This document shows, one piece after another, positions 1 to 49,954 of a stretch of DNA of 49,954 nt. The translations under genes and the position numbers were made by a program. The stretch's first letter is position 1, and the number at the start of each line of letters is the position of its first letter. The stretch comes from Pseudobutyrivibrio sp. OR37 (GTDB lineage: Bacteria; Bacillota; Clostridia; Lachnospirales; Lachnospiraceae), in assembly GCF_900113655.1 (NCBI RefSeq), contig NZ_FOQF01000027.1, positions 1 to 49,954 on the forward strand. The letters run 5' to 3'. The notes under the pieces were generated by a model. That model was not told where the DNA came from. It saw nothing but the letters and a program-made list of their open reading frames with translations, and made no database searches.

Positions 1-187
1 CTTGCAAAGGGTATTTACGGGTTCTGCCCGTTGATGCATAGAAATGATTTCTGAAAGAAATCGGGATAATTTCATCAAGATTGATATAGGTTTCTAATAG
101 AGCCAGAAACGCAGGCTTGTCATTTTCAAGTTTATCTTGGCAGTCTGAATAAATATCAGCCAAAGAAAGCTGTTTATATGGTATCAT
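1..187 (-). CDS. Transposase, N-terminal fragment (runs off window)
   Basis: The start codon is at 187-185 and the frame stays open to base 1, giving the first 62 residues. The protein begins MIPYKQLSLADIYSD and continues with a helical N-terminal region containing PISFRNHFYASTGR, which resembles the DUF772-type N-terminal domain of DDE transposases of the IS5/IS1182/IS4 broad group. The catalytic DDE domain lies outside the window, so the family assignment is tentative. The SD AAGGAG (minus strand) lies inside a stem that can be sequestered; see the regulatory entry. Confidence 0.7.
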   Translation of the reverse strand, partial: MIPYKQLSLADIYSDCQDKLENDKPAFLALLETYINLDEIIPISFRNHFYASTGRTRKYPLQ

Positions 188-194
188 ATATATC

Positions 195-269
195 AGAATA
201 ACTCCTTTCTTGGTTAGTACAGTGGTTTCTCGTCAATTCTATTGTACCATATCAGTGGGGAGTTATTCT
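195..269 (-). promoter_or_regulatory. Transposase leader: extended -10 promoter and SD-sequestering inverted repeat
   Basis: On the minus strand the arms AGAATAACTCC (269-259) and GGAGTTATTCT (205-195) form a perfect 11-bp inverted repeat. The inner arm contains the GGAG of the transposase Shine-Dalgarno site. An extended -10 (TGG-TACAAT, minus strand, TACAAT at 246-241) lies between the arms. A transcript from this promoter would lack the outer arm, while read-through RNA from outside the IS would carry both arms and hide the SD. IS10 and IS50 are known to use comparable protection from external transcription. Its operation here is inferred. Confidence 0.6.
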
Positions 270-356
270 TTTTTAGTTAACAAAAAATGCCGCATTTACG
301 CGGCTTGTGGCGTTTTGCAAACGCCTATTTATGAAATATATAGGAGGGGGTAAAAC

Positions 357-2252
357 ATGCCTAGATTTACAGATGAAGAATTAAGAAATATAAAAGCTTT
401 ACAGCATATCTTATCAAAGAAAATAAAAGAAGCGAAGGAGAAATACTCCGATGTAATTAATATGAATTTTGATGAATTGGGCATTTATCTAGGAGAAATA
501 TATAAATATACTCTTGATAGAAAGAATGATTGGAAGACGACTATAAAGGAATTAGATGCAAATGATTCCAACATAGAAGTAATGCGAACAATAGAAAAAT
601 TTCAGGCTGAGTTAGAGGATAGGGTAAGTTCACTTAATTACAAACAGGTATTCGAATTAAATAATAAAAATGATTATAAGTCTAAAGCAGCTTTAGCGGC
701 TAAGCGATTAGAATATGAGCAATTAGTTCCAATTCAGGATAGGACTTACGTTTCCAAAGTGGAATATTTACAGCTTATGGATGAGACATGTTTTGAAGTA
801 GAGAAAGAATATAATGATTTTATTTTAGAGGTTGGTAAAGATGCGGAGAAGTCTTTAGTTAAGGAACAAGAAAATAGTGCTGCATATATAAATGCTCAAT
901 TAAAGATAGATAAAGAATTAAATACTGCTGAGAAACAGTATTTGGAGAAAATGAAAGAATATGAAGAACAGAAGGCATTATTAAAGGATAATAGTGAAAA
1001 ATTAAATGAATACAAGGAGTCTGTTGAAGTTGCAAAAGAAAAGTATGAAAAACTAATGGTAGAAAAAACGAATGCACTAATAGAGAGTTCTACTTTTGAT
1101 AAAAGTCGAGAATCAGAATTGCTGAAATTGAATAAAATATGTGCTAAGAATATCGAGATAAGTAGTAAAGTAGCGGTTGTAGTAAAAAACACTATAGATA
1201 AGTTAATTAAGGATAGGAAGAGTCAGAGAGAAAAGAAAGTAGAAGGATTCAAGAAGGAACTGCAACAGGAACTGAGTAACATAGATAATATAGAAATATC
1301 TGATGAAATAGATGTAAAAGATGTAAAAGAGAAAACTGAACCTATAGTAGGTTATGATATACCACGCAAAACTATCACATCTAAAGCAGAGCTTTTGGCG
1401 GCCGTTAAAGAAATAGTTAATAAGGAATTAAGCGATAGTATAAGTGATAGTTCAATAGATAGTATAAGTAATAGTACAAATGTTGTAGCTGATTCTATTA
1501 AATCAAGCGATGATCAATTACGCGAACAAATAAGGCTAAATAGGGATGGGCTTAGACAAATGTATAATAGAGAATGTGTAGCCGTCAAAAAAAATATAGA
1601 TAAGGAACAGGCGAACCTTAACATAGGAACAAAGGAAAGCGTTGAAAAGATAAGAGCAATTGGTGTCCTTCTAAAGGCTAACAAAAAGAAAGGTTTTACA
1701 AGTGATTCAGCCGAATACCGTAGATTGCTTAATAAAGTGGATGACTTTGAAAAAAAGTACAAAGACAATGGATGGGAAAAACTGTTTGCACAGAATGATA
1801 AGAATGTTTTTAAATTGTCTGGAACTGAACTAAATACTAGAGCACAAATGGTTCAAGAATTAGAGGAGCTTTTTGAAGCGGGAGAGGCTTATATGGTGGC
1901 AAAAGGGCCACAATTAAAGTATTGGGATCATGGTAAGAAAAGATATGAACTTTCATTTTTATTATGTGATGAGATTTATAAATTTGGAGGATTAGCTGCT
2001 GATAACAATGCTCGTATTGCAGCCCTCGATAAGGAAGCGGAAAAAGCCCCTAATAATCAATATTCAAAAGATTACCTTAAGCAGATTCCAAATCGCTTTG
2101 AAGGAAATGCTCTTTTAACCGAAAAGTATAAAGATTCACTTGAGGAAGCAAAACAGAAGGTTAGCCAGAGTGACGGAAAAAAGATAATGAAGAAAAAGCT
2201 AAATGAAAGTAATAATATTATCCCAGAAAATAAATCAAATTTAATTAAGTAA
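357..2252 (+). CDS. Hypothetical coiled-coil protein
   Basis: The gene encodes a 631-residue, highly charged protein with no signal peptide or membrane segment that I can see. Residues about 60-310 are rich in Lys, Glu and Leu heptad-like stretches and look like long coiled coils. Residues about 345-400 contain a serine/aspartate-rich repetitive linker (ISDSISDSSIDSISNS). The last 200 residues look more globular. The start is well supported by TAGGAGGGGG seven bases upstream. The gene lies just inside the left IS copy and is clearly AT-rich compared with the genes from 2.3 kb on, which suggests recent transfer. I do not recognise the family; a cytoplasmic structural or phage/plasmid-type protein is possible. 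Confidence 0.75.
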   Translation: MPRFTDEELRNIKALQHILSKKIKEAKEKYSDVINMNFDELGIYLGEIYKYTLDRKNDWKTTIKELDANDSNIEVMRTIEKFQAELEDRVSSLNYKQVFELNNKNDYKSKAALAAKRLEYEQLVPIQDRTYVSKVEYLQLMDETCFEVEKEYNDFILEVGKDAEKSLVKEQENSAAYINAQLKIDKELNTAEKQYLEKMKEYEEQKALLKDNSEKLNEYKESVEVAKEKYEKLMVEKTNALIESSTFDKSRESELLKLNKICAKNIEISSKVAVVVKNTIDKLIKDRKSQREKKVEGFKKELQQELSNIDNIEISDEIDVKDVKEKTEPIVGYDIPRKTITSKAELLAAVKEIVNKELSDSISDSSIDSISNSTNVVADSIKSSDDQLREQIRLNRDGLRQMYNRECVAVKKNIDKEQANLNIGTKESVEKIRAIGVLLKANKKKGFTSDSAEYRRLLNKVDDFEKKYKDNGWEKLFAQNDKNVFKLSGTELNTRAQMVQELEELFEAGEAYMVAKGPQLKYWDHGKKRYELSFLLCDEIYKFGGLAADNNARIAALDKEAEKAPNNQYSKDYLKQIPNRFEGNALLTEKYKDSLEEAKQKVSQSDGKKIMKKKLNESNNIIPENKSNLIK

Positions 2253-2270
2253 AAATAGAATATAATCTAA

Positions 2271-2316
2271 GGTCCCGGAAATGTTGTATTTGCAATATTT
2301 CCGAGACTTTTCATGT
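2271..2316 (+). terminator. Rho-independent terminator after the coiled-coil gene
   Basis: The stem pairs GTC-CGGAAAT...TTG with CAA...ATTTCCG-GAC around a short loop, with one small bulge on each side, and is followed by TTTT. It ends transcription of the gene stopping at 2252 and overlaps the first possible ATG of the following reading frame, which argues that the kinase starts further downstream. Confidence 0.65.
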
Positions 2317-2322
2317 TATACT
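2314..2322 (+). promoter_or_regulatory. Extended -10 promoter for the hybrid kinase
   Basis: TGT-TATACT is a near-consensus extended -10 element about 34 bases before the proposed TTG start at 2356. No good -35 at 17 bp is visible; TTGCAA at 2290-2295 is 21 bp away. Placing the promoter here is consistent with the terminator just upstream and with the downstream start choice. Confidence 0.5.
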
Positions 2323-2355
2323 ACATTACTATTTAGCTTTGGCAGGGGATGCAGA

Positions 2356-4770
2356 TTGAAGAAACGATACGTTATCATCATTAATATTTTGATAGCAGGT
2401 TTGATTCTGTTTATCATTGTGAAATATGCCAATGATAGGGCGGTTGAATCAAATCAGTCTTCACTTGCGTCTTTTGAGAAAATGACAACCACTACGGAGC
2501 AGATTGTTGCCAATTATCTTGAGGATGAGCAGCATCTGTGCGATATTTGGGCAAACTATATTAATGGTTCGGCGGAGGCAGGTGCTCCAATGACTGTTGA
2601 TGAGGCTATTTCGTATATTAGAAAAGCAAAAATTTCTCCTGAAATCTCAGGGCATCTTATTTTCATAGATGATGATTCCATGGCGGGCATTTCCACTACC
2701 GCTAGGTCTACCGATTCGGAGGATTACTCTGTTAATTATTCCAATATAAAAATTTTTGACGACTTAGAGATAAGTAATGTTGAGGGTGTTGTAAATCTGA
2801 CTAGGGCATATACAAATCCTTTAAACGGCGTTCAATCCATAGCTTTTTTGAATAATGTAAAGGTTTTGGATAATGAAACAGGAGCTTTACGTTCGGGACT
2901 CCTTATTCGTGTTGTGCCTGTAAGCCGACTTGAGCAGAAGCTTGTGTTTTTGAAGGGTGAATATGAAAATGTGGAGATTGCCCTGGTTGATTGGGATGGG
3001 GATTACATGATTCATGGAAAATCTCTAAAAAATAGCAATTTCTTTGAATACTTTAAATCATATAATCCTATGTCCGCTCAGGAATATAACCAGGTGATAG
3101 ATACAATTCATACAGATGTAGGTTCTATGCATATCTATAATTACAAGGACGAGGATTGTGTGATAGCTTATACTCCTTTAAGCGGTTTGGATTCATGGTT
3201 CCTTGTTTCCTATATTCCGGCCAGTGAGCTAATGCTGAATAGGTCTATAGACTGGCTGATTCTTGGAGTTGTTGTTGTAGGACTTTTGATTCTACTTCAT
3301 TTTAATTTGATAATTCTACTTAATTTTAACAGGAAGCTTACAGCGGCGGCCGAGGCCTCAAACCAGGCAAATGAGGCAAAATCATATTTCCTATCCACCA
3401 TGTCACATGATATCAGAACTCCAATGAATGCAATCATTGGAATGAATGAAATGATTCTAAGAGATAGTAACAATGAGGAAATTCGCATGTATGCCGAAAA
3501 CATCAGGGCGTCTGGAAAGACCTTGCTTGGAATCATAAATGATATTCTTGATTTTTCAAAGATTGAAGCGGGAAAGATGGAAATCATTGAAGTGGACTAT
3601 AATTTCGCATCACTTCTAAATGATATTGTAAATATGGTTCAAAGAAAGGCCGATGAAAAGAATCTGGAATTCAACCTAGAAATTGATGAGAACATTCCAC
3701 GATGCTTACGTGGCGATGAAATCAGAATTAAGCAGGTAATTATAAACATACTTTCAAATGCGGTTAAATACACAAACGAAGGTGGCGTAGTATTTTCGAT
3801 TAAGAGCAACAAATGTGAGGATGAGCCTGATTATGTTAATCTTCACGTTAGCGTAAAGGATACGGGAATTGGAATCAGGCAGGAGGATTTGGATAAGCTG
3901 TTTGTTGCTTTTGAAAGAATAGATGAAAAGATTAATCGAAATATAGAAGGAACAGGCCTTGGAATGGCTATTGCCCAGAGCTTTCTTAGCATGATGGGAA
4001 GCACTATAAATGTGGAAAGTGAATATGGCAAAGGCTCAGAGTTTTACTTTGATTTGAAGCAGAAGGTGGTAAATCAGGAGCCAGTTGGTGAGTACAATGT
4101 GGCTTATAAGCATTTTCTTTTGGAGAAGGAGCAGTACAAGGTCCAGTTTGTAGCGCCTGATGCAAAGATTTTGGTGGTGGATGACAACGAAATCAACCTG
4201 AAGGTATTTGTAAATCTTTTAAGAGATACAAGGATTCAGATTGATACCGCATTAAGCGGCGATGCTTGCATCGATTTATATAAGCGCAATCACTATGATG
4301 TGATTTTCCTTGATCACATGATGCCTAACAAGGATGGAATCGATACATTAAAAGATATGAAAGCCTGTGCTGATACGCCAAATCAAAATACGCCAATCAT
4401 CTGCCTTACCGCCAACGCTGTGATAGGAATGCGTGAAAAGTATATAAATGCAGGCTTTGACGACTATTTAACTAAGCCTATTGATACAGCATTGTTGGAG
4501 GAGATGCTGATTAAATATCTTGATTCGGATTTAGTGACCAGGGCAGAGGATATTGAGCCTGAAAGGAAGCAGCGAATTCTTGTGGTTAATGAGGATATTG
4601 ATTTCCTGCGAAAGGCTACCTCAACGCTATCGGAAAGATACGATGTTGCGGTTGCCAAATCCATGGAGCAGGCCATTTCATTTTTACATAAACATGAAGT
4701 AGATTTAATTGTCATGGATTATCGTATTTATACTGATTTAGCAGATATGGAAAGGAGCCAGCATGAATAA
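2356..4770 (+). CDS. Membrane hybrid sensor histidine kinase/response regulator
   Basis: The 804-residue protein starts at TTG 2356, eight bases after AGGGG. An ATG at 2281 is in frame but lies inside a terminator and before a promoter. TM helices at about 6-23 and 300-322 enclose a roughly 275-residue extracellular sensor domain (Cache-like in size). The HisKA domain has the phosphoacceptor His351 in STMSHDIRTPMN. The ATPase domain shows the N box (ILSNAVKYT) and G boxes (DTGIGI, GTGLGMAIA). A complete receiver follows, with VVDDNE, Asp653 in FLDHMMP and the switch Lys in TKPID. A second receiver begins (ILVVNEDID, VMDYRI) but stops about 13 residues after its Asp. The gene overlaps the solute-binding lipoprotein gene by 8 bases, which suggests that binding of a solute is what it senses. 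Confidence 0.9.
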   Translation: MKKRYVIIINILIAGLILFIIVKYANDRAVESNQSSLASFEKMTTTTEQIVANYLEDEQHLCDIWANYINGSAEAGAPMTVDEAISYIRKAKISPEISGHLIFIDDDSMAGISTTARSTDSEDYSVNYSNIKIFDDLEISNVEGVVNLTRAYTNPLNGVQSIAFLNNVKVLDNETGALRSGLLIRVVPVSRLEQKLVFLKGEYENVEIALVDWDGDYMIHGKSLKNSNFFEYFKSYNPMSAQEYNQVIDTIHTDVGSMHIYNYKDEDCVIAYTPLSGLDSWFLVSYIPASELMLNRSIDWLILGVVVVGLLILLHFNLIILLNFNRKLTAAAEASNQANEAKSYFLSTMSHDIRTPMNAIIGMNEMILRDSNNEEIRMYAENIRASGKTLLGIINDILDFSKIEAGKMEIIEVDYNFASLLNDIVNMVQRKADEKNLEFNLEIDENIPRCLRGDEIRIKQVIINILSNAVKYTNEGGVVFSIKSNKCEDEPDYVNLHVSVKDTGIGIRQEDLDKLFVAFERIDEKINRNIEGTGLGMAIAQSFLSMMGSTINVESEYGKGSEFYFDLKQKVVNQEPVGEYNVAYKHFLLEKEQYKVQFVAPDAKILVVDDNEINLKVFVNLLRDTRIQIDTALSGDACIDLYKRNHYDVIFLDHMMPNKDGIDTLKDMKACADTPNQNTPIICLTANAVIGMREKYINAGFDDYLTKPIDTALLEEMLIKYLDSDLVTRAEDIEPERKQRILVVNEDIDFLRKATSTLSERYDVAVAKSMEQAISFLHKHEVDLIVMDYRIYTDLADMERSQHE

Positions 4771-6112
4771 ACAAATAAAGACAATGATTTCCACCACATT
4801 TGCCGCCATGTTAATGCTTGGTTTGGTGGGTTGCGGGCAGACTGATGCTGAAGTACCAAATCAAAGTGAAGATATAGGTATTCAACAGGAAAAGGTGACA
4901 GATGCTTTCGCTCCAAAATATTCATCAGACACAGAGTATAAGCTGTCAGTTGCTGGCACTTATTCCAACTTTGAATCCTTGGAGAGCACCATCGATAGAT
5001 TCTATGATTACTATCCAAACGGTGAGATTGAGTACAAATATCTTGATGATTACAGAAATACTATCAGCCTGGCTTTGGCAGGGCAGGAGCCACCAGATAT
5101 TTATGTCATACAGCCATGGATGTATGGGGATGAGCAGTTTAGTTCATTGTTTGATGGGGCCGAGGTTTTGTCTGCCACTGAGCTTGAAATCAATTTATAC
5201 TGCATTCGTCCTAGCGTTAAATGGGAGATGGATGATGGAGAAATCCGCACACTGCCTGTATTTGCCACATCCTATGGAATGCTTGTGAATATGGATATTT
5301 TTGAAAAGGAAGGCCTTGAGGTTCCGACCACATTTGCGGAATTGAAGGCTGTCTGTGAACAGCTGAAGGCAGCAGGCTATGAATCTCCAGTTATGGGCGC
5401 AAATACCACAACTACTCCGGGTATCGGATATGCGTTTTCATATCCAATGTTTGCAAAAACAGTGAAGGATGATAGAAGCGTGGAGGCAGATTTGAATAAT
5501 CTTGTGCCAGCCGCTGGTGAGGCCATGCGACCATCCCTTACAAGGTTGAAGGAGCTGGTTGATAACGGTTGTATAGATGTCGATAAATGCACTGAGGAAA
5601 TAGAGGACGACTACAACGCTGTCATCTTAAGATTTTTTGAGGGCGATGTTCCAATGATGCTTTGCTCCGGAGATGTTGTATCAGGAACAAAAAAGCGTGA
5701 GAGCCAGTCAGAAGCCTTCATCAAAAAGCCTTTCAAATATGAGTTTTACATAGCTCCATCCGGCGATGATGGTGGTTACTACATGGATTCAGTTTCTATC
5801 CTGTTTAGTGCAAACAAAAATAGTGCAAATATGGATATGACAAATGAATTCATGCGATTCTTAACAAGCGAAAAAGAGCTTGGATTGATGGCAGCAGAAA
5901 AGAGATTGATAACACCTACCAAGGACTATTCTTTGGACGAAGTTTATGCCTCTCTTTCGGATTTTCCAGAAGAAAGAACTGTTAATTTTAGGGATATAGA
6001 AATACTTGATACCGCAGTAAAACAGTACAGAGCGGCAGCCTACGCTGTCATTAATGGAGATATGACAGTGGATGAGGCGGTGGAAAAATACGGTTCAATT
6101 CCTACGGATTAA
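4763..6112 (+). CDS. Extracellular solute-binding lipoprotein (family 1)
   Basis: The 449-residue protein starts with a lipoprotein signal peptide and lipobox LVGC (acylated Cys24). It then has the two-lobed family 1 ABC solute-binding fold, recognised from the pattern of residues such as DIYVIQPW, YGMLVNMDIFEKEGL and the C-terminal FLTSEKELG region. Such proteins normally deliver sugars or oligosaccharides to an ABC permease, but no permease genes are nearby. The ATG overlaps the kinase stop (ATGAATAA) with an AAAGGAG site 5 bases upstream, so the two are translationally coupled. A role as the ligand-binding partner of the kinase is inferred from this coupling. Its stop is only six bases from the stop of the convergent Hpt gene. 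Confidence 0.88.
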   Translation: MNKQIKTMISTTFAAMLMLGLVGCGQTDAEVPNQSEDIGIQQEKVTDAFAPKYSSDTEYKLSVAGTYSNFESLESTIDRFYDYYPNGEIEYKYLDDYRNTISLALAGQEPPDIYVIQPWMYGDEQFSSLFDGAEVLSATELEINLYCIRPSVKWEMDDGEIRTLPVFATSYGMLVNMDIFEKEGLEVPTTFAELKAVCEQLKAAGYESPVMGANTTTTPGIGYAFSYPMFAKTVKDDRSVEADLNNLVPAAGEAMRPSLTRLKELVDNGCIDVDKCTEEIEDDYNAVILRFFEGDVPMMLCSGDVVSGTKKRESQSEAFIKKPFKYEFYIAPSGDDGGYYMDSVSILFSANKNSANMDMTNEFMRFLTSEKELGLMAAEKRLITPTKDYSLDEVYASLSDFPEERTVNFRDIEILDTAVKQYRAAAYAVINGDMTVDEAVEKYGSIPTD

Positions 6113-6118
6113 TAAGGA

Positions 6119-6700
6119 TTAGAGAGTGCCTAGTATTTTCAGGGCTTGCTCCTTGGCCTCATCGTAATCCAGATTTGAAACCAGCTTACTTAATTCTTCC
6201 AGGTCCATTAATAGGCTATCATCCCAGTCATAAGCAAAAAGCTGCTTGGTAGCATTTTCTGCGGTGGCTAAATCAAAGTCATTTATTGCAGCCATGAGCT
6301 TGTTTAAAAGGGATGAAACAGCCTTCTTGTCAAAGCTATGTTTTACGGTTTCATCATTGATTGCAAAAGGCTCAAGGCAAGGCTTTAGAGCTTTGAAGGA
6401 GTTTAAAACATCTGGCGTAAGTTTTTTGATTTGCTCTAAGTTGTTATCTTTGCCTAGCTGTTCAAGGGCAAAGAATTCTTCCCCTAGCTTCATGGCGCCA
6501 ATCATGCGGCAGGTGGTTTTCAGAGAATGGACCTCAACAGTATAGTTTGGCAGGTCTTCTTGTGAAAGGTAGAATTCTACAAGATTGATTTTTCCATCCA
6601 TCAGCTTGTAGACATCTGCCAATAGCTCAAGGAAAAGCTCCTCAGAACCAGAATTTTTGATAGCTTTTTCAACATCAACGCCAGGTATATAAATATTCAT
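6119..6700 (-). CDS. Hpt-domain phosphotransfer protein
   Basis: The 193-residue all-helical protein has a histidine phosphotransfer motif at residues 56-66 (EVHSLKTTCRM), with His58 as the predicted phosphoacceptor; the family consensus is HxLKG(S/A)A, so Thr-Thr here is a mild deviation. Residues about 100-193 form a second helical segment of unknown role. A GGAGGGG site precedes the ATG. The hybrid kinase has a receiver but no Hpt domain, and the next gene begins with a receiver, so this protein can plausibly carry phosphate from kinase receiver to HD-GYP receiver. It is transcribed divergently from the HD-GYP gene. Confidence 0.75.
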   Translation of the reverse strand: MNIYIPGVDVEKAIKNSGSEELFLELLADVYKLMDGKINLVEFYLSQEDLPNYTVEVHSLKTTCRMIGAMKLGEEFFALEQLGKDNNLEQIKKLTPDVLNSFKALKPCLEPFAINDETVKHSFDKKAVSSLLNKLMAAINDFDLATAENATKQLFAYDWDDSLLMDLEELSKLVSNLDYDEAKEQALKILGTL

Positions 6701-6722
6701 AAATAAGCCCCTCCATATTGTG

Positions 6723-6761
6723 AGTATACCACTATTGAAAAGTTGAATAAACTGGTATAAC
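6723..6761. promoter_or_regulatory. Divergent extended -10 promoters (Hpt and HD-GYP genes)
   Basis: On the minus strand TGG-TATACT (6731-6723) precedes the Hpt gene. On the plus strand TGG-TATAAC (6753-6761) precedes the HD-GYP gene. The two nearly identical extended -10 elements face away from each other 30 bases apart, so the two genes may be co-regulated. Confidence 0.5.
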
Positions 6762-6796
6762 TTATGATATGTGTGGCTTATCCAGTGGAGGTTAAC

Positions 6797-7789
6797 ATGA
6801 TTTCACAGATTGTAATTGTAGATGATGACCCTATAATTTTAAAAAGAGCCTGGAATACCCTTACAAGTGCGGGATTTAAGGTGGTAGTTTTAAAATCTGG
6901 AAAGGCACTTTTGGATTATGCCAAAGAAAACATGGCTCCCAATCTGATTCTGCTGGACATCAGCATGCCTGAGATGGATGGCTTTGAGGTGGTTGAGAAG
7001 CTGAGAATGTGTGAGAGCAATTGGCGGGATACTCCTGTGATTTTTTTGACGGCTAATGAAGATGAGGACACCGAAACAAAAGGACTTTCTCTTGGAGCAA
7101 TGGATTTTATCAGAAAGCCATTTGTGCCTAGCGTGCTAGTGCTTAGAGTGAAGCACGCCGTTGAGCTTGTCCTACTGCAGAAAGATTTAGAGACCATGGT
7201 GGAAGAAAAAACAAAGGAAAATGAGAATTTGTTTATCCATGTCGTCGAGAGTCTTGCTGATGCTATCGATGCCAAGGACAATTACACAAAAGGTCATTCC
7301 GGACGTGTCGCAGTTTATTCAAAGGAGATTGCGCGAAGATATGGCTATGATGAGAAACAGCAGGAGCAAATTTTCATGATGGGGCTTCTTCATGATGTTG
7401 GAAAAATAGGAGTGCCTGATGAGGTTATAAATAAGCCTGGAAGGCTTACAGACGAGGAGTTTGCCAAGATAAAAAAGCACCCTGGTATTGGTGGAAAGAT
7501 TCTTGGAAATATAAAGGAGATGCCGGAACTTGCAGCAGGCGCAAAATGGCATCACGAAAGGTATGATGGAAAAGGTTATCCTGAGGGGCTATCTGGCGAT
7601 GATATATCTGAGGAAGCCAGAATCATCGCAGTTGCCGATGCCTATGACGCCATGACCAGTAACCGTAGCTACAGGGGAGCTCTGCCAGTTGAAGTGGTCC
7701 GTGGCGAGATAGAAAAGGGGAAAGGCTCCCAGTTTGACCCTAAGTTTGCAGATATTATGATTGAAATGATTGATGAAGGGATTACATAA
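6797..7789 (+). CDS. Receiver/HD-GYP protein, probable c-di-GMP phosphodiesterase
   Basis: The 330-residue protein starts at ATG 6797, five bases after GGAGG; an upstream in-frame ATG at 6764 lacks an SD. Residues 1-120 are a receiver with the acidic pocket VDDD (9-11), phosphoacceptor Asp54 in LLDISMP and the switch Lys in IRKPF. After a short coiled linker, an HD-GYP domain carries LLHDVGKIG and the HHERYDGKGYP signature together with the following DAYDAMTS motif. HD-GYP enzymes hydrolyse c-di-GMP. Together with the adjacent kinase and Hpt genes it forms a likely phosphorelay that ends in c-di-GMP turnover. A diguanylate cyclase is present at 44 kb. Confidence 0.92.
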   Translation: MISQIVIVDDDPIILKRAWNTLTSAGFKVVVLKSGKALLDYAKENMAPNLILLDISMPEMDGFEVVEKLRMCESNWRDTPVIFLTANEDEDTETKGLSLGAMDFIRKPFVPSVLVLRVKHAVELVLLQKDLETMVEEKTKENENLFIHVVESLADAIDAKDNYTKGHSGRVAVYSKEIARRYGYDEKQQEQIFMMGLLHDVGKIGVPDEVINKPGRLTDEEFAKIKKHPGIGGKILGNIKEMPELAAGAKWHHERYDGKGYPEGLSGDDISEEARIIAVADAYDAMTSNRSYRGALPVEVVRGEIEKGKGSQFDPKFADIMIEMIDEGIT

Positions 7790-7843
7790 TATAAAGATAG
7801 CCAGTGGGGGAGAATATTGTTTTCTAGTTAGGAAGTTTTCTAG

Positions 7844-7872
7844 TTGACAAATGCCATGCCAAACGTTATATT
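7844..7872 (+). promoter_or_regulatory. Strong promoter reading into hairpin array A1
   Basis: TTGACA, 17 bases, TATATT: close to the vegetative consensus. It reads rightward through array A1 into the nuclease gene at 8321, giving a predicted leader of about 440 bases. A further hairpin (TATGGC-N15-GCCATA, 7912-7938) lies between the promoter and the array. A promoter of the same form (TTGACT, 17 bases, TATATT) precedes the paralogous locus at 39.6 kb. Confidence 0.75.
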
Positions 7873-7987
7873 ATCATCTGAGTAATGAAAAATAATCTAT
7901 TTTTATCACCTTATGGCAGAGTAGTTCATATCGCCATAGTTATCCCATTGTGATTTTTTATTTTTCTGGTGTGTTTTTTTGATTAAT

Positions 7988-8297
7988 GCAACCCAAAGGG
8001 GATTTTTTCTACTGAGGGATGATTCTAAGATTTTAAGTATGCATCCCATTCGCAGGAAAAACATATTTGGGATGTATAGCCGAATAAGCTGAATCATCCC
8101 ATTTGGGAAAACGTGCTAATTGGGATGATTTCTGCGATACTTGAGCAAGGTTGTAGAGGGTGGATAAGAGGTTTTTCTGGTAAATACTTGATAATCATGC
8201 ATCCCAAAAGCACAAAAAGTTCAAATGGGATGCATAGTGAGAAAATAAAATATTTTTCAATCATCCCAAAAAACTAAAAACGCTGATAGGGATGATT
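7988..8297 (+). repeat. Hairpin array A1 (five palindromic units)
   Basis: Five units have an arm ending in CCC, 21 bases, and an arm starting GGG. CCC/GGG positions are 7992/8016, 8045/8069, 8098/8122, 8203/8227 and 8265/8289. The arms are ATGCATCCCA or AATCATCCC with their complements; unit 3 is a perfect 10-bp stem, unit 2 pairs with one G-T wobble, and unit 1 (GCAACCC) is the weakest. Gaps between units are 26, 26, 78 and 35 bases, and first CCC to last GGG spans exactly 300 bases. Arrays at 15.5 and 22.7 kb share this geometry. The last unit ends 23 bases before the nuclease start codon. Confidence 0.9.
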
Positions 8298-8320
8298 TTA
8301 GAAAGGAATTAAAGGAAATA

Positions 8321-9118
8321 TTGAGAAATTATAGGAAAGAGCTAGAGGCTCAGTTGAAAGAACTGGATGGTTTGATAAAAGAAAATGGGAAGAACCTGGC
8401 AAAACTAAAGAATCTACCAGAGTTTGGCGTAAAGGCATCTACTGCGCGTGGCAGCCATCAATATTATTTGGTAGATAAAGAAACTGGGAGGCGAGAATAT
8501 GCTGGCTTTGCAAAAGCAAAGCTTGTTAATAGATTGATTCAGAGGGATTATGCTATTGCAGTAGATAAGAAATTAGTTGAATTAAGAAAGAAACTAAGTA
8601 AATTTATTGCAAATTATGATATAGCCGAGATTGATGATTTATATGAGAAATTGTCTGCGGCGAGAAGGAGTGTGGTAGTTCCTATACTAGAGCCAATTGA
8701 TGTGTATATTCAAAATTGGTTAGAACAACATCCAGGCCAGCAGAATTCATATCCAGAAGAAGGAATATATCGTGCAAACAAAGGTGAGATGGTTCGTTCT
8801 AAATCAGAGAAGATTATTGCCGATGCATTGTCAAAGTATAATGTACCATATCAATACGAGCCTATGCTTGAATTAGGATATAACACCATATATCCTGATT
8901 TTGTAGCCCTTAATGTTAGGACACGTAAGACAATTTATTGGGAACACCTAGGAATTGTTTCAGATATAGAGTATGCTACGAAGAACTTTAAGAAGGTACA
9001 GGATTATGAGAAAAATGGTTACATACTTGGTAGAGATCTGATTACGACTATGGAGTCGACTGATTCACCAATTGATGTAAAGCTAGTTGAAGAAAAAATA
9101 AAAGAGTTTTTGCTGTAG
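8321..9118 (+). CDS. PD-(D/E)XK-like nuclease family protein, array A-associated
   Basis: The 265-residue protein starts at TTG 8321 after AAAGGAA. The N-terminal third is coiled coil, followed by a small segment with SHQYYLVDKETGRREY. Residues 155-230 look like a PD-(D/E)XK core: Glu163 in VRSKSEKII, Asp193 in IYPDF and Glu208 in IYWEHLG, with His in place of the usual Lys of the last motif. A full-length paralog lies at 39999-40796 and shares all these motifs. From memory, similar proteins occur in several copies in many Firmicutes without an assigned function. Array A1 occupies its leader and a terminator follows at its stop. Catalytic activity and substrate are inferred only. Confidence 0.72.
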   Translation: MRNYRKELEAQLKELDGLIKENGKNLAKLKNLPEFGVKASTARGSHQYYLVDKETGRREYAGFAKAKLVNRLIQRDYAIAVDKKLVELRKKLSKFIANYDIAEIDDLYEKLSAARRSVVVPILEPIDVYIQNWLEQHPGQQNSYPEEGIYRANKGEMVRSKSEKIIADALSKYNVPYQYEPMLELGYNTIYPDFVALNVRTRKTIYWEHLGIVSDIEYATKNFKKVQDYEKNGYILGRDLITTMESTDSPIDVKLVEEKIKEFLL

Positions 9119-9140
9119 TTTTGATGCTACAGCTTTTTTA
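9112..9140 (+). terminator. Terminator of the array A1/nuclease transcript
   Basis: GCTGTAG (9112-9118) pairs with CTACAGC (9127-9133) around an 8-base loop and is followed by six Ts. The stem begins within the last codons of the nuclease gene. Confidence 0.8.
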
Positions 9141-9259
9141 TTATAAATCGTAGGGAGCATAATAATGGTGGACAACATAATACTTTTGTTGTTTAGATAG
9201 GTGCTATTTGTTAGAATGTCGTTAGGACAGGCGGAGAGTTTATTGAAAGGGAAAACTAT

Positions 9260-9742
9260 ATGCGAGTAATCGAAAAAGCTACAACAAAAGACAAAGACGA
9301 AATTCTTAAACTATATAAATCCCAGTTGGGTAGAAAATATTGCCCATGGAATGAAGACTATCCTTCAATGGAAACAATCGATTTTGATTTATCTAGAGAT
9401 GCGCTACTTATAATGAGAGAAGAGGGCAAGATAATAGCTGCAATATCTGTTGATGACGATGAAGAGGTTAACAATTTGGAGTGCTGGACATCTGAATTAC
9501 AACCTGGCGGAGAACTTTCACGTCTTGCAGTTAGTCCAGATTGTCAAAGCAAGGGCTTAGCCAAAGAAATGATAGAAACAGGCTTGGAAGAGCTTAGAGA
9601 TAGAAGCTACAAAAGCCTGCATTTCTTGGTAAACAGACATAATTTAAAAGCACTTAAATGTTATTCTGCCTTTCCATTTAACAAGGTTGGCGAGTGTGAG
9701 ATATATGAGCAGCCAATGCTTTGCTATGAGATGGAATTGTAA
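9260..9742 (+). CDS. GNAT-family N-acetyltransferase
   Basis: The 160-residue protein is a single GNAT domain. The acetyl-CoA loop is visible as LAVSPDCQSKGLAKEMIE (motif A), and a C-terminal motif NLKALKCYSAFPF completes the fold. The substrate cannot be told from sequence. An AAAGGG site lies nine bases before the ATG. The stop codon overlaps the possible ATG of the following Nudix gene (TAATG), so the two are probably co-transcribed. Confidence 0.85.
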   Translation: MRVIEKATTKDKDEILKLYKSQLGRKYCPWNEDYPSMETIDFDLSRDALLIMREEGKIIAAISVDDDEEVNNLECWTSELQPGGELSRLAVSPDCQSKGLAKEMIETGLEELRDRSYKSLHFLVNRHNLKALKCYSAFPFNKVGECEIYEQPMLCYEMEL

Positions 9743-10287
9743 TGGATATCAGGGATAGTGGGATTATTAAAACGCAAGTACAAGGGAGGAGATTAGAGAG
9801 TATGGAATACGATTGTGGATTTACAGAGGGCAATCGCTGGTTTCGATATCGCGCCGGAGCAATCATAGTTGAAGACGGATGTGTATTATTTGCCGGAAAT
9901 GAGAAAGATGATTATTACTATTCTATAGGTGGTGGCGTCCATATGGGAGAAACTGCTGAGGAGGCGGTCAAAAGAGAAGTCTTTGAGGAGACTGGGGTAA
10001 ATTATGAAATTGATCATCTTGCAGTGATTCATGAAAATTTTTTCAACGATAATAGGGGAATACTAAAAGATATGGATTGTCACGAGATTGCTCTTTATTT
10101 TGTGATGGAGCCCAGAGGTACAAAAGAACTGAAAAGCAACAGTTTTACTCAAGGCGTAAGAGAGAATATGTTTTGGCTTCCTATTGCGGAGTTGGATAAA
10201 TATAAGGCTTTTCCTTCTTTTATGAAGGAATACTTACAATCTGAACATGTGGGCATTGAGCACATAGTTACTGATGAGAGGATATAG
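9742..10287 (+). CDS. Nudix hydrolase
   Basis: The protein is 181 residues from the ATG at 9742, which overlaps the stop of the GNAT gene. A second in-frame ATG at 9802 lies 12 bases after GGGAGGAG and may be the main start (161 residues). The Nudix box runs from GGGVHMGE through REVFEETGV and holds the conserved Gly, Glu and REVxEE residues that bind the metal. Such enzymes cleave a nucleoside diphosphate linked to another group; the actual substrate is not visible. Confidence 0.88.
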   Translation: MDIRDSGIIKTQVQGRRLESMEYDCGFTEGNRWFRYRAGAIIVEDGCVLFAGNEKDDYYYSIGGGVHMGETAEEAVKREVFEETGVNYEIDHLAVIHENFFNDNRGILKDMDCHEIALYFVMEPRGTKELKSNSFTQGVRENMFWLPIAELDKYKAFPSFMKEYLQSEHVGIEHIVTDERI

Positions 10288-10359
10288 ATGAGTCAAGAAA
10301 TAATCTTTGTGGAAGAAAAAATGCAGATAAGAAACAGCGTATTGCAAGGGAGAAGATAG
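10288..10359 (+). CDS. Small reading frame between Nudix and HD genes (possible remnant)
   Basis: A 23-residue frame (MSQEIIFVEEKMQIRNS, then LQGRR) starts directly after the Nudix stop, and its TAG is immediately followed by the ATG of the HD gene. The opening resembles small HicB-like proteins that begin EIIFVVEE, so it may be the stub of such a gene. Its exact abutment with both neighbours could also mean a coupling leader. I see no SD of its own. Confidence 0.25.
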   Translation: MSQEIIFVEEKMQIRNSVLQGRR

Positions 10360-10977
10360 ATGTTACCAACAGCTGATGAGGCGATTGAAGAGTTAGAAAT
10401 AGCAGGCAGACTTAATCCAGGACCTTGGGTTAAGCATTCAATGAATACAGGTGCAGCAGCCAAATATATTGCGGAAAAAGTGCCGGGGCTAGATTCTGAA
10501 AAAGCCTATATTTGTGGGCTTTTGCATGACATTGGCAGGAGGGCTGGAATAACCGATATTCCAACCCATGTTTATGATGGATATAAATATTGTATGGAAA
10601 AAGGCTGGGATGAGGTGGCCAGAATCTGCATGACCCATTCTTATCTTCGAATGCAGGATGAGTTCAGTTATGAGCCTGAAACAGAACATGAGAAGGCCAT
10701 AAAGGAATACATCATGAATTACGGGGAGCCAGATGATTATGACAAGCTAATTCAGTTATGCGATTCTCTTGCAACTGATTATGGTTTTGTGATTTTAGAA
10801 AAGCGATTTGTTGATGTTACAAGAAGATATGGCATTATGGAAGGCTACATTAAAGGCTGGGAAGTGGCATTTAGCATAAAAGAGTATTTTGAAAAGAAGA
10901 TGGGCTGTTCAATTTACGATGTGCTTCCTGGCATAGAAAAAACTACGCTGATGACACCAAAGCCTTGGCGAATATGA
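10360..10977 (+). CDS. HD-domain phosphohydrolase
   Basis: The 205-residue protein has the HD metal-binding set: a first His in WVKHSMNT, the LLHDIGRR doublet near residue 57, a His in CMTHSYLR and a downstream Asp in QLCDSLATDYG. This arrangement fits small HD hydrolases acting on nucleotides or related phosphate esters. An AAGGGAGAAG site precedes the ATG. It follows the Nudix gene closely and may share its transcript. Confidence 0.85.
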   Translation: MLPTADEAIEELEIAGRLNPGPWVKHSMNTGAAAKYIAEKVPGLDSEKAYICGLLHDIGRRAGITDIPTHVYDGYKYCMEKGWDEVARICMTHSYLRMQDEFSYEPETEHEKAIKEYIMNYGEPDDYDKLIQLCDSLATDYGFVILEKRFVDVTRRYGIMEGYIKGWEVAFSIKEYFEKKMGCSIYDVLPGIEKTTLMTPKPWRI

Positions 10978-11095
10978 AAGGTGCAGATGTACGAGCCCAG
11001 GGCGGCTTATTGCAAATAGGGAAGTTTCTGTTCTTAAGAGAGCAAAGGAATTATTGAAGCTATAATCAGGTTAGGCTTGGATATAAGGTGGGGTT

Positions 11096-11860
11096 ATGAA
11101 TGATTGGTTTTCAGTTGAAAAAATAGATAATCAAACATACGTAATATGTGAAAATAAACATTGGGAAGAAACAAGGTGTTATCTTCTGCTTGGCTCCCAA
11201 AAGGCGATTTTGATAGATACTGGCCTTGGAATTGCTAATATTAAAGCTGTTGTTGATTCCATTACTGAGTTACCAGTGATGGTGGTAACTACACATGTTC
11301 ATTGGGACCATATAGGCGGACATTCGTTATTTGATAATATTGCTGTTCATGAATTGGAAGAGCCATGGCTTAACGGGAAGTTCCCTTTGCCACTAAGCGT
11401 TGTGAAGGCAAATTTGACTCGTGAGAGCTTTGATGCTCCTAGAGATTTTGATATTGAAAAGTACTACGTTTTTCAAGGTGAGCCTCAGATTATACTTCAT
11501 GATGGCGATTACTTTGATTTGGGCGAACGTTTAGTTAAGGTGATTCATACACCAGGCCATTCTCCTGGACATTGCTGTTTTTACGAACCTGACAGAAAGT
11601 ATTTGTATTCGGGTGACTTGATTTACAAAGGATGTTTGTATGTTAATTATCTTTCTACAGATCCTTTATTGTTTTATGATTCTATAAGAAAAATTAGGAA
11701 ACTAAGTGTAGATAGAATATTTCCAGGACACCATGCAATTAATATACCTACCTCAATTATTGGTGATATTGAAGAGGCATTATGGCAACTTGAACAAAAT
11801 GGAAGATTGCATCATGGAAGTGGGGTACATTCATACGAAGATTTTTCTATTGCATTATAG
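11096..11860 (+). CDS. Metallo-beta-lactamase-fold hydrolase
   Basis: The 254-residue protein has the MBL signature THVHWDHIGGH (two-zinc site), a later metal-binding His in HTPGHSPGH, the bridging Asp in YSGDLIY and a final His in FPGHHA. These are the canonical metal ligands in order. The family covers thiolesterases, lactonases and nucleases, and the substrate is not evident. SD AAGGTGGGG precedes the ATG. Confidence 0.88.
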   Translation: MNDWFSVEKIDNQTYVICENKHWEETRCYLLLGSQKAILIDTGLGIANIKAVVDSITELPVMVVTTHVHWDHIGGHSLFDNIAVHELEEPWLNGKFPLPLSVVKANLTRESFDAPRDFDIEKYYVFQGEPQIILHDGDYFDLGERLVKVIHTPGHSPGHCCFYEPDRKYLYSGDLIYKGCLYVNYLSTDPLLFYDSIRKIRKLSVDRIFPGHHAINIPTSIIGDIEEALWQLEQNGRLHHGSGVHSYEDFSIAL

Positions 11861-11915
11861 TCATTCGAATACTGTGCTGGTGCAAGGAAAATGAAAAGCA
11901 AAGGATACTATAAAG

Positions 11916-12881
11916 ATGATGAAGTTAAAAATTGACAATCTTTCAAGAAAATATGCAGTAAAGCTGCTGTCAGACAAGGATGTCGCTGCTGTTTATAGCT
12001 TATGTAGCAAGAATACACTGTACTATGATTTCTGTCCGCCATTTGTTACACCTGAGAGTATTGAGGCGGATATGGCGGCCCTTCCACCGGGAAAGAGAAG
12101 GGAAGATAAATTTTATTTAGGATACTATGACAACGACAATTTAACTGCTGTTATGGATTTGATATTGGGATATCCAGATGAAGAAACTGCTTATGTTGGA
12201 TTTTTTATGACTGATGTTTCTGTACAAGGAAAGGGCGTTGGAAGTGCAATCATTAGTGAAATGAGCCATTTTATTTGCAGCCAAGGATACTCAGATATTC
12301 AGTTAGGATGGGTAAAAGATAATCCTCAGGCAGAACATTTCTGGCATAAGAATGGATTTAAAGAGACTGGAAAGATGTATGACTTGGATGACTACATAGT
12401 TGTTGAGGCTCGAAGAAGCATAGTAGCTCATGTAACGGAAGAAAACATAGCTGATGCTGCACGTATACATTCCATATCTTGGCAGGAATCACATCGTGCA
12501 TTTTGCAATGAAGCTTTTATCTTAAAGCATGATGTGGAGCACCAGAAGGAATATATCAGAGAAAAAATGAAGAATGGTAGCAAGTTTTATTTGCTTTATG
12601 ATAAGGAGCCAGTTGCGGTTGTGTCAGTAAAGGATGAACTTATTGAAGACTTATATGTTTTGACAGAACAGCAGAATAAAGGCTATGGAACCCATTTACT
12701 GAACTATGTTGTGGCTAGAATTCAGGCACAGGGGTTACAACCATCCTTATGGATTCTTGAGAATAACCATGGGGCAGAGCGTTTGTATTTGAGAAACGGA
12801 TTTGTGCCATCTGGCAGGCTGAACGCAATTACCGGAAAGCTTTCGGAAATAGAGTTCCAATACAATGGGAAGATTCTTTAG
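11916..12881 (+). CDS. Tandem GNAT acetyltransferase (two domains)
   Basis: The 321-residue protein holds two GNAT domains in a row. The first (about 1-165) has motif A MTDVSVQGKGVGSAII and ends with HFWHKNGFKETG. The second (about 170-321) has LTEQQNKGYGTHLL and ERLYLRNGFVPSG. Each has a complete acetyl-CoA loop. The layout suggests fusion of two originally separate genes, and single-domain relatives are common in this window. The substrate is unknown. ATG codons at 11916 and 11919 are adjacent. Confidence 0.85.
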   Translation: MMKLKIDNLSRKYAVKLLSDKDVAAVYSLCSKNTLYYDFCPPFVTPESIEADMAALPPGKRREDKFYLGYYDNDNLTAVMDLILGYPDEETAYVGFFMTDVSVQGKGVGSAIISEMSHFICSQGYSDIQLGWVKDNPQAEHFWHKNGFKETGKMYDLDDYIVVEARRSIVAHVTEENIADAARIHSISWQESHRAFCNEAFILKHDVEHQKEYIREKMKNGSKFYLLYDKEPVAVVSVKDELIEDLYVLTEQQNKGYGTHLLNYVVARIQAQGLQPSLWILENNHGAERLYLRNGFVPSGRLNAITGKLSEIEFQYNGKIL

Positions 12882-12927
12882 CATTATTGCCACAGCAGCT
12901 TTTATTTGAAGAAAGGAGAAAAATGTT

Positions 12928-13611
12928 TTGGAGGGTAGGCCAATTACTACTTTGTTTATGCTAATGTCGGTTGATGGCAAGATTAGTCCGGGGGCATCTG
13001 ATGATTTAGATGTGGATAAGGACTTTCCTAACATCACAGGATTGAAAGAGGGACTGTCACAGTATTATGAGATAGAACAGACAACTGATTTATGGTCATT
13101 TAATACGGGAAGGGTTCAGGCGAAAATGGGCGTTAATGAAAAGCCTATGCCTGCAAAGACCCCTGTTTCATTTGTGTTATTAGATAACAGTCATTTGACA
13201 GAACATGGGGTAAAGTATTTTTGTGCGAAGTCAAAAGTGTTTGTATTGATAACAACAAATAAGAATCATCCGGCTTTCGATGTCAGCGAAGAGAACCTTC
13301 ACATCATCTATCAGGACACATTATCTCTTGAAGATGCGCTGATAGAACTTAGAGAAAAATATGGATGTGAGCGAATTACAATTCAAAGTGGAGGAACTGT
13401 TAATGGAATGTTCCTTCGCCAAAAACTGTTTGATTATGTTGATATTGTTGTAGCGCCAGTACTGATTGGTGGAAAAGAGACATCTACACTGATAGATGGA
13501 AGTTCTATAGTAAAAGAAGATGAATTTGATAAATTGGGTGTGTTAAGTTTCATTGGATGCGATGTGCTTAACAATTCATATATTAGGCTTAGATATAAGG
13601 TGGTTTCATGA
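12928..13611 (+). CDS. RibD C-terminal (dihydrofolate-reductase-fold) family protein
   Basis: The 227-residue protein starts with TTG at 12928, nine bases after AAGGAG; the ATG at 12923 is in another frame and stops quickly. It has the pyrimidine-reductase fold of RibD C-terminal proteins: LFMLMSVDGKISPG at the start, the NADPH loop IQSGGTVNGMFLR, and DYVDIVVAPVLIGG near the end. It lacks the RibD deaminase domain, so it is probably a stand-alone reductase rather than a riboflavin enzyme proper. Confidence 0.85.
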   Translation: MEGRPITTLFMLMSVDGKISPGASDDLDVDKDFPNITGLKEGLSQYYEIEQTTDLWSFNTGRVQAKMGVNEKPMPAKTPVSFVLLDNSHLTEHGVKYFCAKSKVFVLITTNKNHPAFDVSEENLHIIYQDTLSLEDALIELREKYGCERITIQSGGTVNGMFLRQKLFDYVDIVVAPVLIGGKETSTLIDGSSIVKEDEFDKLGVLSFIGCDVLNNSYIRLRYKVVS

Positions 13612-13682
13612 GCGAATTTGTAGAGGCAGAGGAATTGGATGAAATACGAAAGAATGGATTGAGGGCAACATGGAAGAACTGA
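13608..13682 (+). CDS. Small overlapping reading frame (MSEFVEAEE...)
   Basis: A 24-residue frame starts at an ATG overlapping the TGA of the reductase gene (ATGA) and overlaps the start of the next GNAT gene by 13 bases. It may be a gene remnant or a coupling leader. The only support is the double overlap. Confidence 0.2.
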   Translation: MSEFVEAEELDEIRKNGLRATWKN

Positions 13683-14140
13683 GACTGCAACAAATGACAA
13701 GAGAACTGTGCCACGAGCTTTATAAAGAGTGGGAAAATGATGAAGCTATCTATATGGATATGAGCCTATTCAAGCCATATGTATACGCTGAAGATGCGGT
13801 AAATAAGTACTTTGATTCGAAACAGGACTCATCAAGAATAATATTTGTGATAATGCTGTCTGGTAAGCCAATCGGTGAATTACAGCTAAAGCAAATAGAT
13901 TATGACAATAAGGAATGTACTCTCAGTATCCATATGCAAAATGATAATTTTAAGGGAAAAGGCTATGGTACAAAGGCGGAGCAGCTTGCAATCAAGTATG
14001 CTTTTGAAGAGCTTGGGATGAATGCTGTGAATGCAGATACAGTGAAAAAGAATACCAGAAGTCAGCATGTTATCGAAAAAGTCGGATTCGAACTTATAAA
14101 AGAAGATGACTGCTTTTTATATTATAGAATTCAACGATAG
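13670..14140 (+). CDS. GNAT-family N-acetyltransferase
   Basis: The 156-residue protein has one GNAT domain of the RimJ/RimL-like type: LKQIDYDNKECTLSIHMQND, motif A NFKGKGYGTKAEQLAIKYA, and a C-terminal QHVIEKVGFELIKED. The spacing matches enzymes that acetylate protein N-termini or small amines, but the substrate is unknown. The start lies downstream of a weak site (TTGAGGG). Confidence 0.85.
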   Translation: MEELRLQQMTRELCHELYKEWENDEAIYMDMSLFKPYVYAEDAVNKYFDSKQDSSRIIFVIMLSGKPIGELQLKQIDYDNKECTLSIHMQNDNFKGKGYGTKAEQLAIKYAFEELGMNAVNADTVKKNTRSQHVIEKVGFELIKEDDCFLYYRIQR

Positions 14141-14170
14141 CCAGATTCTAAAAAAGGAGATTGTGAGAAA

Positions 14171-14977
14171 GTGCCTGATAGCAGTAATACAGACTGGGGA
14201 TTAAAAAAAGAATACTTACACAGCACGAGACAGCATTTATGGAACAATGATTATTTTGAGTTCCTTGTGAAATGTGTGTGGAAGATAGATAAGCCGGTTA
14301 GAATAATTGATTTTGGCTGTGGATATGGATATTTGGCGCAGATGCTGATGTCATTAGTTCCGCAGGGAAGTACTTATAAGGGGATTGATATTTCTGAGGC
14401 ACTTATAGCTGAGGCACAAGAAATTTTTGCAGGACAAAAGGATGTCTGCTTTGAAGTTGCTGATTTAAATGAGTATGAGCCTACATCAGAATATGATATA
14501 GCTATTTGTCAGGCAGTGCTTCGACATCTTACAAAACCGGAAGATATTATGAAGAAGATGATTGGAGCAGTAAAAGAGAATGGATTAGTTATATGTATTG
14601 AGCCAAGTAGACGTATGGAAAACGCGGGCATCTTCGTAGATAATAGTACTTATGATCCTTTTGAGAACGATGATTTCCTAAAGTATAGATGGCTATCGGA
14701 AGAACAATCTGGAGGAAGGGATTACCAGATTGGGATGAAAGTCCCGGTATTTATGAAAAAATTGGGTTTAAAGAATGTCGGAGTCAGAATCAATGATTAT
14801 GTTGATTTCATTAGCGCGGGTACTGATGCTTTTGAATCAGAGCAAAGAAGATTCATAAGTGACCATGGAGTTGACGAAAAATATGCTGATTCTAATAGTT
14901 ATCTGGCCGCAAGGTGCCATGTGATTTCATATGGATATAAAAATGAGGTTGAAAAACACAAGGACATTATTGGTTAG
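14171..14977 (+). CDS. SAM-dependent methyltransferase
   Basis: The 268-residue class I methyltransferase starts at GTG 14171, 11 bases after AAGGAG. The SAM-binding motif I is IIDFGCGYGYLAQML, motif II acidic residue is in YKGIDISEAL, and DIAICQAVLRHL corresponds to motif IV. The C-terminal part is variable and sets the substrate, which cannot be named. The frame immediately after its stop stays open and looks coding; see the next entry. Confidence 0.87.
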   Translation: MPDSSNTDWGLKKEYLHSTRQHLWNNDYFEFLVKCVWKIDKPVRIIDFGCGYGYLAQMLMSLVPQGSTYKGIDISEALIAEAQEIFAGQKDVCFEVADLNEYEPTSEYDIAICQAVLRHLTKPEDIMKKMIGAVKENGLVICIEPSRRMENAGIFVDNSTYDPFENDDFLKYRWLSEEQSGGRDYQIGMKVPVFMKKLGLKNVGVRINDYVDFISAGTDAFESEQRRFISDHGVDEKYADSNSYLAARCHVISYGYKNEVEKHKDIIG

Positions 14978-15079
14978 AACGGACAAGCAACTACCAAATG
15001 GAGAGGTGTTCCGGCATCGGTATTAAAAGCAGAAAGCAGAAATGCAGCAAATGACCCAGAAGATTATTTTGATTATGTA

Positions 15080-15448
15080 ATGTTTGCATGGGGAAACTGT
15101 CAGGCTGGGGACCGATTGGTTATGGAGAGGAAACTGAAGCGTTTTCCCACAGAAGAAGATTTAAGCACATACTTTACACCAGGAGTAAGATTTTTCTTTC
15201 GGTATGATGAAATTGTAAAACATCCAAATGCAATATTTGAGGGCGTATTACCACTAAAGATTAAGGAAGAAGTTAAATTGTCTGATTGGGTTGATACTAT
15301 TATTATACCATCGGCTGAAAGAGCAGTGTTTAAAGCAATCATTCCATATGATTTGGAGAGTAGGACATTTTATTTAGACAATGATTGTACGGATATATGG
15401 GGATGGTCAGAAAAGGTATACGAGTTTGTGAAAAGCCGAGAACATTGA
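15080..15448 (+). CDS. Unrecognised protein, probably 5'-truncated
   Basis: From ATG 15080 the frame gives 122 residues (MFAWGNCQAGDRLVMERKLK at the start). The same frame is open for 34 codons upstream, right up to the TAG of the methyltransferase, and reads like protein (KWRGVPASVLKAESRN, DPEDYFDYV). No start or SD is visible there. The gene therefore looks like the C-terminal part of a longer protein whose 5' end was lost at the junction with the methyltransferase gene. I do not recognise the family. Confidence 0.5.
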   Translation: MFAWGNCQAGDRLVMERKLKRFPTEEDLSTYFTPGVRFFFRYDEIVKHPNAIFEGVLPLKIKEEVKLSDWVDTIIIPSAERAVFKAIIPYDLESRTFYLDNDCTDIWGWSEKVYEFVKSREH

Positions 15449-15482
15449 AAATGTATCTAGGATTAGTTTGATTTTGTTAAAA

Positions 15483-15791
15483 TGCAACCTAAATGAGTTT
15501 TTTAAGTTTTGGGATGATTGCAATATTTTAGGAATGCAACCCATTTGTTTAAAAAACTTGTTTGGGATGTATAGTCGAATTAGTAGATGCATCCCATATG
15601 CGGAAAAAAGCTAATAGGGATGATTCCTGCGATGCTTAAGTGGTTTTGTAGAGGGGAAATCAGAGACTTTCTTGATAAATACATGAAATGTATGCAACCC
15701 AAAAGCATAAAAAACGCAAATGGGATGCATAGCGAAAAAATAAATAATTTTTCATGCATCCCAAAAGTAAAAAAATGCTCAGAGGGATGAC
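15483..15791 (+). repeat. Hairpin array A2 (five palindromic units, solo)
   Basis: CCC/GGG pairs lie at 15488/15511 (CCT in the first), 15540/15564, 15593/15617, 15698/15722 and 15760/15784. Loops are 20, 21, 21, 21 and 21 bases and the gaps are 26, 26, 78 and 35, as in A1. The 78-base gap is also similar in sequence to that of A1 (for example CCTGCGATGCTT against TCTGCGATACTT). Just after the array, GGAATTAAAGGAAA matches the ribosome site of the A1 nuclease gene, but no nuclease follows. The array looks like a solo derivative of an A1-type locus. Confidence 0.88.
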
Positions 15792-15815
15792 TTTGAAACG
15801 GAATTAAAGGAAAAA

Positions 15816-15947
15816 TGCGTTTCTCATCCAGTGCGTAGCTTGGTTCAGGCCTATATATATCGTGACCAATGTCAGCCATTTGGGATTTATAATGATGAGG
15901 ATGAGATAGAATTATCATTTAATATCAGCGAGGAGACATGCAAATGA
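15816..15947 (+). pseudogene. Acetyltransferase fragment after array A2
   Basis: An open frame without a start codon reads VSHPVRSLVQAYIYRDQ, then PFGIYNDEDEI, ending in a stop that overlaps the next gene. The pattern SLxxAYxYR...PFGIYND resembles the N-terminal part of spermidine/BltD-type GNAT acetyltransferases. The rest of that protein is missing. It is most likely a remnant joined to the array on one side and to the following GNAT gene on the other. Confidence 0.4.
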
Positions 15948-16429
15948 GTGATAAAATACGTATTGAGGAAATACCAGTTAGCCAGATTGATGATTTTTGG
16001 AAGATACATCTTAAATATCTTGTTGATGACAACATCATAAGTGACGAGGAGGATATAGATTATTTTTCAGGAGAAGAGTATCGTGGAATCATAAAGGCAC
16101 ATATGGAGCGAGCTGTTGATAAACATCATATGATTTATTTTATGAGAGAAGAAAAGAAGATAGGTGCCGCGCAGTATAACACATACTCAAGTGAAGATGG
16201 TAAGTGTTTTATTCTGGATTTTTGGGTTTTTCCCGAATTCAGAAATAAGGGGTTAGGCCATGAATGTTTTAAAGCTTTAGAGCAATTTACAAAGCAGGAT
16301 GGTGCGGTGTACTATGAAATCAACAGTACGAAAGAAGATTCGGTACGATTCTGGAAAACTCTTGGATTTGTAGAGAATGGAAAAGATGAGTATGATATGC
16401 CACTGTACATAAAGAAACTGGAGGAGTAA
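15944..16429 (+). CDS. GNAT-family N-acetyltransferase
   Basis: The 161-residue protein starts best at ATG 15944, eight bases after GAGGAG; an ATG six bases earlier is too close to the SD. Motif A is FWVFPEFRNKGLGHECFKAL and the C-terminal strand is RFWKTLGFVENGKDEYDMPL. A detached copy of that last segment (FVENGKDEYDMQLFIKR) is found at 31220-31273, showing that a paralog once existed there. The stop is directly followed by the radical SAM start. Confidence 0.85.
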   Translation: MSDKIRIEEIPVSQIDDFWKIHLKYLVDDNIISDEEDIDYFSGEEYRGIIKAHMERAVDKHHMIYFMREEKKIGAAQYNTYSSEDGKCFILDFWVFPEFRNKGLGHECFKALEQFTKQDGAVYYEINSTKEDSVRFWKTLGFVENGKDEYDMPLYIKKLEE

Positions 16430-17308
16430 ATGCATTTCGTAAATGCGAAGGGGATATTAACAGCAAATAATGGCCGATGCGGCATGAACATATATCGTGG
16501 CTGCACGCATGGCTGTATTTATTGCGATAGCAGAAGCAAATGCTATCAGTTTACCCATGCCTTCGAGGATATTGAGGTGAAGCATAATGCTCCAGAGCTT
16601 TTAGAGTCGGCTCTTAAATCAAAAAGAAAGAAATGTATGATTGGCACAGGTGCTATGTCAGATCCATATATGCACTGCGAAGAGCAGTTAAAGCTCACAA
16701 AAAAGTGTCTTGAAATCATTTCTAAATACGAATTTGGCATAGCTATTCAGACCAAGTCAGACAGGATGCTTAGGGATATTGATCTTTTGGATGAAATCAA
16801 TCAGAAAGCAAAGACTGTAGTGCAGATGACATTGACTACCTATGACGATGACCTGTGCGCTATCCTAGAACCAAATGTCTGCAACACAAAGCGCAGAATA
16901 CAGGTGCTAGAGGAGATGCAAAAGCGTGGCATTCCTACAGTGGTTTGGCTGACACCAATTCTTCCTTTTATAAACGATACAGAAGAAAACGTAAATGCGA
17001 TACTTGAAGAATGTATTCGCGTGGGTGTGAAGGGCATTATTTGCTTTGATATGGGCGTGACCCTGCGGGAAGGTGACAGGGAATATTTTTATGAAGCATT
17101 GGATAAAAATTTTCCAGGATTGAAAGAAAAATACATTAGAACCTATGGCAATTCCTATAATGTACCAAGTCCTAACAATGCAAAGCTGATGAGACTTTTT
17201 GAGGATACCTGCAAAGCTCATAACATCCTTTATAAGCCTAATGATTGCTTCGGATTTATGAATGATTTTCCGGAGAGATATGAACAGCTGACGCTAGATT
17301 TGATATAA
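16430..17308 (+). CDS. Radical SAM protein (SPL/Rv2578c-like)
   Basis: The 292-residue protein carries the radical SAM cluster CTHGCIYC near residue 25 (CxxxCxxC). NIYRGCTHGC and the later TKSDRMLRDIDLL region match the spore-photoproduct-lyase-like/Rv2578c radical SAM family, whose reactions are mostly unknown. It is too short and lacks enough features to be called SplB itself. GGAGGAG lies inside the end of the upstream GNAT gene and the ATG follows its stop directly, so the two are translationally linked. Confidence 0.85.
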   Translation: MHFVNAKGILTANNGRCGMNIYRGCTHGCIYCDSRSKCYQFTHAFEDIEVKHNAPELLESALKSKRKKCMIGTGAMSDPYMHCEEQLKLTKKCLEIISKYEFGIAIQTKSDRMLRDIDLLDEINQKAKTVVQMTLTTYDDDLCAILEPNVCNTKRRIQVLEEMQKRGIPTVVWLTPILPFINDTEENVNAILEECIRVGVKGIICFDMGVTLREGDREYFYEALDKNFPGLKEKYIRTYGNSYNVPSPNNAKLMRLFEDTCKAHNILYKPNDCFGFMNDFPERYEQLTLDLI

Positions 17309-17361
17309 TCAATTGCAAGGCAGGCCCAAGAGTTTGCATATGGAAGAGGAGATTTTACTAG

Positions 17362-18204
17362 ATGAAACTTACACCAAGTTGTGCAAAATGCATGTATGAT
17401 AGACAACAGCTAAAGACTGATGACAAGGAATATTTAAAAGAGGTTAAAAATATACTTGATAATCGTGATGAAAATGCATGTAGTGCAGAGATGAATTTTG
17501 CATTTAATAAGGCATATGAAAAATACATTGGACCAATGCCTAGTTTTAGAGACATCAATAAAAAATATAATGATTTAGTACTTTCCATGGAACAGGGCTT
17601 AGAAGAGAAAATAGAAGCAAGCGATAATCCGCTTGCTACTGCTCTTGTGATGGCTCGAATTGGAAACTACATCGATTTTGGTGTGATGCAGGATGTAGAT
17701 GAAACTACATTTTTAGAGTTATTCAACGACACAGATATGAGAGCTGATGAACAGGAAACATTTGATTCTTTTTACAATCAGTGCAGCAGTGGAAAATCAT
17801 TTTTACTTCTTACAGATAATTGTGGAGAGATTGTGCTGGATAAACTTTTCCTTCGCCAGCTTAAAAAACATTTTCCCAATTTGGACATAACAGTTATGGT
17901 TCGAGGTGGCGAAGCCTACAATGATGCCACAATGGAAGATGCAAAATATGTTGGTTTGACAGATGAATTTACCGTAATTACGAATGGAGAGAAGATTGCA
18001 GGAACTGTCTATAAAAGGCTTCCAGAGCAAGCGCAAAAAGCAATAGATAATGCAGATGTTATCCTGTCAAAGGGGCAGGCAAATTATGAATCATTTGCAG
18101 GTGAAGGACATCACGCCTTTTTCACATTTCTATGTAAATGCGATTTGTTTGTAAGCCGATTTAATGTACCAAGACTTACCGGAATGTTTGTTGAGGAAGC
18201 ATAA
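17362..18204 (+). CDS. DUF89/ARMT1-like damage-control phosphatase
   Basis: The 280-residue protein shows the DUF89 hallmarks: a CxxC pair near the N-terminus (SCAKCMYD), the metal-binding LLTDNCGEIVLDK, and the late SKGQANYESFAG motif with conserved Lys, Gln and Asn. Members hydrolyse phosphate from damaged sugar-phosphates or phosphometabolites using a divalent metal. AGAGGAG precedes the ATG. It may be transcribed together with the following endonuclease IV gene. Confidence 0.87.
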   Translation: MKLTPSCAKCMYDRQQLKTDDKEYLKEVKNILDNRDENACSAEMNFAFNKAYEKYIGPMPSFRDINKKYNDLVLSMEQGLEEKIEASDNPLATALVMARIGNYIDFGVMQDVDETTFLELFNDTDMRADEQETFDSFYNQCSSGKSFLLLTDNCGEIVLDKLFLRQLKKHFPNLDITVMVRGGEAYNDATMEDAKYVGLTDEFTVITNGEKIAGTVYKRLPEQAQKAIDNADVILSKGQANYESFAGEGHHAFFTFLCKCDLFVSRFNVPRLTGMFVEEA

Positions 18205-18241
18205 GCACGTCGGAAAAATATGACTAGTAAGGAGATTTTTA

Positions 18242-19069
18242 ATGATATATATAGGCTGTCACTTATCGGTGACAAACGGATATGAGGCGATGGGACGCCA
18301 GATGGTAGATTTTGGAGGAAATACATTTGCCTGGTTTACAAGAAATCCACGTGGTGGAAAAGCAAAGGATATTGAGCCAGCAGATGTTGAAAAACTTCAG
18401 GAAATCCTTAAAAAAGAAAAGTTTGGTACCCTTGTGGCTCATGCCAGCTACACCATGAATCTTTGCTCGGCAAAGCCCGAGACTAGAGCCAATGCACTTG
18501 ATATGCTTAAGCAGGATTTGCAGAGAATGGAACAGGTTCCAAATCAATATTACAATTTCCATCCAGGTTCTCACACAGGCCAGGGCGCAGAAACAGGAAT
18601 TCAGCAGATTGCAGATGGCTTGAATCAATCACTTTTCCCTGAAATGCACACCACAGTACTCTTAGAGACTATGGCTGGCAAAGGCTCGGAGGTAGGCAAA
18701 ACTTTTGAGGAATTAAAAGAGATTATTGACCGCACCACACTTAGTGATAAGCTTGGTGTTTGCCTTGATACCTGCCATGTTTGGGATGGTGGCTACGATA
18801 TTGTAAATGACCTTGACGGGGTACTTACACAGTTTGATAAAATCATAGGCTTGGATAGATTAAAGGCGATACATTTCAACGACAGTAAAAATGAATGCGG
18901 TGCAGCAAAGGACCGCCACGAGAAGCTAGGTCAAGGCTGCATTGGAATGGATGCAATGAAGCGAATTGCAACACATCCAGTTCTGCAGAATCTTCCATTT
19001 ATTTTGGAAACACCAAATGATGATGCGGGATATAAAGAAGAAATAGCAATTGTAAATAGTTGGATGTAG
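18242..19069 (+). CDS. nfo: Endonuclease IV (AP endonuclease)
   Basis: The 275-residue protein matches bacterial endonuclease IV in length and motifs. Zinc ligands are visible in IGCHLSV, NFHPGSHTG, LLETMAGKGSEVG, CLDTCHVWDGGYD and IHFNDSKNECGAAKDRHEKLGQG. The enzyme cuts the backbone 5' of abasic sites in base excision repair. The SD AAGGAG precedes the ATG. A methylguanine repair fusion follows two genes downstream, so this is a small DNA repair neighbourhood. Confidence 0.95.
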   Translation: MIYIGCHLSVTNGYEAMGRQMVDFGGNTFAWFTRNPRGGKAKDIEPADVEKLQEILKKEKFGTLVAHASYTMNLCSAKPETRANALDMLKQDLQRMEQVPNQYYNFHPGSHTGQGAETGIQQIADGLNQSLFPEMHTTVLLETMAGKGSEVGKTFEELKEIIDRTTLSDKLGVCLDTCHVWDGGYDIVNDLDGVLTQFDKIIGLDRLKAIHFNDSKNECGAAKDRHEKLGQGCIGMDAMKRIATHPVLQNLPFILETPNDDAGYKEEIAIVNSWM

Positions 19070-19094
19070 GTAAAAGCAGATTGGGGGGCGAGTT

Positions 19095-19766
19095 ATGACA
19101 AAAAAATTGTTGATTTCCGCACTGATTAAATTTTTTTCAGGCGTGCTCTTAGTGGGATTATTGCTTTTTCCAGCGGCAGGAAGCTTTGCCTTTTGGCAGG
19201 CGTGGCTTTTTATGGCAGTGCTTTTTATCCCTATGTTTGTAGCAGGTTTGATTCTAATGAAGAAAAATCCATCTCTTTTGCGAAAGCGACTTAATGCAAA
19301 GGAAGAACAGTTAGAGCAAAAAGAGGTGGTTTTGTTCAGTGGTTTGATGTTTTTATCTTCATTCATAATTGCAGGTTTAAATTTCAGATTTTCGTGGCTA
19401 GTGCTGCCAGCATGGGTGACGATTTTAGGCACTGTGTTGTTTCTTTTAGCCTATGCGCTGTATGCCGAAGTACTTAGGGAAAATGAATATCTTTCGAGAA
19501 CTATTGAGGTTCAGGAAGGCCAAAAGGTGGTAGATACAGGCCTTTATGGAATCGTCCGCCATCCTATGTATATGGCAACAGTTCTGCTATTCTTATCTAT
19601 GCCAATCATTCTAGGCTCAATATTTTCATTTGTAATAATGCTTGTATATCTTCCAATCATTGCAAGGCGCATTCGAAACGAGGAACAGGTACTAGAAGAT
19701 GGCCTTGATGGATACAAGCAGTATAAAGAGCGGGTAAAATATAGGATTATTCCATTTGTGTGGTAA
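19095..19766 (+). CDS. Membrane isoprenylcysteine methyltransferase-like protein
   Basis: The 223-residue protein has about five hydrophobic helices and the conserved C-terminal ICMT/PEMT motif: YGIVRHPMYMATVL, then ARRIRNEEQVLE and YKQYKERVKYRIIPFVW. These residues bind SAM in the family. Bacterial members methylate unknown small or lipid substrates. SD GGGGGGCGAG precedes the ATG. Confidence 0.85.
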   Translation: MTKKLLISALIKFFSGVLLVGLLLFPAAGSFAFWQAWLFMAVLFIPMFVAGLILMKKNPSLLRKRLNAKEEQLEQKEVVLFSGLMFLSSFIIAGLNFRFSWLVLPAWVTILGTVLFLLAYALYAEVLRENEYLSRTIEVQEGQKVVDTGLYGIVRHPMYMATVLLFLSMPIILGSIFSFVIMLVYLPIIARRIRNEEQVLEDGLDGYKQYKERVKYRIIPFVW

Positions 19767-19777
19767 GAGGGGGATTA

Positions 19778-20407
19778 ATGAAAACCAGAGAAGAAGCGTT
19801 AAGCTACGGCCTTACATTTCCATATACATATCAGGAGGCGCCATTTCACGACCCGAACTGGCAGCTAGTTAGAGTGAAGCCTAGTAAAAAGGCCTTCCTT
19901 TGGTCCTACGAAAAGGATGGGCAGATTTGTTTGAATCTGAAATGCGACCCGGAGTGGAGAGATTTCTGGAGACGCACCTATGATGCGGTGCTTCCTGGAT
20001 ATCACCAAAACAAGGAGCATTGGAACACAGTAATCTTGGATGGAAGCATCCCAGATGATGATGTTAAACGTATGATTGCAGAAAGCTATGACCTTGTGAC
20101 CGATTCTCCTACAAAACGTATATACGAAGCAGTTAAACGCATTCCACAGGGCAAAGTAGCAACCTATGGTCAGGTGGCAGCTATGGCGGGCAATCCAAAA
20201 ATGAGCCGTGCTGTAGGAAATGCCCTACATAAAAATCCCGATTTTGAAAACATTCCTTGCTATCGAGTAGTAAATTCCAAAGGCGAGCTGGCAGGAGAGT
20301 ATGTATTCGGCGGAGCCTGGGCTCAGAAGGAGCTATTGGAGGCTGATGGAATCGTTGTTCAAAACGGAAAAGTTGACTTGGATAAGTATGGAATGGAAAT
20401 TGAATAA
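19778..20407 (+). CDS. MmcQ/YjbR - O6-methylguanine methyltransferase fusion
   Basis: The start at ATG 19778 is supported by AGAGGGGG five bases upstream. The 209-residue protein fuses an MmcQ/YjbR domain (about 1-110, with FLWSYEKDGQICLNLKCDP) to an alkyltransferase DNA-binding domain (about 115-209). The latter has the recognition helix region TYGQVAAMAGNPKMSRAVGN and an active-site motif PCYRVVNSKGELAG. The usual motif is PCHRV; the alkyl-accepting Cys is kept, but His is Tyr. It may still repair alkylated bases or act as an alkyltransferase-like sensor. Confidence 0.85.
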   Translation: MKTREEALSYGLTFPYTYQEAPFHDPNWQLVRVKPSKKAFLWSYEKDGQICLNLKCDPEWRDFWRRTYDAVLPGYHQNKEHWNTVILDGSIPDDDVKRMIAESYDLVTDSPTKRIYEAVKRIPQGKVATYGQVAAMAGNPKMSRAVGNALHKNPDFENIPCYRVVNSKGELAGEYVFGGAWAQKELLEADGIVVQNGKVDLDKYGMEIE

Positions 20408-20422
20408 ATTTCAAAAAAGGTG

Positions 20423-20453
20423 TTGACCTTGCCCTTGGGGCAGCCCTTAACAT
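20423..20453 (+). promoter_or_regulatory. MerR-type promoter with 19-bp spacer
   Basis: TTGACC (20423-20428), a 19-base spacer and TAACAT (20448-20453). The spacer holds the dyad TGCCC-TTG-GGGCA. A long 19-bp spacer with a central dyad is the hallmark of promoters twisted open by MerR-family activators. The gene immediately downstream encodes a MerR protein, so this is probably its own operator. Confidence 0.7.
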
Positions 20454-20492
20454 AAGACTCAACAAGAAAACACATACGAAATGGAGGGCATT

Positions 20493-21674
20493 ATGAAAGA
20501 AAAAATGACAACAGGGGAAATTGCAAAGCAGGCAGGGGTATCACCTAAGGCACTCCGTATATACGATGAGAAAGGACTTCTAAAGCCTGTTGATATTTCC
20601 GAAGGAAACTACAAACTCTATGATAAGAACTCACTTATTATTCTGGAAAAAATCATAGCACTCAAGCATATTGGATTTAGCTTGGAAGAGATTAAAACCA
20701 ATCTAGAAAATGATGATATGAGTGCCATAAAGGAATTACTTGAAAATCAGCTTGAAATGATGAATCAAAAGATTTATGAGCTTCAAAAGTCTGCAGGGTG
20801 CATCAAATCAGCACTTGCCAGATTCGACGAGAATCCTGACTGGGATGATATCGCGGACATTATAAAGAAGATGGAAATGAGCCAAGGCGCAGATGAGCGA
20901 AGATGGTATGCCGCAGATCACGCAGCTGACGGAATAGAGTGGTACGAAAAAATTTTCAATTCTATGTCTTTCAAGGAATCGGATACGGTCCTTGATCTTG
21001 GCTGTAGCTATGGTCTTTTGTGGAGAAAGAATTGGAAACGCATCCCTTCAAATTTCAGCGTGGAAGGCTACGACATACATGGAAATTGGGCTGATGATTT
21101 ATATGAATATCTTAATGAAAATCGAGCTTCACTTCCAAAAGGGTCTGATATTCAGGTGATTTTTAGCAACCTTGAAAAGAGCGAGACCTGGGAAAAGATT
21201 AAGGCAAAGAAGTATTCTAAGATTATTGCTCATTACCTTTTATCGTATCTAAATGATGAAAAGACTTTTATCACAAATGTGGCTCAGGTTCTTGCAAAAG
21301 GTGGGATGTTTTCCGTTAATCACTATGGCGAGGCTGCAAAAGAATACAACTTCTGGGAAAAGGTATTAGATGAAGTGGGGGTAGATAAGCAGTTTGCCTT
21401 GAAAAAGCGCGCAGAGAGAAGACAGATGGATACTGATTTTGAAGTCCTTCTCTCAGAGCATTTTGAGAGATTTGAAAAAATATCATTGCCATGTCCGCTC
21501 ATATTTGAAAGTGCTGAGGCCCTCTTCGATAGAATGCTCAAAAAATATTCGGAAGGGAAAAAGTATCTAGAAGATAACAGGAATAAAATCGAGGAATATT
21601 TTGATAGAGTAGTTCTTAAAGACGGTCCAGTTACTGTGGATATGGATAGTGTGTTTTATCATTGTTTTAAATAA
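20493..21674 (+). CDS. MerR regulator fused to SAM methyltransferase
   Basis: The 393-residue protein starts at ATG 20493, five bases after GGAGG. Residues 1-70 are a MerR winged-helix domain (TTGEIAKQAGVSPKALRIYD), residues 75-120 form the coiled-coil dimerisation helix, and residues about 145-393 are a class I methyltransferase with motif I VLDLGCSYGLLWRKNW. The C-terminal domain takes the place of a ligand-binding domain and probably binds the substrate or SAM. The MerR-type promoter upstream suggests autoregulation. A second methyltransferase follows 12 bases downstream and is probably co-regulated. Confidence 0.88.
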   Translation: MKEKMTTGEIAKQAGVSPKALRIYDEKGLLKPVDISEGNYKLYDKNSLIILEKIIALKHIGFSLEEIKTNLENDDMSAIKELLENQLEMMNQKIYELQKSAGCIKSALARFDENPDWDDIADIIKKMEMSQGADERRWYAADHAADGIEWYEKIFNSMSFKESDTVLDLGCSYGLLWRKNWKRIPSNFSVEGYDIHGNWADDLYEYLNENRASLPKGSDIQVIFSNLEKSETWEKIKAKKYSKIIAHYLLSYLNDEKTFITNVAQVLAKGGMFSVNHYGEAAKEYNFWEKVLDEVGVDKQFALKKRAERRQMDTDFEVLLSEHFERFEKISLPCPLIFESAEALFDRMLKKYSEGKKYLEDNRNKIEEYFDRVVLKDGPVTVDMDSVFYHCFK

Positions 21675-21686
21675 TAGGGGGATGTT

Positions 21687-22472
21687 ATGCAGATAGGAAG
21701 TTCAAATGATGCTGCCGCAGTGAAAGAGCAGTACAAAACATCAGCGGGTTTGGATACAAGGATATCCTTTCACGACAAGTATTCTACCAATAAGCTGGGA
21801 TACGGTAATTGGATATTTTCTAATTTTGATTTTAGAAAAGGAATGAAGGTTTTAGAGATTGGATGTGGCACAGGAAGCCTTTGGATAGGGCATGACGATA
21901 TAATAGCAGAGCTTGATAGTCTGGTTCTGACAGATTTATTACAGGGGATGCTTGAAACTGCCGAAGCCAATCTTGGCAAGTCAAGTAACGTCAAATATCA
22001 GCTTGCAGATATTCAGGATTTACCATTTGAGGATGGCTCTTTTGACATAATAATTGCCAATTCCATGCTCTATCATGTTCCAGATTTAGGTAAAGGACTC
22101 AGTGAGGTGCGCAGAGTTCTTAAGGGTGACGGGAGATTCTACTGCGCCACACTAGGAGAGAATAATTTTATGGAGGAGATTGCCAAGTGGTTTAAGCTAG
22201 GATGGGAATCTTTCACGCCTAACTATAATTTCACTATGCAAAATGGAAAGAGTAAGCTGCAAAGTGCTTTCTCAGATATAGAGGCAAGATTGTATGATGA
22301 CTCTCTTCACATAACAGACATTGATGATTTGGTAACATATCTAAGCAGCCTGTCATCACTGAAGATGCTAAATGAAGTTCCGCTTGAAAAAATAAGGGAG
22401 ATAATAAAGTATCACGCAATAGATGGAGTAGTGGATTTGCCTAAGGAATATGGCATGTTCATTGCTAGCTGA
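21687..22472 (+). CDS. SAM-dependent methyltransferase
   Basis: The 261-residue class I methyltransferase of the Methyltransf_11 type shows motif I VLEIGCGTGSLWIG, post-I Asp in LVLTDLLQGML, ADIQDLPFEDGSFD and the NSMLYHVPDLGKGL segment. SD AGGGGG precedes the ATG. It lies directly behind the MerR-methyltransferase gene, so the pair may respond to one signal and act on one pathway. The substrate is unknown. Confidence 0.87.
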   Translation: MQIGSSNDAAAVKEQYKTSAGLDTRISFHDKYSTNKLGYGNWIFSNFDFRKGMKVLEIGCGTGSLWIGHDDIIAELDSLVLTDLLQGMLETAEANLGKSSNVKYQLADIQDLPFEDGSFDIIIANSMLYHVPDLGKGLSEVRRVLKGDGRFYCATLGENNFMEEIAKWFKLGWESFTPNYNFTMQNGKSKLQSAFSDIEARLYDDSLHITDIDDLVTYLSSLSSLKMLNEVPLEKIREIIKYHAIDGVVDLPKEYGMFIAS

Positions 22473-22660
22473 TAATAGTAGAAATATGTAAGGATTTAGT
22501 TTGGATAAGAAGACTACATACAGTGATTTTGTAATTGTTTTATAAAAACACTGCTTTACTTAAAAATCTTAATGGAGAGCCTGCTTTAAATCACTTCATA
22601 TGCCTGAGTTTGATGAATAAAGCAGCAGAGATATTGAATTAGCACTAGAAATACTGTCCA

Positions 22661-22973
22661 ATGCATCCCGAATGTAGGAAATGGAATTTTGGGATGATTA
22701 TAAAATTTTAACAATGCATCCCATTTGATAAAAAATAGTGTTTGGGATGCACAGTGAATATGATGAATGCATCCCAAATTGGAAATAATGCATTATGGGA
22801 TGCATTTTTAATTATTTAGAGCTGTTACTTGGTGAATAATTAGCAGGAAAATTGCCAAAACAATGAAAGTCATGCATCCCAAAATAGAAAAAAGTGCATA
22901 TGGGATGCATGACTTCAAAATGAAAATTTTTTCATGCATCCCAAAAACATAAAATGCCTATTAGGGATGCATT
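22661..22973 (+). repeat. Hairpin array A3 (five palindromic units, solo)
   Basis: CCC/GGG pairs lie at 22667/22691, 22720/22744, 22773/22797, 22878/22902 and 22940/22964. All five loops are 21 bases and the gaps are 26, 26, 78 and 35, so the total of 300 bases matches A1. Units 3, 4 and 5 have near-perfect ATGCATCCCA/TGGGATGCAT stems. The 78-base gap sequence differs from A1 and A2, so spacing is more conserved than sequence. No nuclease gene follows. The stretch before it (22473-22660) holds nothing I can identify. Confidence 0.9.
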
Positions 22974-23011
22974 ATGACAGAAATTTATTACAGGTTAGAC
23001 AAATTCGAGAT

Positions 23012-23068
23012 TTACAGAGATATAAACGCCGCCAGGCTTCCTCTATTAGCCACAATAATTCTATGAGG
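23012..23068 (-). pseudogene. Orphan 3' end of pgeF (copy R1)
   Basis: On the minus strand this segment reads HRIIVANRGSLAAFISL and a stop, matching the last residues of intact PgeF at 24067 (HRIMGANRGSLAAFISL). It is a direct repeat of the true gene end, about 1.05 kb away, with the XRE regulator gene between the two. Only the final 19 codons remain. Confidence 0.85.
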
Positions 23069-23074
23069 TTTGAC

Positions 23075-23100
23075 TTGAGTTCTTTTAATTATTAACTCAA
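23075..23100 (+). promoter_or_regulatory. Inverted repeat upstream of the XRE regulator
   Basis: TTGAGTT (23075-23081) and AACTCAA (23094-23100) form a perfect 7-bp inverted repeat with a 12-base centre, about 105 bases before the regulator start. It could be the operator bound by that regulator. The function is inferred from position only. Confidence 0.35.
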
Positions 23101-23204
23101 TTATTGCTTGATATACATTTTGAGGGATATTCGGTAACATATTAGCATAATAAATTGCTGGCCGGCATAAACTAAATTACTTAAACGGAAAGGCGGAAAT
23201 AAAT

Positions 23205-24002
23205 ATGTTGGATATGAAAAAAGTTGGTAAGAATATTAAGGCTGCTAGAACAGAAAAAAATATGACTCAGCTTGAATTGGCAGATATTCTTGGGGTTAGC
23301 TATCAGGCAGTTTCAAACTGGGAGCGAGGCAATACAATGCCAGATATAGCAAAGCTGCCAGAAATATCTAAAGCATTAGATATTGAAATTGCAAGCATCC
23401 TTGGAGAAGAAAGCACCGCAAATACTGTAGCAAAAATTCTTGATAACGATTCAGAACCATTATCATCTAGGGAGCTTACGGATGTGGCGCCTATACTGCC
23501 ACCTAAGGAGATTTCTAAAGAGATAAAGAAAACATCGGCAAATGAGAAGCTTAATATCAAGGCAATAGTGGGACTAGCCCCATATTTGGATGACGAAATT
23601 CTAGATGAAATTGTAGGTAAAGTAGATACGGCTAACGTAAAGGAACTAGTGCCATTGGCTCCATATTTATCAGATAAAACTATGATAGATATCTCAAATA
23701 GGATTGCGGAATCTAATATTCACGATTTAGTAGCATTAGCACCTTTTATGCCAGAAGAGGCTTTAGATAATGTTGTTTCGTCATTAAATGTAGATAATCT
23801 TGATGGAGTACATGCCTTGGCACCTTTTTTATCAAATGAGTCGTTGGATAAGATTGTAGACATGGCAATTGAATCAGATAATGTATCAAAGCTTTCAAAA
23901 GCAGCGTGTTTTTTAGGACGTAAACCATTGAAAAAGATTGCAAATCATCTGGTTAATTCAGATGATGATAAAGTGCTATCAAAATTTGCAATGTATATGT
24001 AG
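23205..24002 (+). CDS. XRE-family regulator with 27-residue tandem repeats
   Basis: The 265-residue protein starts with an XRE helix-turn-helix (residues about 5-62: MTQLELADILGVSYQAVSNWERG). Residues 121-265 form a regular solenoid: LAPYL, LAPYL, LAPFM, LAPFL, AACFL and FAMYM begin at positions 124, 151, 178, 205, 233 and 261, a period of about 27 residues, each followed by a helix such as EILDEIV or EALDNVV. The repeat region probably binds a protein or peptide. The gene is framed by two copies of the pgeF 3' end, suggesting that it arrived as a small inserted unit. Confidence 0.85.
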   Translation: MLDMKKVGKNIKAARTEKNMTQLELADILGVSYQAVSNWERGNTMPDIAKLPEISKALDIEIASILGEESTANTVAKILDNDSEPLSSRELTDVAPILPPKEISKEIKKTSANEKLNIKAIVGLAPYLDDEILDEIVGKVDTANVKELVPLAPYLSDKTMIDISNRIAESNIHDLVALAPFMPEEALDNVVSSLNVDNLDGVHALAPFLSNESLDKIVDMAIESDNVSKLSKAACFLGRKPLKKIANHLVNSDDDKVLSKFAMYM

Positions 24003-24017
24003 TGGTGAAATTAGGAT

Positions 24018-24059
24018 AAATGCATCCCCAATTAGCAATAATGTTTTGGGGATGCATTT
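24018..24059. terminator. Bidirectional terminator-like hairpin with family A core
   Basis: AAATGCATCCCCAA (24018-24031) pairs perfectly over 14 bp with 24046-24059, with a 14-base loop and A/T runs on both sides. It lies between the convergent XRE and pgeF genes. The arm shares GCATCCC with the family A array units but its geometry differs, so it may be a converted single unit now acting as a terminator. Confidence 0.7.
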
Positions 24060-24066
24060 TGAATAT

Positions 24067-24888
24067 TTATAAAGATATAAACGCCGCCAAGCTTCCTCTA
24101 TTAGCACCCATAATTCTATGAGAATAGAAAAGCTTTGGATTGCAGCGAGTGCAGTAATTCGTAATTTCGATATGTTCATCTGGTATGCCAGCCTCTAGGA
24201 ATACTAAGCGGCAGGCTGCCCACAAATCCAGCATATATTTGTCTTTGTCGTCTGGATTAAAGATGGATGGGCGAAGCAGCTCAGGCTTATGAGATTCACC
24301 AAAGGCTTTTATAAATTCTTCTGCCACATCAGCACTAACTTCATAGCAATTCTTGCAGATACTAGGTGCAATTCCACATAAAATATCAGAAGGTTCGCAA
24401 CCGAAGGCATCGTGCATTTTTTCGATTGTCACTTTTCCAATTTTGCCAACAGTTCCGCGCCAGCCTGAATGAGACAAGGCCACCACTTCCTTTACAGGAT
24501 CATAGAAGAATAGCGGAACGCAGTCAGCATAAAAGGTAACTAGCGGCATGTCCTTTACATTTGTGATTAATCCGTCCACATCATCGTATGGCAAAGGTTT
24601 TGTTAATCCATTTCCAGCATCCTTCTCATCCACAATGATTACGTTTGTAGTGTGAGTCTGCTTTGACAGACACATGCGCTCATAATTCATATCAAGGGCA
24701 GAGGCGATTCTGTGATAGTTTTCGCGCACGTTCTCATCTGAATCGCCGCGGTTAAAGCCAAGATTTAGCGAGTCAAACACGCCTTCACTGACACCGCCGA
24801 TTCTAGTGGAAAAGCCGTGCTTAACACCAGATGCCTTAAATGAATTAAAAGTTAAAAAAGATACATTATTTCGAGTCTCTAAATTCAT
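24067..24888 (-). CDS. pgeF: Peptidoglycan editing factor / laccase-domain protein PgeF
   Basis: The 273-residue protein is a YfiH/YlmD-type multicopper-fold protein. Family metal ligands are visible in KQTHTTNV, TFYADCVPLFFYD and LSHSGWRGTVGKIG, and the C-terminus has NYCTRCNPKLFYSHR. Family members act on purine nucleosides (LACC1-like) and influence peptidoglycan composition. GGGAG lies in the gap after the upstream HAD gene, so the two form an operon. Two broken copies of its 3' end lie at 23012 and 39387. Confidence 0.93.
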   Translation of the reverse strand: MNLETRNNVSFLTFNSFKASGVKHGFSTRIGGVSEGVFDSLNLGFNRGDSDENVRENYHRIASALDMNYERMCLSKQTHTTNVIIVDEKDAGNGLTKPLPYDDVDGLITNVKDMPLVTFYADCVPLFFYDPVKEVVALSHSGWRGTVGKIGKVTIEKMHDAFGCEPSDILCGIAPSICKNCYEVSADVAEEFIKAFGESHKPELLRPSIFNPDDKDKYMLDLWAACRLVFLEAGIPDEHIEITNYCTRCNPKLFYSHRIMGANRGSLAAFISL

Positions 24889-24903
24889 AAGTACTATTGC
24901 TCC

Positions 24904-25521
24904 CTAAGCTTCCTGTTGTAAAAGTTCTTCTAATCCTGCAACTGCAATATCATGGTTTCTATCCTTAGCGTGCACAGCATATAGTCCACACTCCCTGGCC
25001 CCTATGACATTGCGTTCGGAATCATCGATAAATACACATTCATCAGCTTTTAGATTGTACTTTTCTAAAATGCGCTGGTAGATGGCATGGTCAGGCTTGA
25101 TAAGCTTTTCCTCGCAGGAAAAAACACCACCATCTAATAATGGCAAGAAATCTAGCTGCTTGGCAGCCTGTTCCTTCAGATGATATGACCAGTTTGAAAG
25201 GAAAAGTACCTGATAGCCACGAGACTTAAGCGCCTTAATCCAGTCCTTTGTAAAATCAAACTGCCATAAAGCATTGCCGCAGGTCTCCCAGAAATGAGTG
25301 ATTTCATCCTTGATGTCAGGAGCATCCTTTGTGAAGGATGCAAGCAATTCATCGTTAGTTAAAACACCTCTGTCAACCTCATCCCATTTGTGATTTCCAA
25401 ATACGTTTTCCTTTATTCTTTCAACCAGCTTTTCATCGCCGTTGAACTCCTTCATCATATAGGCAGTCCAGTCATAGCCAATGAGAACTCCACCAATATC
25501 AAAAATAATAGTTTTAATCAT
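24904..25521 (-). CDS. HAD-superfamily hydrolase
   Basis: The 205-residue protein shows all HAD motifs: motif I IIFDIGGVLI, motif II FLSNWSY, the motif III Lys in EKLIKPDHAIYQ and motif IV VFIDDSERNV. It belongs to the HAD-IA group with a helical cap, with likely activity on a small phosphate ester. It is the first gene of a leftward pair with pgeF. Confidence 0.9.
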   Translation of the reverse strand: MIKTIIFDIGGVLIGYDWTAYMMKEFNGDEKLVERIKENVFGNHKWDEVDRGVLTNDELLASFTKDAPDIKDEITHFWETCGNALWQFDFTKDWIKALKSRGYQVLFLSNWSYHLKEQAAKQLDFLPLLDGGVFSCEEKLIKPDHAIYQRILEKYNLKADECVFIDDSERNVIGARECGLYAVHAKDRNHDIAVAGLEELLQQEA

Positions 25522-25678
25522 TTCGTAACCTCTTTTCTTTGGGGATTATTTTTAGAAAATCCATTTGTAAGTCTAGCAAAATCAGCTGGGAAAAACAAAT
25601 GCAATGGAAGAGTTCTGTTTTCTGCTATGCAACAATAATAAGGTTTAGTATACTAAAGCTATTAGGAGGGCTAGGATT

Positions 25679-26032
25679 ATGATTAAAGTATATTGTTACG
25701 AAAGATGCACAACCTGCAAAAAGGCACTGAAGTGGCTTGATGATAATAAAATCAAATATCAGCTAATAGATATTAAGGGGAGCAATCCAGACAAAGCTAC
25801 TATAAAATCAGCTTACGAAAAGAGTGGACAGCCTCTTAAGAAATTCTTTAACACCAGCGGTCAGCTTTATAGAGGGATGGAGCTTTCAAAGAAGCTTCCT
25901 GATATGAGCGAGGACGACCAGCTGAATCTTTTAGCTTCAGACGGAATGCTTGTAAAGCGCCCACTAGTCATAGGAGACAGCTTTGTATTGTTGGGCTTTA
26001 AGGAAGCTGAATGGCAGGAAAATCTTAAATAA
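25679..26032 (+). CDS. ArsC/Spx-family thioredoxin-fold protein
   Basis: The 117-residue protein belongs to the ArsC-like family. It has a CTTCKKA motif (Cys-x-x-Cys) near residue 10 and the conserved KRPLVIG near residue 97, as in YffB/ArsC-like proteins. It is too dissimilar in its motifs to be called Spx with confidence and could be a thiol-based reductase. AGGAGG precedes the ATG. It is transcribed divergently from the HAD-pgeF pair. Confidence 0.85.
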   Translation: MIKVYCYERCTTCKKALKWLDDNKIKYQLIDIKGSNPDKATIKSAYEKSGQPLKKFFNTSGQLYRGMELSKKLPDMSEDDQLNLLASDGMLVKRPLVIGDSFVLLGFKEAEWQENLK

Positions 26033-26038
26033 TTAGTA

Positions 26039-26067
26039 TTGCTTATAGCTATAGTTTTGGTTATAAT
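26039..26067 (+). promoter_or_regulatory. Promoter upstream of a degraded lipoprotein gene
   Basis: TTGCTT, 17 bases, TATAAT. It reads into the frameshifted lipoprotein remnant at 26102 and could now serve the methyltransferase gene at 26250. Confidence 0.6.
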
Positions 26068-26101
26068 CATTAAAACTCAAAATCTAATAAGTGAGGCAAT
26101 G

Positions 26102-26169
26102 ATGAGAAAACGAGACAATTACTCGGTGCAGTTATAATGCTGACAGCAGGTTGTACCGAGGTTAATTAG
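26102..26169 (+). pseudogene. Lipoprotein gene remnant (signal peptide only)
   Basis: If one A is restored in the AAAA run near 26107, the frame reads MRKTRQLLGAVIMLTAGC followed by TEVN and a stop: a complete lipoprotein signal peptide with lipobox and then an early TAG. As it stands the gene is frameshifted and truncated. The intact upstream promoter suggests it was once expressed. Confidence 0.5.
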
Positions 26170-26249
26170 GATTTTAATTGCTGTCACATAGCTGCACCTA
26201 CAAATATAAAAATGGGAAATGACTAAAAAGTATTTGAAAAGGAGCAGAT

Positions 26250-27020
26250 ATGAACACAGATAGAATAAATGAATTAAGAAAAGAATGGGAAGCTGAGGAG
26301 AAAATTGCTCATATTCATGGATGGGATTTTTCGCATATCCACGGTAGATATGAGGAGGAAGATGATTTGCCTTGGGACTACGAGGCTATTATCAGGGAAA
26401 ACTTGACTGACAATATGCAGCTTATGGATTTTGACACAGGTGGTGGTGAGTTCCTGCTTTCACTGAAGCACCCATACGAAAATACAGCAGCAACAGAAGG
26501 ATATCCACCAAATGTAGAGCTTTGCAAGGAGACATTACTTCCTCTTGGAATAGATTTTAGAGCGTGCGATGATGCTAAAAATGTTCCATTTGAAGATGAA
26601 TCTTTTGACATGCTTATCAATCGACATGGTGATTTTGATGCAAAGGAAGCAAAGCGATTGCTGCACCAAGGTGGTTTGTTCATCACTGAGCAGGTAGGAG
26701 CTAATAATGACAGAGACCTGGTGGAGATGGTACTTCCAGATTTTCCAAAGCCATTTCCAGAATTAGAGCTTGCTATCCAGCATAAGAAATTCCAGGACGA
26801 AGGCTTTGAAATTCTTAGAGCAGAAGAGGTTTACAGACCAATTCGTTTTTACGATATAGGAGCTTTTGTGTGGTTCGCCCACATCATTGAGTGGGAGTTC
26901 CCAGAGTTCTCTGTAGAAAAATGCTTTGATAAGCTTTTAAAAATGCAGGAAATAATTGACAGGGATGGTTTTGTAGAAGGAACCATTCACAGATATCTAA
27001 TAGTTGCTAAGAAAATATAA
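26250..27020 (+). CDS. SAM-dependent methyltransferase-like protein
   Basis: The 256-residue protein has a class I methyltransferase core: MDFDTGGGEFLLSL in the motif I position, then TAATEGYPPNVELC, and NVPFEDESFDMLINRHGDF in the motif IV position. The usual GxGxG reads DTGGGE. The C-terminal half contains an aromatic-rich segment (FVWFAHIIEWEFPEF). The substrate is unknown. AAAAGGAG precedes the ATG, and a strong terminator follows the gene. Confidence 0.85.
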   Translation: MNTDRINELRKEWEAEEKIAHIHGWDFSHIHGRYEEEDDLPWDYEAIIRENLTDNMQLMDFDTGGGEFLLSLKHPYENTAATEGYPPNVELCKETLLPLGIDFRACDDAKNVPFEDESFDMLINRHGDFDAKEAKRLLHQGGLFITEQVGANNDRDLVEMVLPDFPKPFPELELAIQHKKFQDEGFEILRAEEVYRPIRFYDIGAFVWFAHIIEWEFPEFSVEKCFDKLLKMQEIIDRDGFVEGTIHRYLIVAKKI

Positions 27021-27040
27021 TTTTACTTGAAAATGATTGT

Positions 27041-27075
27041 AATAGGCAGGTGCAGTAACACCTGCCTATTGTTTA
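27041..27075 (+). terminator. Rho-independent terminator
   Basis: AATAGGCAGGTG (27041-27052) pairs perfectly over 12 bp with CACCTGCCTATT (27059-27070) around the loop CAGTAA, followed by GTTT. Confidence 0.85.
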
Positions 27076-27102
27076 ACAAAAATTGCGCAGGAGGATAACG
27101 AC

Positions 27103-27666
27103 ATGAGAACAAACACTGAATATTTATTTGAGACAGAAAGATTAGGCTTTCGCCATTGGAACGAGGACGATGCAGAGGTTTTATTTAGTATGGCAAAAGA
27201 AAAAGAGGTTGGAAGCCCTTGTGGATGGCCTGCCCATAAGACAATAGAAGAAAGCATCAACGTGATTAATAACGTATTTACGAATCCTGAAAATTATGCC
27301 ATTTGCTTGAAGGAGACAGGGGAGCCAATCGGCACTGCTGATTTGATGTTTCATTATGAAAATAAGGATGAGTGCGAGCTAGGCTATTGGCTGGGAAAGC
27401 CTTACTGGGGCCTTGGGATTATGCCTGAAGCCTGCACACATCTTTTAAAAAGAGCATTCGAAGATTTAAATGTTTCAAAGGTTTGGTGTGGATATTTTGA
27501 AGGAAATGAAAAATCAAAACGTGTTCAAGAAAAGCTTGGATTCAAGTATAATAGAACAGATGAAAATGTTAAGGTGTCACTTTTAAATGAGGTTAGGACC
27601 AATATTGTTAATCTCATGACTAAAGAAGAGTGGAAACAGTTGTATAGTAGTAGATTAGATAACTAA
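27103..27666 (+). CDS. GNAT acetyltransferase, RimJ/RimL type
   Basis: The 187-residue protein has the RimJ/RimL-type layout: TERLGFRHWNEDDAEVLF at the start, ELGYWLGKPYWGLGIMPEA as the acetyl-CoA region and KSKRVQEKLGFKYNRTD near the end. Such enzymes often acetylate protein N-termini or amino-acid-like molecules. AGGAGG precedes the ATG. It is flanked by a terminator upstream and a promoterless-looking AT-rich gap of 100 bases downstream. Confidence 0.88.
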   Translation: MRTNTEYLFETERLGFRHWNEDDAEVLFSMAKEKEVGSPCGWPAHKTIEESINVINNVFTNPENYAICLKETGEPIGTADLMFHYENKDECELGYWLGKPYWGLGIMPEACTHLLKRAFEDLNVSKVWCGYFEGNEKSKRVQEKLGFKYNRTDENVKVSLLNEVRTNIVNLMTKEEWKQLYSSRLDN

Positions 27667-27766
27667 CTTTCAAGGTATAAGAGTTTTATATATATAGTCA
27701 TTCATCAGTTGTTAGGGAGTAAAAGTATTGGTGGTCTAGTCGCTTTTAACAAATGGGGGAAGAATA

Positions 27767-29620
27767 ATGAAAAAGAGAATTGTTGCATTACTATTTGTGG
27801 CAACCATGCTACTGACATCTTGTGGTAATGCTACACAGACAAACACTACTCAGCAGGAATCAGCAGAAAAAACAGACACAAGCGCCCTTGATAAATACAA
27901 GGATATGTCTGCAGAAGAGATAGTGGCATCACTTACACTGGAGCAGAAGGCTGCCCAGATGGTGCAGGGAGCTTTTTATAATGTTGATTATGATGACATG
28001 AAAGAGCATGACTATGGTTCAGTTCTTTCAAAATTCGAGGAGCTTCCTAATCCCACAGCAGAAGAATGGTATGAAATCGTTAGCCAGTATCAGAGCAGTG
28101 CGCTTTCTTCGGAGTCCGGGATTCCATATATCTATGGGCAGGATAGTGTCCATGGAGTGAACTTCGCATATGGTTCTGTAATCTTCCCACAGAATATTAA
28201 TATCGGCGCAGCAAATGACCCAGAGCTTACAAAAGATTATGGAACTCTTGTTGGATCAGATATTGTGCACACAGGCATGCTTTTGAATTTTTCACCATGC
28301 GTGGATGCAGCCCAAGACCCTAGATGGGGCAGGACTTATGAGTGTTTTTCAGATGACAATGAGATTATCAAGAATCTTTCCACAGCCTATGCAGAAGGAC
28401 TTTTGTCTGAAGGCGTGGTGGTTTGTGCCAAGCATTTCTTTGGTGGCGGTTATACAGCCTATGGAACAGGAGAGTATTCAGGTAACACTGAAAGATTAAT
28501 CGACCGCGGCGATGCAGATATGACCCAGGAGGAGATAGATGCACAGCTATCTGTCTATGAAAGTCTGGTAAATACAGGGGTGCAGTCTATCATGGTTTCT
28601 CACTCATCTTTGATGGGCACAAAGATGCATGAAAATGAAAAGTATCTTAGCTATCTAAAAAATGAGTTGGGATTCGAAGGCTTCATTCTTTCTGACTGGG
28701 ATTCTATTGAGAATTGTTCAGGTGCTGATTTGAAAGAAAATGTAATTCTTTGTATTAACGCAGGACTGGATATGCTTATGGAAGCAGATCACTATGAGGA
28801 GTGCAGAGGCTACTTTGTGGAGGCTGTCAATGAGGGTTCTATCAGCGAAGAGCGCGTGAACGACGCGGTCACAAGAATCATAAAAGTTAAGAAGGACGCA
28901 GGGCTCTTTGATGACCCATATATAGAAAATTTCAATCCTACATATGATTTTGGAAGTGCACGTTCCCATGAAGTAGCGCGAGAGCTGGCAGTAAAATCCT
29001 TTGTACCTTTGAAGGTGGGCAAACATATGACTATTGAAAAAGGAATGAAGGTCTATGTGACAGGGCCAGCTGCAGCAGATACTGGTGTTATGTGTGGCGG
29101 ATGGACTTACTTCTGGCAAGGCTCAACCGACAGTGATGTGGGCCAGCGTATGCTTCCTGATGCACTATCTGTTTTGGAAGCTCTTCAGGCAGTAGCTGAT
29201 AATAAAGGTTTTGAAATAATCACAGACCCTAAAAAGATAGATGAGTGCGATATGGTGCTGCTTTGTGTTGGAGAGAAGCCATATGCTGAGTGGATAGGTG
29301 ATACAGAGGATTTATCTATTGTAGGTGACATGGCATTGTCTGGAAATGAAAAAGCGATAGAAGAAGCTAAGGCATCTGGAAAGCCAACCACCACAATAAT
29401 CATGGCAGGAAGAAATGTACTAATTAATGATTATTTGGATGACTGGGATTCGTGTATTATGTGTTACCTCCCAGGTTCGGAAGGTGGCGATGCAGTGGCA
29501 GATGTGCTAACTGGAGATGCTAGCCCATCAGGAACACTTCCGATGCCATACTACTCGTCTGTTGATGAGATTGGAACTGGAAAATGCTGGCACGAAGCTG
29601 GCTGGAGTGCGATGCAGTAG
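27767..29620 (+). CDS. GH3 beta-glucosidase-type lipoprotein
   Basis: The 617-residue glycoside hydrolase has a lipoprotein signal (lipobox LTSC near residue 19), so it is probably anchored outside the membrane. The GH3 N-terminal barrel shows NFSPCVDAAQDPRWGRTYE, the KHFFGGG substrate loop and the catalytic Asp in FILSDWD. The C-terminal sandwich follows from about residue 400 (MCGGWTYFWQG, ending LPGSEGGDAVADVL). It likely releases glucose from beta-glucans, as expected for a plant-fibre degrader. No transporter is adjacent. Confidence 0.93.
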   Translation: MKKRIVALLFVATMLLTSCGNATQTNTTQQESAEKTDTSALDKYKDMSAEEIVASLTLEQKAAQMVQGAFYNVDYDDMKEHDYGSVLSKFEELPNPTAEEWYEIVSQYQSSALSSESGIPYIYGQDSVHGVNFAYGSVIFPQNINIGAANDPELTKDYGTLVGSDIVHTGMLLNFSPCVDAAQDPRWGRTYECFSDDNEIIKNLSTAYAEGLLSEGVVVCAKHFFGGGYTAYGTGEYSGNTERLIDRGDADMTQEEIDAQLSVYESLVNTGVQSIMVSHSSLMGTKMHENEKYLSYLKNELGFEGFILSDWDSIENCSGADLKENVILCINAGLDMLMEADHYEECRGYFVEAVNEGSISEERVNDAVTRIIKVKKDAGLFDDPYIENFNPTYDFGSARSHEVARELAVKSFVPLKVGKHMTIEKGMKVYVTGPAAADTGVMCGGWTYFWQGSTDSDVGQRMLPDALSVLEALQAVADNKGFEIITDPKKIDECDMVLLCVGEKPYAEWIGDTEDLSIVGDMALSGNEKAIEEAKASGKPTTTIIMAGRNVLINDYLDDWDSCIMCYLPGSEGGDAVADVLTGDASPSGTLPMPYYSSVDEIGTGKCWHEAGWSAMQ

Positions 29621-29638
29621 TGAGTGGAGAGGGGATTT

Positions 29639-30361
29639 ATGCCAAACGAAAACGGAACCTGGATAATGTATGGGGTAGAGTGGGATGACCCAGAGTGCCT
29701 TCATACCGTGGATGATGCAATTGCATATATTAATGAGATTGGTTTTTTGCCTTTATTTAAGAATGAGATTCCTGGCTTTTCGCTGGAGGAACGAACTGTT
29801 CCTGAGTATTGGTGGAGCGGTGACGCCGAGGTTGACCCTTGGGAGTGGCGAGAGATTATTGCCCGCCGTGGAGAAGTTGCTTATGGCAAATTCTTTGACA
29901 AGAAGGCAGGCTTTATTTCTAAAGAATGGCTCCCATATTTTGCAAATTATAGACGTGATGGCTATGATTTTGATTCTCTTTGGGAGGATGGCAAAGCTTC
30001 TCGCAGACAGAAAAAGATAATGGATTTATTTGAAGAGAATGATGAGCTCTATTCCAACGAAATTAAAAAGCTGGCAGGCTTTGGTAAAGGTGGAGAGAAG
30101 GGCTTTGATGGTACAATCACCGACCTTCAGATGAAGACATATCTTACGGTAAAAGATTTCCGTCAGCGCAAGAACAAACAGGGCGAAGCCTATGGATGGC
30201 CAATTGCTATATATGCAACACCAGAAAACCTCTTTGGCTATGACCATGTAAGGAGTAGATATAAAGAGAATCCATCTGCCTCAAAAGAAGCTATAGCTGA
30301 TCATATAAGAGATATTTATCCTATAGCTACAGAGAAGCAGATTAAAAAAATAATCAAGTGA
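29639..30361 (+). CDS. AlkZ-related protein
   Basis: The 240-residue protein starts at ATG 29639, just after GAGAGGGG; a GTG at 29624 is possible but less likely. It contains a winged-helix-like region (YSNEIKKLAGFGKGGEKGFD) and an N-terminal segment rich in Trp (WIMYGVEWDDPE, EYWWSGDAEVDPWEWRE). I recognise it as the family named AlkZ-related, distant from the AlkZ/YcaQ DNA glycosylases. Function is not established. It lies 18 bases after the GH3 gene and may be read through from it. Confidence 0.65.
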   Translation: MPNENGTWIMYGVEWDDPECLHTVDDAIAYINEIGFLPLFKNEIPGFSLEERTVPEYWWSGDAEVDPWEWREIIARRGEVAYGKFFDKKAGFISKEWLPYFANYRRDGYDFDSLWEDGKASRRQKKIMDLFEENDELYSNEIKKLAGFGKGGEKGFDGTITDLQMKTYLTVKDFRQRKNKQGEAYGWPIAIYATPENLFGYDHVRSRYKENPSASKEAIADHIRDIYPIATEKQIKKIIK

Positions 30362-30438
30362 TTTTATCTCCTGCATGGTCTTTTAGGAAATTATACTGAT
30401 TGGATTAGTCAGACCAGAATCCAAAAGTGGGCAGAATA

Positions 30439-30733
30439 ATGAATAATACTTACAAAGAAGCACTAGAATTTTGCAAGAATAACTACCAAGGATGCGAAAA
30501 TTGTTATTGCTATGAATTTTTATGCTGAGCCTGTCAGTAAGCCAGAGAAAAAAATAGAATTCAAAAATGGGAATGAAATGTATGTAAATGGAATTCTCAG
30601 AATGACCTCAAGAATAGATGAGGAATGGTCGGAGATTTTTAGTCAGTTCTTTAATGTTGAAGAAGTAACATATTTCGCTTGGGATGGGGAAGACGAGGAA
30701 ACACGAAGAATATTTGTTATGAGTAAAAAATAA
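30439..30733 (+). pseudogene. Small gene split by a one-base frameshift
   Basis: A frame opens at ATG 30439 (MNNTYKEALEF) and shifts at the TTTT run 30469-30472. If one T is removed it continues as ARITTKDAKIVIAMNFYAEP and runs to the stop at 30731, giving about 97 residues. The downstream part alone can start at ATG 30512 (73 residues), but its reading continues naturally upstream in the repaired frame. This is either a decayed gene or a sequencing error in a homopolymer. The family is not recognised. Confidence 0.6.
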
Positions 30734-30743
30734 GGAGTAACAC

Positions 30744-31226
30744 ATGAAAAAGTTAAAACTAATCAATGAGGACTACCAAGGTCATGTGGATATAATGAGA
30801 CATGCCTGCAGAGGTATTGTGATAAAGGATGGCAAAATTCTTTTAAGTTATGTAGAGAAATGTGATAACTATATGCTTCCAGGTGGAGGAGTTGAAGGGG
30901 ATGAATCACTAGAAGAATGTTGTGTCCGCGAATTACGTGAAGAAACAGGAATTGTTGTAAAACCTAAAGATTACTACTTAGAAATAGAAGAATTATTTGA
31001 TGTTTGGCAGCATTTTAATCACTACTTTATCTGCGAGTTTGTAGAGGATACAGGAGTGCTTAATCTTACAGAAGCTGAAAAGAATGCAAATTACAAGCAT
31101 GTATGGCTTCCTGTTGAGGAGGCTAAAGAGATTTTTGGTGAGTATGAGAAGTACCACCATACTGATATTGCACTTTATGGCCTTTACCGCAGGGAGTATG
31201 AAGCTTTAAAAGCGCTAGATTTGTAG
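30744..31226 (+). CDS. Nudix hydrolase
   Basis: The 160-residue protein holds a full Nudix box: GGGVEGDESLEE through CVRELREETGI, with the metal-binding Glu residues present. A later ELFDVWQHFNHYFICEF segment is typical of small Nudix enzymes. AAGGAG precedes the ATG. Its last codons overlap a stray GNAT tail at 31220, so its own 3' end may have been formed by a fusion event. Confidence 0.88.
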   Translation: MKKLKLINEDYQGHVDIMRHACRGIVIKDGKILLSYVEKCDNYMLPGGGVEGDESLEECCVRELREETGIVVKPKDYYLEIEELFDVWQHFNHYFICEFVEDTGVLNLTEAEKNANYKHVWLPVEEAKEIFGEYEKYHHTDIALYGLYRREYEALKALDL

Positions 31227-31273
31227 AAAATGGTAAAGACGAATATGACATGCAGCTTTTTATAAAGCGTTAG
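31220..31273 (+). pseudogene. Orphan GNAT 3' end
   Basis: In a frame other than that of the Nudix gene, this stretch reads FVENGKDEYDMQLFIKR and a stop. It matches the end of the GNAT protein encoded at 15944-16429 (FVENGKDEYDMPLYIKK). It is the tail of a lost paralog joined to the end of the Nudix gene. Confidence 0.8.
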
Positions 31274-31281
31274 GAGTATTA

Positions 31282-31803
31282 ATGGTTATAATAATTACAG
31301 GTGCATCTCATGTGGGGAAAACTGTTTTGGCACAGAGGATGCTGGAAAAATATAAATATCCCTATGTATCAATTGACCATTTGAAAATGGGATTGATTAG
31401 AAGTGGGAACACAGAGCTAACACCGGAGGATGATGAACAGCTTGTAGGATATCTATGGCCTATTGTCAGGGAGATGATTAAGACTGCCATAGAGAACCAG
31501 CAGAATCTTATCATTGAAGGATGCTATGTACCTTTTCATTGGAGGAAGGATTTTGATGAGCAGTATATACAGGAGATTGCATTTATCTGCTTAGCCATGA
31601 CAGATGAGTACATAGATTCTCATTTTGATGAGATAAAGGCTCATGCTTCTGATGTTGAGACCAGGCTGGATGATAGTGATTGCACTATTGAAAGACTTAA
31701 GGCCGATAATAGACAGGTTATTTCAGGATACCAGAACGCTGGGGAGAAAGTAAATTTAATTGAAAAAAATTATGAGGATGTAATAGAACATTTACTTCAG
31801 TAG
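31282..31803 (+). CDS. P-loop kinase-like protein
   Basis: The 173-residue protein opens with a Walker A motif, GASHVGKT, directly after the first beta strand (MVIIIT). The layout (LIIEGCYVP as the next strand, then a charged helical part) resembles small P-loop kinases that phosphorylate small molecules, such as adenylate-kinase or antibiotic-phosphotransferase-like proteins. No specific substrate can be assigned. TAGGAG precedes the ATG. Confidence 0.8.
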   Translation: MVIIITGASHVGKTVLAQRMLEKYKYPYVSIDHLKMGLIRSGNTELTPEDDEQLVGYLWPIVREMIKTAIENQQNLIIEGCYVPFHWRKDFDEQYIQEIAFICLAMTDEYIDSHFDEIKAHASDVETRLDDSDCTIERLKADNRQVISGYQNAGEKVNLIEKNYEDVIEHLLQ

Positions 31804-31841
31804 AGATATTTAATTATGCCAGAATATAGGAACAGGGCGAT

Positions 31842-32089
31842 TACGGAAAAATTAAGTAATATATAAGATTATTACGTAGATTTTTAGGAGAGAAAAGAGT
31901 TTTTATGAGTATAATTACGGAAGAACTATTGGTTATTATGAATTTTGCCGTAGGTAACCTATAAGAATTGCATCTAAAACTAGAATAGTCTACGGTAAAA
32001 AAATGGAAGAAATGTATTTATTCCGTAAATAGAGTATAAGCAAGAATAATCACTACGGTATTTATAGTAGATTACTAGGATTTACCGTA
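31842..32089 (+). repeat. Hairpin array B1 (four units, solo)
   Basis: Units have TACGG, 26-27 bases, CCGTA: 31842-31878 (right arm ACGTA), 31916-31952, 31991-32027 and 32054-32089. Loops are 27, 27, 27 and 26 bases. Unit starts are 74, 75 and 63 bases apart. Outside the cores some arms extend (unit 4: ACGGTA/TACCGT). The array lies between a P-loop kinase gene and an acetyltransferase pseudogene, with no nuclease next to it. The core differs completely from family A, but the unit length (about 36) is alike. Confidence 0.8.
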
Positions 32090-32131
32090 AATGATGAATA
32101 AATATCATAATAATTCCTATAAGAGAAAAAT

Positions 32132-32376
32132 ATGAACCAAAAAGAAAGAATGCTTGCGAATCTTCCATATAAGGCATGGCTTGATGGACTCAGTGAAGAG
32201 CGCATGGAAAATAAAAAGAAGATATTTAAGTATAATAACCTGGAGCCTGATAAGCAGGAGGAAAAGGATAAGCTTATAAAGGAAATCCTTGTAAGGTAGT
32301 GAGGAAAATCACAGAAGCTGACAGGGATTATTATTACAAAGATAGAAAGTTTGATGTAGACGACTATATCGTATAA
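32132..32376 (+). pseudogene. Sugar O-acetyltransferase gene with internal deletion
   Basis: The start (MNQKERMLANLPYKAW) matches the intact gene at 34209. After the codons for KEIL the sequence jumps to GNPCKVVRKITEADRD, the C-terminal end of the same protein. The junction falls at GGAAATCCT, shared by both breakpoints, so a 9-bp microhomology deletion removed the central catalytic repeats (about 120 codons) and shifted the frame. It is a dead paralog. Confidence 0.9.
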
Positions 32377-32385
32377 ACGAAGTAA

Positions 32386-33306
32386 ATGGAAAATAAGAAT
32401 CTACTTAAAAATAAAATAGTGGTATGCTTCTTGGCAATTGTATGTTGCCTGCTTTGGGGTAGCGCATTTCCAAGCATTAAAATAGGATATAGGCTCTTTG
32501 AAATAGGCGCTGGTGATAGCATGTCACAGATACTTTTCGCGGGAATCAGATTTTTCTTAGCAGGAATTTTGGCGATTGTTTTTGGCAGCTTATTACAGAA
32601 AAAGTTATTGTATCCTAAAAAGCAGTCTTGGGGAATGGTCTGTAGGCTCAGCATTTTCCAAACTGTCCTTCAATATTTCTTTTTCTACATGGGACTTGCA
32701 CACGCATCAGGAGTGAAGTCATCCATTATTAATGGCATGAGCACTTTCTTTGCAATCCTGATGGCTTCCCTTGTGAGGAAACAGGAAAAACTCACTACCA
32801 ATAAGATGGTAGGCTGCGTGCTTGGAGCTGTAGGTGTAACTATTGTGAGTCTTGCTGGCGGAAACATTGGTGAGGGTTTTGCAATCAATGGCGAAGGCTT
32901 CATCCTTGTAGCATCAGTATCATATGCCATTTCATCAGTGCTTATCAAGGAGTATTCCATCAAAGAAAATCCAGTAACCTTAAGTGGTTATCAGTTCATA
33001 ATTGGTGGAATTGTTATGATATTGGTAGGTTTTTTGGCAGGTGGTAGACTTCACATGACATCCCCTGCCGGAATTCCACTCATTATTTATATGGCTTTGA
33101 TATCATCAGTGGCATATTCCATCTGGGGCGTGCTACTTAAGCACAACCCTGTATCATCAGTCACCATATACGGATTTACGAATCCAATTTTTGGAGCAAT
33201 CCTTTCGGCAATATTCTTGTCTGAGTGGCAGACAATCACTTTAAAATACTTGGTGGCGCTTGTACTTGTGAGCCTTGGGATATTTATTGTTAATATGTCG
33301 AATTGA
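32386..33306 (+). CDS. EamA-family (DMT) transporter
   Basis: The 306-residue protein has ten predicted membrane helices in two similar halves, as in drug/metabolite transporters. The first helix carries CCLLWGSAFPSIKIGY and the halves each contain an EamA pattern (for example GLAHASGVKSSIINGMSTFF, and ISSVAYSIWGVLLK in the second). Transport of amino acids or other metabolites is usual in the family; the substrate is not visible. The ribosome site is weak. Confidence 0.9.
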   Translation: MENKNLLKNKIVVCFLAIVCCLLWGSAFPSIKIGYRLFEIGAGDSMSQILFAGIRFFLAGILAIVFGSLLQKKLLYPKKQSWGMVCRLSIFQTVLQYFFFYMGLAHASGVKSSIINGMSTFFAILMASLVRKQEKLTTNKMVGCVLGAVGVTIVSLAGGNIGEGFAINGEGFILVASVSYAISSVLIKEYSIKENPVTLSGYQFIIGGIVMILVGFLAGGRLHMTSPAGIPLIIYMALISSVAYSIWGVLLKHNPVSSVTIYGFTNPIFGAILSAIFLSEWQTITLKYLVALVLVSLGIFIVNMSN

Positions 33307-33323
33307 ATTAGGAGAATTAGAAA

Positions 33324-34160
33324 ATGAAAGTGGGATTATCAGCTTGCTCAAATGGACACAGTAATGAGTGGGCATATCAAATAGATGAGTTAGAAGAAGT
33401 CCTTGATAGTATGGGGATAGAAACAGTTAGAGCCCCTCACATTATGTCAAAGGTTGATGAATTTAGTGGCTCAGATAAAGAGAGGGCTGCTGACCTAATG
33501 AGTTTTTATAAGGATGATTCTATAGAATCTATTTATGATATTTCAGGCGGAGATTTAGCAAATGGTGTGTTGAAATATCTAGATTTTGATGTGATTGCTA
33601 AGTCCAATAAGACATTTTGGGGCTATAGTGATTTAACTACTATCGTAAATGCGATATATACCATGACAGGTAAATCTTCTGTATTATATCAAGTGAAAAA
33701 TATGGTTTATTCAGATGACCCATTGTTGAAAGATAGATTTCAGGCATATATAGATGGAGATAAAGCCAAGCTATTCAACATAAACTATACCTTTCTCCAG
33801 AACAATGTCATGGAGGGCGTTGTGGTTGGAGGAAATATCAGATGCTTCACTAAGCTTGCAGGTACAAAGTATTGGCCTGATATGAAAGGAAAAATATTGC
33901 TACTAGAATCCTATGGAGGTGGCTCAGGCCAGATAGCAACACTCTTAGCACAGCTTGAGCAAATTGGAGTATTTGATGAAGTGGCAGGAGTGTTACTTGG
34001 CACATTTACAAATTATGAAAAGGAAAATCTTCAATTGACAGTTTATGATTTATTAAAAATGCATATTAGAGAAGATTTACCAGTTGCCTCAACAAGAGAA
34101 ATTGGTCATGGATTTGATTCTAAGGCAATTTTTATTGGTGAGAAAATAAAACTAAGTTAG
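33324..34160 (+). CDS. S66-family LD-carboxypeptidase-like protein
   Basis: The 278-residue protein has the S66 catalytic triad in its usual places: Ser in WGYSDLTTI, Glu in LLLESYGGG and His in REIGHGFDSK. S66 proteins include LD-carboxypeptidases that trim peptidoglycan and MccF-type enzymes that inactivate microcin C7-like compounds. Without close relatives for comparison, either role is possible. AGGAGAA precedes the ATG. Confidence 0.87.
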   Translation: MKVGLSACSNGHSNEWAYQIDELEEVLDSMGIETVRAPHIMSKVDEFSGSDKERAADLMSFYKDDSIESIYDISGGDLANGVLKYLDFDVIAKSNKTFWGYSDLTTIVNAIYTMTGKSSVLYQVKNMVYSDDPLLKDRFQAYIDGDKAKLFNINYTFLQNNVMEGVVVGGNIRCFTKLAGTKYWPDMKGKILLLESYGGGSGQIATLLAQLEQIGVFDEVAGVLLGTFTNYEKENLQLTVYDLLKMHIREDLPVASTREIGHGFDSKAIFIGEKIKLS

Positions 34161-34208
34161 AGACACGCGCCTTTTGGGCATATAATTATTGAGGAGGTTT
34201 AATATCGT

Positions 34209-34820
34209 ATGAACCAAAAAGAAAGAATGCTTGCTAATCTTCCATACAAGGCTTGGATGGACGGGCTTAGCGAAGAGCGATTGGAAAATAAAAAGAGGAT
34301 TTTCAAGTACAACAATATGAATCCAGGCGACACAGCTGGAAAGGACAAGCTAATCAAAGAAATCCTCGGAAAAACAGGCAAAGAAATCAATGTTGAAGCC
34401 CCTTTCCACTGCGACTATGGCTACAACATCGAAGTTGGCGAAAACTTTTTTGCAAACTACAACCTGGTGATACTAGATGTGGCCAAGGTCAAAATCGGTG
34501 ACAACGCCCAGATAGCACCAAACGTTGCCATTTACACTGCCGGTCATCCTATTCATCCTGATTCTCGCAATTCAGGTTACGAATATGGAATCGACATCAC
34601 TATTGGTGATAACGTATGGATTGGCGGAAACACCTGCATCATGCCGGGGGTAACAATTGGAAATAACGTAGTCATCGGTGGAGGAAGCGTGGTAACCAAA
34701 GATCTTCCAGATAACGTAATTGCGGTAGGAAATCCATGCAGGATAGTGCGAGAAATCACTGAGGACGACAGAGATTATTATTTTAAAGATAGAAAATTTG
34801 ATGTAGAAGATTACAAGTAG
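34209..34820 (+). CDS. Maltose/galactoside O-acetyltransferase-type protein
   Basis: The 203-residue protein starts with the maltose acetyltransferase N-terminal domain (MNQKERMLANLPYKAWMDGL) and continues as a left-handed parallel beta helix of hexapeptide repeats (for example IGDNVWIGGNTCIMPGVTIG) with the catalytic His in YTAGHPIHP. It transfers acetyl groups from acetyl-CoA to sugars. AGGAGG precedes the ATG. A deleted paralog lies 2 kb upstream. Confidence 0.92.
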   Translation: MNQKERMLANLPYKAWMDGLSEERLENKKRIFKYNNMNPGDTAGKDKLIKEILGKTGKEINVEAPFHCDYGYNIEVGENFFANYNLVILDVAKVKIGDNAQIAPNVAIYTAGHPIHPDSRNSGYEYGIDITIGDNVWIGGNTCIMPGVTIGNNVVIGGGSVVTKDLPDNVIAVGNPCRIVREITEDDRDYYFKDRKFDVEDYK

Positions 34821-34902
34821 AAAGATTTGCAATATAATTTTATTCATGGGACATCCCAAAGATGGTTAGAAACTATTGTATATAGATAAAAGGAGAATTG
34901 TC

Positions 34903-35205
34903 ATGGTAAAACACATTATTTTATGGACACTTAAGGACGAGCTTTCAGCAGAAGAAAAGGAGCAGGTAAAGCTTGGTATTAAAGAAGGATTAGAAGGCCT
35001 TGCAGGAAAGATTCCTGGAATGATTGATATCAAGGTTAACATCAACGGACTTGCCAGCTCAAATGCTGATTTGATGCTTGATTCTACTTTTGAAAATGAA
35101 GAGGCTTTAAAGGGCTACGCAGTTCACCCAGAGCATGTTGCAGTAGCCGATGGAAAGGTTAGACCTTACACTAAAATCAGAAGCTGCCTTGATTTTGAGG
35201 TATAG
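34903..35205 (+). CDS. Dabb-domain (stress-responsive alpha/beta barrel) protein
   Basis: The 100-residue protein starts at ATG 34903, about six bases after AAGGAGA; upstream in-frame codons lack an SD. MVKHIILWTLKDEL at the start and the DLMLDSTFENEEALKGYAVHPEHV segment are typical of Dabb proteins, small dimeric alpha/beta barrels of uncertain function. Confidence 0.88.
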   Translation: MVKHIILWTLKDELSAEEKEQVKLGIKEGLEGLAGKIPGMIDIKVNINGLASSNADLMLDSTFENEEALKGYAVHPEHVAVADGKVRPYTKIRSCLDFEV

Positions 35206-35221
35206 AAGGGCGGAGAGCAAT

Positions 35222-35779
35222 ATGAGCAAGAAGTTAGCAGTAATTTTTCCAGGAGTAGGCTATCATACTGACAAGCCCCTTCTATATTATTCCAAAAAGC
35301 TTGCAAGCAATAAAGACTACGAAGTGGTAGAAGTAAAGTATGCTTTGCCAGAGCCAGGCTCAGTAATCAAGGCTGATGAAGAAAAAAGAATGCAGGCCTT
35401 TGACACAGCTTTTGAACAGGTGACAGAGCAGCTAAAAGATATCGTATTTGCGGATTATGAAAGGGTTGTTTTCATAGGAAAAAGCATCGGCACCGCCTTG
35501 GCAGCCAGATACAACATGACCTATGAGCTTGAAGCCGACCAAATCATCTTCACACCAATCGAAACCACATTTGCCTACATTAATCCATGCGAGGGCTTTG
35601 TGTTCCACGGCGATGCAGATCCACTTTGCGATACAGATATGTGCACACAGCTTTGCGATGAGCTATCCCTCACATACGTGGTAATTCCTGGGGCAAATCA
35701 TTCCCTTGAAACAGGGAACATTTCTGTTGATATAGAAAATCTTAGTAAAGTGATGGCTATGGTTAATAAGTTACTATAA
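35222..35779 (+). CDS. Alpha/beta hydrolase
   Basis: The 185-residue protein starts at ATG 35222 after GGAGAG; the frame upstream only mirrors the Dabb gene. The nucleophile elbow is GKSIGTA (Ser), the acid lies in FHGDADPLCD and the base in PGANHSLET. The fold is the short alpha/beta hydrolase type. The natural substrate is unknown. It follows the Dabb gene by 16 bases and is probably co-transcribed. Confidence 0.85.
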   Translation: MSKKLAVIFPGVGYHTDKPLLYYSKKLASNKDYEVVEVKYALPEPGSVIKADEEKRMQAFDTAFEQVTEQLKDIVFADYERVVFIGKSIGTALAARYNMTYELEADQIIFTPIETTFAYINPCEGFVFHGDADPLCDTDMCTQLCDELSLTYVVIPGANHSLETGNISVDIENLSKVMAMVNKLL

Positions 35780-35810
35780 GGACCTTAGATAAAATATTTA
35801 GAAAAAACTC

Positions 35811-35838
35811 TTGATTTTTATAATAAACCTGATACAAT
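35811..35838 (+). promoter_or_regulatory. Promoter upstream of the flavodoxin gene
   Basis: TTGATT, 16 bases, TACAAT. It lies in a 217-base gap and reads through a coding remnant into the flavodoxin gene. Confidence 0.5.
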
Positions 35839-35881
35839 TCGATTGTACACAACTATTATCAAACAAGAGGATATGTAATAG

Positions 35882-36004
35882 TTCCGCTGGCAGTTTGCCG
35901 ATGGAATCAATTATCCATATTTCTTCTTAAATTGGGGAAGCAAGGCAGGCGCTATTGTTTTCACAAAAGAACAATTTGAATTAAGGAGGTTTCAAAATGA
36001 GTAA
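35882..36004 (+). pseudogene. Coding remnant before the flavodoxin gene
   Basis: A 40-codon open stretch without a start reads FRWQFADGINYPYFFLNWGS, then KAGAIVFTKEQFELRR, and stops just inside the flavodoxin start. The composition looks like true protein. It may be the tail of a lost gene whose end now provides the SD (AAGGAGG) of the next one. The family is not recognised. Confidence 0.35.
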
Positions 36005-36386
36005 AGCAGTTAGATATTATTCAAGAAGTGGTAACACAAAGGCATTGGCAGAGGCAATTGCAACTGGTGCAGGTGTCACAGCATTGTCTGTAGATGATAG
36101 ATCAGCAGTGATCACTGAACCAGTAGACACATTGTTTATTGGCGGTGGCTTATATGCTTACGGAATAGATAAAAAGCTTAAAAGCTTTATCAACACATTA
36201 GATTCAAACAAGGTTAAGAAGGCCGCAGTTTTCTCAACCTCATGGCTTTCAAAGCATGCTCTTGATATTGTAAAGAATGAGCTTAAGGCCAAAGGAATTG
36301 AGGTTGTTGAAGAAACCTGCTATGCAAAAAATATGCCAGGGGCAAATGAGCTTAAGGCTGCTGTAGAATTTGGTACTAAATTCTAA
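35997..36386 (+). CDS. Flavodoxin-family protein
   Basis: The 129-residue protein has the FMN phosphate-binding loop SRSGNTKALAEA near the N-terminus and the second flavin loop around FIGGGLYAYG. The size fits short flavodoxins or flavodoxin-like domains used as electron carriers. AAGGAGG precedes the ATG. Confidence 0.87.
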   Translation: MSKAVRYYSRSGNTKALAEAIATGAGVTALSVDDRSAVITEPVDTLFIGGGLYAYGIDKKLKSFINTLDSNKVKKAAVFSTSWLSKHALDIVKNELKAKGIEVVEETCYAKNMPGANELKAAVEFGTKF

Positions 36387-36426
36387 ATATAGCCAAAGCT
36401 GGGGACATCATTGAGGAGGTAATGTA

Positions 36427-38034
36427 ATGAGACCAATACTTAGAAATAAGTTATATCTCTATTTGACGGAGTTTTTTGCGGGAATGTCAGTTATGGCAGT
36501 GGAATTAGGTGCTAGCAGATTGCTTGCACCTTATTTTAGTTCATCACAGATAGTTTGGACCATCATCATCGGCACCATAATGATTGCCATGGCGCTGGGA
36601 AATCTATATGGTGGTCGAATGGCGGATAAGGATCCAAATCCTGACAAGCTGTACATGCGCATAATCGTTGCAGCTATTTGGATTGCCGCGATTCCTGTTG
36701 TAGGAAAATACATAATCATTGGCATATCAGCGCTGTTGATTTTTACTGTTAGCAACAATTTTCTGGTTATAGCAGGCTTTGTTGCTTGCATGGTGATATT
36801 CGTATTTCCGTTATTTTTGCTGGGAACAGTAACACCATCACTGGTAAAGTTTTCCGTAGATAGCTTAGACGACAGCGGAAGCGTAGTTGGAAAGCTTAAC
36901 GCCAGCAACACAATAGGAAGCATTATTGGTACCTTTGTGCCAACCTTCATCAGCATTCCAGCAGTTGGAACAGCTGTTACATTTCTGATTTTCGCTGGTA
37001 TTTTGCTAATCCTATGCGTCATTTATTTCGCCAGTTCAAAAGTAAATTTTTTAAAAGCCAAGAGGGTACCTGTTAGCATCGCTTTGTTTTTAGTCTGCTG
37101 CCTTCTTGGCCACAGCAATAGCTTTGCTTTTTGGCAGACTGACCTTACTTACGAGGGCGAATCTATTTACAACTATTTGCAGGTCTACGAGAATGACAAA
37201 CAGGTGGTATTATCTACCAATGTTTTGTTCGGAACTCAATCCGTATATGCGAAGGAAAAGGGGCCAACAGGATATTATTACGACCATGCAATGGCAGCCG
37301 TCTACATGGGCAGAAATGATAAAAAAGACACCCCAACAAAGATACTAATCCTTGGAAATGGCTCGGGCACCTACGCCACTCAGTGCGAAAGATATTTTGA
37401 TAATGTCGAAATAACAGGTGTTGAAATTGACGAGAAAATCACATCTCTTGCCCACAAATATTTCGAGCTCCCAAAGGACGTACCTGTTGTAACCTATGAT
37501 GGCAGGGCTTATCTAAATGTCATCGATGATAAATATGACATAATAATGGTTGATGCATATCAGGACATAACCATTCCATTCCAAATGTCCAGCGTTGAAT
37601 TCTTTACATTGGTCAAGAATCATTTGACTGACAATGGCGTGATGGTGGTCAACCTTAACATGCGAAGCGATGAAAAGAATAATATCAACTATTATTTAGC
37701 AGATACTATCGGCCAGGTCTTTCCTTACATAATGACATCTAATGTTCAGAACAATACAAATCGAATCCTGTTCGCCAGCATGAATGACGATATGGAACAA
37801 AAGCTGGCTACAGGGGTTGCAGCTGAAACTGATGATGATTTAATCTATATGATGTCAAAGGTTCAGGAGAATCTTACCAGCTATCAACCAGGGAATTTGA
37901 TTCTGACAGACGACAAGGCTCCAGTGGAGCTTTTAGGAATGCAGATAATCGATGAGTTGATTGCCGGAGAGGTTGGCTACTACAAAGATATTTATAAAAA
38001 CCAGGGTTTAGAAGGACTTATAAATATGCTGTAA
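36427..38034 (+). CDS. Membrane-fused spermidine synthase-like protein
   Basis: The 535-residue protein has about seven to eight N-terminal membrane helices (residues 15-220, with GTIMIAMALGNLYGGRMADK resembling MFS loop signals) and a C-terminal spermidine-synthase fold from about residue 235. The latter shows ILILGNGSGTYATQCERYF (nucleotide pocket), EITGVEIDEKI-like residues and YDIIMVDAYQDITIPFQ. Such fusions are common in bacteria, and the aminopropyl transfer role is not proven for them. AGGAGG precedes the ATG. Confidence 0.87.
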   Translation: MRPILRNKLYLYLTEFFAGMSVMAVELGASRLLAPYFSSSQIVWTIIIGTIMIAMALGNLYGGRMADKDPNPDKLYMRIIVAAIWIAAIPVVGKYIIIGISALLIFTVSNNFLVIAGFVACMVIFVFPLFLLGTVTPSLVKFSVDSLDDSGSVVGKLNASNTIGSIIGTFVPTFISIPAVGTAVTFLIFAGILLILCVIYFASSKVNFLKAKRVPVSIALFLVCCLLGHSNSFAFWQTDLTYEGESIYNYLQVYENDKQVVLSTNVLFGTQSVYAKEKGPTGYYYDHAMAAVYMGRNDKKDTPTKILILGNGSGTYATQCERYFDNVEITGVEIDEKITSLAHKYFELPKDVPVVTYDGRAYLNVIDDKYDIIMVDAYQDITIPFQMSSVEFFTLVKNHLTDNGVMVVNLNMRSDEKNNINYYLADTIGQVFPYIMTSNVQNNTNRILFASMNDDMEQKLATGVAAETDDDLIYMMSKVQENLTSYQPGNLILTDDKAPVELLGMQIIDELIAGEVGYYKDIYKNQGLEGLINML

Positions 38035-38090
38035 TGCACATCTTATGACTAAATAAAATTACTATTAAGAAAAGATGGTGAACACATAAA

Positions 38091-39383
38091 ATGAATAATA
38101 TGTTTGATGATGAATCGATAAATATTGATGAATATAATACAGATAGCCGAGGCGTTGAGCTTGCAAAGAAATATCTCTTAAGCAGGAGAATTGTTTTGTT
38201 GTATTGCTTAGCCAGTCTGTTTTTAGTTTATTATTGGTTTATAAAGAAAGATTTCTTTGGCCTCTATTTGGTTAAAGCGGCTTATGTTTACATAGCACTA
38301 GAAATCCTAGTTTTGAGTAGTGGAATTTTGGCGCTCATTAATAATCATTTTTCTAAAAAGCATAATGATTTTAGTGACCAGGAAAAATTTGATTTTAACT
38401 ACTTCCTTTATTACAAAGCAAAGCTTAAAACTAAATTCTTAAAAAACAGGCTTCTCGTTCATATGGCTATGAACTGTGCCTTGATGGGAGATAAAGCCAA
38501 ATGCCGCGAAGCTCTTAGCCTGGTCACAGGCAACTATCAGCCAAATGCTCTTAAAATATTGCAGGAATGGCTGGATTCTGAGGAAGCTTCAATAGACAGG
38601 GAAAAGCTTTTGGCTGAAAAGAAAAAGCCACAGGGCGTTAGACTTTTATTTGCATATGTAATTGTAATAATAGCTTTAATGGTGGCTTGTATAGATTACA
38701 CAATGCTTATTGCCTATGGATTTTCTAAAACAACCATTTTATTACTTGGTATTTTGCAGGCAATGGGTTTTGGTATTATTTTTATGAGCATTGTTATTTC
38801 TATCTGCATGTTTGTAAAAAGAAATAAATCCTTAGACCTGCAGGCTCCGATAAATAAACCATTAAAACTAATAATTGCTATAGTTATAGCGATTGCTGTT
38901 GTTTTCTCAAATGATGCCCTCTGGTACGGACTTAGCAGTGATGAAACCGAAGTCAGTGATGAATACGAAACTGATGCTTATGACTACAGCGACAGCTATG
39001 AGGAATACAGCGATTATTCTGAGGATGAATACTACGAGGATTCATATCCAACAGAGCTAGATATTATGAATAAAATGATTGTGCTGTGCAACTATTTGCA
39101 GAAGGACGGAGTCATCGACGATTTCGCTGTGGAATTAGGCTACACGGCCAAGGGTTACGTCAAGGGTACAGTGGCCCAGGACGATGACTACGTATACATC
39201 CTTTATGACAACGGCACAAAGGACGACGACAACGGCAATAGCTGCATCGAGCTTGTCCTAGAAGCAGAGCCTCTAGATGAAAACGGCAATTCCCTAGGCC
39301 AATCCGAAGCCAAGCTAATGGGCTTCTACCTAGTCAACCTGGAAACCGATGAAGTTATTGATGAGCACAAAACACATTGGTAA
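38091..39383 (+). CDS. Membrane protein with acidic Tyr/Glu/Ser-rich linker
   Basis: The 430-residue protein has two helices near residues 35-85 and three between about 185 and 285. A strongly acidic, tyrosine-rich linker (for example YDYSDSYEEYSDYSEDEYYE, residues about 300-322) leads to a C-terminal domain of about 105 residues that probably lies outside the membrane. The 3' 280 bases are visibly richer in G and C than the rest, so the C-terminal domain may have a separate origin. The family is not recognised. The ribosome site is weak. Confidence 0.75.
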   Translation: MNNMFDDESINIDEYNTDSRGVELAKKYLLSRRIVLLYCLASLFLVYYWFIKKDFFGLYLVKAAYVYIALEILVLSSGILALINNHFSKKHNDFSDQEKFDFNYFLYYKAKLKTKFLKNRLLVHMAMNCALMGDKAKCREALSLVTGNYQPNALKILQEWLDSEEASIDREKLLAEKKKPQGVRLLFAYVIVIIALMVACIDYTMLIAYGFSKTTILLLGILQAMGFGIIFMSIVISICMFVKRNKSLDLQAPINKPLKLIIAIVIAIAVVFSNDALWYGLSSDETEVSDEYETDAYDYSDSYEEYSDYSEDEYYEDSYPTELDIMNKMIVLCNYLQKDGVIDDFAVELGYTAKGYVKGTVAQDDDYVYILYDNGTKDDDNGNSCIELVLEAEPLDENGNSLGQSEAKLMGFYLVNLETDEVIDEHKTHW

Positions 39384-39386
39384 ATT

Positions 39387-39492
39387 TTATAAAGAGATAA
39401 ATGCATCGAGACTACCTCTATTTGCACCAGTAATTCTATGAAATTTGAAGTTTAGGATTACTGTGAATGCAATAGTTGGTGGTCTCGCTGTG
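39387..39492 (-). pseudogene. Orphan 3' end of pgeF (copy R3)
   Basis: On the minus strand the sequence reads HSETTNYCIHSNPKL, then after a frameshift HRITGANRGSLDAFISL and a stop. Intact PgeF has HIEITNYCTRCNPKLF and HRIMGANRGSLAAFISL. It covers the last 34 or so codons and is more diverged than copy R1. It lies in the same orientation as pgeF, 15 kb away, next to the array B2 locus. Confidence 0.8.
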
Positions 39493-39588
39493 TTTTTAAG
39501 GGGTAAAGCTAGATTTCGGGGGATTCAGTTATGCGACGTTATGAGAAAACATGTTTAATCAAAAATACAATATAATATAACAAACATC

Positions 39589-39617
39589 TTGACTAAACGA
39601 ATACATGAAAGTATATT
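39589..39617 (+). promoter_or_regulatory. Promoter reading into hairpin array B2
   Basis: TTGACT, 17 bases, TATATT. It starts a predicted leader of about 375 bases that contains array B2 and ends at the nuclease gene. The A1 locus has the same arrangement and the same -10 hexamer. The gap 39493-39588 holds nothing I can identify. Confidence 0.7.
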
Positions 39618-39652
39618 AATAGAGCGTTATTAATGTACAGCTGTGAATTTAG

Positions 39653-39929
39653 TACGTAAGAGCGCAAATTTTTGTCTAGTATTCCGTATGATTTTTTCAA
39701 TCTAATAATTCCTATTTCATAAAAGATGACGATATTGAAATTTCTTAGGTAAATTTCGCAAATTAAAATCTACAAAAATTAATAATTGGTAATAGATGTA
39801 ATCTGCAATAGCGGTTACGCATCAATTATTACATGAAACATAGTGTATATGTATTTCTTTACGTATGCCTATATATCAGCCGACCTGGCAGTGTACGGTA
39901 AAACTAATGTGGTATTTAGTATTTCCGTA
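39653..39929 (+). repeat. Hairpin array B2 (at least three units) upstream of nuclease
   Basis: Clear units are 39653-39688 (TACGT, 26 bases, CCGTA) and 39894-39929 (TACGG, 26 bases, CCGTA). A weaker unit is 39816-39853 (TACGC, 28 bases, ATGTA). The stretch 39689-39815 may hold decayed units but I cannot define them. An additional 7-bp hairpin (ATTAATA/TATTAAT) lies just after the promoter. The array ends about 70 bases before the nuclease start. Confidence 0.7.
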
Positions 39930-39998
39930 TTTTATCCCCAAAACCAGTTATGTTAAATATACATTTTCGATACTTAAGAGAGACAAGGAGATATTTTG

Positions 39999-40796
39999 AT
40001 GATTGAAGATATTAGTAGTCTATTAATTGACCAGCTTGAAGAGATTCAGAACCTGCTTAAAAAATCTAATAGAAATATGATTAAATATAAAGATGTTCCT
40101 AAAAAACATATATATATTTCCAAATGTAATGGAACCTATCAATATTATGAAGCAATTAATGGTGAACGAAAATATATAGCTAAGAAGGATGTAAAGAATT
40201 ACACCAAATATTTGCAACGTGATTACGAAGAAAAAGTAAACAGGCTTTTATTGAAGCTTGAAAAATCAATAAAATCATTCGCTAAAAATTATGATGTGAA
40301 AGAGATTAACAATATTTATGAAAACTACAATGAGGAGAGAAAAAATGTGATAGTTCCCCTTGCGGAAACAGATGGACTGTTCATATCCAGATGGCGAAGT
40401 GAAATGCTTGGGAATCAAAATAAATTCTACGAGAAGGGGAACTTTAAAACTCGACGAGGAGAATTTGTTAGATCTAAATCAGAAATGATTATAGCGGATT
40501 ATTTTAATGAATATGGCTTAGATTATGTATACGAACCTGAATTGAAGCTTTCAGAGGATAATGTCATTTATCCAGATTTTGCAATATTGAATGTTCGAAA
40601 AAGGAAAACTATATATTGGGAACATCTAGGTATGATTGATGATGGTGAGTATGCAATTAAAAACTTTAATAAGCTAAGAGAATATGAGAGGGCAGGCTAC
40701 ACGATAGGAAATAACATTGTCTTTTCAATGGAATCAATGGAACGACCTTTGGACATAGAAGAAATAGAAAAGAAAATCAAGGAATATTGCGTTTAG
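39999..40796 (+). CDS. PD-(D/E)XK-like nuclease family protein, array B-associated
   Basis: The 265-residue protein starts at ATG 39999, eight bases after CAAGGAG (a TTG three bases earlier is possible). It is a full-length paralog of the protein at 8321: coiled-coil N-terminus, NGTYQYYEAINGERKY, then the putative core with Glu162 in VRSKSEMII, Asp193 in IYPDF and Glu208 in IYWEHLG. The gene is AT-rich, like recQ, and unlike the genes on either side. Its stop is followed within 13 bases by the recQ start, so the two form an operon between arrays B2 and B3. The nuclease role is inferred. Confidence 0.72.
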   Translation: MIEDISSLLIDQLEEIQNLLKKSNRNMIKYKDVPKKHIYISKCNGTYQYYEAINGERKYIAKKDVKNYTKYLQRDYEEKVNRLLLKLEKSIKSFAKNYDVKEINNIYENYNEERKNVIVPLAETDGLFISRWRSEMLGNQNKFYEKGNFKTRRGEFVRSKSEMIIADYFNEYGLDYVYEPELKLSEDNVIYPDFAILNVRKRKTIYWEHLGMIDDGEYAIKNFNKLREYERAGYTIGNNIVFSMESMERPLDIEEIEKKIKEYCV

Positions 40797-40808
40797 TTGG
40801 GAGAAATA

Positions 40809-42659
40809 ATGAATAATATAAATGAACCTATAAGTATTTTAAAGAAGTATTATGGCTATGATGATTTTAGAGAAGGTCAAGAATCTGTCATCAATACTAT
40901 TTTAGAAGGAAATGATTGTTTGGCAATTATGCCTACTGGGGCAGGTAAATCGATATGTTATCAAATACCAGCATTAATGTTTGATGGTATTACAATTGTG
41001 ATTTCGCCATTAATATCACTTATGCAAGATCAGGTGAAGGCGCTAAAAAGCGCTCAGATAGAAGCCTGCTATATAAATTCTTATCTGACAGATTTGGAAA
41101 TAGCTAAAGTTTTCGCAGATGTTTCAGCTGGAAAATACAAAATAATGTATGTTTCACCAGAAAGATTAGATAACGTAAAATTTTGGGAATATTGCAGGTC
41201 GTTAAACATTTCTATGGTTACAGTAGATGAAGCCCATTGTCTTTCACAATGGGGCCAGGATTTTAGACCAAGCTATCTTAGAATTTCAGAATTTGTAAAA
41301 AGATTACCCAAAAGACCAGTAGTAAGCGGATTTACAGCCACGGCAACTGCTGCTGTTAAAAATGACATTATTAAAAGATTAGAATTGATAAATCCGCAAA
41401 TAACTAGTACAGGCTATGATAGAACTAATCTATATTATCGAGTGGAAGCAACCACCAAAAAAGAGAAATACATTGTTGATTACATACTTCAACATCAAAA
41501 TCAGGCTGGCATTATATATTGCGCAACAAGAAAAAATGTAGAAAAAATATACGAAGCTTTAATAAAGGCGGACATTAATGCAACTATGTATCATGCTGGT
41601 TTAAGCAATAGCAATAGAAAAAAGAATCAAGATGACTTTATTTATGATAGAAAAGATATTATTGTTGCAACTAATGCTTTTGGAATGGGAATAGATAAAT
41701 CTAATGTTAGATTTGTAATTCATTATAATATGCCACAAAGCATTGAAAACTATTATCAGGAAGCAGGACGAGCTGGTAGAGATGGTGAAGAAGCTGAGTG
41801 TACATTGTTGTTTTCATCCCAGGATATAGTGATAAATAAGTTTTTGCTTGAAAATAAGGATTTTAGTAATGTATCACACGAAGATGTAGAGCTTGTAAAG
41901 CATAATGACTCGTTGAGATTAAAATCTATGATTGAATATTGTCAAACAACAAGTTGTTTAAGAGACTATATTTTGACCTACTTTGGTGAAAATAAAAAAG
42001 GGGATTGTAATAAATGTGGCAATTGCAGTAGAGAATACAAAGTTGCTGATATGAAAGAACAGGCAAAATGGGTTATTAATTGTGTTGCCGAAACAAAGGG
42101 AAGCTACGGAATAAATGTTGTAATAAAAACTCTTAGAGGCGCAAGAAGCTCAAAACTAATAGATATTGGAGCTGTAAATTACAAGTCTTATGGGCGGCTT
42201 AAGGATGAAACAGAAGTTAATCTGCGAACTTTAATTAATCAAATGATTTGTGACGGCCTGCTTGTTCAAACAGATAGTAAATATAGTGTTCTTCGAATGG
42301 GAAATATTGATAGATTGAAGCAAGCAGAGCCATATAATGTAAAGCAGTGCAAAAGTGTAAAGAAAAAAGCTCCTAGCAATAATATTAAAGATAAAAAAGA
42401 TGAGACTTTATTTGAGTTGCTTAGAAAACTTAGGTTGAGATTAGCAAAAGAAGAGGGGATGCCTCCTTATATCGTATTTAGCGATAAGACTTTAGTTGAC
42501 ATGGTTAATAAATGTCCAAAGACAATAGATGAGTTCCTGGATGTATCAGGTGTTGGCCAAGCGAAAGCTGAAAAATATGGAGATGAGTTCATAGGCGCAA
42601 TAGTTGAATATAGCAGAAACAGCTCTAAGAATATGAATTTACATGAAAATGACTGCTAA
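40809..42659 (+). CDS. recQ: RecQ-type ATP-dependent DNA helicase
   Basis: The 616-residue protein starts best at ATG 40809 after GGGAGA (TTG 40797 is less likely). Walker A is MPTGAGKSICYQ (Lys47), the Walker B box is VDEAHCLSQWGQDFRP (DEAH form), and motif VI is QEAGRAGRDGE. The zinc-binding RecQ C-terminal region has CLRDYI and CNKCGNC, followed by a winged helix. An HRDC domain (DETLFELLRKLR to QAKAEKYGDEF) ends the protein. RecQ unwinds forks, hairpins and recombination intermediates. Its pairing with a hairpin-array-linked nuclease is notable. A degenerate array unit overlaps its last codons. Confidence 0.93.
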   Translation: MNNINEPISILKKYYGYDDFREGQESVINTILEGNDCLAIMPTGAGKSICYQIPALMFDGITIVISPLISLMQDQVKALKSAQIEACYINSYLTDLEIAKVFADVSAGKYKIMYVSPERLDNVKFWEYCRSLNISMVTVDEAHCLSQWGQDFRPSYLRISEFVKRLPKRPVVSGFTATATAAVKNDIIKRLELINPQITSTGYDRTNLYYRVEATTKKEKYIVDYILQHQNQAGIIYCATRKNVEKIYEALIKADINATMYHAGLSNSNRKKNQDDFIYDRKDIIVATNAFGMGIDKSNVRFVIHYNMPQSIENYYQEAGRAGRDGEEAECTLLFSSQDIVINKFLLENKDFSNVSHEDVELVKHNDSLRLKSMIEYCQTTSCLRDYILTYFGENKKGDCNKCGNCSREYKVADMKEQAKWVINCVAETKGSYGINVVIKTLRGARSSKLIDIGAVNYKSYGRLKDETEVNLRTLINQMICDGLLVQTDSKYSVLRMGNIDRLKQAEPYNVKQCKSVKKKAPSNNIKDKKDETLFELLRKLRLRLAKEEGMPPYIVFSDKTLVDMVNKCPKTIDEFLDVSGVGQAKAEKYGDEFIGAIVEYSRNSSKNMNLHENDC

Positions 42660-42929
42660 TTAACAGATTTACCGTAGGAGCAAAAACATTAAGGACTAAA
42701 AAATACATAAAAAAGCCTTCCTTAAAGAAAAATGTCGTAGTGATTTGCTTTGCCCAAATTGAATACTACGGTAAAACAAGTAAAGCATATGATTCTTATG
42801 TAACAGCAACAATGTGGACATCTAAGAATTTACGGAAAAATGTGATGCCATTCTAGATTTTATGTATGCAGACGAGAATAGAAAAAAATGGGATACGTTA
42901 AAAATAAAGAATTTAACAGCTTTACCGTA
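42640..42929 (+). repeat. Hairpin array B3 (four units) downstream of recQ
   Basis: Units: 42640-42676 (TACAT...CCGTA, degenerate, starting inside recQ), 42767-42802 (TACGG, 26 bases, ATGTA), 42831-42866 (TACGG, 26 bases, ATGTA) and 42894-42929 (TACGT, 26 bases, CCGTA). The two TACGG/ATGTA units keep pairing through a G-U wobble if read as RNA. Unit starts are 127, 64 and 63 bases apart. The last unit extends to GGG-A-TACG / CGTA-A-CCC. Confidence 0.72.
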
Positions 42930-42994
42930 ACCCGCACCCAAACGCTGGAACAAATCTACCAACCAAAGATGAAATATGCCATAACTTCCAATGT

Positions 42995-43003
42995 TTGGTA
43001 TAA
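42995..43003 (+). promoter_or_regulatory. Extended -10 promoter for the aldose epimerase gene
   Basis: TGG-TATAAT is a consensus extended -10 element 45 bases before the epimerase start. No clear -35 is visible. Confidence 0.65.
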
Positions 43004-43048
43004 TACATTAGGATAACAGACAAGAGGAAGATAAAGAAGGAGCGCAAA

Positions 43049-43924
43049 ATGAACCAAATAATAGAAAATCAGAAGTTAAAGCTCACTGTTTCAGACCATG
43101 GAGCAGAGATAAAGTCATTAATTCGTAAAAGCGATAATAGAGAGATGATGTGGCAGGCGGATGCAGCATTTTGGGGAAGAACTTCACCAGTGTTGTTCCC
43201 AGTGGTGGGCTGCTACTATCAGAAAAAGTCAATTTATGAGGGCAACATATATGAGATGGGGCAGCATGGCTTTGCCAGAGATATGGATTTCACATTTGTT
43301 GCAAAAGAGGATAACAGGCTTACCTATGAGTTGACCTCAAATGAGTTGACTCACGAGAAGTATCCATTCGATTTCAAGCTCACAATCAGCTATATATTAG
43401 AGGATTCCACAGTTAAGGTTTGCTGGAAGGTGGACAACACAGATTACAGAAGAATCCATTTTTCAATTGGAGCGCATCCTGCATTTAACTGTAGCCTTGA
43501 TACAGATTATTTGCTATTCGAAAAGGAAGGCAAGCCAGTAGATGCAATTACCGCAAATGTTATTGCAAATGATGGCAGCGGTTGCCTTTCAGACCAGCAG
43601 GATACTTACAAATTAGAGAGCGGCGTATTAAAGATGTCAGATGAGGTATTTGCCAAGGATGCCCTTGTTATAGAAGACAAGCAGGCTGATAAGGTTACAA
43701 TACTTGATAGCAACAAGCAACCATTTATCACAGTTACCTGCCCTACTCCACTATTTGGGGTGTGGTCACCAGTGGGAAAGCATGCGCCATTTGTATGCAT
43801 CGAGCCATGGTACGGAAGATGCGATAGAGTAGGCTTCAACCAGATGCTTGAGGAGAGAGAGTACGGTAACAGCCTCAATACAAATGATAGCTTCCTAAGT
43901 GAGTATCAAATCACAGTATGCTAA
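43049..43924 (+). CDS. Aldose 1-epimerase family protein (LacX-like)
   Basis: The 291-residue protein has the galactose mutarotase fold: GAEIKSLIRK near the start, GQHGFARDMDF with a conserved His and Arg, FSIGAHPAFNC with the second His, and CIEPWYGRCD near the end. These match the LacX-like branch, which interconverts sugar anomers or related compounds. AAGGAG precedes the ATG. Phosphoglucomutase lies 3 kb downstream. Confidence 0.9.
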   Translation: MNQIIENQKLKLTVSDHGAEIKSLIRKSDNREMMWQADAAFWGRTSPVLFPVVGCYYQKKSIYEGNIYEMGQHGFARDMDFTFVAKEDNRLTYELTSNELTHEKYPFDFKLTISYILEDSTVKVCWKVDNTDYRRIHFSIGAHPAFNCSLDTDYLLFEKEGKPVDAITANVIANDGSGCLSDQQDTYKLESGVLKMSDEVFAKDALVIEDKQADKVTILDSNKQPFITVTCPTPLFGVWSPVGKHAPFVCIEPWYGRCDRVGFNQMLEEREYGNSLNTNDSFLSEYQITVC

Positions 43925-44029
43925 TAGTAACTGCCTACAGGCGTTTATTCACATTTTTATAAACTTTATATGGTAAATTACATTTTGTAGTATTGATTTT
44001 ATTAGGAAATAGATAGTGAAAGGTGAGCT

Positions 44030-45175
44030 ATGTTAGAGGTAGAGAGTTGGGTAACACTGAATTTCTTCACATCGTTTCTGCTGGTGCTTTTGTTGATTTT
44101 CCAAAACAAATCATCAAAGCTACAGAATGGTAGAAAGTATTCCGCCATTCTTACTTGCACCCTTATTTTGCTCGCCTCGGAATCTATAGGAAGAATTGGA
44201 GAAACCTATCCGGAAGAATTGCTGTTTTTGGCAAGGATAGGTTACTTCATGATTTTCTTATTGGATCCGGTAGACATTCTATTTGCCATATATTATATGG
44301 ATTGCTGGATGGATGAGGGCAATAAATATTCAAGAAACGTCTTTAGGATTGCCTTTGAACTATTCGCAATTTCAAATATTCTTTTAGTAACATTTTCAGT
44401 TCTATTTAACACAAGATGGTTTTTCTATTTCGAGGATAACATATATTATCGTGGGCAATATTTCTATCTAAGAGCAATAATGCTTATGATATTTATATGC
44501 CTTCTGGTAGTTTACGCTGTTATGTTCAGAGATAATTTCATGAGTGAGTATAAGAAGACCGTGCTATTTTTGCCAGTATTTTCATTTGTTGGCGCGGTGT
44601 TGCAGGTTTTCCTGGCCAATCTTGATACAACCTACGCGGGCATTTCCCTAGGCTGTCTAATTGTATTTTTCTTTTTCCAAAGCAAGGATGTAAATGTAGA
44701 TTATCTTACAGGGGTGCTTAACAGGCGTGGCCTGGATATAAAGCTGCAGGATATGGTAAAAAATTCCTCCGCCAATGGAAGAGATTTTATGGCGGTGATG
44801 ATAGACATAGATAATTTCAAGGAAATAAATGATAGCATGGGCCATGATGAAGGGGATAAGGCAATCAAGCTTGTAGCTGATTTGTTGGTAGATATTTTTG
44901 GGGCAGATGCCAATATTGGCCGCTTCGGTGGAGATGAATTTTGCGTGGCAGTAGATAATCTTTCGGAATATGAAATGTCTAAGAGGATTGACCAGCTCCA
45001 TGCTGCACTGGCAAAAACTGCAAAAAAGCATGGTTGGCCTAAAGGTGTGGATGTGAGCTGCGGCTGCAAAGAATACTTCCATGGCAGCGGTGTAAGTGCC
45101 GCGGATTTCCAGCAGAACCTGGATAAGCTGATGTACCTGGAAAAGCAAAAACACCATGAAAAAAACTTAATGTAG
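44030..45175 (+). CDS. Membrane diguanylate cyclase (GGDEF)
   Basis: The 381-residue protein has about six membrane helices in residues 5-215 and a C-terminal GGDEF domain from about residue 220. The domain shows DYLTGVLNRRGLD, the metal-binding MIDIDNFKEIND and the active-site RFGGDEFCVAV. It makes c-di-GMP from two GTP. I see no RxxD inhibitory site directly before the active site. It is the natural counterpart of the HD-GYP protein at 6.8 kb. AAAGGTGAG precedes the ATG. Confidence 0.93.
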   Translation: MLEVESWVTLNFFTSFLLVLLLIFQNKSSKLQNGRKYSAILTCTLILLASESIGRIGETYPEELLFLARIGYFMIFLLDPVDILFAIYYMDCWMDEGNKYSRNVFRIAFELFAISNILLVTFSVLFNTRWFFYFEDNIYYRGQYFYLRAIMLMIFICLLVVYAVMFRDNFMSEYKKTVLFLPVFSFVGAVLQVFLANLDTTYAGISLGCLIVFFFFQSKDVNVDYLTGVLNRRGLDIKLQDMVKNSSANGRDFMAVMIDIDNFKEINDSMGHDEGDKAIKLVADLLVDIFGADANIGRFGGDEFCVAVDNLSEYEMSKRIDQLHAALAKTAKKHGWPKGVDVSCGCKEYFHGSGVSAADFQQNLDKLMYLEKQKHHEKNLM

Positions 45176-45182
45176 ACTTAAC

Positions 45183-45211
45183 TTGTGACAATAATCATAA
45201 TTGAGTATAAT
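45183..45211 (+). promoter_or_regulatory. Promoter of the XRE regulator/cation efflux operon
   Basis: TTGTGA, 17 bases, TATAAT. It overlaps the first in-frame ATG (45201) of the regulator frame, which supports the later start at 45243. The nearby AT-rich palindromic stretch (GTATAATTATCGTATATAC) could be an operator. Confidence 0.65.
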
Positions 45212-45242
45212 TATCGTATATACCATAAGGAGGGGGTGCATT

Positions 45243-45587
45243 ATGATAATTAGCGAGAGAATTTTCATGTTAATGGAAGAAAAAGGGGTTTCACAGCTTG
45301 AGATGGCTACACGTACGGGGATTGCCCAGAGTACCATCAGTGATTGGAAGAGGAAAAAGACCAATCCTTCTGCAGATAAAATCATGACTATCTGTGACGT
45401 ACTTGATGTTTCGCCATTTGAGGTTTTGCAGGACACCATTCCTTCAAAGGGGGCAGGAGAGGTGGACTTCCTTATAGCAAGCGAGGGCACTGCAGAATAT
45501 GAGGTGCTTAAGAAAATGGAAAAACTAAATAAGAAGACTAAGGAGGAACTTAAGACCTACGTTAAGAATCTTAAGAATAAAAAGTAA
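45243..45587 (+). CDS. XRE-family transcriptional regulator
   Basis: The 114-residue protein starts at ATG 45243, seven bases after AGGAGGGGG. Residues about 5-65 form an XRE helix-turn-helix (VSQLEMATRTGIAQSTISDW), followed by a helical tail rich in Lys and Glu. The family binds DNA as dimers. Five bases separate it from the cation efflux gene, so it probably controls its own operon. Confidence 0.88.
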   Translation: MIISERIFMLMEEKGVSQLEMATRTGIAQSTISDWKRKKTNPSADKIMTICDVLDVSPFEVLQDTIPSKGAGEVDFLIASEGTAEYEVLKKMEKLNKKTKEELKTYVKNLKNKK

Positions 45588-45592
45588 TTAAA

Positions 45593-46699
45593 ATGGATAG
45601 AAAGAAAAAGATTATACAGACAAGTATCCTTGGTATAGTGGCAAACTGTTTACTTGCAGGCTTTAAGGCATTTGTAGGTGCAGTCACTGGCTCTATCGCC
45701 ATTGTACTGGATGCGGTTAACAACTTAAGTGATGCTTTATCATCCGTAATTACGATAATTGGAACAAAGATAGCAGGCAAGGAGCCAGATAAAAAACATC
45801 CACTTGGACATGGAAGAGTGGAATATATCAGTGCTGCGATTATTGCTATTATCGTTTCTTATGCTGGTATTACTTCGTTAATTGAGTCTGTTAAGAAGCT
45901 TATTAATCCATCAACGCCAGAATACACTACTACCAGCCTTATTATTGTGGCAGTGGCAGTGGTTGTAAAAATCGTATTAGGCACCTACGTTAAAAAGGTA
46001 GGTAAAGAGGTTAATTCCGATTCTCTGGTTGCATCTGGTGAAGATGCAAAGCTTGATGCCGTAATTTCAACATCTACACTTGTGGCTGCCATAATTTTTA
46101 TTATTTCAGGAGTCAGCCTTGAGGCTTGGCTTGGTGCGATTATCTCTATAGTGATTATCAAATCAGGCTATGAAATGATTGCAGACACAATTTCCCATAT
46201 ACTTGGAGAGCGTATTGAGATGCAGCTTTCCCACGAAATCAAGCGAATAGTTGTTAGCTTTGATGAAGTGCTTGGTGCATATGATTTAAGCTTGCACAAC
46301 TATGGACCAGAGAGATATGTTGGCTCAATTCATATTGAGGTAGACGAGGATATGAGCATGGCTCGTCTTGACCAGCTACAGCGCGAAATTACCTATAAGG
46401 TAATGGAAGAGACTGAGGTAGTTTTAGAGGGTATAGGCATTTATTGCAAAAATAAAAAGGATTCCCCTGCAGATTTATTGAGAAAAGAATTATCAAGATT
46501 TGCAAAGAAATTCGATTATGTAAAACAAATTCATGGCTTCTATTTTGACGAGCAGAAGCAGATTGTAAGCTTCGATTTGGTTATCAGCTTTGATGCGCCA
46601 AACAGAAGAAGCTTATTCGACGAAATTGTTGAGGCTATTAAAAAAGAATATCCACAATACAGTTTTAATATAAATATGGATATTGATTTATCTGATTAA
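45593..46699 (+). CDS. Cation diffusion facilitator family transporter
   Basis: The 368-residue protein has about five to six membrane helices with the CDF metal sites: AIVLDAVNNLSDALSS (Asp/Asn/Asp) in helix 2 and SGEDAKLDAVIST in helix 5, plus KHPLGHGRVEY between helices. A long cytoplasmic C-terminal domain follows. CDF proteins export zinc, manganese or iron in exchange for protons. The SD is weak, so translation probably depends on coupling with the regulator gene. It is followed by phosphoglucomutase 11 bases later. Confidence 0.92.
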   Translation: MDRKKKIIQTSILGIVANCLLAGFKAFVGAVTGSIAIVLDAVNNLSDALSSVITIIGTKIAGKEPDKKHPLGHGRVEYISAAIIAIIVSYAGITSLIESVKKLINPSTPEYTTTSLIIVAVAVVVKIVLGTYVKKVGKEVNSDSLVASGEDAKLDAVISTSTLVAAIIFIISGVSLEAWLGAIISIVIIKSGYEMIADTISHILGERIEMQLSHEIKRIVVSFDEVLGAYDLSLHNYGPERYVGSIHIEVDEDMSMARLDQLQREITYKVMEETEVVLEGIGIYCKNKKDSPADLLRKELSRFAKKFDYVKQIHGFYFDEQKQIVSFDLVISFDAPNRRSLFDEIVEAIKKEYPQYSFNINMDIDLSD

Positions 46700-46710
46700 A
46701 GGAGGAAATA

Positions 46711-48405
46711 ATGAGCTACAAGGAAAGATATGAAGAGTGGTTACAGAAGCTTGACGCTAATGACCCATTAAAAGCAGAGCTTGAAGCTATTAAGAATGAT
46801 GAAAAGGATATAGAAGATAGATTTTATCAGGATCTTTCATTTGGTACTGCAGGCCTTCGTGGTAAGGTTGGCGCTGGTACAAACCGAATGAATTTCTTTA
46901 CAGTTGGCAAGGCTTCACAGGGTGTTGCAGATTTCATCGTTTCAAAGGGACAGGAAGCAATGGATAAGGGTGTTGTTATTGCCCACGATCCACGCCATTT
47001 CTCAAAGGAATTCTCACATCTTGCAGCAGGTATTTTTGCAGCTAATGGAATCAAGGTTTACGTTTTCCCAGACCTTCGTCCAACACCAGAGCTTGCATTT
47101 ATGATTAGAAGACTTGGCACAGTTTCAGGTATCAACATCACAGCCAGCCACAATCCAAAGGAATACAACGGCTACAAGGCATACTGGGATGACGGATGCC
47201 AGGTTTCATCTGAAATCGCTGATGGCATGACAGAGTGCATCAACGCTGTTGATATGTGGAACGGTATTAAGAAGGCTGATTTTGATGAGTGCGTAAAGGC
47301 AGGCAAAATCACAGTTCTTGGTGAAGAGTATGATAGAGAATACTTAGACAAGATTGAGTCTCTTGCAATTCACGAAGGAGACGAGCTTGACCTTAGCATT
47401 CCACTTGTTTACACACCACTTAACGGATGCGGTTCAATCCCATTCAGACAGATGCTTACAGACAGAGGCTTCTCTAACTGGACAATCGTACCAGAGCAGG
47501 AGAACCCAGATCCTAACTTTACAACAGTAGGTTATCCAAACCCAGAAGATCCAAAGGCTTTCAAGCTTTCAGAGGAATATGGACGCAAGTTTGGTGCTGA
47601 GCTTCTTATGGCTACAGACCCAGATTCAGACAGATTTGCTATCGAGATTCGCGACAGCGAGGGCAACTATGTACCACTTAATGGTAACCAGACAGGATAC
47701 CTTCTTGTAAACTATGTACTTGAAGGACACAAGGATGCTGGCACACTTCCAGCTAAGGGCGCTATGGTTAAATCCATCGTTACATCTACACTTTCTACAA
47801 TCATGGCAAAGGCTTATGGTGTGGAAATGTTTGAAACTCTTACTGGATTTAAGAACATTTGTGGAAAAATCCCATATCTTCACGAGAATGGTTACACATA
47901 TCTCTTCGGATATGAGGAGTCAGTTGGATATGCTATCTGCGAAGACATCCGCGACAAGGATGGTATTTCAGCAGGTATGATGGTTGCTGAGGCAGCTGCA
48001 TATTATCGCAAGCAGGGTAAGACACTTTGGGATGTTCTTCAGGAAATCTACGCTAAGTACGGTTTCTTTGCAGAGGACGAGCCAAACATCATCCTTGAGG
48101 GAATCCCTGGAGCACAGCGTATTCAGCGTATGATGAAGTGGTTCAGAGAGAACCTTCCAACAGAGGTTGCTGGCGCAAAGGTTGAAAAGGTAATCGATTA
48201 CATTAACGGATACGAAGATATCCCAGCACAGAATGCAATCCGCCTATTCTTAGACAACGGCTCATGGTTTGCAATCAGACCTTCAGGAACAGAACCAAAG
48301 ATTAAGTTCTATTTCTACTCAAACCGTGATTCTCGCGAGAACGCACTTGCAACAAACAAAGCTATCAAAGAAGAGATTTTTGCATTAATCAATTCTGTAG
48401 AATAA
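46711..48405 (+). CDS. pgcA: Phosphoglucomutase/phosphomannomutase (PgcA type)
   Basis: The 564-residue protein is a full-length alpha-phosphohexomutase. The phosphoserine loop is ITASHNPKEYNGYK, the metal-binding loop is ATDPDSDRFAIE, the sugar-binding loop is FGYEESVGYAI, and the phosphate-binding loop is IRPSGTEPKIKFY. It interconverts glucose-1-phosphate and glucose-6-phosphate. AAGGAGG precedes the ATG. Codon use is more biased and GC-richer than in the neighbours, as expected for a highly expressed housekeeping gene. Confidence 0.95.
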   Translation: MSYKERYEEWLQKLDANDPLKAELEAIKNDEKDIEDRFYQDLSFGTAGLRGKVGAGTNRMNFFTVGKASQGVADFIVSKGQEAMDKGVVIAHDPRHFSKEFSHLAAGIFAANGIKVYVFPDLRPTPELAFMIRRLGTVSGINITASHNPKEYNGYKAYWDDGCQVSSEIADGMTECINAVDMWNGIKKADFDECVKAGKITVLGEEYDREYLDKIESLAIHEGDELDLSIPLVYTPLNGCGSIPFRQMLTDRGFSNWTIVPEQENPDPNFTTVGYPNPEDPKAFKLSEEYGRKFGAELLMATDPDSDRFAIEIRDSEGNYVPLNGNQTGYLLVNYVLEGHKDAGTLPAKGAMVKSIVTSTLSTIMAKAYGVEMFETLTGFKNICGKIPYLHENGYTYLFGYEESVGYAICEDIRDKDGISAGMMVAEAAAYYRKQGKTLWDVLQEIYAKYGFFAEDEPNIILEGIPGAQRIQRMMKWFRENLPTEVAGAKVEKVIDYINGYEDIPAQNAIRLFLDNGSWFAIRPSGTEPKIKFYFYSNRDSRENALATNKAIKEEIFALINSVE

Positions 48406-48410
48406 TCAAA

Positions 48411-48446
48411 AAAAGCACTTACAGGCATTTGTCTGTAGGTGCTTTT
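48411..48446. terminator. Bidirectional terminator between pgcA and the carboxypeptidase gene
   Basis: AAAAGCACTTACAG (48411-48424) pairs with CTGTAGGTGCTTTT (48433-48446), with one T-G wobble and an 8-base loop. A- and T-rich flanks allow use in both directions between the two convergent genes. Confidence 0.85.
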
Positions 48447-48450
48447 ATTT

Positions 48451-49590
48451 TTAATAGTTTTCAAAGCCCAGGTTGATTAGGCGATTGGTTTCGACATAGC
48501 GCATGGCTACATTAGAGCCGTCAAACATGGTGCGATTTTTGGCTCCTAAGACTACGGAGATTATAGTTTTTCCCTCGGTGGATGCTACGGATACCAAGCA
48601 TTGGCCGGCTCTGTTGGCGCTACCTGTTTTGCCGCCGATTATTGTAGGATTGTAGTATATGCTGGCTGTATCCATAAGTAAATCGGTATTTGCCAGTACT
48701 CTAGGTGTAGCGCAAAGGTTAGTGGCTGGCAAGACTGCATTGGATCTTCCAAAGTACTGGTTAAAAAGTGGATGTGAGATGGCGTTTAAAGTAATTATGT
48801 ATAGTGAATATGCGTTGGTGTACATTTTTTCATCTGGGTAGCCAGAAGGATTTGTGAAATTGGTATTAACGCATCCCATCTGGGCAGCTCTGGCATTCAT
48901 CAGTGCTGCAAAATTTGGAACTGAGCCTGCTATCAATTCTGCTAAAACGTTGCAGGAAAGGCAGTCAGAGCTAACCATGGTAGCGGTAAGAAGCTGATCT
49001 ACATTTAGCACTTCACCGGCGTTAAGCCTTGGTGTTACATGACTTGCATCTGCGGGAAGTGCTGCTATAGCTGTGTTTGAAACTACAGCAGGAGTATCAA
49101 GAGATATCTTGCCAGCCTCGATTGCCTCCACGGTGAGTAAGGCAGTCATAATTTTTGCGGTGCTGGCTGGCTCCAGTTTGTCCAAAGCACCCTGAGTGTA
49201 TATCAGCTTTCCATTTGAAGCGTTTGCCACCAGCGCGGCCTTTGCGTCAAAGGATGTTAGCTTGTAGGCTGTGGTGTTTGGCGATGTGGACAAGGCCTGC
49301 TGAGAAATATAATAAGGTGTTCCGTTTACATCTATCTGCCAAAATCCGTTGGTGGTGCGACCAGTAACATTTACAGGTATATTAGGATTTAAAGTTGTAA
49401 CGTAGCTGCCAGGATCTGCATCGGAAAAAACTTCAGTGCCTGCACAAGATAAAAGCACTCCCGCTTCAGGTGTCACGGAATATGAAGCTGCATTTGCCGA
49501 AATAGTGGTAGAAAATAGAATTGTAGAGCTTGCAGTAACGCATATTGCTAAATTTTTGATTACATTTTTTATAGACTTGAATTTCATCAT
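48451..49590 (-). CDS. D-alanyl-D-alanine carboxypeptidase (S11) with SH3-like domain
   Basis: The 379-residue protein has a signal peptide (hydrophobic core about residues 12-30, cut near SANAAS), then an SH3-like segment (about 45-105), then an S11 penicillin-binding domain. The active-site motifs are complete: PASTAKIM (SxxK), SDCLSCN (SxN) and GGKTGSAN (KTG). The enzyme trims the terminal D-Ala of peptidoglycan peptides outside the cell. A GGGGGAGAG site precedes the two adjacent ATG codons. The gene ends next to the pgcA terminator and starts 25 bases from the right IS copy. Confidence 0.93.
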   Translation of the reverse strand: MMKFKSIKNVIKNLAICVTASSTILFSTTISANAASYSVTPEAGVLLSCAGTEVFSDADPGSYVTTLNPNIPVNVTGRTTNGFWQIDVNGTPYYISQQALSTSPNTTAYKLTSFDAKAALVANASNGKLIYTQGALDKLEPASTAKIMTALLTVEAIEAGKISLDTPAVVSNTAIAALPADASHVTPRLNAGEVLNVDQLLTATMVSSDCLSCNVLAELIAGSVPNFAALMNARAAQMGCVNTNFTNPSGYPDEKMYTNAYSLYIITLNAISHPLFNQYFGRSNAVLPATNLCATPRVLANTDLLMDTASIYYNPTIIGGKTGSANRAGQCLVSVASTEGKTIISVVLGAKNRTMFDGSNVAMRYVETNRLINLGFENY

Positions 49591-49674
49591 ACTCTCCCCC
49601 GTTTACATTAATGATATAGGCGTTTGCAAAACGCCACAAGCCGCGTAAATGCGGCATTTTTTGTTAACTAAAAA

Positions 49675-49749
49675 AGAATAACTCCCCACTGATATGGTAC
49701 AATAGAATTGACGAGAAACCACTGTACTAACCAAGAAAGGAGTTATTCT
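49675..49749 (+). promoter_or_regulatory. Transposase leader: extended -10 promoter and SD-sequestering inverted repeat
   Basis: The arms AGAATAACTCC (49675-49685) and GGAGTTATTCT (49739-49749) are perfectly complementary over 11 bp and the second covers the transposase SD (AAGGAG 49737-49742). The extended -10 TGG-TACAAT (49695-49703) lies between them, so only RNA started outside the IS carries both arms. Confidence 0.6.
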
Positions 49750-49756
49750 GATATAT

Positions 49757-49954
49757 ATGATACCATATAAACAGCTTTCTTTGGCTGATATTTATTCAGA
49801 CTGCCAAGATAAACTTGAAAATGACAAGCCTGCGTTTCTGGCTCTATTAGAAACCTATATCAATCTTGATGAAATTATCCCGATTTCTTTCAGAAATCAT
49901 TTCTATGCATCAACGGGCAGAACCCGTAAATACCCTTTGCAAGCGTTACTTTGG
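49757..49954 (+). CDS. Transposase, N-terminal fragment (runs off window)
   Basis: The first 66 residues start at ATG 49757 and are identical to the left copy over their common 62 codons. The sequence ends in RKYPLQALLW at the window edge. The domain resembles the N-terminal part of DDE transposases with a DUF772-like region. The catalytic domain is outside the window. Confidence 0.7.
   Translation, partial: MIPYKQLSLADIYSDCQDKLENDKPAFLALLETYINLDEIIPISFRNHFYASTGRTRKYPLQALLW

Follow-up and report, generated by a model that had tools for sequence, protein, structure and literature searches.

Helically phased arrays of predicted paired DNA-binding sites accompany a nuclease-like protein family of Clostridia

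In many gut and rumen Clostridia, a family of nuclease-like proteins and the arrays of short inverted repeats in front of their genes together look like an undescribed self-controlled nuclease system. The starting point is a stretch of 49,954 nucleotides from Pseudobutyrivibrio sp. OR37 (contig NZ_FOQF01000027.1; this whole stretch is called the window in the following), which contains three such arrays, A1, A2 and A3. As judged from their sequences, the arrays are helically phased rows of predicted paired DNA binding sites. With a probability of roughly two in three, the gene-linked array A1 consists of double-stranded DNA sites of the nuclease-like protein encoded directly downstream, a gene that the original prediction had not linked to the arrays; the protein would thereby limit its own expression, and A2 and A3 would be detached copies. 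The family thus provides a row of nuclease-like proteins that appear to differ in DNA specificity and that come with their own arrays of sites beside the genes, so that a residue-to-base code can be proposed from genomes, and the purpose of an array-bound nuclease becomes an addressable question.

The three arrays of five palindromes each that the original prediction had described were found in their places by direct reading as well as by script registration. None of them has a strand: A1 lies at 7987–8296 and has five convergent sites with the core CAxCCC-N21-GGGATG, A2 lies at 15483–15791 and is a presumably detached copy that is not followed by a nuclease gene, and A3, likewise a presumed detached copy, lies at 22662–22971. 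With the two outer bases counted in, the sites of A1 are at 7987–8023, 8040–8076, 8093–8129, 8198–8234 and 8260–8296. Also the geometry was recovered as described, with loops of 21 bases between CCC and GGG throughout, except for 20 bases in the first loop of A2, and with gaps of 26, 26, 78 and 35 bases in all three arrays. The CAxCCC motifs start at offsets 0, 53, 106, 211 and 273 in A1 and A3 and at 0, 52, 105, 210 and 272 in A2, whose offsets are one base shorter because of its 20-base loop. The imperfect left arms read CAACCC (A1 unit 1, A2 units 2 and 4) or CAACCT (A2 unit 1), the ten six-base cores of A3 (CATCCC/GGGATG) are perfect without exception, and the outer TG of TGCATCCC is present in four of the ten arms of A1. 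A genome-wide pattern search gave 24 occurrences of CATCCC-N18-24-GGGATG in the 3.56-Mb genome versus none in the backwards-read control, and the arrays are therefore not due to chance. A lone CATCCC-N20-GGGATG site lies outside any array at 24023–24054 of the window.

It had been claimed that geometry rather than sequence is kept among the copies, and this was too strong. By BLAST the arrays are homologous (A1 versus A2 76%, A1 versus A3 69%, range 69–77% with two copies on contig C48 included), and as A1, A2 and A3 are thus diverged homologous copies, their shared geometry is partly inherited, the half-sites being the most conserved part. Between A1 and A3, only 1 of 60 core half-site bases differs, versus 111 of 230 loop and gap bases, and when A3 is compared with the orthologous array of Pseudobutyrivibrio ruminis AD2017, none of the 80 arm bases differs, versus 25 of 230 others. 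The half-sites are under purifying selection. The identical spacing holds for A1 to A3, but this exact layout is not universal, with other arrays stepping by 42, 52, 63, 74, 84, 94 or 105 bp; same-core arrays with other spacing, mostly 62–64 bp, occur on contigs C24 and C72 of the same genome. It is the helical phase and not the exact layout that the arrays keep.

The gene behind A1 (8321–9118, + strand, TTG start, AAAGGA ribosome site) begins 24 bp after the end of the array and encodes a protein of 265 residues with an N-terminal region, in which residues 36–49 vary with the half-site, and a C-terminal domain that is PD-(D/E)XK-like by its sequence and probably cuts DNA. The PADLOC model PDC-S68 matched the C-terminus in 53 of 53 family members (4.4e-29), and the PD-DEXK model of PADLOC matched 45 of the 53. 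E163, P192-D193, E208-H209 and G211 are invariant in 76 sequences, and the usual K of PD-(D/E)XK enzymes is not evident at the expected place in the family. Matches to PHROG are weak (endonuclease in 6 of 22 and Holliday-junction in 4 of 22 members) and do not include the window protein itself. Pfam, NCBIfam and PDB gave no credible match for the family; the window protein has no Pfam match at E<=0.001 and, when searched up to E 0.5, matches PurA alone at 0.063 and does not match PF12784 (Rpn / PDDEXK_2 transposases).

The family is thin across Clostridia, near-universal in the genus and present in several copies per genome among the matches listed. On the same basis, there are protein matches in 57 of the 145 genomes examined (own genome included) and in 27 of the 28 other genomes of the genus, with up to 11 per genome when fragments are included, and the proteins within one genome are mostly diverged. 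Among 391 genomes of the class, 35 have a match at E<=1e-15, in some cases confined to the C-terminal domain. The window itself contains a paralogous protein (39996–40796, + strand, 41% identical), encoded directly before a gene that by eye is RecQ-like, and no array was detected upstream of this paralog by the word test described below. No relative was confirmed in the viral contig collection, the plasmid matches comprise six records with the C-terminal part only, and three short phage records matched, one of them covering 85%; on these results a phage or plasmid element was rejected.

Searches of relatives with the array and with the protein converge, as six genomes (G008, G021, G022, G009, G018 and G001) carry an array match directly before the homolog. 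For a broader view, homologs were sampled from partial lists of matches, one set being the best 80 of 563, and 173 loci were reduced to 135 by dropping identical proteins, lengths outside 225–330 aa and upstream regions below 180 bp. An array was accepted when the best alternating inverted 6-mer outscored all 40 Markov shuffles, and by this word test 92 of the 135 distinct homologs have an array upstream. A raw score of at least 7 was reached by 48 of 72 upstream regions and, at the same loci, by 9 of 722 control windows, one of which is the upstream region of a second homolog. The word test found arrays in 11 of 20 further homologs, of which 19 belong to other families of the class and one to that of the window (one array, at L230, is irregular). 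The common form occurs as an exact site at least once in 14 of the 43 word-negative loci. The half-site words are lineage-specific, with 55 distinct words among the 92 arrays (some are shifted readings of one half-site), they differ between loci within one genome, and some arrays are nearly perfect tandem repeats.

The half-site usually has the form T(A/G)C followed by 3–4 lineage-specific bases. By script alignment, 82 of the 92 arrays fit a convergent 5'-T(A/G)C plus variable bases (60 TAC, 22 TGC), a register that is not independent evidence by itself because both orientations and all shifts were tried in order to find it. The ten arrays that miss the threshold for this register include A1's own; complete TGC arms number 4 of 10 in A1, 6 in A2 and 9 in A3. 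When the anchor is fixed, exact convergent pairs concentrate at spans of 35–38 bp, with 222 pairs versus 2.7 per other span, and also the word-negative loci have 18 such pairs versus 0.5 per other span; a 556-kb control has a mild excess (40 pairs versus 6.0 per other span). Some families use spans of 30, 32 or 43 bp, and the smaller peaks at 30 and 32 are due to particular families.

The spacing of the sites follows the turns of the DNA helix. Consecutive half-sites that point the same way are preferentially 42, 52–53, 62–64, 73–74, 84, 94, 104–106 and 124–127 bp apart, which corresponds to a 10.5-bp periodicity with R=0.755 and a best period of 10.4 (238 distances from 84 arrays), counts that are not fully independent, given that shorter distances add up to some of the long ones and that there are related words among the half-sites. 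With one modal distance per half-site word R is 0.844 (n=55), and without the 50–55 class it is 0.73 (n=23). In the extra set of 20 homologs, the modal distances (74, 63, 62, 84, 54, 42, 94, 53, 53, 52 and 61) gave R=0.87 with n=11, and all distinct distances gave a weaker R=0.455 with n=30. A1 to A3 fit this phasing with 53, 53, 105 and 62 bp. Unit distances that are multiples of 10.5 bp argue for one-faced binding to double-stranded DNA, and the quantised spacing across many arrays, together with the purifying selection on the half-sites, agrees with the earlier view that these are not drifting intergenic repeats.

The part of the protein that would read the DNA appears to change together with the sites, as indicated by tests of sequence co-variation for which 82 of the 92 arrays were used. 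In partial Mantel tests against half-site distance, the N-terminal region given the C-terminal one reached 0.162 (best of 300 permutations 0.067), and the reverse, the C-terminal region given the N-terminal one, gave 0.040, which is within the permutations. Of the alignment columns tested, that of residue 43 has the strongest tie to base 2 (z 16.5, next 8.1) and also to base 4, in the latter case closely followed by residue 40 and the C-terminal columns 201 and 220. For bases 5–7 the best columns are mixed (e.g. 11, 244, 89, 264, 16 and 38), some being outside residues 36–46 and some C-terminal (244, 264), and it is therefore bases 2 and 4 that carry the case for co-variation. If position 43 is N or H, the half-site begins with TAC in 43 of 44 cases, and all 24 proteins with R43 go with half-sites whose second base is G or whose fourth base is A, as do 11 of the 58 others, counts of residue against base that are inflated by related sequences. 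Independent-pair tests on supported branches comprise 2–5 pairs only, too few to reach significance, and on average none of these pairs goes against the rule.

Transcription of the A1 locus would start at a promoter at 7844–7872 (+ strand), with TTGACA at 7844–7849, a 17-bp spacer and TATATT at 7867–7872. Among 84 loci, a strict TTGACA-N17-TATANT promoter lies upstream of the array in 31, inside it in 1, and is absent in 52 (control: 1 in 680 kb), and 25 of the 31 strict promoters end 92–128 bp before the first half-site. With a looser score and the best promoter per locus (83 loci), 57 are upstream, 16 inside and 10 downstream. Between promoter and array, A1 has a leader hairpin TTATGGC...GCCATAG that is followed by TTATCCCA (7911–7947, + strand), and none of 50 shuffles reached its score. 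Of 52 leaders, 32 contain a hairpin with a tail behind it that resembles TTTTCC, ATTCC or ATCCC, 18 of them outscoring all of their 50 shuffles, and the leader arms differ yet pair (TGGC/GCCA, TGGTGG/CCACCA, TGCAGC/GTTGCA, GGCATT/AATGCC). The leader element itself may be RNA.

Such an arrangement can be understood if a dimer of the protein reads two convergent half-sites that are mostly 35–38 bp across. As the units are whole helical turns apart, bound dimers would align on one face of the DNA, which makes cooperative binding possible, and dimers on that face may fill the array cooperatively. The array lies between the promoter with its short leader and the ribosome site of the gene, and a filled array should therefore block RNA polymerase on its way into the gene, which would keep a risky enzyme scarce. 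A2, A3 and other gene-less arrays would be detached copies that are still bound or were so until lately. The best guess for the nuclease domain is an action on foreign DNA, because the protein is related to defence candidates in PADLOC. Against self-limitation by binding to the array it has to be said that 43 of the 135 homologs, the window paralog at 39996 included, have no array by the word test, that a single autoregulated gene rarely needs 5–13 sites, and that A3 is conserved while the gene that follows it is not fixed.

A2 and A3 have kept their sites without promoter, leader and nuclease gene; for A2 the lack of promoter and leader follows from a homology to gene-linked copies that begins at the array, and an orthologue of A2 is also present in P. 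ruminis AD2017. Nothing in the AD2017 stretch matches the segment with the HTH gene behind A3, whereas A3 itself is retained there, and A3 is thus not simply the operator of its next gene. Orthologous arrays stay put between the two strains, and the idea of a cassette with gene turnover bounded by arrays was unsupported, as the same comparison shows insertions and deletions elsewhere too. Tandem sites with the A1 core are found in 18 of the 29 genomes of the genus (own included), gene-linked or not, and for 13 tandem-site stretches in 10 other genomes as well as for the arrays on C24 and C72 there is no homolog within the 1.2–9 kb examined. Also genome G028 has a gene-less array, and its best nuclease match is 42% identical to the A1 protein among the matches listed. 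A further gene-less array family of 360–440 bp (L282, L286, L288, L281, L287, L284, L285 and L007 4263–4625) is dispersed in several species, with differing surroundings, in either orientation and with decayed half-sites in some copies. On contig C48 (L005 3100–5990), an array, a cut-down nuclease frame of 75 aa, a gene that by eye is reductase-like, and a second array follow each other in the order known from A1 to A2 of the window, and this block is preceded by a guaA-like gene.

That the array acts as RNA, i.e. as a transcribed leader of hairpins to which the protein binds or by which translation is regulated, in the manner of type III toxin-antitoxin loci, is quite unlikely. A promoter is often upstream of the array and makes its transcription probable, the leader hairpin arms vary yet pair, and A1 and A3 fold far better than shuffles (z -4.7 and -9.6), but such z-scores are not diagnostic, because inverted repeats of any kind fold well. 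The arm changes speak against RNA: in 78 arrays with 2388 arm positions (A1's own array is outside this set), there are 102 single departures (76 mismatches and 26 G-U) versus 3 double changes, of which 1 is complementary, and transitions in the arms on the sense strand are not biased to G-U, with 28 keeping G-U versus 43 incompatible ones. Departures number 63 in left and 45 in right arms. The arm changes are not like those of RNA stems, and the arms behave as independent half-sites. In addition, the spacing tracks the turns of B-DNA, and A3 is conserved though A2 and A3 have neither leader nor promoter. RNA structure as the cause of the geometry was rejected on the arm changes together with the B-DNA phasing, and of the predicted fixed nucleoprotein or RNA architecture it is thus the nucleoprotein alternative that is supported, in line with selection on the half-sites and the spacing in steps of 10.5 bp. 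Rfam, a match to which had been named as evidence against a new element, has none in the window at gathering score, and its covariance models gave 0 matches at E<=1 on 7780–8330.

Three other explanations keep the array at the DNA level. The phased sites could be a DNA antitoxin or guard that holds the nuclease inactive on its own locus and on detached arrays, and loss, copying or invasion of arrays would then free the DNA cutting; this is doubtful, and if true, it would mean addiction or immunity against invaders, with a readable residue-to-base code that diversifies across paralogs in one genome. It is unlikely that the arrays are substrates which the nuclease cuts or nicks for the spread of arrays and gene blocks, i.e. 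a PD-(D/E)XK mobile element with gene-less satellites in a REP-like manner. Such spreading would fit the number of protein matches per genus genome, the wide occurrence of A1-core tandem sites with or without a nearby homolog, the dispersed 360–440-bp family, the array-nuclease-reductase-array order common to the C48 block and the window, and the nearly perfect tandem repeats in some arrays. However, target duplications or defined ends around the arrays were not recognised by eye, orthologous arrays are immobile between the two strains, the proteins within a genome are mostly diverged among the matches listed, and the viral collection and the plasmids gave no confirmed and C-terminal matches only, respectively. 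Finally, another conserved regulator or a chromosome-organising protein could bind the array and the nuclease gene be merely a neighbour, in agreement with the gene-less arrays, also the one in G028, and with homologs that miss the array. This is very unlikely, as the half-site words differ within one genome and track the N-terminal part of the protein itself, and no further gene was noticed as a companion of the array. In the 25 commonest neighbour clusters, no conserved operon partner was recognised other than guaA (by eye), which is upstream in 18 loci. As regards a cognate methyltransferase of a restriction-modification system, guaA is the only gene that by eye in these clusters recurs at a fixed place beside the homologs. 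The guaA-like gene lies about 2 kb upstream of the nuclease start in these 18 of the neighbourhoods L137–L216, which suggests a preferred chromosomal place.

Several known systems resemble the proposed self-limiting nuclease with its sites. REP sequences are clustered short inverted repeats that are lineage-specific, lie by the gene of a nucleic-acid enzyme and have dispersed gene-less copies, all of which is similar here. RAYTs, however, are HUH enzymes that act on single-stranded hairpins, whereas the present family is PD-(D/E)XK-like and its repeats are phased half-sites about 37 bp across, for which helical phasing and non-compensatory arm changes favour a double-stranded form. No HUH (Y1) transposase was found at the locus, with the window protein being Pfam-negative at E<=0.001, nor among 25 of the 53 families that the other members matched weakly. 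Tn3 res and parC consist of several inverted or iterated sites with helical spacing before the gene of the binding protein and serve autoregulation. The arrays share the helically spaced sites in front of their predicted binding protein's gene, but they have another protein family, many more specificities, and a position in the probable transcribed leader and not at the promoter, and no partner ATPase or recombinase of the res/parC type was seen here. The PDC-S68 and HEAT_CxxC_PD-DEXK models of PADLOC share a related nuclease domain, but the PDC-S68 match concerns the C-terminal ~130 residues of models of ~1200 residues, and the 265-aa protein differs by an N-terminal region of its own.

Type III toxin-antitoxin loci of the ToxIN type have a promoter, a repeat array and then a nuclease-type gene in a single-gene locus, and this order is the same here, but the half-sites are inverted and alternating and not direct RNA repeats, and they have no RNA-type changes; no match of the ToxN/AbiQ/CptN type was obtained for the window protein, nor in the full NCBIfam list for 53 members. 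CRISPR loci are similar in having a promoter, a leader, an array and variable sequence between conserved parts, but the arrays have alternating inverted half-sites and no whole direct repeats with captured spacers. Unlike CRISPR spacers, the same intervening sequence recurs inside several of the 11 arrays displayed, and there is by eye no cas-like gene among the 25 commonest neighbour clusters. We know of no described system of this form. In agreement with the earlier statement that no element with this layout is known, searches of an open-access library, which lacks most subscription papers, brought up no description, and neither the protein nor the array is covered by any curated entry of Pfam, NCBIfam, Rfam or PDB that came up.

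Two half-site words of the same genome were followed beyond their arrays. TACGTC occurs in four site pairs 176–177 bp apart at other genome loci (14 matches versus 1 for the control pattern). These TACGTC-N25-GACGTA pairs (L289, L290, L291 and L292) are a repeated element, with L292 lacking sequence similarity; two of them, on C21 and C63, are near Rpn-type genes (L289 and L291, with a PF12784 match for one gene), and the C80 pair is before a C39-like gene (L292). TACAGT is limited to its home array and one single site (5 matches versus 2 for the control).

Some further observations concern the surroundings of the arrays. A four-site array with the same core (L006 1613–1832) lies between an element that by eye is IS3-like and an Abi_2 gene (Pfam 7e-19). 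Similar stretches of 60 bases, CCTCTATT...TAATTCTATGA by eye, are found in the window at 23005–23067 and at about 39400–39450, and the former is at the edge of the 1-kb HTH-gene segment to which nothing in the AD2017 stretch corresponds, an arrangement that resembles a small gene insertion between repeats. The region 9260–35779 of the window contains many small stand-alone enzymes (acetyltransferases, NUDIX proteins and methyltransferases, mostly named by eye), and there have been many gains and losses in this region between the two close strains.
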